NCBI GenBank assembly: GCA_020072965.1
Contig: JAIQFY010000058.1
Span: 1 to 32,030, forward strand
DNA from: Terriglobia bacterium
Lineage (GTDB): Bacteria; Acidobacteriota; Terriglobia; JAIQFV01
Length of the DNA: 32,030 nucleotides
Reading direction: 5' to 3'
Part shown: piece after piece, positions 1 through 32,030 of the stretch
Position numbering within the stretch: the first letter of the stretch is position 1
Layout of the letters: every line of letters starts with the position of its first letter
Program-made: the position numbers and the translations under genes
Notes under the pieces: generated by a model
The model's database searches: none
The model's input: the letters and a program-made list of their open reading frames with translations, nothing else
What the model was told of the DNA's origin: nothing

Positions 1-2
1 AC

Positions 3-164
3 TTCGCCGCGATGCGGGGGGTGCATCCGGCCGGGTTTCCCTACATCGAGCCGGTCGAGCTGGCCTGGGGCCTGGCCTCGCCGCTGGTCGGCCGCGATCC
101 GGGGCCGCTCGCCGAGGCGGTGGTCGCCGTGCTGGCCGCCCGCCGCGACTGGCAGCTGACCATC
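3..164 (+). CDS. C-terminally interrupted ORF fragment, unknown protein, very high GC
   Basis: An open frame enters from outside the window and reads as plausible protein (Phe-Ala-Ala-Met-Arg-Gly-Val..., ending near RRDWQLTII) up to about position 164. Counting bases by eye, this stretch is about 77% GC with G/C in nearly every third position, whereas the DNA just after 170 falls to roughly 40-45% GC. The frame continues to a stop at 267-269, but the sequence after ~165 is not protein-like in this frame because a different gene is read there. The residues faintly recall GNAT/FemAB-type acyltransferases, but I cannot support a family. It is either a broken gene from GC-rich DNA or a chimeric contig edge. 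Confidence 0.35.
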
Positions 165-166
165 AT

Positions 167-421
167 ATGGCCGGAGGGGGTTGGGTCCAAATGCTCCAAG
201 TTGTGTTGCTGGGACCCTTACTGTCACTGGTCGGGCGCAAGAAGATGCGTCTCTTTATGGCGAACATAAACCACAAGGATTTGGTTCTTCTGAAAGATCT
301 TCTTGAAGCCGGGAAGGTGGTACCCGTCATAGATAGACGTTACCCGTTGAGCGAGGTGGCGGAAGCTATTCGCTATCTGGAAGAAGGCCACGCCCGCGGA
401 AAAGTAGTCATAACTTTGTAA
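167..421 (+). pseudogene. C-terminal remnant of a zinc-type (MDR) alcohol dehydrogenase/quinone oxidoreductase
   Basis: The 84 residues match the end of NAD(P)-dependent medium-chain dehydrogenases. They show the segment LLEAGKVVPVIDRRYPLSEV, then AIRYLEEGHARGKVVITL, a signature in which the last helix and strand close the catalytic domain. Full-length members have about 310-340 residues, so the N-terminal catalytic part and the Rossmann core are missing. No ribosome binding site precedes the ATG at 167, which lies inside a CATATG hexamer exactly where base composition changes. I read it as a truncated gene fused by rearrangement or assembly to the preceding GC-rich fragment, not as a functional 84-aa protein. 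Confidence 0.65.
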
Positions 422-497
422 TAAATAACCAGCATCACTCTGTCCCCCCCATGTTGCGATCTGATTCCACGATGCCTTGCGTTCAGGCGCGATACCG

Positions 498-1160
498 TTA
501 GTACAGCGGGGGCACCAGCGCCCACGTGTCACGCCGATAAGCATCGTATTCAGCGCCAAACGTATCGCCCAGGGCTCGTTCTTCGAGGCGGATTTTACGC
601 CAGTACGTCAACGTCACCATGACCAGCGCCACCGGCGCGTGAATCTCCCCGGAGACCAGCGCTGTTCCGCAATACATTCCGAGCACCGCCGTGTAAATGG
701 GATGGCGTATGAACCGGTACGGTCCTGACCGGACCAGTTGATGCTCCGCCGCGATCCTGACCTCACCGCTCCAGTTGCTACCCAGGCGCTGTCGCGCCCA
801 GACGGCGAGGAGAATGAAAACGGCTTGGATCATCAGTCCAGTCGCTACAAGGAAACGACTGGAGGGCAGAAACCGCCGCGTCAGGCCCGGAACAGAAAAC
901 ACGAGCAACAACAGAGCTCCGTTGACCAAAATCAGATGCAGTTGACGCGACCACACGGGTTCCGACGTCTTTGTCGCCGCGCTGTCTTTTGCTGCAATGC
1001 TCCAGTAAACTGAGAACAGAAGCCAGAGGACCAGTGACAGCTTCATTCCAACCGAGAGTTCCAGTGGCGCGAGAACCCCCGGCGGTATGTGCCGAACGAG
1101 GAGTGCCGCGGCAATCCCGGCCAATCCCATCCTCACCAACGACTTCGTCGATTTTGTCAT
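498..1160 (-). CDS. isoprenylcysteine carboxyl methyltransferase (ICMT/PEMT) family membrane protein
   Basis: A 220-residue integral membrane protein with about five hydrophobic segments and the family signature near the C-terminus: LVRSGPYRFIRHPIYTA at about residues 142-158, followed by EERALGDTFGAEYDAYRR at about 183-200. These motifs bind S-adenosylmethionine in ICMT/phospholipid N-methyltransferase enzymes. The substrate in bacteria is usually unknown. An ATG two codons upstream (1166) is possible, but the GAGG ribosome binding site lies six bases before the ATG at 1160 and overlaps the upstream one, so 1160 is preferred. It stands alone, facing away from the dehydrogenase remnant. The ~265 bases upstream of it, to the next gene, show nothing I can support. 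Confidence 0.8.
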   Translation of the reverse strand: MTKSTKSLVRMGLAGIAAALLVRHIPPGVLAPLELSVGMKLSLVLWLLFSVYWSIAAKDSAATKTSEPVWSRQLHLILVNGALLLLVFSVPGLTRRFLPSSRFLVATGLMIQAVFILLAVWARQRLGSNWSGEVRIAAEHQLVRSGPYRFIRHPIYTAVLGMYCGTALVSGEIHAPVALVMVTLTYWRKIRLEERALGDTFGAEYDAYRRDTWALVPPLY

Positions 1161-1431
1161 GGCCATCCTCAGTACACTTCGCCGTGTCGACTCGCCTGCT
1201 AATGGATCAAAGCTGCGCGAACAGGCGTAACTCCGTCATTCGCGCGGAATTGGAGTGGATGTAGTATCGATCAGCGTCACTCCTTGAGAGCGGAGTTCTA
1301 ACCCGCATGGCCGGGCTATTTGGGGTTGACATCCAAGGCTGTCGGCACAGCATTTGCATCGCCGGCCCATTACGCGAGCGTCGACGGCTGAGCGGAAAAA
1401 GCCTCCGGATTCAGCATCGCTCTCCTAATCT

Positions 1432-3345
1432 CTACTGCTTTGCCTTCTGCCGAAGCTGATCGATTTGTGTCTGCGTTAGGAACGGTGACAGGTGAATCTG
1501 GTCAGCACAAGAGGCGTCGAGGCCTGCCGCCGAACCTTGCGCCACAAATTGCGAAATGAGTGTGTCGATGCACGGGGAACCGGTTCCATGGGTCCCATCT
1601 TTCACGATAACCACGCGGCTGTTGCTCAGATCATGCGCCGCCTGCGCCGAGGCTTCGGGCGGCGTGGCCGGATCGAGTGCTCCAGAAATCAGAAGCGCGG
1701 GCACGGCGGAACGTATGGGCGCATAGAAGTCCCGGGGGATGTCGCCGTGAACCCACTCGCTACAGGCTTTCTGATACAAACGCACTTGGAAGTCACCGAG
1801 GTAGGTGCCGGTAGTTTCCCGCCGAATTGTTTCTTTTGTCAGCCCCGGTATATCTTCCGCACAGATAACGGAAAGACTCATGCCCCGGTCCACCTGCTTG
1901 TCAATTGCGTTCCTCACCGCCAGCACGCCCGCTGAATAAATACTCCAATCGCCCTGATTTGCGCGGTGGATGATGTAGGGAAACTCGCTGACCAGCTCCG
2001 GAATGTACAACAGGGGCCGCAAGGCCGCGATAAACATGCCGCGCGAAAGCGTGACTGCCTGTGTTCCTCCTGCCGGGTTATTCACCTCAAAATGCGCCGG
2101 CGACTTCTCAAGTTGGTTCACAAGAGCTTGAAACTCTTTCTGCAGATCGGGAAAGTCTTTGTGGCAAGCCACGTCTGCACCACAACGGCCGATCAACTGA
2201 TCAATCGAGTTTTGAGTTGTCCGGGAGAATGCCAGAGGAATCCTGTACTGCGGCGGGGCTACGCCTTCCAGAGTCAGGGTGCGAACATGATCTCCGTGCC
2301 GCCGCAGGTACACCAGAGCGGCCCGCGTCCCGTAAGAGCCGCCGAACAAGTTGATCTTGTCGTATCCCATGGCTTGTCGAACGTCATCAAGATCCTCCGC
2401 GGCAATGGATGTGGTGTACTGAGTGAGGTCTGCCTTTTTTTCAAGCTCCGTACGGCAGGCGCGCACCTTTTCGACAGAGATGGCTTCGCCGATCACTTCC
2501 TGTGCGTCCTTGGGATCGCGCAGCTCGCACGGCAATGGATTCGACGCGCCGGTGCCTCTCTGGTCCACGAGCACCACGTCACGCTGCTGCCGCACCTTCG
2601 TCGTGAAACCCGCCAGCGGAAAGGCTTCCACGGCACTTTGCCCCGGACCTCCGGCAAGAGCGAACCAAGGGTCGCCCGCCGGTTTGTCAGAGAGCGCCGG
2701 TAACACCATGATGTTCAGCGCGATCTTGCGACCGCCCGGCGACCTCCGGTTTTCATACACCTCGTACTTTCCACACAGCCCTTCTGTGTTGCCGTCAGTT
2801 GTGTGGCAGGGCTCGAGCGAAATGCTCCCCAGAGTTTTCGGTTTGAGCGTGGACTTGGCTGCGGTCGCACCCGGACGGTGCAGCAAGAGGGGAATAGAAT
2901 TGCCACTCTGCTGCCATGTTCCAACGAGCGCGCTCCCTTCATCGTTGAACTTTCCTTCGTAAACCGCGCCAATCCTCTTCAGTTCAAGCCGCAAGCCGCT
3001 GCTTGGGGCATAAGAAACCGCGTCAATCGGGATAGTGAGGTTACCCTGATCAACACTAGTAAGTTTTCCCGTGAAAGTGCCGTCGGCTGCCTGCTCAATT
3101 TTCACAATCAGGTGCAGGCGGGCCACGATTCCTTGCCACTCGCCCGTAATGCTTTGGCCATCGGCGGCCTGCGCCGGCCCGGCTGGCGCCGCTAGGTTTG
3201 CGTGAGACTGCGCCGAGGAACTGGCATTTGAGGCGAATTGACCGCGCGGACTTGCGTTTGTCGGCTGAGCTGCCGGGCTCAGCAGCAAAGCCCCCGCCAG
3301 CAGCATTAGCAGGATAAAGACGCACTTCTCCCATATCGTTTTCAT
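1432..3345 (-). CDS. secreted alpha/beta hydrolase, S33 peptidase (tripeptidyl/prolyl aminopeptidase-like)
   Basis: A 637-residue exported hydrolase. Residues 1-31 form a signal peptide (Lys-positive start, then ILLMLLAGALLLSPAAQ). A low-complexity Ala/Ser linker and a beta-rich domain (about 65-160) precede the alpha/beta-hydrolase fold. The fold shows the oxyanion motif GGPGQ at 232-236, DQRG at 261-264, the nucleophile elbow GGSYGT with Ser337, the acid in SGALDP (Asp558) and the base in DGTHG (His586). This arrangement, with a C-terminal TAP-like segment carrying Asp and His, is typical of S33 aminopeptidases. Several cysteines in the mature part fit disulfides of an extracytoplasmic protein. 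The start is supported by AGGAGA about 7 bases upstream. A role in peptide scavenging outside the cytoplasm is inferred. Confidence 0.85.
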   Translation of the reverse strand: MKTIWEKCVFILLMLLAGALLLSPAAQPTNASPRGQFASNASSSAQSHANLAAPAGPAQAADGQSITGEWQGIVARLHLIVKIEQAADGTFTGKLTSVDQGNLTIPIDAVSYAPSSGLRLELKRIGAVYEGKFNDEGSALVGTWQQSGNSIPLLLHRPGATAAKSTLKPKTLGSISLEPCHTTDGNTEGLCGKYEVYENRRSPGGRKIALNIMVLPALSDKPAGDPWFALAGGPGQSAVEAFPLAGFTTKVRQQRDVVLVDQRGTGASNPLPCELRDPKDAQEVIGEAISVEKVRACRTELEKKADLTQYTTSIAAEDLDDVRQAMGYDKINLFGGSYGTRAALVYLRRHGDHVRTLTLEGVAPPQYRIPLAFSRTTQNSIDQLIGRCGADVACHKDFPDLQKEFQALVNQLEKSPAHFEVNNPAGGTQAVTLSRGMFIAALRPLLYIPELVSEFPYIIHRANQGDWSIYSAGVLAVRNAIDKQVDRGMSLSVICAEDIPGLTKETIRRETTGTYLGDFQVRLYQKACSEWVHGDIPRDFYAPIRSAVPALLISGALDPATPPEASAQAAHDLSNSRVVIVKDGTHGTGSPCIDTLISQFVAQGSAAGLDASCADQIHLSPFLTQTQIDQLRQKAKQ

Positions 3346-3384
3346 CGAGTTTCTCCTCTGCGATTTGTTTCTAAAATTTGTTCT

Positions 3385-4443
3385 TTAGGGGCCCTTGGGC
3401 AACAGGGCGAACAGCGCAATCAAGCCGGCCAGATAGGCAGCGCCGAGATGAGTGAGCGTGTTCGCCAGATTCAGTGAATAACCGCGGGCGCCCTTCAGCA
3501 ATAACATAGGCGCGGAGGGCTGGTAGCACACCGGCCATCTGGCGATCTCGGACTGGTGCAGGAAGTCCGGCAGCTTCACGGGGCGCGCGCGCAACGCCAG
3601 CTTCACCAGTTGCTTTCTCCTGATCTCCACCCAGATGGTGGCTACAACAGCGATCATCATCCAGGCTGCGAACCAGATGCCGAACACGCGGTTAAAGCCG
3701 GTCGGAGGGGTACTTATCGCGATCGGCCAGAAAAGAATCCCTGCGGCGGCGGCGGCGCGACACCAGTCGCATGTTCTGAGGTAATACTTACGAGTTTCTT
3801 CGCGGGCCTCCATGTGTTCCTCTGCCTGGACCTGCGGAACCGGAGTGCGCCACGCCACCACCACACGCTTCACGAACAACATGCCAGCTTGCAGGTAAAG
3901 GAAAAAAGCAGGAACTCCAAAGACCAGGCGCAGATTGTGATGTTCAGGCGCCGCGAAGTAGTAGCGGACCAGGCATGCAAGAGCAACCAGGGAGGACAGC
4001 GCCAACGCCCACTCCACTTTGCGATTGGTGTAATCGCGCAGGCGGCGCGGCTTCAGAGACAAAACGATGGAAGCAACCGGCTGCTCGGCCTCCGGGACGG
4101 CAAGAGGCCGCGCCTGCCGCTCCGCCAGATCCACGGAGAACGAATGATTGATGTGGATCAAGGCGCACGCCCCCAGGATCAGCCAGTTCAAAAGTAGGAG
4201 GTGGCCGGAGAGGAAAATGGCGATCGCGAGAGGGACGTCGACCGCGAACGGGATGAACATCCGCATCCAGTAACGATGCAGAATCGTCCTGCCCGCGCCC
4301 GTGTAAAAATCGGGCTGCACAGCAACGTTGAAAAACCATCCCGGGCCACGGAGCAGCGGCTGGCGTCCGCGGCGGACGCAACCGTTGATGCGAACCACCC
4401 AGAAGAAAATGTAGAAGATAATGGCGTACTGGTTAGTGTGCAT
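3385..4443 (-). CDS. multi-pass membrane protein of unknown function, coupled to a YtrA-type regulator
   Basis: A 352-residue protein with about six to seven hydrophobic segments (near residues 4-18, 62-92, 143-160, 172-192, 232-248, 256-276 and 325-346) separated by Arg-rich loops. I do not recognise a domain. Its ATG at 4441-4443 directly abuts the TAA of the upstream GntR-family gene (4444-4446), so the two are almost certainly transcribed together and translationally coupled. In other bacteria YtrA-type regulators often control adjacent ABC or membrane proteins that respond to cell-envelope stress. By that analogy this protein may have an envelope role, but no ATPase partner is present here. 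Confidence 0.75.
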   Translation of the reverse strand: MHTNQYAIIFYIFFWVVRINGCVRRGRQPLLRGPGWFFNVAVQPDFYTGAGRTILHRYWMRMFIPFAVDVPLAIAIFLSGHLLLLNWLILGACALIHINHSFSVDLAERQARPLAVPEAEQPVASIVLSLKPRRLRDYTNRKVEWALALSSLVALACLVRYYFAAPEHHNLRLVFGVPAFFLYLQAGMLFVKRVVVAWRTPVPQVQAEEHMEAREETRKYYLRTCDWCRAAAAAGILFWPIAISTPPTGFNRVFGIWFAAWMMIAVVATIWVEIRRKQLVKLALRARPVKLPDFLHQSEIARWPVCYQPSAPMLLLKGARGYSLNLANTLTHLGAAYLAGLIALFALLPKGP

Positions 4444-4824
4444 TTATTTGCTTTGTTTCCCCACCAGGGTCAGCTCTCTCGCCACCATGCTCAGAATCTT
4501 GCTCGGCGACCGGCCGGCCAGGATCAACTCCGTTAGCGCCGTGCGCAAGGGCCGCAGCAGTTCGTCCTGGCTGCGTTCCGTCATCGTGCACGATGCCACC
4601 ACCGAACCCGATCCGTGCTTGATTACAATTAATCCTTCCTCCTGCAGCTCTCGATAGGCAGTTGCAATGGTGTTGAGGTTGACCCCCAAATCCGCCGCCA
4701 ACTGCCGGACGGGCGGCAACGAGGCGCCTTCCACCAGTTTCCCTCGCGCGATCAGTTCTTTAATCCCATCAGCAACCTGCTGATAGATCGGGCGCGAATC
4801 CGCTGTATTGATGGTCAGGAGCAT
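4444..4824 (-). CDS. GntR-family transcriptional regulator, YtrA subfamily
   Basis: A 126-residue short GntR protein. It starts with RPIYQQVADGIKELI at about 11-25, has a winged helix-turn-helix at about 37-62 (PPVRQLAADLGVNLNTIATA), then the wing EEGLIVIKHGSGSVV. It ends after a ~50-residue helical tail with no large effector domain, which is the YtrA-subfamily layout. The gene is first in a two-gene unit with the membrane protein ending at 3385. Its promoter contains an inverted repeat over the -10 element, so autoregulation is likely. No Shine-Dalgarno sequence precedes the ATG, and the predicted leader is only about 10 bases. Confidence 0.9.
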   Translation of the reverse strand: MLLTINTADSRPIYQQVADGIKELIARGKLVEGASLPPVRQLAADLGVNLNTIATAYRELQEEGLIVIKHGSGSVVASCTMTERSQDELLRPLRTALTELILAGRSPSKILSMVARELTLVGKQSK

Positions 4825-4835
4825 TGTAGTGTACT

Positions 4836-4856
4836 GTGTATGTATACTCCATACAC
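4836..4856. promoter_or_regulatory. inverted-repeat operator of the YtrA-type regulator
   Basis: GTGTATG (4836-4842), a 7-base spacer, then CATACAC (4850-4856) form a perfect inverted repeat. It covers the -10 box of the promoter of the GntR gene. GntR/YtrA proteins bind such dyads as dimers, so this is the probable autoregulatory site. The family knowledge is established; binding here is inferred. Confidence 0.65.
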
Positions 4857-4869
4857 TTTAGTGCGTCAA
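4841..4869 (-). promoter_or_regulatory. sigma70-type promoter of the GntR-membrane protein operon
   Basis: On the minus strand TTGACG (4864-4869), a 17-base spacer and TATACA (4841-4846) make a near-consensus promoter. The predicted start of transcription is close to 4834, only about ten bases before the ATG at 4824, so the leader is very short and has no ribosome binding site. Confidence 0.65.
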
Positions 4870-5026
4870 GAAGAAATTCATGCGAAATCTCCATAGATAC
4901 GTGCATGGGTTCCCGTGTGAACCGTGCACAAGTGGAATCCCTATGCCGACCCCAGCATGTTGACCATATAGCATATGTGATGCTTGTGCCCTTGTGACCT
5001 CACATGGGACAGTCCTCGACTGGCGA

Positions 5027-5055
5027 TTGCCTTGAGAAGCGGCCAGGGGTATATT
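5027..5055 (+). promoter_or_regulatory. sigma70-type promoter of the GYD-domain gene
   Basis: TTGCCT (5027-5032), a 17-base spacer and TATATT (5050-5055). Transcription would begin near 5062 and give a leader of about 87 bases before the ATG at 5149. Confidence 0.5.
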
Positions 5056-5148
5056 ACCAGTCAACCGCGAAGTCACAATGGAAAACCCGGGAAAAGGGAA
5101 ATCCGGGCTTAAGCGCAAAACGATGGAGCAATGAAAGGAGATACGACC

Positions 5149-5442
5149 ATGCCTACGTACATTACATTAGCAAAGTGGACCCAACAAGGCGCCGAGAAAG
5201 TCAAGGAAAGCCCCGCGCGGCTCGACGCATTCAAGAAACTCGTTAAATCTGCGGGCGGAGAAGTGAAGGGATTCTACATGGTGACGGGGCAGTACGACCT
5301 CGTAATCGTTACCGAGTCGCCGAACGATGATGTGGTGGCCAAGATAGCTCTCGTGACGGCCTCAAAAGGGGGTGTCAGGTCGGAGACCCTCCGTGCGTTT
5401 ACAGAAGACGAATACCGAAAGATCATCGCGGCTCTGCCTTAA
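5149..5442 (+). CDS. GYD domain protein
   Basis: A 97-residue protein made of a single GYD domain: MPTYITLAKWTQQG at the start, the namesake motif as GQYDLVIV at 47-54, and a C-terminal helix FTEDEYRKII. The fold is a small ferredoxin-like alpha/beta domain related to dimeric EthD/Dabb proteins; the family's function is unknown. An in-frame ATG at 5131 is open, but AAAGGAG sits about 8 bases before the ATG at 5149 and the domain begins exactly there, so 5149 is chosen. It is monocistronic, with a promoter upstream and an intrinsic terminator about 75 bases downstream. Confidence 0.88.
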   Translation: MPTYITLAKWTQQGAEKVKESPARLDAFKKLVKSAGGEVKGFYMVTGQYDLVIVTESPNDDVVAKIALVTASKGGVRSETLRAFTEDEYRKIIAALP

Positions 5443-5518
5443 GAAGTTCAGGCTTCTGACGAGCCGACTTGGTGCACACAAGCATAGAAGCTCATGCCCA
5501 AGTTCAAACTCAGGAGAC

Positions 5519-5551
5519 AAAGAGAGTGACCGAGTGCCGCTCTCTTTTTTT
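5519..5551 (+). terminator. rho-independent terminator after the GYD gene
   Basis: AAAGAGAG (5519-5526) pairs with CTCTCTTT (5540-5547) across a 13-base loop, and the 3' arm runs into a tract of seven to eight T. The stem is A/U-rich at its base but the U-tract is clear. Confidence 0.65.
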
Positions 5552-5880
5552 GTTTTCAGGTGCTCACATAGGCCAGCATAGCGAATAATTCTTCTAATTC
5601 CCTTCTTTCAACGCTGCGAATTGTTCTGAATTCAGGCATCCATCGTTTTGCCATGCCACAGTGACGCAACAGCGAGCTTCTGATCGCTTTCTGTGAACGA
5701 CGAGGGTCAGATCTAAATTGTCAATAGACCCCTTAACAAATCCATCGTCAAAAGCAATTCATGCTCCTGGTCGGGACTGGGGCGACGAGTACTACTTCTA
5801 GCTTCTGCGGGAACGACGGTTCACCAGCAGCTATTGGGAAGGCTCCCGAAAGGCGGTAGCAGTGGACTTGGTTAGTGGTC
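5552..5880. other. intergenic region with no supported feature
   Basis: This 329-base stretch lies between the terminator of the GYD gene and the end of the convergent reductase gene. I see no open frame with a ribosome binding site, no clear hairpin and no repeat in it. Confidence 0.5.
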
Positions 5881-6990
5881 TCATTCTAAATCGAATTTCT
5901 CGGTCTGTTCGACTCCAGCTTTTCGCAGCTCTGACATGAAGGCAATTGGATCCACGGCGTCAGCCAAGAAGTGGACGCCAGCGCGAACGGCTTTACCCTC
6001 CGATACCATGCGGGCGACCGTGGCCAGTGCCGCCCCGTGGATCCAGTAGTCGCGGCGCTCCTTGAAAACGATCTGAACGTGCAGGGTTACCCTGCGTCCT
6101 TGAAAACCTCCAAATATTTGAGCCGCGACAAAACCGTCCACGGGCAGGCGGTTTCTGCGAAATACATCCCGGAGCAGGCGAACTCGCCATCCTTCGGGGA
6201 GAGGTAGCAGGGCCATCACAGTTGTGGCCAGGGCAGTCCGAAACCCTGACAGGTATGTGTAAGTGAAGAGGTCTAAATGATTGAGTCGACGGCCGACCTC
6301 ATTCAGTTCAGGAGTAGAGAACATAGCGAAACGGCCGGGGCCGACGGGGTCATCCAAATCGACTCGGCGGAAGGATTCCGACATTTTGGCGCGGGTCCAC
6401 TCGCCCTTGCGAAAGTAGCCAGCCCTGCGGAGCCCTAATTGACGGATATACCAGGCACCATCGCACAAAGCGTTAGTGGACCACTCGCCCGAGTCACCGA
6501 AATAAACCAACAACGAATCGATGGTATCCATCCTGGCCCTCGCCCGTGCCTCCGCGTAAACGGGCAGAAGCTCGCTGATGCCAGGCATCCACCCCGCCGA
6601 GATGACGAACGACAATCCCAAATCTTCAAGTTCCCAGCTATGCGGAAGCATGCGTTCCTTCACCATCGACATGCCGGCCGCATCAATGTAGTGACACCGC
6701 CTGCGAAAGGCCGCCTGGGCGACGTGATCCTCGAGCACCCTGACAGGCCCGGCGCAGTTGACGATGATCGAACACCGGCCGCAAAAATCATCCAAAGAAT
6801 AAGCATCGAGGATGTCAAGTTGCACTGCGGACGCTTTTCCATCGAATTCCGCCGCCAGGGCCTTCCCCTTGCCCAAGTCACGTCCACCGATGAGGATCTC
6901 CCCACCGCAGGACTTCCAGAGCTCGGACGCAACGACTCTTCCGGTGGCACCGTAGGCACCCACAATGCCAAAAGTGCCGCCTCGATTCAT
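5881..6990 (-). CDS. saccharopine dehydrogenase-like NAD(P)-binding reductase
   Basis: A 369-residue protein with an N-terminal Rossmann motif, G11-A-Y-G14-A-T-G17, followed by GRDLGKGKALAAEF and the IVNCAGPV segment typical of saccharopine dehydrogenase/trans-acting enoyl reductase proteins. The C-terminal half lacks strong landmarks. Family members reduce or oxidise varied amino-acid, lipid or secondary-metabolite intermediates, so the substrate cannot be told. No biosynthetic cluster is adjacent. The gene ends the left chromosomal arm: its start faces the tRNA remnant at 7177, so the gene probably lay directly downstream of the tRNA-Glu gene before the element inserted. The ribosome binding site is weak (AGGTTGAG). 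Confidence 0.75.
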   Translation of the reverse strand: MNRGGTFGIVGAYGATGRVVASELWKSCGGEILIGGRDLGKGKALAAEFDGKASAVQLDILDAYSLDDFCGRCSIIVNCAGPVRVLEDHVAQAAFRRRCHYIDAAGMSMVKERMLPHSWELEDLGLSFVISAGWMPGISELLPVYAEARARARMDTIDSLLVYFGDSGEWSTNALCDGAWYIRQLGLRRAGYFRKGEWTRAKMSESFRRVDLDDPVGPGRFAMFSTPELNEVGRRLNHLDLFTYTYLSGFRTALATTVMALLPLPEGWRVRLLRDVFRRNRLPVDGFVAAQIFGGFQGRRVTLHVQIVFKERRDYWIHGAALATVARMVSEGKAVRAGVHFLADAVDPIAFMSELRKAGVEQTEKFDLE

Positions 6991-7176
6991 GGCTCAACCT
7001 GCCGCATCCAACCCATCATGGGATCGGATCTCTATTATCCACGAACAGCTGATTAACCGGAACAAGGACGCGATCTGGCTGCATGGGTGGTCGGCCTTCT
7101 GTACGAGGTTCAGCTAGAAGGCGAGTGAATTCCATGATGAAGTGAGTCGATGAGGGGATATTAAAGATTTGGTTTC

Positions 7177-7222
7177 TTTGGCGTCCTCGACGGGATTTGA
7201 ACCCGTGTTACCGCCGTGAAAG
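7177..7222. repeat. left attachment site: tRNA-Glu 3' fragment
   Basis: Forty-six bases identical to 14325-14370. In minus-strand sense they contain the anticodon loop and the 3' arm of the anticodon stem, the variable and T arms, the 3' acceptor strand and CCA of tRNA-Glu. Identity stops exactly at the 5' edge of the anticodon loop, and no 5' half follows, so this is not a functional tRNA. The decamer AAAGATTTGG also recurs just outside both copies (7163-7172 and 14320-14329), offset by 8 bases, so the original homology may have extended slightly further. Confidence 0.93.
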
Positions 7223-7238
7223 TCCCGAAACTACTTCA

Positions 7239-7324
7239 TGACAGCGATAGTCTAGAGATGACAGCCTCATCATAATTCAGCCGATTAAATGGGCCAAGGA
7301 CTATCTGCTCATTGACAGCGATAG
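7239..7324 (+). repeat. TGACAGCGATAG direct repeat pair inside the left end
   Basis: TGACAGCGATAG occurs at 7239-7250 and again at 7313-7324, 74 bases apart, in the non-coding left end of the element between the attachment core and the GTCACC repeats. A 12-mer repeated by chance in 300 bases is unlikely. Binding by the element's excisionase-like protein is a guess. Confidence 0.55.
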
Positions 7325-7352
7325 ACAGCTATGTAGCCTTATTCCGAATCGT

Positions 7353-7384
7353 TCGTCACCGCTTAGTCACCGCCTCGTCACCGC
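7353..7384 (+). repeat. three GTCACCGC repeats at 11-bp spacing (putative integrase arm sites, left)
   Basis: GTCACCGC occurs at 7355-7362, 7366-7373 and 7377-7384, with an exact 11-base period, about 130 bases inside the left attachment core. The middle unit reads TTAGTCACC, which recurs twice at the same 11-base spacing at the other end of the element (14258-14277). Short, phased direct repeats at both ends are the hallmark of arm-type sites bound by the N-terminal domain of lambda-like integrases. Confidence 0.65.
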
Positions 7385-7512
7385 ATGATTGCAATGAAGA
7401 GAGGAACAAAAGCATGAAGGGATTTGTCGTGGATTGTCGAGCGCCCGCGTCCTGGGCCATCCTGACACGATGGCGCGGCATTCTACACGAGCATCGAGTC
7501 GCCACATCAGAA

Positions 7513-8022
7513 TCACGGGGCACGCCAGATGACACTCCCCTTCTTGTCGTTGCTAAACATGACAATTGAAGCGGCAGAAGTTTCCTGGCTCGCGCCCGTG
7601 CGCGTGTTGACCAGAGCCGTGTACCCCAAATCCATCCTAAATCCTTGCACGTTCCTGAGCCTGATGAGGGGCGACCCATCTGACTCGACACCCATCTGCA
7701 AGTAACCTGCCATTTTCTTGTCGCTGAGTTCTAAATGGGATTGCCCATCCGGGGAGATGCCCATCTGCGCACCCAGATGATCTTGTGCGTCGTAGAATCG
7801 GAGTAGCGGACCGCTCGGCCCTGCGTCCATCGTCATCCGCACTTTCCCTGAGCTGTCAAGTACGTGAAATTCATGGGCAGTGATCGTCTGAGCAACGGGC
7901 TGCGTTGCGGCTATAGTGCCCAGGGCTGCTATCAGCACGAGCGCGGCAATGACAAGGCGTTTCAACCGCCGATAGTCACGCTCTAGGCGTTCCAGCCGTC
8001 CGGCAAGTTCTGTCTCAGTCAT
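7513..8022 (-). CDS. membrane-anchored protein with repeated beta motifs, unknown function (cargo)
   Basis: A 169-residue protein: a charged helical start (about 1-21), one transmembrane segment (about 23-40, VIAALVLIAALGTIAA) and an exported domain. That domain contains imperfect repeats of the form F-x-V-x-D-x-x-G-K-x-R, as in EFHVLDSSGKVRMTM, then LRFYDAQDHLGAQMG and LELSDKKMAGYLQMG. Similar anchored, repeat-containing proteins of unknown function are, as I recall, frequent in soil Acidobacteria. GGAGGG lies 7 bases before the ATG. It follows the SLH-domain gene by 42 bases on the same strand, so the two are probably cotranscribed. It sits at the left end of the element with no obvious role in mobility, so I class it as cargo. 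Confidence 0.72.
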   Translation of the reverse strand: MTETELAGRLERLERDYRRLKRLVIAALVLIAALGTIAATQPVAQTITAHEFHVLDSSGKVRMTMDAGPSGPLLRFYDAQDHLGAQMGISPDGQSHLELSDKKMAGYLQMGVESDGSPLIRLRNVQGFRMDLGYTALVNTRTGASQETSAASIVMFSNDKKGSVIWRAP

Positions 8023-8064
8023 AACTCATCCCTCCGCGGTTGAAAGGCTAAAACCCCTCCAAGA

Positions 8065-8904
8065 TTAATGCCATTGAAGACCTAGCCCCCTGGATAAAAA
8101 GATCGCCATTTGTCCGCGGGTGACAGGTGCGTCCGGGCAGAACAACGGCGGATTGGCGCTACAGCCTGCGGTGAGCCCTGAAGCCTTGAGCGCCTCAATC
8201 CACTGGAACCATGGGTGGGTAGTTGGAACATCATCGAAACTCGCCGCTAAGGGGGGCGCACTGACTTGGAGGACATAACCAATGATCACACCCCCAAACT
8301 TCTCCGACCCGTCGAGCAGACTTGGTGATGCAAATATAATAAAGCGGGTTGTGTAATTGTCGACGACGAGGTTCTCAGCACTCAGATCTATTGATACGAC
8401 TCCGATGTTGGGGCTAGCTTCAGGGACAGTCGAGCAAATGAAGCCCTGCGAACATGCGGGGTTTGTAGTCGGGTGGAACGAACAACTTACGCCAGTCCAG
8501 TCGCATTTAGTGAGGCTAGCAGACACCTGACCCAAAGTTGAGTTGTCAATATAGTCCAACTCCATGTAAATGATCTTCGCGCCACTTGGGAGGTAAATCG
8601 GGGCGTACAGCCCACTGCCGCCGCCGGTCACCCAGCGCATACCTCGATCATCGGTGGAATACGTCGAATTGTTTGGTTGGGTGGTAGAAGAGGGGAAAAA
8701 GGCCATTGCCGGGACCATATAGTAAGACACTTGCAATCCCCCATATGTTTGAGGGGGGTCTGGCCTTGTCGGACTTATCGCCTGTGCAGTTGATTGCAGT
8801 GCGGTATTTGGAACCTGAATGGCATTCTGCGCCATCATGGATTCCACCATTGACACCATCGAAATCAGCAACGTAAGAAACAGCACACTCATTACCCTTT
8901 TCAT
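8065..8904 (-). CDS. secreted protein with C-terminal SLH-like domain (cargo)
   Basis: A 279-residue exported protein. A signal peptide (MKRVMSVLFLTLLISMVSMV) is followed by a unique beta-rich region of about 190 residues and a C-terminal S-layer-homology-like module at about 222-277 (SFDDVPTTHPWFQWIEALKA, then PVTRGQMAIFLSRGL). SLH modules tether proteins to cell-wall polymers, but in these secreted proteins a single copy often occurs. The open frame extends to 8970. The ATG at 8904 is preferred because GGAGG (8913-8917) lies 8 bases before it and a signal peptide begins there. A tentative weak promoter, TTGACG at 9060-9065, lies upstream. Confidence 0.78.
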   Translation of the reverse strand: MKRVMSVLFLTLLISMVSMVESMMAQNAIQVPNTALQSTAQAISPTRPDPPQTYGGLQVSYYMVPAMAFFPSSTTQPNNSTYSTDDRGMRWVTGGGSGLYAPIYLPSGAKIIYMELDYIDNSTLGQVSASLTKCDWTGVSCSFHPTTNPACSQGFICSTVPEASPNIGVVSIDLSAENLVVDNYTTRFIIFASPSLLDGSEKFGGVIIGYVLQVSAPPLAASFDDVPTTHPWFQWIEALKASGLTAGCSANPPLFCPDAPVTRGQMAIFLSRGLGLQWH

Positions 8905-9219
8905 ATTACTTACCTCCAATGGATTGAGGGAACTACGAAGAAAACCGATACTCTGTGGAGAAGCCGACATTCAGCTGTCGATGGGATAATGGGCGGCCTA
9001 AAGCGGGGAAAATTTGAAGAGCCTAGTGGTCAGAATCTGTACCTTGAAAAGATTGAGTGCGTCAAATGACTTGCGAATGCTACCCCAAGAATGCTATCCC
9101 TTAAGACTATGTAACTTCTATCACAAATAAGATCAGAGTACAAGGATCGAAGAGTCTTTCACAATAGGAGAATAACGCGCACAAGTACTTCAACGTCCTG
9201 CATCAGGCGATTTGACTTC

Positions 9220-9789
9220 CTAATCATGCCCCTTCGGTTGCCTCACATGCTTGCGGCAGAGGTAGAGCCTTCCCTCTGGATGCCCTGGAAGATAAGCAGT
9301 GGCGCTCTCCGGCAGCTCTTCCCACTCGTGGAGAGGCGGGTTGCCGATAGTAATAAGTCTCATTTCAATCACCTTGTCTAGGCCGCGCCTCTTGACCTCA
9401 GCCTCCAACTCGGCATCGCTGAATCCACCAAGGCCGCCGCTTTCGGCATTCTTTATCACCAGCGCAAAAATGCCGCCCAATGTCTCGCGGCTCTCGCGGA
9501 TCGCTTGAAGAGCAAGACGCCCGTCATCGGCTTCCAAGGCGCTATCCAAGATTGACTGTGTATGCTGGCAGAGGGATTCCAAGCGTCCAAGAATCGAATT
9601 TCCGATGGATGTTTCCCGCTTCTCACTGGCCTTGACGAGGGCTTGGCTCGTGTGGGTTTTGTGCCGAAGCAGGGCCGCCGGAGATATCGAAACACGTTTC
9701 GCTATGTTTCGTAATGGCTCGCCCAACACAATGGCTTCCTCAATCGCGGTACGATTCGGGCTGGAACAAGCAAGGCAGGTTCTTGGCAT
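9220..9789 (-). CDS. phage-type HTH protein with N-terminal CxxC
   Basis: A 189-residue protein whose first 50 residues contain Cys5-x-x-Cys8 and a helix-turn-helix-like stretch (about 25-43, RNIAKRVSISPAALLRHKTH) followed by a long charged helical region. Proteins with this start, a CxxC and then a segment ending in RRHK/LRHK, are common near terminase genes in phages and prophages as I recall; a terminase-small-subunit-like role is possible but unproven. The frame opens with a GTG at 9819, but the ATG at 9789 has an AAGGGGA site upstream and begins the conserved part. It follows the zinc-finger gene at 9854 on the same strand. Confidence 0.6.
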   Translation of the reverse strand: MPRTCLACSSPNRTAIEEAIVLGEPLRNIAKRVSISPAALLRHKTHTSQALVKASEKRETSIGNSILGRLESLCQHTQSILDSALEADDGRLALQAIRESRETLGGIFALVIKNAESGGLGGFSDAELEAEVKRRGLDKVIEMRLITIGNPPLHEWEELPESATAYLPGHPEGRLYLCRKHVRQPKGHD

Positions 9790-9853
9790 AATTTTCAGTC
9801 CCCTTCCAGCGGTATCCACAGTACGATGTTTGGGATTCCTTTACACTTTGATG

Positions 9854-10438
9854 TCACAGGTCAATCTCCACGAATCTGTCGAAAGCGTCAGTGAGCCCAC
9901 CTTGACTTATCACCGACTTGATCATACGCTCTCGCGGCTCAGGGCCGGAGAGCAGTTCCCGCACGTCCGCCACTGAGGCGCTTTCGAGAATAGTCAACTC
10001 CGCTAGAATCGCCGGGCGCTCCTGGTACACCGTGCTCAGGGCATCCCAGGCTTCCGCGCTGTCTGGTCCTAGCAGATGAGCCGTGGCTTCCATATCACCG
10101 AGGGCATGGAGAAGGTTCAAAAGGTCAATGCGCTGGGCTTGGACGCGCTTGTATAAGACTCGGGCCGCACAGTCGGCCTGCTCATATCCTTGGCGAAGCT
10201 CGCGGTACTCCGCCGAAGTGAGGCGGTGGGCAAGCCCTTGCTCGCGGGCAAGCTTCACTGCCCCGCCCGAGAAGCCGCACCCTTGGCCGTGGCAGTAGTA
10301 AACGCCTTTCGATTCGTCGAAGGCAACGGACCGCCGGCGCTTGCATACCGGACAGTCGGCTCGGTTGCGTCCCCGAATCTTCGCGCCCGCCTGTTCTAAG
10401 AGGTTCACTAGGTCATGTTGAAGCACCGTGGCGATCAT
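9854..10438 (-). CDS. primase-type zinc-finger protein
   Basis: A 194-residue protein. Cys29-Pro-Val-Cys32, then VAFDESKGVYYCHGQGC with Cys49 and Cys54, reproduces the zinc-ribbon of DnaG/CHC2 primases, in which the ribbon recognises template DNA. The rest is helical and there is no TOPRIM or polymerase domain, so on its own it is not a full primase. The ATG at 10438 overlaps the stop of the upstream 100-aa gene as ATGA, and GAGGG precedes it by 5 bases, which settles the start against an upstream ATG at 10483. With the upstream AAA ATPase it probably serves replication initiation of the element. Confidence 0.72.
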   Translation of the reverse strand: MIATVLQHDLVNLLEQAGAKIRGRNRADCPVCKRRRSVAFDESKGVYYCHGQGCGFSGGAVKLAREQGLAHRLTSAEYRELRQGYEQADCAARVLYKRVQAQRIDLLNLLHALGDMEATAHLLGPDSAEAWDALSTVYQERPAILAELTILESASVADVRELLSGPEPRERMIKSVISQGGLTDAFDRFVEIDL

Positions 10439-10737
10439 TGCACCCTCGCAGGGACATGCCCACTTCCACAACAGATGGCGCATAGACCGGGCTGCAAATC
10501 CAAAGCGACGCCCACGTCACACACCACGCACCCGCAACGTCCCGCACCCGAGCAGTGCCAGCATACCGCACCCGGCTCCCACCATTGAGGAGATTGGGGG
10601 CAAAGCGCCGGGGCGGTCTCGACCAGTCTCGTGCCAGTCTCACCACTCTGATGGGGCTGAGACTGGGCCGCGACCACGCCGTGCCTTCGCAATACCATGA
10701 TTGCCAACGACTTGATGTCGGTGCTCATCTTCGCCAT
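10435..10737 (-). CDS. small DnaJ-type zinc-finger protein
   Basis: A 100-residue protein with seven to eight cysteines in its C-terminal half. Cys59-x-x-Cys62-S-G-A-G and Cys86-x-x-Cys89-C-G-S-G both fit the CxxCxGxG zinc-binding repeat of DnaJ, and Cys68, Cys70 and Cys73 lie between. Its TGA overlaps the ATG of the primase-like gene (10435-10438), which argues strongly that it is translated. The N-terminal start is uncertain: the ATG at 10737 has a GGAG only one base away, while ATG 10728 has better spacing. Function unknown; DNA or protein binding within the replication module is inferred. Confidence 0.6.
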   Translation of the reverse strand: MAKMSTDIKSLAIMVLRRHGVVAAQSQPHQSGETGTRLVETAPALCPQSPQWWEPGAVCWHCSGAGRCGCVVCDVGVALDLQPGLCAICCGSGHVPARVQ

Positions 10738-10762
10738 ACTCCGAATCTCATAGGCTCACACC

Positions 10763-11785
10763 TCAAGGGTTTGAGACGTGAGACTCTGAGTCACGGTACT
10801 TCTTTCGGTACCTAAATGCAGTCGCTCGGCTTAGACCAAGTTCTTCCTTCACCCCAATCACATCGCACCCTTCCGCGAATAACGCCGCCGCCTTTTGATA
10901 CCCCGAAGCCTCAATACTTCGCATTAGCCATTGACGGATCCCATCCGTATCAGGTCGAAGCTCAATCTCGAACGGTTCGGCTCCCTCCCCATGAAAGTGC
11001 CGTGTCTTCTCGAAGTGCAACTCAGCTCGAAGCCCTTCGCTGGGTTGATAATTCGCTGGATGGCGCAAGGCGATTACTGTATCGAGCAAATCTTCACGTT
11101 TTGATGTTCCACGCGGATTGCCACTTCTTCCGCTGTGGTGCACGAAGAGCACGCTCTTCCCTTGCCGCCGTAAGTCTAGTGCCCATGCTTGAAGCGGAAG
11201 CCAGCTCTCGGCATCGTTCTCGTTGCCTGCTCTGACCAAAGACGTGAGGTTGTCGAGGATCACCAATTCTGCCGACTGAACATGTTCCAGAAGAGCTGCC
11301 TGGCCTTCGAGGGTAGCCAGGTCTCGGATGCCGAATTCCTGCAAATCTGGCGTGATAATGCTGACGTTGTCGCAGACCTCATCTGCCCCGAGCGCTGCGA
11401 CCGCTTCGGCGGTCCACACCTGAAGTAGGCTAGCGGGAAGCTCGCCGTCAATGAAGAGGACTCTCCGGGGTTTTGGCGCTTTCCATCGCAGGAAGTCCCT
11501 GCCGCTGGCCACCGCGATCGCGATGCCAAGGGCTAGATGGGTCTTTCCAGCACCTCGCTTCGCATGGATCATTGCCAAGCCTTGAACGGGCAGGATTGGG
11601 TCCAACAGCATTTCGCGTGGCTTGATGTCCATGGCGAGAAACTCGCCAGCCTTGACCGCCCGAAGGTGATGCTGCACTACAGCCGGGTTTGCCGGGACCT
11701 CATGTGCCAGCGCCGGGTTCGACTGAAATTGCGCTCGGAAATCGCGCAACTGCCGGGGTTCCCATTCATGGTCTTTGCCGTTCAT
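10763..11785 (-). CDS. RepA-type AAA/RecA-fold ATPase (replication)
   Basis: A 340-residue P-loop ATPase. It has Walker A AKRGAGKT at 75-82, FIDGEL at about 111-116, Walker B LVILDNL at 174-180 (Asp178), and the motif VLFVHHSGRSG at about 212-222, which fits the RepA/AAA_25 group of hexameric helicase-like ATPases. The C-terminal 50 residues (GVKEELGLSRATAFRYRKKY) form a second element resembling a helix-turn-helix. The GTG at 11794 is open, but ATG 11785 with AGGTGG five bases upstream is preferred. It lies 12 bases after the excisionase-like gene and 25 bases before the DnaJ-type gene, so the operon joins regulation and replication. Confidence 0.82.
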   Translation of the reverse strand: MNGKDHEWEPRQLRDFRAQFQSNPALAHEVPANPAVVQHHLRAVKAGEFLAMDIKPREMLLDPILPVQGLAMIHAKRGAGKTHLALGIAIAVASGRDFLRWKAPKPRRVLFIDGELPASLLQVWTAEAVAALGADEVCDNVSIITPDLQEFGIRDLATLEGQAALLEHVQSAELVILDNLTSLVRAGNENDAESWLPLQAWALDLRRQGKSVLFVHHSGRSGNPRGTSKREDLLDTVIALRHPANYQPSEGLRAELHFEKTRHFHGEGAEPFEIELRPDTDGIRQWLMRSIEASGYQKAAALFAEGCDVIGVKEELGLSRATAFRYRKKYRDSESHVSNP

Positions 11786-11797
11786 TCCTTCCACCTT

Positions 11798-11983
11798 TCA
11801 GAACCCACGCGCCAGGATGCGCTCGACTTCCCGTTTGGGCACCATTACCGAGCACCCAAAACGCACGGTTTTTATTTTTCCGGCACGGACGGCTCTGTGC
11901 AGAGTCCGGTACGTCTTCCCTGTCCGCTGCGACAGTTCGCGCAGCGACTCGAACTCTCTCTCCAATACTAATTTGCCTTGCAT
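11798..11983 (-). CDS. excisionase-like helix-turn-helix protein
   Basis: A 61-residue protein that is almost entirely a winged-helix DNA-binding domain: LRELSQRTGKTYRTLHRAVR, then AGKIKTVRFGCSVMVPKREVERIL. This is the MerR-like excisionase/AlpA layout, in which a recognition helix is followed by a wing and a helix. The frame is open to a TTG at 12019, but the ATG at 11983 has GGAGGT (11993-11998) nine bases upstream. Proteins of this class bend attachment-site DNA for excision or activate operons of integrated elements. Its position in the replication operon, not beside the integrase, suggests a regulatory function too. Confidence 0.75.
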   Translation of the reverse strand: MQGKLVLEREFESLRELSQRTGKTYRTLHRAVRAGKIKTVRFGCSVMVPKREVERILARGF

Positions 11984-12112
11984 TGCCCTAATACCTCCGT
12001 CGTGGAAATTTTCACGCAAGAACGGTCAAACGGTACGCGAGGCGGAAACGCTTGTCTATGATGGCTGTTCAACAGGTTGTTGCCGGAATTCTGTTAATAT
12101 GGGGGGATTAGT

Positions 12113-12865
12113 TCAGAAGATGGGGATTCCTGCGCGTTTCGCGACTTCCATCAGAGCCCGCCCATCACGTCTCTTTTCGAGACCTGGCCAATCGCGCAAA
12201 GCGTGGAATAGTTCCAAATAATTGACCGAGCGAGGGCCGCACGTTCTGTGAACGGCTTCTTTGACCCGTGTAGCAAAGCGAAGAAGTTGGACGGAAAGCG
12301 CCCTCGCTTTTCTCTCGCAGTTATTTAGGCCAGCCTCATCTATAGCCACCGATTTAATCGTGTCGCCAGATGCCAGCTTGTCAAAAATATCGAGCATTTT
12401 CCGAATCTCTTCACGTGTGGGTTTATCGCCCGGCTCGCTTCCTTTGTTCCTCGCTTCGTTCGCCAGGTCTGTCAAGAAGTCTTCAGCTTGCTTTATGGCG
12501 GCTTCCTTCGCTTTCTGTTCCTTTGGGTGCATAGGGTAATCCGGGGAACGTCTCTTTCGAGCTTCGGCAATTGCTTCAAAAGCCTTATGTGTCAGCCACT
12601 CAAAGTAATCGGTCTTAGACTGGAATGAGCGAGGCAGCTCTTCCTTCGATTGAGCGCGGCGAACCAGTACTGGCCAGCAGATTCCCGCGACTCGGCCTAA
12701 TCTGTGGTACAAAGCAACTGGGGATTGGGAGGTGCAAAGCAACTTTCCACCTTCATTAGTCTCTTGATAAACTCCTAGCCACTCACCCCTTGAAACAGTC
12801 ACTTTCTTAATCGAGATCCGGTTCTTAAGGTAGAACGCAGCATGTTTCTGCCAAGGCTCGCGCAT
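12113..12865 (-). CDS. hypothetical protein, first gene of the element's minus-strand operon
   Basis: I do not recognise this 250-residue protein. It is charged, mixed alpha/beta at the start (GEWLGVYQETNEGGKLLC), and mostly helical from about residue 75, with Lys/Arg/Glu-rich stretches (EARKRRSPDYPMHPKEQKAK). It has no transmembrane segment and no catalytic motif. GGGAGGTGG directly upstream of the ATG at 12865 is a strong ribosome binding site. It is the first gene after the divergent promoter pair and is followed by a 129-base gap before the excisionase-like gene, so those downstream genes might also have their own promoter. Confidence 0.68.
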   Translation of the reverse strand: MREPWQKHAAFYLKNRISIKKVTVSRGEWLGVYQETNEGGKLLCTSQSPVALYHRLGRVAGICWPVLVRRAQSKEELPRSFQSKTDYFEWLTHKAFEAIAEARKRRSPDYPMHPKEQKAKEAAIKQAEDFLTDLANEARNKGSEPGDKPTREEIRKMLDIFDKLASGDTIKSVAIDEAGLNNCERKARALSVQLLRFATRVKEAVHRTCGPRSVNYLELFHALRDWPGLEKRRDGRALMEVAKRAGIPIF

Positions 12866-12965
12866 ACCACCTCCCGCGTGGTTTCCCGTATTGGAGGGAG
12901 GTCGGCAGGCGGGACGGGATGCACCCGCTCTTCGGGGATCAGCCTAGCCGACCATTTACACGGAC

Positions 12966-12994
12966 ATCCTACATCTTTTCTTTTTGATTGACAA
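12966..12994 (-). promoter_or_regulatory. sigma70-type promoter of the element's minus-strand operon
   Basis: On the minus strand TTGTCA (12989-12994), a 17-base spacer and TAGGAT (12966-12971). Its -35 box overlaps the -35 box of the integrase promoter by five bases, so polymerase can occupy only one at a time. Transcription would start near 12959 and leave a leader of about 94 bases. Confidence 0.5.
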
Positions 12995-13016
12995 CCCCTA
13001 GCGCTTGGGGTATATT
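12988..13016 (+). promoter_or_regulatory. consensus promoter of the integrase operon with palindrome in the spacer
   Basis: TTGACA (12988-12993), 17 bases, TATATT (13011-13016). The spacer is almost wholly a dyad, CCCCTAGCGCTTGGGG (12995-13010; one T-T mismatch per arm around AGCGCT), a probable operator. Transcription should start about at the ATG at 13024, so the message would be leaderless. Confidence 0.75.
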
Positions 13017-13023
13017 GAGAGGC

Positions 13024-13203
13024 ATGAAAAAGAAGCCAAATGAAACACACAATGCCGCCCAGCTTCTTGGGAAACGCGGCGGCATGGCGACACTGAAGAA
13101 GTTCGGACCTAAGCAACTCCGCGAGTGGGGAAAACTCGGGGCCGAACACGGCAAGAAGGGCGGCAGGCCAAAGGCAAGCGGGAAGAAATCTACTCGGGGG
13201 TGA
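13024..13203 (+). CDS. 59-aa basic protein cotranscribed with the integrase
   Basis: MKKKPNETHNAAQLLGKRGG begins a 59-residue, Lys/Arg/Gly-rich protein that continues GKLGAEHGKKGGRPKASGKK. The pattern Leu-Gly-x-x-Gly-Gly...Gly-Lys-Lys-Gly-Gly resembles the KGG-type short proteins found beside phage and plasmid genes; the function is unknown. A TTG at 12988 lies inside the promoter and cannot be the start. Only seven bases separate the -10 box from ATG 13024, so translation is likely leaderless. It stops three bases before the integrase ATG. A DNA-bound regulator or directionality partner is possible. Confidence 0.68.
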   Translation: MKKKPNETHNAAQLLGKRGGMATLKKFGPKQLREWGKLGAEHGKKGGRPKASGKKSTRG

Positions 13204-13206
13204 GCG

Positions 13207-14319
13207 ATGCCAAAACAACGTAAACGAGACGGGGTGTACTGGCGGAAGGATCGCCGGATGTATTGGATTAGCTACGTGGACGCACGCGGCAATCGCCAAC
13301 GAAAACCCGGCGCGGAGAGTTGGGACGAAGCCCGCCATGGGCTTGCAGAAGCACTCGGCAGGGTGAAGGAAGAGGAGAATCTCAAGCCCGGCGAAGTGCT
13401 GACGTGCCGGGATAGCTTCTCAGACATTGCCGACCGATTCCTCGCCTATCAAAAGCCCCGTCTTACTCCGAAAGCCTACAAACGGGATAAAGGGATCGCG
13501 GTTCACCTCAAGGCATTCTTCCCAGGACGGTTGACGGAAATCACCTCTTCTCAAGTATCGGACTACGTGACGGCGCGGCTTGGGAAGGTGAGCAAATCGA
13601 GCGTTCGGAAGGAACTGAACAGCCTCAGGCACCTCTTCCGGCTGGTGTGCGGAGAATGGAAGCTATTGCCTCGTTTCGCGAATCCCTGTCTAGACGTGAC
13701 AGCCCCAAAGGTCCGCGACGAGCGCACGCAACACCTCAGCCCCGATCAATTCCGCCGGCTGTTGGCGGCATCCCCCGCAAACGTCCGGCCCATCTTCGGC
13801 CTGCTGACGGCCACGGGTATGCGTCGGTCAGAGTTGCTGGAGTGCCGATGGAAGTACGTGGACGGAAGCCGGATCCTGCTACCCACGTCCAAGAATGATG
13901 AACCCAAGGAAGTGCATCTCAATGCTTTCGCCTGTAAAGTGCTCGCTTCCCTCCCCCAAGGCGAGCCCGAAGATCTGCTCTTTCCTCATATCAGGCCCGA
14001 AGCGGTGAGCATGGCCTTTCACCGCGTCTGCGAGCAGCTTGGCATTTCGGATATCCGCCTCCACGATCTCAGGCACACTTTCGCGACGTGGCTACGTCAA
14101 CAGGGCATCGAGCTTGACGTAATCGCCAGTCAGTTAGGACACCGTGATCTGAGGATGACGAAGCGGTATGCGCGGATTGCCAGCGTCCAGGTGCAGAAGG
14201 CTGTGAACGGACTCGATTCGGTTCTGGAAGTCGCCCAGGAAGGCCAAACCAGCAACGTTAGTCACCAATTAGTCACCGGGAGCCCCGCGCTACTGGAGGC
14301 AAATTCCACAACTCAATGA
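13207..14319 (+). CDS. int: tyrosine recombinase (phage-type integrase)
   Basis: A 370-residue integrase with every catalytic residue in place: Arg206 (TGMRRSEL), Lys229 (LPTSKN), His286-x-x-Arg289 (RLHDLRHTFATWL), His312 (QLGHRDL) and Tyr321 (TKRYARI). Residues ~1-60 form a small Arg/Lys-rich arm-binding domain (RKRDGVYWRKDRRMYWISYV), and about 70-160 a core-binding SAM-like domain. It catalyses strand exchange between the element and the tRNA-Glu site. The gene follows the 59-aa gene by 3 bases and ends 5 bases before the right attachment core, and its last codons overlap the right GTCACC repeats. Confidence 0.95.
   Translation: MPKQRKRDGVYWRKDRRMYWISYVDARGNRQRKPGAESWDEARHGLAEALGRVKEEENLKPGEVLTCRDSFSDIADRFLAYQKPRLTPKAYKRDKGIAVHLKAFFPGRLTEITSSQVSDYVTARLGKVSKSSVRKELNSLRHLFRLVCGEWKLLPRFANPCLDVTAPKVRDERTQHLSPDQFRRLLAASPANVRPIFGLLTATGMRRSELLECRWKYVDGSRILLPTSKNDEPKEVHLNAFACKVLASLPQGEPEDLLFPHIRPEAVSMAFHRVCEQLGISDIRLHDLRHTFATWLRQQGIELDVIASQLGHRDLRMTKRYARIASVQVQKAVNGLDSVLEVAQEGQTSNVSHQLVTGSPALLEANSTTQ
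14258..14277 (+). repeat. two TTAGTCACC repeats at 11-bp spacing (putative integrase arm sites, right)
   Basis: TTAGTCACC at 14258-14266 and 14269-14277, an 11-base period identical to the left-end array. They lie within the last codons of the integrase gene, 48 bases from the right attachment core. Both element ends therefore carry the same phased motif in the same orientation. Confidence 0.62.
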
Positions 14320-14324
14320 AAAGA

Positions 14325-14370
14325 TTTGGCGTCCTCGACGGGATTTGAACCCGTGTTACCGCCGTGAAAG
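14325..14370. repeat. right attachment site, inside intact tRNA-Glu
   Basis: The 46 bases are identical to 7177-7222 and end at the edge of the anticodon loop, so strand exchange most likely occurs in the anticodon loop and stem, one of the standard integration positions in tRNA genes. Confidence 0.93.
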
Positions 14371-14404
14371 GGCGGTGTCCTAGGCCGGGCTAGACGACGA
14401 GGAC
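14327..14404 (-). tRNA. tRNA-Glu(UUC)
   Basis: On the minus strand the 5' strand GTCCTCG (14398-14404) pairs with CGAGGAC at the 3' end, followed by discriminator G and an encoded CCA (14327-14329). The anticodon stem CCGCC/GGCGG encloses the loop CTTTCAC with anticodon TTC at 14366-14368, and the T arm shows GGTTCAAATCC. It decodes GAA/GAG. The 3' half is supplied by the integrated element; the gene remains intact. Confidence 0.96.
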
Positions 14405-14429
14405 GCGCAGACAATGCAGAATCAGAGTT

Positions 14430-14457
14430 TATATACCGCGGGGCGCGGGATCGTCAA
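14430..14457 (-). promoter_or_regulatory. promoter of tRNA-Glu
   Basis: On the minus strand TTGACG (14452-14457), 16 bases, TATATA (14430-14435), about 26 bases before the 5' end of the tRNA. The spacer is GC-rich. Confidence 0.6.
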
Positions 14458-14510
14458 GCGGAAAGCCGTTTCCGAGAGGTTGTCTCAGGTTCCAATAGGT
14501 CAATAAGAGG

Positions 14511-14533
14511 ATCTGAAATTCGAAATTTCAGAT
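14511..14533. repeat. 10-bp perfect inverted repeat, 3-base centre
   Basis: ATCTGAAATT, CGA, AATTTCAGAT. It lies in the intergenic region behind the tRNA promoter. Similar GAAATT/AATTTC palindromes recur in environmental genomes; no coding function. Confidence 0.6.
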
Positions 14534-14555
14534 TTAAGACAAATCAAAGACGAAC

Positions 14556-14593
14556 CGCAAAGGGCGCTAAGAAGGCGCAAGGGGCGCAAAGAG
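14556..14593 (+). repeat. degenerate CGCAAAGGG tandem units
   Basis: Four imperfect units of 9-11 bases: CGCAAAGGG, CGCTAAGAAGG, CGCAAGGGG and CGCAAAGAG. The same motif recurs at 17701-17726. Such intergenic CGCAAAG strings are, as I recall, widespread in Acidobacteria and similar genomes. Confidence 0.5.
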
Positions 14594-14727
14594 TGTGGGT
14601 AATTCATACAACAATTTTACGAGCCTCCGAGTGGTCGAGGAGCAAGAATTTTCCACCCCGCCACTTTGCCGCCTAAGAAGCTCTTTCAATTCGGATTGGG
14701 GATTAACGCCATCTTGAACAGCTTCCC

Positions 14728-14755
14728 TCCGTGTCGTCCGTGTTCATCGGCGTTC
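14728..14755 (+). repeat. left copy of inverted repeat around the ligase gene
   Basis: TCCGTGTCGTCCGTGTTCAT followed by CGGCGTTC. The minus-strand complement of 16310-16336 is closely similar, with the same TCCGTGTC and GTGTT cores. It overlaps the stop codon of the ligase gene (14744-14746). Confidence 0.45.
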
Positions 14756-16300
14756 GATTTCAAGTTCTCGAAGTTTGTAGCGCTGAAGTTTGCCGGTGGC
14801 TGTCCTCGGAAGGCTGTCCATGAAAACAATCTCCCGGGGGACTTGATAGGAATGAAGCCGATGGGACAAAAACTCTTTGAGCTCAGCGGCGCTGACCTGT
14901 TTATTGTTTTTGAGGACGACGTGGGCGCGTGCGGTGATGAGTCCGCCCCGCTCCACGATCCCAACGACCCCTGTTTCCAGAACAGCCTCGTGCTGGAGCA
15001 ACGCTTCTTCAATCTCAATGGGTGAAACCCACAATCCCTGCACTTTGAAGTGGTCGCTGCTGCGGCCGCAGAAATAAAAATGACCCTTCTTATCGCAACG
15101 GTAGATGTCGCCCGTCCTGACCCAATCCGTCACCGAGGCCGATGAAAACCCGTGCACCGGCGAGTAGTAGGGACCGAGAGTATTTCCCTTGACCCAGAGA
15201 TTCCCCGTGACCCCCGCCTCGACTTCCCTGCCCGATTCGTCGAGGATCCGGATTTCGTACCCCTCGATTGCGGTCCCGCTGGAGCCTGCGCACGCCTCCC
15301 TGAGGCGGTTTGATAGGAACATGTGAAGGGCTTCGGTAGTTCCAATCCCGTCCAGGATCTCAACTCCAAACACCTGCTTCCATTCTTCAAATACGACCGC
15401 AGGCAGGGCCTCCCCCGCAGACACACAAAATCGCAAGGAATCCACTTTAAGATGATCGATGTGGCGGTGATACTCCAGCAGCGCCCGATACACCGCCGGC
15501 ACACCGAAAAACACGGTGGGTGATTCATCGCGCAGAATTCGGGAAATAAGCTCAGGTGTTGGTCTCTCGCTGCACAGGATGGTAGTGGCCCGAGCCCCCA
15601 AAGGGAAAGACAGCGAGTTCCCCAGACCATACGCAAAATAAAGTCGCGAAGATGAAAACGTCCGGTCCTCAGGGGTGAGCTTCAAAACCGACCGGCCATA
15701 GTTCTCAACGGTGTGGCGGATATGAGAATGGGAGTGGACAACCGCCTTGGGCTCGCCCGTCGATCCGGAAGTGAACAAGAAGAAGGCAGGGTCTGCGGGC
15801 GTGGTGGGTTTGACCAGTACCGGGGCCATGGACTCCACTTCATAGGAGAAGGCCGAAATCCAATCGTCACCAGTCGGCAGGTTCGGGGAGGCTCCACATC
15901 CAGCCACAAACACGCGCTCAAGGTGTCTCAAGCGATGACGCAGGGCCTGGAGGCTTTGAAGTGATCCTTCCTCGACGATCGCCATCCGCGCCGCACATAA
16001 ATTCAGGATATGTTCGAGTTCCCTGCCCTCGGCAAACGTGGAAATCAATGCGGGCACAGCGCCAATCTTCATGGCGGCAAGGAAAGTGGCGATGAAGGTC
16101 GGGGAGTCCCGAAGGATCAACGCGAGGCACTGGCGAGGGCCCAATCCGCTGGACTGGAGGAAACGAGCGATCTGGTTTGTTTGAAAAACGAGGTCGCGAT
16201 AAGTGATCGATTGGTTGTTCCATCGAATCGCCGGGCGATCGGCATCTTCCGATTCCGTCAGCGAATCAGGTAACAACCAGTCTGTGGCGTTTTCTAACAT
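14744..16300 (-). CDS. benzoate-CoA-ligase-like AMP-forming ligase
   Basis: A 518-residue ANL-superfamily enzyme that adenylates a carboxylic acid and transfers it to coenzyme A. It has the P-loop-like core TSGSTGEPK at 167-175, the benzoate-ligase-like stretch LYFAYGLGNSLSFPLGA, DGIGTTEALHMFLSNR, the TGD motif (VRTGDIYR) and the catalytic Lys504 in LPRTATGKLQR. The pattern fits the benzoate/4-hydroxybenzoate-CoA ligase family better than acetyl- or long-chain ligases, but no aromatic-degradation gene is nearby, so the true substrate is open. The frame extends to a TTG at 16342; ATG 16300 is chosen, though no clear ribosome binding site precedes it. Confidence 0.82.
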   Translation of the reverse strand: MLENATDWLLPDSLTESEDADRPAIRWNNQSITYRDLVFQTNQIARFLQSSGLGPRQCLALILRDSPTFIATFLAAMKIGAVPALISTFAEGRELEHILNLCAARMAIVEEGSLQSLQALRHRLRHLERVFVAGCGASPNLPTGDDWISAFSYEVESMAPVLVKPTTPADPAFFLFTSGSTGEPKAVVHSHSHIRHTVENYGRSVLKLTPEDRTFSSSRLYFAYGLGNSLSFPLGARATTILCSERPTPELISRILRDESPTVFFGVPAVYRALLEYHRHIDHLKVDSLRFCVSAGEALPAVVFEEWKQVFGVEILDGIGTTEALHMFLSNRLREACAGSSGTAIEGYEIRILDESGREVEAGVTGNLWVKGNTLGPYYSPVHGFSSASVTDWVRTGDIYRCDKKGHFYFCGRSSDHFKVQGLWVSPIEIEEALLQHEAVLETGVVGIVERGGLITARAHVVLKNNKQVSAAELKEFLSHRLHSYQVPREIVFMDSLPRTATGKLQRYKLRELEIERR

Positions 16301-16309
16301 TGATAGTTT

Positions 16310-16336
16310 GGACGCGGACAACACAGGTGACACGGA
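16310..16336 (-). repeat. right copy of inverted repeat around the ligase gene
   Basis: The complement reads TCCGTGTCACCTGTGTTGTC followed by CGCGTCC, related to 14728-14755 but in inverted orientation. It occupies the leader before the ligase ATG. It may be a remnant of the dispersed GTGTTCATCGG-type repeat found in many environmental bacteria. Confidence 0.4.
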
Positions 16337-16354
16337 TTTCAATTGCTACCGTAG

Positions 16355-17635
16355 TCATTCGACGATTTCTGCGGCGACCGTCTCAACCTGAAGCATTCTA
16401 CGATCGTCCAGGACCCCTTCCCAACGGGCGACCACGGCCGTGGCGACGCAATTGCCGGTCACATTCACCGCCGTGCGTCCCATGTCGAGAATCTGGTCGA
16501 TCCCCAGCAATAAGGCAATCCCTTCCATGGGCAAATTGAAGCTTGCAACCGTTCCTGCCAGGACGACCAATGACGCCCGTGGCACGCCCGCCACTCCCTT
16601 CGAGGTGAGCATCAAAGTGAGCATCATCACCACCTGCGTTTTAACATCAAGAGGAACCCCGAACACCTGCGCGATAAAGATCGAACTGAGCGAGAGGTAA
16701 AGTGTCGCGCCGTCCAGGTTGAAACTGTACCCAGTCGGCAGGACAAATCCAACGATCTCGCGGGGACAGCCAAAACGTTCCATCGACTCCATCGCGGTGG
16801 GTAGCGCCGCCTCGCTTGAGGCCGTCGTGAAGGCGATGGTGAACGGCTCGCGAATGGCTTTGAAGAGCCGTAGAAACGGGACCCGGATGATAAGGCAAAT
16901 CAAAAAGAGGACTACAAAAACGAAAAAGACCAGGGCTCCGTAGAAACAAATCACCAGGCTGGCATAGCCTTTCAAAACAGAGAGTCCCTTGGCACCCACC
17001 GTCGCGGAAATAGCAGCCATTACGCCCAACGGGGCAAACCGCATCACGAAATCGGTAAACTTGAACATCGTGTCCGCGACGGCGGTCAGAACGGAGACCA
17101 GCGGTTTCCCTTTTTCACCCACCGCCGCCAACCCCAGCCCGAAAAAAATCGAAAAGATCACGAGCTGCAGGATATCGCCCCTTGCCATGGCATCGACGAC
17201 GCTGGTCGGAAATATACTGGTGAGGAAGTCTTTGCCTGAGGGCGATTTCGTTACAGGCGGCGTTTTTCCCTCTGCTGTCGGGGCGGCTACTGCTTGTACG
17301 GTTGCCTGAGCCGGTCTTGAAACGTACTCGCCGGGCTTGAAGACGTTGACGGTCACTAGCCCGATGAGCAAGGCGATCGTGGTGGCAATCTCAAAATAAA
17401 TGAGGGTTTTCAAGCCGATGCGTCCAACCCTTTTGAAGTCACCCGCCCCGGCGATGCCGATGACCAGGGTCGAGAAGATCAAAGGGGCGATGATCATCTT
17501 GATCATGCGCAGGAAGATGTCGGCCATCGGTTTGATGGCAACTCCCCAGTGGGGGGAGATCCATCCCAGGAGGATGCCGGCAGCCAGCCCGATGAGGATC
17601 TGCACGGTCAGAGAGGGCCACAACCGTTTTTTCAT
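16355..17635 (-). CDS. dicarboxylate/amino acid:cation symporter (DAACS family)
   Basis: A 426-residue inner-membrane carrier of the GltP/DctA family that moves glutamate, aspartate or C4-dicarboxylates with H+ or Na+. It shows the serine-rich hairpin TTASSEAALP, the NLDGA equivalent of NMDGT, the GVPRAS loop before transmembrane segment 8, and DMGRTAVNVTGNCVAT carrying the conserved Asp and Asn. Length and hydrophobic pattern are those of a full-length eight-segment transporter. An insertion-like loop rich in Ala/Pro (about 105-135) lies in the region between segments 3 and 4. No strong ribosome binding site is visible. The gap to the adjacent nadK gene holds a CGCAAAG repeat. Confidence 0.9.
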   Translation of the reverse strand: MKKRLWPSLTVQILIGLAAGILLGWISPHWGVAIKPMADIFLRMIKMIIAPLIFSTLVIGIAGAGDFKRVGRIGLKTLIYFEIATTIALLIGLVTVNVFKPGEYVSRPAQATVQAVAAPTAEGKTPPVTKSPSGKDFLTSIFPTSVVDAMARGDILQLVIFSIFFGLGLAAVGEKGKPLVSVLTAVADTMFKFTDFVMRFAPLGVMAAISATVGAKGLSVLKGYASLVICFYGALVFFVFVVLFLICLIIRVPFLRLFKAIREPFTIAFTTASSEAALPTAMESMERFGCPREIVGFVLPTGYSFNLDGATLYLSLSSIFIAQVFGVPLDVKTQVVMMLTLMLTSKGVAGVPRASLVVLAGTVASFNLPMEGIALLLGIDQILDMGRTAVNVTGNCVATAVVARWEGVLDDRRMLQVETVAAEIVE

Positions 17636-17700
17636 GAAAGGGTAAATCCCGGTATGAAATCAGTCAGGTAGATCAATGAAGACTTCACCATGATGATGAC

Positions 17701-17726
17701 CGCAAAGGCGCGGAGTGCGCAGAGAA
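17701..17726 (+). repeat. second CGCAAAG-type repeat
   Basis: CGCAAAGG, CGCGGAGTG and CGCAGAGAA in tandem, related to 14556-14593. It sits directly behind the nadK stop. Confidence 0.4.
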
Positions 17727-17731
17727 TTCAA

Positions 17732-18595
17732 CTAGCGCTCGCCCCACTTCAGTTTCTCTCGAAGCACATCGAAGTAGCTTTTCTGTCTCGGCTTGACAAG
17801 GATGAGGTGTCGGTTGGATTTGCGCGCAATGACAAAATCATGCTCGCGCAAGGCGAGACCGACTTGACCATCCATCGTCAGGAAGGTCGATTCTCCTCCC
17901 CGGCCAATCTCGACGCGAATTACCGACCGGTCCGGGATCACGATGGGCCGGTTGGTCAGGGTGTGAGGGCAAATGGGGGTAATGACAAACGCCTCCATGG
18001 TGGGAAAAATAATCGGGCCTCCCGCGGCCAAAGAATACGCTGTGGACCCCGTGGGCGTAGAGATGATCAACCCATCCGCCTTGTACTCTGACAACAACTG
18101 GTTGTCGACCTTGACCGAGAAGTCGATGATGCGCGCCATCGCTCCTTTGTTAATGACGGCATCATTCAGCGCCTGGTGGCGCGAAATTGTCTCCCCCGAA
18201 CGCATGACTTCCACATCCAGAAGAATGCGGGAGTCCGTGCTGTGCTGATTCGCGAAAACCAGCTCCAGGGTTGGAAAGAGCTCCTCCAGAGTCATTTCGG
18301 TTAGAAATCCGAGGTGGCCGAAATTCACGCCCAGGATGGGGACTTCTCTCTCATTCATAACACGCGCCACCGCGAGCATGGTCCCGTCGCCCCCCAGCAC
18401 GATAATCAAATCCACCTTCGCCGGGATCTCATTGCGCCCTACGCCTTCATTGCATCGATCCAACAACTCACAGGTTTCGTGGTCGAACAGGATGGATACC
18501 TTGCGCCGCTCGAGCCATTCGACCAACTGCCGAATGACGGCGGCGATTTCCTTCTTGCGAGGCTTGGTGATGATCCCGACGGATTGAATTTGCAT
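17732..18595 (-). CDS. nadK: NAD kinase
   Basis: A 287-residue NAD+ kinase that phosphorylates NAD+ to NADP+. It has the GGDGT motif at 68-72, NFGHLGFLTE at 91-100, the Asn-Asp pair LNDAV at 143-147, and the DGLIISTPTGSTAYSLAAGG segment at 174-193 that binds NAD. The length is typical of bacterial enzymes. The ATG at 18595 follows the tlyA stop by 7 bases, so nadK is cotranscribed with tlyA, a common arrangement. It is the last gene of the series that begins at trpC. Confidence 0.95.
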   Translation of the reverse strand: MQIQSVGIITKPRKKEIAAVIRQLVEWLERRKVSILFDHETCELLDRCNEGVGRNEIPAKVDLIIVLGGDGTMLAVARVMNEREVPILGVNFGHLGFLTEMTLEELFPTLELVFANQHSTDSRILLDVEVMRSGETISRHQALNDAVINKGAMARIIDFSVKVDNQLLSEYKADGLIISTPTGSTAYSLAAGGPIIFPTMEAFVITPICPHTLTNRPIVIPDRSVIRVEIGRGGESTFLTMDGQVGLALREHDFVIARKSNRHLILVKPRQKSYFDVLREKLKWGER

Positions 18596-18602
18596 GGTGT
18601 GC

Positions 18603-19337
18603 CTAGACTCGAGGCCGCAACCACAGGAAAAACTCCTTGTTCCCTTCGGCTCCGGTGATGGGCGATTCTACGCTACCTTTGACTTCGAATCCATACCTGT
18701 TCGCCGTATCGCTCACCTTCGCGACCGCCTGGGTGTGCAGTGCCGGATCGCGGACGATGCCTCCCTTACCAACCTGCCCCTTGCCGACCTCGAATTGGGG
18801 TTTGACCAGCAGCAGCAGATCGGTGGAGGGCCGGCAAAACGGAGGGAGGACGGGAATAATCAATTCCAGGGAAATAAATGAAACGTCAACGACGATCAAA
18901 TCGACCCGGGTTCCGATGTCCGCGAACTTGAGGTACCGGGCATTTGTGTTTTCGAGCGAGACCACCCGCGAATCGCGGCGCAACTTCCAGTCCAGTTGAT
19001 TCGTCCCCACATCCAAGGCAATGACTCCCACGGCGCCGCGTTGCAACAAACAGTCGGTGAAGCCGCCGGTCGAAGCGCCGATGTCAAGGCACAACCGTCC
19101 CTCGGGACTGATCGAGAAATGATCCAACGCCGCTTCGAGCTTCAGGCCTCCGCGACCCACATATTTCATGGGGGCGCCTTTGAGCCGAACAGGCGAATCG
19201 ACGGGAATCCGTTCGCCGGCTTTTTCGATGCACCTTCCCTCAACCAACACTTGCCCCGCCAGAATCAGGGCCTGGGCCTTCTCGCGCGATTCCGCGAGTC
19301 CAAGTTCGACGAGAAGTTTGTCGATTCGTTGTTTCAT
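18603..19337 (-). CDS. tlyA: TlyA family rRNA 2'-O-methyltransferase/hemolysin
   Basis: A 244-residue protein: an N-terminal S4 RNA-binding domain (RIDKLLVELGLAESREKAQA, about 4-60) joined to a Rossmann-type methyltransferase. The S-adenosylmethionine site is CLDIGASTGGFTDCLLQ at about 83-99, then the VDVSFISLELI and LLVKPQFEVGKG segments. TlyA methylates ribosomal RNA in mycobacteria; the family is also annotated as hemolysin. It lies in the conserved gene string dxs-tlyA-nadK. The 196-base gap to dxs contains a 7-bp inverted repeat (CGGCGGA at 19405-19411, TCCGCCG at 19428-19434) with no U-tract, so I do not call it a terminator. Confidence 0.92.
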   Translation of the reverse strand: MKQRIDKLLVELGLAESREKAQALILAGQVLVEGRCIEKAGERIPVDSPVRLKGAPMKYVGRGGLKLEAALDHFSISPEGRLCLDIGASTGGFTDCLLQRGAVGVIALDVGTNQLDWKLRRDSRVVSLENTNARYLKFADIGTRVDLIVVDVSFISLELIIPVLPPFCRPSTDLLLLVKPQFEVGKGQVGKGGIVRDPALHTQAVAKVSDTANRYGFEVKGSVESPITGAEGNKEFFLWLRPRV

Positions 19338-19533
19338 GGAACTGCTTTAAAGACCCGTAATCTGGAAGGCGGGAGATGGATTCAAGAGATATGGAAAGGG
19401 TGCCCGGCGGAAAACAAAAACCAAGTGTCCGCCGCCTGGCCATGGATCGGACCCAAGGAGTTGTCCTGCCAGGTCCGGGTCACTCCGTGGGGCGTCTATG
19501 CCGGGGTGTGCTCATGTGACGATTTCAGGATTG

Positions 19534-21459
19534 CTACAGTTTGGAGCCCAGTCGATGGCGCTTGGTGGCGTGAATGCCTTCTTCGGTCACAAACGATTTG
19601 ATTCGCTCGAAAATGCCGTCAGCATCCAGGCCAAACTTGGCATACAACAAATTGGGAGCGCCCTGCGGGATGACCCGGTCAGGAACCCCAATCCGCAACA
19701 TGCGGACGGGGAGCAGTTTTCGTTCGACAAACAACTCGGTCACGGCGCTGCCGAAACCACCCATCAACGCGGCGTCTTCCACGGTGACGAGGCATTTCTT
19801 TTCATTGGCAAGGACGCAATATAATTCCTCATCCAGGGGTTTGGCCCAGCGCGCATTGATGATTGTGCAGTGGATTCCCTGCTCTTCGAGCTTCCGGGCG
19901 GCCTGCAGCACGGCCGACATGATATGGCCGTAGCCGATGATGGCCACGTCTCCCTGGTCCTGGAGAATCTCCGCCTTTCCGATTTCCAACGCACGCAAGG
20001 GTTCATCGAGCGAAGCTCCCACCCCGCTGCCGCGGGGATAGCGGACCGCCGTCGGATGAGGAATTTCGATCGCCGTGTAAATCATCTGGCGTAACTCCGC
20101 TTCGTCTTTGGGCGCCATGAGCATCATATTGGGAAGCGTGCGCAGGTACGCGATATCAAACAACCCATGATGCGTCGGCCCGTCCGCGCCTACAATCCCG
20201 GCTCGATCCATGGCCAGGGTGATGGGCAGGTCCATCAGGCAGATGTCGTGGTAGATCTGGTCGTAGCCCCGCTGCAGAAAGGTCGAGTAGATAGCGCAGA
20301 CGGGCTTCATCCCCTGAGTTGCTAATCCACAAGCAAATGTCAGCGCGTGCTGCTCGGCGATTCCGACGTCAAAGCAGCGGTCCGGGAAGTGTTCCTTGAA
20401 CTTCTCAAGGCCGGTGCCCTCGAGCATGGCTGCCGTGACGGCAACCACCTTGGGATCGTGCTCGGCGATTTCGATGAGTGTCTTGCTGAAAACCGAGGTG
20501 TACGTGGGGGGGCCTCCCACGGACTTCTTCATCTCTCCTGTTTCAGGGTCAAATGGGGTTACTCCGTGGTACTTGTCCTGGGAGCTCTCGGCTGGCGGGT
20601 AACCTTTCCCCTTCTTGGTCACGACGTGAAGGATGGTCGGCGTTTCGTTGTTCTTTATGTTCTGCAGCGTTTCCACCAGCGTCGGGATACTGTGCCCGTT
20701 AATCGGACCGACGTAATCGAAACCCAACTCGTGAAACATAAGCCCGGGCACCATGAAGGTCTTCATGGCATCAACTGTATCTTTGACGAGCCGAAAAATG
20801 CGCGGGCCGATATGCGGCACGGAGGAAACCATTCTTTCCACTTCTTTCTTGAATCGCATGTAGGTTTGTCCCTGGACAATGCGGTTCAAGTATCCGGGGA
20901 TCGCGCCGATATTGGGAGAGATCGACATCTCGTTATCGTTTATAACAATCAACATCCTTCTCTTCAGGTAGCCTGCCTGATTGAGTCCTTCCAGCGCCAC
21001 TCCCCCGGTCAGTCCCCCGTCCCCAATGATGGCAACCACATAGTTGTTCTCCTTTTTTAAATCTCGCGCTACGGCCATTCCCAGGGCGGCAGAAATTGAA
21101 GTCGAGGCGTGCGCCACATTGTATTCGTCGAATTCACTCTCCTGGCGCATGGGGAAACCAGAAATTCCCTGGTACTGACGGAGCGTGTCAAACCGGTCAC
21201 GACGCCCGGTCAATATCTTGTGACCATAGGCTTGGTGCCCGACGTCCCAAACCAGCTTGTCATGAGGTGCGTCGAATACATAATGCAGCGCCAGGGTGAG
21301 TTCGACGGTCCCGAGGCTGGCTCCCAGATGCCCGCCTACTTTCGAGACCACATCAACCATGAAATGACGTAACTCTTCTGCCACGACTTCCAGTTCAGCC
21401 AACGAAAGTTTTTTTAAATCAGCGGGTGAGTTTATCTTTGTAAGATATTGATATTCCAT
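19534..21459 (-). CDS. dxs: 1-deoxy-D-xylulose-5-phosphate synthase
   Basis: A 641-residue enzyme that condenses pyruvate and glyceraldehyde-3-phosphate, the first step of the MEP route to isoprenoids. Seen: His44 in GGHLGASLG, His75 in WDVGHQAYGH, the thiamine diphosphate motif GDGGLTGG from 146 with Asn174/Asn176, and the catalytic Glu369 in VGIAEQHALTFACG. The C-terminal transketolase domain is complete. Its neighbour ispA consumes the pathway's products. The start is supported by GGAAGA about 10 bases upstream; the gap to ispA is 73 bases. Confidence 0.96.
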   Translation of the reverse strand: MEYQYLTKINSPADLKKLSLAELEVVAEELRHFMVDVVSKVGGHLGASLGTVELTLALHYVFDAPHDKLVWDVGHQAYGHKILTGRRDRFDTLRQYQGISGFPMRQESEFDEYNVAHASTSISAALGMAVARDLKKENNYVVAIIGDGGLTGGVALEGLNQAGYLKRRMLIVINDNEMSISPNIGAIPGYLNRIVQGQTYMRFKKEVERMVSSVPHIGPRIFRLVKDTVDAMKTFMVPGLMFHELGFDYVGPINGHSIPTLVETLQNIKNNETPTILHVVTKKGKGYPPAESSQDKYHGVTPFDPETGEMKKSVGGPPTYTSVFSKTLIEIAEHDPKVVAVTAAMLEGTGLEKFKEHFPDRCFDVGIAEQHALTFACGLATQGMKPVCAIYSTFLQRGYDQIYHDICLMDLPITLAMDRAGIVGADGPTHHGLFDIAYLRTLPNMMLMAPKDEAELRQMIYTAIEIPHPTAVRYPRGSGVGASLDEPLRALEIGKAEILQDQGDVAIIGYGHIMSAVLQAARKLEEQGIHCTIINARWAKPLDEELYCVLANEKKCLVTVEDAALMGGFGSAVTELFVERKLLPVRMLRIGVPDRVIPQGAPNLLYAKFGLDADGIFERIKSFVTEEGIHATKRHRLGSKL

Positions 21460-21532
21460 AATGTTTTGTCTTCCATGACTGGAGCAGTAGGCCCTTTAGG
21501 AGACCGCCAACCGAGGTTCCTCGCGAGTCGGT

Positions 21533-22423
21533 TTAAGCGGCTCGCTCGACAAAGAACCGGGCCAGCTCGCGCAGATGATCGGCCTTCTCCCCGAATGGTT
21601 CAAGTGAGCGGAGAGCCTCATCCACCAAGCTCCGTGCCTTTCGCCGGGAGTCGTCCAAACCGAACAGGGCCGGAAAGGTCGCCTTCTTCCGGGATCGGTC
21701 TTTTCCAGGGGTCTTCCCCAATACCTCGCGCGAGCTCACCCTGTCGAGGATATCATCCACGATTTGAAATGCGAGTCCTATCCGCGTGCCATAAGACGTG
21801 AGAGCCTCAATTTCGGTTTCAGAGACATCTCCCATGACCGCTCCGGCGCGAACCGATGCACGGATCAACGCCCCTGTCTTGGAGCTGTGAATATACTGCA
21901 ACAGATCTGCCGAAATCGTCTCTCCTTCCGCCTCGAGATCGGCCACCTGCCCGCCGATCATCCCGTTCACGGTGCCGACGGCACAGGCAATCTCGCGCAT
22001 GGCCGCCAACCGCCTTTCCGAATAAAGAGGAATGCAATCAAACCCTGAGAGGATCTGGAACGCCCGGGTCAGCAGAGCGTCTCCTGCGAGGATGGCGATC
22101 GCCTCGCCGAACTTCTTGTGAACGGTGAGTTGGCCGCGCCGAAGGTCATCGTTGTCGAGGGCTGGCAAATCGTCATGAATCAGTGAATACGTATGAATCA
22201 TTTCGATGGCACAGGCCACCGGAATTAATTCCTGATCGGCAGCCCCCGCCACCTTCCCTGCTTCGAGGCAAAGGGCTGGGCGCAATCGCTTGCCGCCGGC
22301 AAAGGTGCTGTATCGCATCGCCTGGTGAATGGACTGAGGCCTCTGGTCCGCCCCGGGCAAAAGGCGATCCAACGCTTCATCGACCTGGTGGCTTCGCTCA
22401 ATTAGAAAATTTGGAACCTCCAC
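21533..22423 (-). CDS. ispA: polyprenyl (farnesyl/geranylgeranyl) diphosphate synthase
   Basis: A 296-residue trans-isoprenyl diphosphate synthase. The first Asp-rich motif is DDLPALD at 84-90, with the two-residue insertion seen in type II farnesyl synthases, and the second is DDILD at 223-227. KRLRPAL near 45-51 and GLAFQIVDD at 216-224 are typical. It extends dimethylallyl diphosphate to C15 or C20 chains. The xseB gene ends 6 bases upstream, so translation is coupled with exonuclease VII. The chain length cannot be read with certainty from the sequence. Confidence 0.93.
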   Translation of the reverse strand: MEVPNFLIERSHQVDEALDRLLPGADQRPQSIHQAMRYSTFAGGKRLRPALCLEAGKVAGAADQELIPVACAIEMIHTYSLIHDDLPALDNDDLRRGQLTVHKKFGEAIAILAGDALLTRAFQILSGFDCIPLYSERRLAAMREIACAVGTVNGMIGGQVADLEAEGETISADLLQYIHSSKTGALIRASVRAGAVMGDVSETEIEALTSYGTRIGLAFQIVDDILDRVSSREVLGKTPGKDRSRKKATFPALFGLDDSRRKARSLVDEALRSLEPFGEKADHLRELARFFVERAA

Positions 22424-22429
22424 GGGGAT

Positions 22430-22705
22430 TCAATCCTCTTCGGAACTTTCTTCTCCATTCGAGGCGGCGGCCGATTCTTCTTCAAACGGGGTGCGCTTCA
22501 ATTCACCCTCGGCGTTCTTGAGAAGGATTTCCACCTTGCGTTCAGCCTCGTCGAGCTTGGTATGGCAAAAGCGCGACAGCTTGATGCCCTCTTCAAACAA
22601 TTCCAGGGACTTCTCAAGTTGCAGGTCCCCTGATTCCAGTTGTGCGACGATTTCTTCCAATCGCTTGATGGCGCTTTCAAAATCCTGATTTTTTGACTTG
22701 ACCAT
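22430..22705 (-). CDS. xseB: exodeoxyribonuclease VII small subunit
   Basis: A 91-residue protein with the family core FESAIKRLEEIVAQLESGD and LEKSLELFEEGIKLSRFC, two antiparallel helices that bind the large subunit. A low-complexity acidic tail (EEESAAASNGEESSEED) lengthens it slightly over the usual ~80 residues. It lies 53 bases downstream of xseA, and its stop is six bases before ispA. Confidence 0.92.
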   Translation of the reverse strand: MVKSKNQDFESAIKRLEEIVAQLESGDLQLEKSLELFEEGIKLSRFCHTKLDEAERKVEILLKNAEGELKRTPFEEESAAASNGEESSEED

Positions 22706-22758
22706 GGGCTTCCCGTGAAATCAGCGTATCCGGTTTTTTAATTCACTATCTCGCGGAA

Positions 22759-24153
22759 TTACTCTTCAAATTTCAATGCCGCTTGCTGGGCGGCAACCTC
22801 CACCTGGGGATGGCTGCTGGGGCCGGTCACACGTGCTTTCAAGTAACCCTGCCAGAGCTGGATGAAGAGAGGTGTTCCGACTGAGACCCCCTTCGCATCG
22901 TTCAAAATGACGCCGCTTTCCGTTTTCACAATGGCGTAGCCTCGTTCGAGGACCTTAATCGGGCTCATGCTCTCGAGCTTCCCGCCCACGACCATCAGTG
23001 AATTTCTCGCAGCCAAGAAGCGGGTCCGAAACCCCGCACCGACCTCCTTCTCCAGTTGGTCCAGCCTCAGAACGGCCATCCGGATCAGTTTTTTCAGATC
23101 GAAAAACACCACCCGGTTTCGGAGAAGCTGCAACTCGCCACGGCGCTCACGCATGATGTCCTGCATTCCCAGGGAGAGTTTAAATGCCAGCTCATCGAAG
23201 AATTGACGAAACTCCTTGAGTCGGCTGTGGGCCACTGAGAATCCACGGCTCCCTGTCAGTTCCAGGAGCGTTCGGCGGGATCGACTTAATAATAAGGTCA
23301 GGGAGTTCGCCATCTGGGCTGAGAGTCTCAGCACGTGTTTCGAAATCTCATCCTTCGCTGAGGCGACGATTTCGGCCGCAGCCGAAGGGGTCGGGGCCCT
23401 CAGGTCGGCCGCAAAATCCGCGATGGTGAAGTCAATTTCATGTCCCACTGCCGAGATGACAGGAATTTTTGATGCTGCGATGGCGCGGGCGACAGGTTCC
23501 TCGTTGAATGCCCACAGGTCCTCGATGGAACCGCCTCCCCGCCCCACGATCAGGACATCCACATTTTGCTCGCGGTTGAAGTACTGGATCCCCTCGACAA
23601 TTTCCTGGGCGGCCCCTTCTCCCTGGACCTTTGCAGGATAAACCAGGACGTTGATTGATTCATTACGTCGCTTCAAAATCCGGAGGATATCCTGGATGGC
23701 GGCTCCCGTGGGAGAGGTGACGACGCCTATTGTGTTCGGATACATCGGGAGAGGTTTCTTCCGGGAAGTCTCGAACAATCCTTCCGCTTGCAGCTTCGCC
23801 TTCAACTGCTCAAACGCCAATTGCAGGGCCCCGATCCCGATGGGCTCCACGACCTCAACGTAGAGCTGGTATTCACCCCGGCGCTCGTAGATCGACAGGC
23901 TGCCGCGTGCCACGACCTTCAGCCCGTCCTCCAAACGAAAACGGATTCCTCGGGCATAGGTCCGAAAGCAAACACAGCGGAGTTGAGCACTGTCATCCTT
24001 GATTGTGAAGTACAAATGGCCAGACGCGGCGCGGGTGAAATTCGAAATTTCGCCCTCCACCCACACGGAGGCGAATTCCGCTTCGAGCAGTCCCTTAATG
24101 CGGCCCGTGATCTCGGAAACGGTATAGACTTTTCGATCAGATTTTGGAGTCAT
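22759..24153 (-). CDS. xseA: exodeoxyribonuclease VII large subunit
   Basis: A 464-residue large subunit. It has an N-terminal OB-fold ([40 protein letters not shown]), then the catalytic domain with [37 protein letters not shown] and [21 protein letters not shown] long coiled-coil follows. With XseB it degrades single-stranded DNA. The frame opens at a TTG at 24180; ATG 24153 is chosen because it fits the family start, although neither has a good ribosome binding site. Confidence 0.94.
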
Positions 24154-24196
24154 CGGATCAGTCGAAAGTTGTGTGCTCAAGTGGAGGCAGTTTCCG

Positions 24197-24225
24197 ATTT
24201 AAACACACTCGCGGGGGGGCGTCAA
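24197..24225 (-). promoter_or_regulatory. possible promoter before xseA
   Basis: On the minus strand TTGACG (24220-24225), a 17-base spacer and TTAAAT (24197-24202), in the ~100-base gap after trpB. Predicted transcription start near 24190. The -10 box matches only 4 of 6 bases. Confidence 0.4.
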
Positions 24226-24253
24226 AATCTTTTTCCCTTTGCGCCCGCCGCAT

Positions 24254-25462
24254 TCAATTCTTGATGAGCCGCACTGCTTCGGCCACATCCTTGTCGCCCC
24301 GCCCGGAAAGATTTGCGATGACCACCTGGTCCGGGCGGAGGGCGGTCGCCAGTCTCTTCAAGTAAGCGACGGCGTGCGCCGATTCAAGGGCGGGAATGAT
24401 CCCCTCCAAATGACTGAGCAACTGAAATGCTTCGAGGGCTTCCCCATCGCTCACATGGGTGTATTCGACACGATGAAGATCGTGGAGCAAGGCGTGTTCA
24501 GGGCCGATGGCCGCGTAGTCCAGCCCCGCCGAAACCGAATGTGTCAGGGAGATTTGGCCGTCGTCATTCTGCAAAATATAGGAGTAGGTCCCCTGAAGAA
24601 TTCCGGGGCGACCCCCGCCTCCTTCCGCGTCGATGAAGCGGGCCGCATGTTCCCCCAGCGCATGCCCCCGGCCGCCTGCCTCAACGCCCACCATGCGCAC
24701 ACTGCCTTCTCCCAGAAAATCGTAGAGCAAACCCATGGCATTGCTTCCACCCCCCACACAGGCGACGAGCACATCCGGCAACCGGCCTTCGCAGGCGAGG
24801 ATCTGGGCCCGGGCCTCATGGCCGATAATCTTCTGAAAGTCACGGACCATCACAGGATAAGGATGGGGGCCCAGAACCGAACCCAGCAAATAATAGGTGT
24901 CGACATTGGTCACCCAGTCGCGCAAGGCCTCATTGATGGCATCTTTCAGGGTGCGACTGCCTGAATCGACGGGCGTCACCGTGGCGCCGAGCAGGCGCAT
25001 CCGGAAAACATTTAATTCCTGTCGGCGCATGTCTTCGGTGCCCATGTAGATCTCACATTCCAGACCCAGCAGCGCGCAGACCGTCGCCGTGGCCACCCCG
25101 TGCTGTCCAGCGCCGGTCTCAGCGATGACCCGCTTCTTGCCCATCCGGCGGGCCAACAGACCCTGGCCCAGACAGTTGTTGATTTTGTGCGCACCGGTAT
25201 GTGCCAGGTCCTCGCGCTTCAAATAAATTTTCGGCCCGTTGAGTCGCCGGGTCAACCGCTCCGCAAAAAACAAAGGCGTAGGGCGGCCGACGTAATTCTT
25301 GAGGAGAGCATCCAGCTCCTCATTGAACTTCTCGTCGGCCTGCGCCTCCCGATACGCGCGCTCGAGTTCTTCCAGGGGAGCCATCAGGGTTTCCGGCACA
25401 AATCGTCCGCCGTATTTTCCGAAATGCCCCGAGGGGTCAGGATAGTTGTAAGGTCCAGTCAT
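24254..25462 (-). CDS. trpB: tryptophan synthase beta chain
   Basis: A 402-residue TrpB that joins indole and serine to tryptophan. Seen: the PLP Lys93 in HTGAHKINN (88-96), the catalytic Glu115 in AETGAGQHG, the phosphate-binding GGGSNA at 237-242, and the C-terminal LSGRGDKD. The frame is open to 25540, but the first 26 residues of that extension are unlike the family; the protein naturally begins [20 protein letters not shown] at ATG 25462. It lies 37 bases after trpF. The trpA gene that usually follows is absent; xseA is next. Confidence 0.95.
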
Positions 25463-25499
25463 TGGTTTTCCATTCTGCTCATTCGAGCCTGCGCATCTC

Positions 25500-26135
25500 C
25501 TATGGACGACCCTCTCGGTCGGCCTTATCCACTGAGGCAAAGAAGGTCCTCATTTTTCGATAGTCTTTCCTGCCGGGCACGCTCTCAACACCGCTTGCGA
25601 CGTCCACTCCGTAAGGATGTGCCACCCTGATGGCCTCCCCGACGTTTGCGGGAGTGAGTCCTCCCGAAAGGATAATGCGGTGGAACCGGGAAGCGCGGCG
25701 GGCGAGATTCCAGTCGATTGTCTTTCCAGTGCCGCCAAACTTCCCGGGCTCGAAGCCGTCGAGAAGGATCGCAGACGCCGGATTGCGCTGGAGCTCGGTT
25801 ACCTTAAAGTCCTCAGTCACACGAATGGCTTTGACAACCATCAAAGGCTTCAGCGTGAGAGCCATTTCCGAAGGTTCATTGCCATGAAGCTGGATCCCAC
25901 TCAGCCCGAGCGCCACAGCCAGCCGGCGAATGTCCCGCGCTGGGCCGAAATTAACCACCACCCCAATCTTTGATACAAAAGGGGGGAGGTTCTCAAGGAT
26001 CTTGGAGGCCTGTCGAATCGAAATGTACCGGGGACTGCGCGGATAGAAGTTGAAGCCAAGGGCCGCCGCACCCAGGTCGATCGCCACCAGCGCGTCGGCG
26101 AGCCGGGTGATGCCGCAAATCTTAACGTGAGTCAT
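25500..26135 (-). CDS. trpF: phosphoribosylanthranilate isomerase
   Basis: A 211-residue TIM-barrel isomerase. It shows KICGIT with catalytic Cys7, [18 protein letters not shown] and the catalytic Asp126 in [17 protein letters not shown], and the phosphate-binding SGGLTPANV. It catalyses the third reaction from anthranilate. Its ATG (26133-26135) overlaps the trpC stop as ATGA, so the two are translationally coupled. Confidence 0.94.
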
Positions 26136-26920
26136 TGCTTCCCTCTGAGACGATCCACTTCGGCCCCGGGATCGGCCGACTTCATGAAATGCTCTCCAAT
26201 CAAAAATGCATCATATCCGGCACTCCGGAGATTCCTCAACTGTTCATTCGAACTCAACCCGCTCTCGGCCACGAAAATCTGACCGGACCGCTTATGCTGA
26301 ATCAATCGCTCGGAAACCTGCAGGTTGACCTCCAGTGTTCTCAGGTCCCGATTATTGACTCCGAAGAAGGTCCCGTGGGCGAGGTTGGCACGCGCCACCT
26401 CTTCTTCATTATGCACTTCCACGAGCGCGGCAAGCGAGTACTTGCGGCAGGCGAGAACCAGATTCTCAAGATCGTCTTGTTTCAGGAACGCGACAATCAA
26501 AAGGACGGCAGCTGCCCCATTAGACCGCGCCTGGGCGATCTGAACCTCGTCCAGGATGAAATCCTTCCGCAAAATGGGAAGCGACGAGCTCATCGCGATT
26601 TGCGCCAGCGAGCGAATGCTCCCCAGAAAGTATTTCTCTTCAGTCAGGACGGAGAGCGCGGCAGCGCCGTGCTCCTCATAAATTCGTGCCAACTCAACGG
26701 CATTAAGATTTTCCCGCAAGACGCCTCGCGAGGGAGACGCTTTCTTGATCTCAGCGATGATGTTCAGGGAGTCGGGCCGCGTGAGAACAGAGCAGAAATC
26801 CGCCTTGAGTGTTCGCTGGAGCGCCCGTTCTTCCCACTCCTCGGGCGCCATCTCCTGCTTCAGTAGGGCGACGTTTTTGAGGACCTCGGGGCGGATCTGG
26901 TCCAGAAAGCTCTTCGGCAT
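26132..26920 (-). CDS. trpC: indole-3-glycerol-phosphate synthase
   Basis: A 262-residue TIM-barrel enzyme. It has the signature IAEIKKASPSRG at 55-66 with Glu57 and Lys59, LPILRKDFI with Lys119, ALVEVHNEEE with Glu168, GVNNRDL with Asn190 and the FVAESGL segment. It closes the ring of the carboxyphenylamino-deoxyribulose phosphate made by TrpF. A TTG one codon upstream (26923) is open; ATG 26920 is used. Only six bases separate the -10 box from this ATG, so translation is likely leaderless, and no ribosome binding site is seen. Confidence 0.94.
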   Translation of the reverse strand: MPKSFLDQIRPEVLKNVALLKQEMAPEEWEERALQRTLKADFCSVLTRPDSLNIIAEIKKASPSRGVLRENLNAVELARIYEEHGAAALSVLTEEKYFLGSIRSLAQIAMSSSLPILRKDFILDEVQIAQARSNGAAAVLLIVAFLKQDDLENLVLACRKYSLAALVEVHNEEEVARANLAHGTFFGVNNRDLRTLEVNLQVSERLIQHKRSGQIFVAESGLSSNEQLRNLRSAGYDAFLIGEHFMKSADPGAEVDRLRGKQ

Positions 26921-26926
26921 CAACAG

Positions 26927-26955
26927 AATATAGAGTCAAGAGACTCTTCAGTCAA
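26927..26955 (-). promoter_or_regulatory. promoter of the trpC operon with palindromic spacer
   Basis: On the minus strand TTGACT (26950-26955), a 17-base spacer and TATATT (26927-26932). The perfect palindrome AAGAGACTCTT (26938-26948) lies inside the spacer and may be an operator. The predicted start is at or one base from the trpC ATG, so there is no room for a leader-peptide attenuator. Confidence 0.75.
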
Positions 26956-27110
26956 GACACCCAACCCTGCGATTTCTAAGCCACCCCCTGTCGGTGTTGA
27001 GAGGGCGGTTCCTCCCGTTGGACGTGCTCGGGCTTTCAGGAAAGGATGTGTTAGCATACTCTACGAACCACTGTTGACTTGCGATCATCCTTTCCATCGG
27101 GGAATTTCTC

Positions 27111-27566
27111 ATGCGTATTCTTGTCATCCCTTTAGCCATTCCGCTTTTTGCTGCCCTGCTCTTCTCCTCCGCCTGCAGACGGCAGCAACCTCAGTCCGGT
27201 TCGACGAAACAAACCGCCGACGCTAAACATTTTTCGATCCTGCAACAATCGTCGAAGGAGTTGGGCTGGAGGGGCATTTTATCACTTGCCCCAATGCCGG
27301 CAGAGAGCGGAAAAGAGACGAGCTTTACACTGAAGCTGGTTGCTCCCGATGGAGCGCCGATCGATAGGGCCCATGTCCGCATGGCCCTGATCATGCCTTT
27401 GATGGACATGGGCAAGGAAGAATTTGGCGCACCTGCGGCCGGGAATGGAGTTTACTTGGGGAAAGGAACCATTTCGATGGATGGAGTCTGGATTGTCCAG
27501 GCAAACATCGAGAGAGACAACCAAAAAGCCCGCCTGGAATTCGAAATACATGTAAATGTGCCTTAG
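27111..27566 (+). CDS. YtkA/FixH-like lipoprotein
   Basis: A 151-residue exported protein. A hydrophobic signal (ILVIPLAIPLFAALLFSSAC) ends at a Cys22 that could be lipidated, although the lipobox FSSAC is weak. The mature part is a YtkA-like beta-sandwich: SFTLKLVAPDGAPIDRAHVR, MPLMDMGKEEFGAPAAGNGV, GKGTISMDGVWIVQANIERD. YtkA-like proteins occur with copper and cytochrome-oxidase genes, but none lies nearby. A GGGGAA element precedes the ATG by 8 bases. It diverges from the trp operon with a 190-base gap that holds no clear promoter. Confidence 0.75.
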   Translation: MRILVIPLAIPLFAALLFSSACRRQQPQSGSTKQTADAKHFSILQQSSKELGWRGILSLAPMPAESGKETSFTLKLVAPDGAPIDRAHVRMALIMPLMDMGKEEFGAPAAGNGVYLGKGTISMDGVWIVQANIERDNQKARLEFEIHVNVP

Positions 27567-27567
27567 T

Positions 27568-27670
27568 CTTTGGGGTGCGGCAGCTTGCTGCCGCTTTCTT
27601 CGCGCTCATTCCCTTGGGGCAGGCAATCTGCAACGGGCCAAAGCGCAAGCAACCTTGCGCACTCCAAGGG
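27568..27670. repeat. pair of REP-like hairpin units in inverted orientation
   Basis: Unit 1 (27568-27599) contains GCGGCAGC (27577-27584), TT, GCTGCCGC (27587-27594) and a following TTTCTT. Unit 2 (27640-27670) contains GCGCAAG (27643-27649), CAAC, CTTGCGC (27654-27660). The reverse complement of unit 2 aligns with unit 1, including flanking (C)TTTGGGGTGCG. The first hairpin may also terminate transcription of the lipoprotein gene. Confidence 0.6.
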
Positions 27671-27689
27671 CGTCAACAGCTCAAACCGC

Positions 27690-27719
27690 TTGATGAATTT
27701 TCCCTCTGCATGCGATAAT
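27690..27719 (+). promoter_or_regulatory. promoter of the large flavoprotein gene
   Basis: TTGATG (27690-27695), an 18-base spacer and GATAAT (27714-27719), with the extended -10 TGC directly before it. Transcription would begin near 27726, about 70 bases before the ATG. Confidence 0.5.
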
Positions 27720-27796
27720 GGATATTCATGCGCATCTATTGTGAGGACCCCTCCCGAGCTCGATCCGGAATCTCATGAGGTGACAAGAACCTGACC

Positions 27797-30700
27797 ATGT
27801 CCAAGGCCGTCGACGTTTCTCTGAATCGGTATGAAGTCCTTCTCTGTCATCAGCATGAGAGCCAGTCGATTCTCTTTGAAGTCAAGTTACCTAGCGACGA
27901 TATCATGTACTTGCCGGGGACGCGGCTATCAATCCGCGTCACTGAGGAAAGCAAGCCCGTGGAGGGTGTCGTTCGCCGGATCAAGCCTCTGGATTGCGTG
28001 ATCGAAATTGAAGTGGCCCTTCAATCACACAAGCTCGAAGACATCGCCCATCTCAAGGTGGGCGATTTTTTTGCCTCCATCACACCCTCCGGGCCCCACG
28101 ACAACGATTTTGAACTGGGGATAAAGGGCTATCGATATTCCGACCTCTACCAACCGGATCGTCTTAAGGCTTTGGCCGAACGGTTCTATGAGGAGGTCGA
28201 AGACGAGAATCCGACGCTCGCCGGGGAATTTGCAGCCTATCGCGAATGCCAGGGCCGTGGACTGACTCCCCTGTCGGAATCTAATCTGATCCTCCAAATG
28301 GCGCCTTATCTCAGTGTTTTTCTGGCACGCCTGTTCCATGTGGAAACAGTCCGAGAGCGGATGGTCGAAGAGGCACAAGAGGAACAATCGATTTTTGAGT
28401 ACAAGTTCTTTGTCCAGAGGCGCGCCAGTAAGAAATATAAACCGGATCAACTGGCCGGGTTGGATTTTTCGGGCTTCGACCTTCAGGTCGAGTTCCTTCA
28501 GCAGGCGGCCTTCCCTCAGACCGTGAATAAGAAGGACCCGGAGCTCGGGTTCGCCCTGATGGTCCGCGAGTTATTGAGACTGGAGAAGCAGTCTTCGGCC
28601 GCACTGACCGCGAAAGAGGAGCTGGACACAGAGGATAAATCGCGAATTCATGCCCTCAGGCGAGAACTCCAAGCCAGTCCACAGGGGGCTGTGTTGTTCT
28701 CAGAGATTCCCGGCGGCCAACCGAAGGAGGAATCGCTCGAGCAGGACGGTGAATTTGTGCACGGCCTGGTCGGACTGATCGAAGATTGGTCCGCCGCTGT
28801 GGCATACGACGCCCAAGGCAAAATCAAGATAAGAGACTGGGTTTCTTTCAGGCGGCCAGAAAACCTTGACTACCAGCATCTTGTCCGGGTTGCTCAACCA
28901 CAGTCTGAGATGGCGGAGCTGTTCACTGGCCCTGAGGAGAATCTGCGCCGGCGCGACGGCTTCAAATTGACTGACCCCCGCTATTCTTCGAAGCAGGTTT
29001 ATTCCGAAGTTGACTATTGCATTTACTGCCACGAGCGTGACAAGGACTCGTGCTCCAAGGGATTTGAGGAGAAGACGGGCAGTTATAAAAAGAACCCTCT
29101 TGGAATCCCATTGGCCGGCTGCCCGCTCAATGAAAAGATCTCTGAAGCGCACCTGCTGAAGAAGTCCGGCGATTCGCTCGCCTCCCTCGCCACGATCATG
29201 ATCGACAATCCGATGGTCCCCGGTACAGGACATCGCATCTGTAACGACTGCATGAAGAGCTGCATCTTCCAGAAGCAGGAGCCAGTGAATATTCCCCAGG
29301 CAGAGACGGGGATCCTCACCGATGTCCTGGGCCTGCCATATGGTTTCGAGATATACACCCTCCTGACTCGATGGAACCCCCTCAACGTGAAGCGGCCTTA
29401 CGCCCTGCCCTACAATGGCAGAAACGTCATGGTGGTCGGACTGGGCCCTGCAGGTTACACCTTGGCTCACTACCTCTTGAATGAGGGTTTTGGAGTCGTC
29501 GGGATTGACGGATTGAAGATCGAGCCGCTGCCTCGAAGCCTGACTGGGGATGAGCATCATTTGCCCACGCCCATCGCCGACTGGAAGGCGGTCTATCACC
29601 AACTCGACCAGCGGATCCTGGAGGGTTTTGGCGGAGTCAGCGAATACGGAATTACGGTGCGATGGGATAAGAATTTTCTCACCCTGCTGCATCTGACGCT
29701 CTCGCGTCGTGACAAGTTTCGCATCCATGGCGGCATACGCTTCGGCGGGACGCTTACCATTGAAGATGCCTGGGACTTTGGATTCCACCATATTGCGATT
29801 GCTACCGGCGCCGGCAAACCCACCCAGGTCGGGATGAAGAACAGCTTGATTCGTGGCGTGCGAATGGCCAGTGATTTTCTGATGGCGCTTCAGTTGACCG
29901 GGGCCTTTAAACGAAATGTGCTGGCCAATCTCCAGGTCCAGATGCCGGCCCTCGTCATCGGCGGGGGGCTGACCGCGATCGACACGGCAACGGAGCTGAT
30001 GGCGTATTACCCCATTCAGGTGGAAAAGTTCCTCGACCATTATGAGACTCTGGTGACGGAATTTGGCGAAGACAGAGCCCGGGCCATGTACGATCCTGAA
30101 GAAAGGGAAATCGCGGGACGGTTCATTGAGCATGGGCAAGCCATCAGGGCGGAGCGACGACGCGCGCTGGAAGCTCACGAAGAGCCGAACTTTGTTCCCC
30201 TGGTGCGCCAGTGGGGAGGGGTGTCACTTTGTTATCGCAAGTCCATCGTTGACTCTCCGGCCTATCGATTGAACCACGAGGAAATTATCAAGTCCCTGGA
30301 GGAAGGCATCTATTTTATCGAACGAGTTTCCCCGGTCGAAGCCCTCACCAATCCGTATGGCTCACTCGACGGCGTGGTCTTCGAGCGGCAGACCTTGAAC
30401 GAAAAGGGGAAATGGACTGGAACCGGAGAAAGCGTGAATTTGCCGGCCCGGACTTTGATGGTGGCCGCCGGCACCAATCCCAACATCATCTATGAGCGGG
30501 AGCGTCCCGGGACCTTTGAGCTCGATGAACGAAGAGAGTTCTTCAAGGGCTATCACCTCAAGTCCGGATCCGGCAACGGCAGTGGCCACTCCAGGGGAGA
30601 GGAAAAAGAATTTGAACTGGTCTCGGGAGAAGACGCGGGGGTACCGGCATTCTTTACGTCATATTACAGCGCCGCGCCCGACGGGTCCGGAGAGGGTCGT

Positions 30701-31882
30701 TATATTACCTATTACGGGGACAATCATCCGGTGTTTGAAGGGAACGTGGTTAAGGCGATGGCATCGGCCAAGGAAGGCTACCCGCATATCGTGAAGGTGT
30801 TCGAGAAACATTTGAAATCACTGAACCCCGAGGATCAACCCAGACGGGAACCAGCGTTTCGCAAACTGATTGATAAGCTCGAGGATGAGTTGATTCCCCG
30901 GGTGGTCAATGTCCTCCGGCTGACTCCGACCATTGTCGAAGTGATTGTTCATGCGCCCATGCAAGCCAGAAAGTTTCAACCGGGACAGTTCTTCCGGTTA
31001 CAAAACTTTGAAGTAGACAGTCCGAGGATCGACGAATCCACCCTGATGATGGAAGGTCTGGCGCTCACCGGGGCATGGGTTGACCGTGAAGAGGGTTTGC
31101 TTTCCATGATTGTTCTGGAAATGGGAGTCAGCTCCCGCCTTTGCGCCACCCTCAAGCCGGGGCAACAGGTCGTCGTGATGGGACCCACCGGAACCCCGAC
31201 CGTGATTCCACGCGACGAGACCGTGCTGCTGGCGGGCGGTGGACTGGGGAATGCGGTCCTCTTCTCCATCGCTAAGGCGCTCAAGGAGAATGGGTGCCGT
31301 GTCATTTATTTTGCCGGGTACAAGAAGAAAGAAGATTTCTACAAACGAGAGGAAATTGAGTCCGCCTGCGACCAAGTGGTTTACAGTGTCGACCAGGGCG
31401 ACATAATTGAAACGCTCCGTCCCCAAGATCGAACCTTTCGGGGAAATATCGTTCAGGCGATGAAGAATTACGCCGATGGGTTGCTGGAACCCGACCGCGG
31501 CACCCCCCTTTTTAATTTCCATGGCATCCAGCGCATCATCGCCATCGGCAGCGATCGCATGATGGGGGCTGTCAAAGTAGCTCGCCGGAGCGTGTTGTGC
31601 GATTACCTCACACCGGGCCACACCGCCATCGCTTCCATTAACTCCCCGATGCAATGCATGATGAAGGAAGTGTGCGCACAGTGCTTGCAGATGCACGTCG
31701 ACCCGCAGTCAGGTGAACCGACGGGCCCGGTCTTTTCCTGCTTCAATCAGGACCAGCCCATGGATGAAGTCGATTTCAAGAATCTTAACGACCGGCTTCG
31801 CCAGAATACGGTGCAAGAGAAGCTGGGCAATCTGTGGTTTGAACATCTGATTAAAAAGCGGCCCGAGTTGATTTTGATATGA
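27797..31882 (+). CDS. 1361-aa flavo-iron-sulfur oxidoreductase, GltD/NfnB-like plus PyrK/NfnA-like fusion
   Basis: Three parts. (a) Residues 1-400, a family-specific region without motifs I recognise. (b) Residues ~405-900: a cysteine-rich domain (Cys408, 411, 419, 442, 482, 485, 489; GHRICNDCMKSCIFQ) like the [4Fe-4S] domain of GltD/NfnB, then FAD binding VVGLGPAG (546-553) and NAD(P) binding VIGGGLTAIDTA (~720-731). (c) Residues ~1035-1361: an FNR-type reductase (GQFFRLQNF, LLAGGGLGNA at 1144-1153) ending in Cys1287-x5-Cys-x2-Cys-x18-Cys1315, like the [2Fe-2S] site of PyrK/NfnA. NfnAB moves electrons among NADH, NADPH and ferredoxin, so a similar reaction is inferred. Similar long proteins exist in other bacteria as I recall. 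The gene is monocistronic in the window. GAGGTG is a weak, distant ribosome binding site. Confidence 0.82.
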   Translation: MSKAVDVSLNRYEVLLCHQHESQSILFEVKLPSDDIMYLPGTRLSIRVTEESKPVEGVVRRIKPLDCVIEIEVALQSHKLEDIAHLKVGDFFASITPSGPHDNDFELGIKGYRYSDLYQPDRLKALAERFYEEVEDENPTLAGEFAAYRECQGRGLTPLSESNLILQMAPYLSVFLARLFHVETVRERMVEEAQEEQSIFEYKFFVQRRASKKYKPDQLAGLDFSGFDLQVEFLQQAAFPQTVNKKDPELGFALMVRELLRLEKQSSAALTAKEELDTEDKSRIHALRRELQASPQGAVLFSEIPGGQPKEESLEQDGEFVHGLVGLIEDWSAAVAYDAQGKIKIRDWVSFRRPENLDYQHLVRVAQPQSEMAELFTGPEENLRRRDGFKLTDPRYSSKQVYSEVDYCIYCHERDKDSCSKGFEEKTGSYKKNPLGIPLAGCPLNEKISEAHLLKKSGDSLASLATIMIDNPMVPGTGHRICNDCMKSCIFQKQEPVNIPQAETGILTDVLGLPYGFEIYTLLTRWNPLNVKRPYALPYNGRNVMVVGLGPAGYTLAHYLLNEGFGVVGIDGLKIEPLPRSLTGDEHHLPTPIADWKAVYHQLDQRILEGFGGVSEYGITVRWDKNFLTLLHLTLSRRDKFRIHGGIRFGGTLTIEDAWDFGFHHIAIATGAGKPTQVGMKNSLIRGVRMASDFLMALQLTGAFKRNVLANLQVQMPALVIGGGLTAIDTATELMAYYPIQVEKFLDHYETLVTEFGEDRARAMYDPEEREIAGRFIEHGQAIRAERRRALEAHEEPNFVPLVRQWGGVSLCYRKSIVDSPAYRLNHEEIIKSLEEGIYFIERVSPVEALTNPYGSLDGVVFERQTLNEKGKWTGTGESVNLPARTLMVAAGTNPNIIYERERPGTFELDERREFFKGYHLKSGSGNGSGHSRGEEKEFELVSGEDAGVPAFFTSYYSAAPDGSGEGRYITYYGDNHPVFEGNVVKAMASAKEGYPHIVKVFEKHLKSLNPEDQPRREPAFRKLIDKLEDELIPRVVNVLRLTPTIVEVIVHAPMQARKFQPGQFFRLQNFEVDSPRIDESTLMMEGLALTGAWVDREEGLLSMIVLEMGVSSRLCATLKPGQQVVVMGPTGTPTVIPRDETVLLAGGGLGNAVLFSIAKALKENGCRVIYFAGYKKKEDFYKREEIESACDQVVYSVDQGDIIETLRPQDRTFRGNIVQAMKNYADGLLEPDRGTPLFNFHGIQRIIAIGSDRMMGAVKVARRSVLCDYLTPGHTAIASINSPMQCMMKEVCAQCLQMHVDPQSGEPTGPVFSCFNQDQPMDEVDFKNLNDRLRQNTVQEKLGNLWFEHLIKKRPELILI

Positions 31883-31895
31883 CGAATTGATCACC

Positions 31896-31969
31896 GCGGA
31901 GGTTTCTGAGGTAAGAAGTCAAGTGAGAAATTCACAGCGGGAGCACTAATTTTCCACAGAAACCTCCGC
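31896..31969. repeat. 13-bp perfect inverted repeat behind the flavoprotein gene
   Basis: GCGGAGGTTTCTG (31896-31908) and CAGAAACCTCCGC (31957-31969), separated by 48 bases. There is no U-tract, so it is not a standard terminator; it could be a mobile-element remnant or an RNA structure. The remaining 61 bases to the window end show nothing else I can support. Confidence 0.55.
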
Positions 31970-32030
31970 CGCCAGTTCAAGCGGCTGGTGTGATTAATTT
32001 GGAACCTCGGATCCGCAGCGACTGGAGGTA

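Follow-up and report, generated by a model that had tools for sequence, protein, structure and literature searches.

Small integrative elements that lack a repressor of the phage type are common, and how they are controlled is for the most part obscure. In the immunity cassettes of lambdoid phages (cI/OR), the specificities of regulator and operator change together and are block-replaced between otherwise similar elements, and the divergent promoters overlap. Small DNA-binding proteins encoded near int, such as P4 Vis/AlpA and 186 Apl, can control int or early promoters; P4 Vis is a repressor of integrase or early promoters. Apl of phage 186 serves as an excisionase as well as a regulator, and excisionase sites are direct repeats with a spacing of one helix turn (PMC7498355). 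The int-alpA RNA (RF02996), which Rfam classes as an sRNA, was found to be named in just one open paper, in passing. In the Hin/Gin serine invertases, a GGRP arm that precedes the HTH contacts the minor groove.

The locus examined here lies in an integrative element of 7148 bp in an acidobacterial genome, bounded by 46-bp repeats, within the 32,030-nt stretch of DNA that was analysed (the window). As in the lambdoid cassettes, its divergent promoters overlap. As in CI/Cro-type switches, operator dyads are found within them, one in the window and two in three relatives. In contrast to those systems, no HTH repressor gene stands beside the operator; the candidate regulator is a KGG/GGRP protein of ~45-78 aa with no HTH match, whose gene lies directly 5' of the integrase on the same strand. 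It resembles Vis and Apl in being a small protein encoded near int that is predicted to bind DNA, but these are HTH proteins, and Apl-type sites are direct repeats whereas the site here is a dyad. The GGRPK motif recalls the Hin/Gin arm through a weak profile match that is limited to this short motif, and no HTH follows it in the small protein. A structured RNA is divergent from the integrase operon and has an excisionase-like gene downstream, as expected for int-alpA, but here it appears to form a 5' leader, and a covarying hairpin around the Shine-Dalgarno (SD) sequence and a start codon come next. By the tests made, the cassette belongs to none of the CI/Cro, MerR, and AlpA/Xis types and most likely works like an immunity-type repressor-operator pair.

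Our preferred reading, to which we assign a probability of about 0.72, is that the dyad would be the operator of a 59-aa protein acting as autorepressor of the integrase operon, and that this cassette is exchanged as a unit. A gene of ~60 codons before int, together with natural swaps, would provide a testable rule for which elements repress one another, and the pairing of small gene and operator offers a way to annotate unnamed small genes.

Overlapping divergent promoters and their dyad

The features of the element are as follows.

7177-7222: left attachment repeat of 46 bp, with the same sequence as 14325-14370
9854-10483, minus: CHC2 zinc-ribbon, primase-like protein (weak match)
10763-11794, minus: AAA_25 ATPase, replication-type gene of the left operon
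11798-12019, minus: HTH_17 excisionase-like protein
12113-12865, minus: protein of 250 aa that falls in no recognised family; its gene is the first to follow the int-alpA leader
12866-12882, minus: hairpin ACCAC-GCGGGAG-GTGGT, which would sequester the SD just 5' of the ATG at 12865
12885-12954, minus: int-alpA RNA (RF02996), predicted 5' leader of the leftward operon, 36.6 bits
12966-12971, minus: leftward -10 box TAGGAT, with transcription predicted to start at ~12959
12989-12994, minus: -35 box TTGTCA of the leftward promoter, overlapping the plus-strand -35 box at 12989-12993, 17-bp spacer
12988-12993, plus: -35 box TTGACA of the rightward (59-aa protein/integrase) promoter, a position that recurs in related loci
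12994-13010, plus: spacer of the rightward promoter, 17 bp
12995-13010: operator-like dyad CCCCTAGCGCTTGGGG, 7/8 pairs with a T/T mismatch, centre 13002.5
13011-13016, plus: -10 box TATATT of the rightward promoter
13024-13203, plus: basic protein of 59 aa that contains GKRGG and GGRPK motifs; proposed to repress the operon in which it is encoded
13207-14319, plus: tyrosine integrase (PF00589), predicted to share a transcript with the 59-aa gene
14325-14370: right attachment repeat, 46 bp, overlapping tRNA-Glu (14327-14404, minus)

Position and sigma70 scoring confirm both promoters of the first-pass annotation, TTGACA-17-TATATT (plus) and TTGTCA-17-TAGGAT (minus). The five -35 bases that it assigned to both (12989-12993) are indeed common to them, the 16-bp dyad fills the plus-strand spacer as described, and the arrangement as a whole, an overlap of divergent promoters with an operator-like dyad on the integrase side, is supported. 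The rightward promoter scores 11/12 and is the best sigma70 match within 8000-20000. The leftward promoter, at 9/12, is unremarkable alone; nine sites of at least 9/12 occur in 12 kb versus 5.2 ± 2.4 expected. It is predicted to drive the int-alpA leader of an operon with excisionase-like and replication-type genes, and the overlap suggests that use of the two promoters would be mutually exclusive. The first reading missed the int-alpA RNA on the leftward side, and also that the rightward -10 box ends 7 nt 5' of the ATG of the 59-aa gene. The rightward mRNA is predicted to be leaderless, with a start at 13023-13024, and because of this GAGAGG, the apparent ribosome site in the window, probably lies outside the transcript.

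The dyad gives p = 0.003 upon letter shuffling of the 26-nt promoter core, but 28 dyads of equal score occur in the 32-kb window (~1 per kb). By itself it is compatible with chance, and its meaning therefore had to come from relatives; judged from sequence, it is beyond chance through its position and its recurrence in related elements. A role as an RNA hairpin or terminator was rejected since the dyad lies upstream of both predicted transcript starts. Activation of the MerR type, in which the dyad occupies an over-long spacer of 19-20 bp, was likewise rejected, the spacer being 17 bp here and 16-18 bp in most relatives.

The observation that the element lacks a CI/Cro-type HTH repressor holds: profile searches gave no HTH family match for either the 59-aa or the 250-aa protein. 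The 59-aa protein has no Pfam, PHROG, or NCBIfam family match. Its resemblance to KGG (PF10685) was seen by eye, the Pfam profile matching neither the window protein nor 14 relatives. Its predicted structure is one long helix of low confidence (pLDDT 69), which gives no structural argument for a DNA-binding dimer, and a PDB sequence search returned weak motif matches only, among them a weak profile match to DNA invertase.

A family of small genes with spacer dyads

At E ≤ 0.001, 58 of the 399 genomes examined in the class encode homologues of the 59-aa protein; the weaker matches may have just the GGRP motif in common. The homologues are nearly all from Acidobacteriota, as are all 17 loci with homologues in the named genome collection, and their genes mostly lie immediately 5' of a recombinase gene. 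In ~37 of 45 loci, a tyrosine integrase is directly 3' of the small gene; in G336 (L074), the same cassette, with a spacer-dyad promoter, precedes a serine recombinase. No homologue was found among phage and plasmid records, two viral contigs matching only in the GKLGAEHGKKGGRP motif within other proteins, and no description of the protein was found in the literature. The small proteins (~45-78 aa) are best read as an undescribed family. In L055, two GGRP small genes precede a serine recombinase; their products have Cys-containing N-termini, and ACCTAgcatTAGGT is an example of the dyads there.

The mRNAs of relatives are also predicted to be leaderless because in most of them just 6-7 nt separate the end of the -10 box from the start codon. 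A leaderless-type promoter (at least 8/12 at that distance) is present at 32 of 43 small genes versus 4 of 335 control genes from the same contigs (Fisher 1e-32). These counts are not fully independent, the loci being related; control starts are longest-ORF ATGs, some perhaps misassigned, and small-gene starts were set by a homology model, and for a few of them the promoter was taken into account as well.

The search of related elements for the dyad, which the first-pass annotation had offered as a check, shows that equivalent dyads recur at the same promoter position with different letters. In the interval -32 to -7, dyads reach p ≤ 0.05 in 17 of 44 loci and p ≤ 0.01 in 12 of 44 (letter shuffles), whereas in the control interval -74 to -48 none of 43 loci has a dyad exceeding letter shuffles. 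Spacer dyads are found at 13 of 43 small-gene loci versus 3 of 335 controls (p = 4e-11), and those of relatives fill the spacer, abutting or overlapping the -10 box. Particular dyads go with particular proteins: CCTAAACnGTTTAGG-like dyads with 'GKRSY..IREIARENGKKGGRP' proteins, AACCTAACGTTAGGTT with 'GRRSA..KWG..MREWGKLGGRP' proteins, and CCCTACGCAGGG, CCTACTGGTAGG, CCCGCCTGCGGG, and AACTTGCnnnGCAAGTT with other small proteins. L046, L093, and L094 have an additional operator-like copy upstream of the small gene, close to where the transcript starts; in L046, about two helical turns separate it from the first copy. Loci inspected later mostly conform: in L148, L149, L152, and L154, a -35/-10 pair ends six nt before the ATG, and two of these loci carry the perfect dyads ACCAAACGTTTGGT and TTTACCCAACGTTGGGTAAA. 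The dyad is weak or absent in several loci (L005, L010, L019, and L036).

An int-alpA RNA as predicted leader of the left operon

Just downstream of the leftward promoter, positions 12885-12954 of the minus strand match RF02996 with 36.6 bits, above the gathering threshold of 35.8. At E ≤ 0.001, 28 of the 399 genomes contain the RNA, and in six loci (the window, G125, G485, G285, G147, and G083) it divergently adjoins the small gene. Pairing between the second loop of the RNA and its 3' tail has a mean run of 5.4 versus 4.2 ± 0.17 for permuted tails; in the window this pseudoknot is UCCCGU/ACGGGA. An SD and start codon directly follow the RNA in most of 30 acidobacterial loci, and in 19 loci an exact hairpin surrounds the SD, with compensatory changes (ATCGC/GCGAT, TCGG/CCGA, ACCAC/GTGGT, CCCAC/GTGGG, and GCCAC/GTGGC). 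Loci with the int-alpA and SD pattern include the window (12866-12954, minus), L064, L080, and L096-L125. The pseudoknot, the adjacent SD and start codon, and the covarying SD hairpin suggest that int-alpA acts in cis as a translational leader. Since the leftward promoter would first make this leader, the left arm would have a second, RNA-level control.

Co-variation, cassette exchange, and the proposed mechanism

Three candidates for the regulator had been put forward: the 59-aa protein, the excisionase-like protein, and the 250-aa protein. Operator distance tracks small-protein distance (Mantel r = 0.65, p = 0.0005, n = 32; rank version 0.63), which favors the first. It does not track the distance of the HTH_17 excisionase (r = 0.04, p = 0.34, n = 27), and this protein was rejected as the regulator for that reason. 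The 250-aa protein was also rejected, having no homologue in the other related elements examined. The most likely candidate for the 'missing' repressor is the 59-aa protein.

The main alternative explanation of the co-variation is physical linkage, in which an operator and its neighboring gene travel jointly. The integrase argues against this, as it is equally close and shows no correlation with the operator (r = 0.04). In the pair G147/G003, the integrases are 88% identical and the upstream int-alpA regions 75% identical, whereas the stretch from about -49 to +126, comprising promoter, operator, and the N-terminal portion of the small protein, shows no relation, and the small proteins are 29% identical. 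Conversely, G125 and G237 have only -36 to +146 in common, containing the operator and small gene, and their integrases are 35% identical. As read from these alignments, operator and putative regulator are replaced together, as in phage immunity cassettes.

The proposed mechanism builds on the anatomy of the locus, its conserved arrangement, the co-variation, and the cassette exchange. The 59-aa protein, with a KGG-like helical region followed by a GGRPK arm, would be made with the integrase from a strong leaderless promoter. Probably as a dimer, it would bind the dyad between the -35 and -10 boxes and occlude RNA polymerase, a mode proposed because the operator sits between near-consensus boxes of normal spacing; these boxes and normal-length spacers lead us to infer repression rather than activation. 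Given the gene order, the result would be negative autoregulation that keeps integrase low. Operator and protein would form a specificity cassette, swapped between elements as one unit, which may also block a second element carrying the same operator (immunity). Immunity would predict different operators in co-resident elements; for the few cases available, operator distance within genomes averages 0.56 versus 0.51 overall. The opposed promoter, with its overlapping -35 box, would drive the int-alpA leader and then the excisionase-like and replication-type genes.

The 59-aa protein might also have a dual role, repressing the integrase and activating the int-alpA/replication operon from an OR2-like site, as lambda CI does. 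From the dyad centre (13002.5) to the predicted leftward start, which lies downstream of it, is 43.5 bp; by sequence inspection the G285 locus (L125) has about the same distance and G485 ~40, and the promoters overlap in several loci bearing int-alpA. However, in the int-alpA loci L064 and L080, the leftward -35 box falls inside the dyad region, so that both promoters would be repressed, and an adjacent int-alpA RNA is not detectable in most dyad loci. That the divergent promoter is activated in this way is a possibility, though a speculative one. Equally tentative is its extension to the whole family as the CI analogues of small integrative elements in Acidobacteriota that repress their own leaderless int operon and activate the int-alpA promoter, with cassettes setting incompatibility or immunity groups among tyrosine- and serine-recombinase elements.

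It is unlikely that the dyad is bound by the HTH_17 protein (11798-12019) for repression of the kind that P4 Vis/AlpA or 186 Apl exert on integrase or early promoters. Such a protein is encoded near 27 related loci, and Apl provides a precedent for a dual excisionase and regulator, but the lack of co-variation noted above speaks against it, as does the form of excisionase sites, which according to PMC7498355 are direct repeats spaced by one helix turn, whereas the site here is a single dyad.

A host regulator or nucleoid protein acting at the dyad would be compatible with the window taken alone, but is very improbable: operator letters vary among elements, co-resident ones included, and track the small protein. 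A host regulon was rejected because CCCCTAGCGCTTGGGG occurs just once in the 5.9-Mb genome when ≤1 mismatch is allowed. That the dyad is a functionless chance palindrome, as the 28 equal-score dyads might allow, is just as improbable given that many loci have a dyad at this position of the promoter and that the dyad co-varies with the small protein.

The genome that carries the element also contains CCCCACGCGCGTGGGG palindromes in 61-bp spaced arrays (G000:C2:37898-38279 and G000:C56:11300-11864), apparently unrelated to the element. At L056 (G095), the integrase is split over several frames, 25-1557 nt downstream of the small gene start, and this apparently decayed element still keeps the operator CCTACTGGTAGG.
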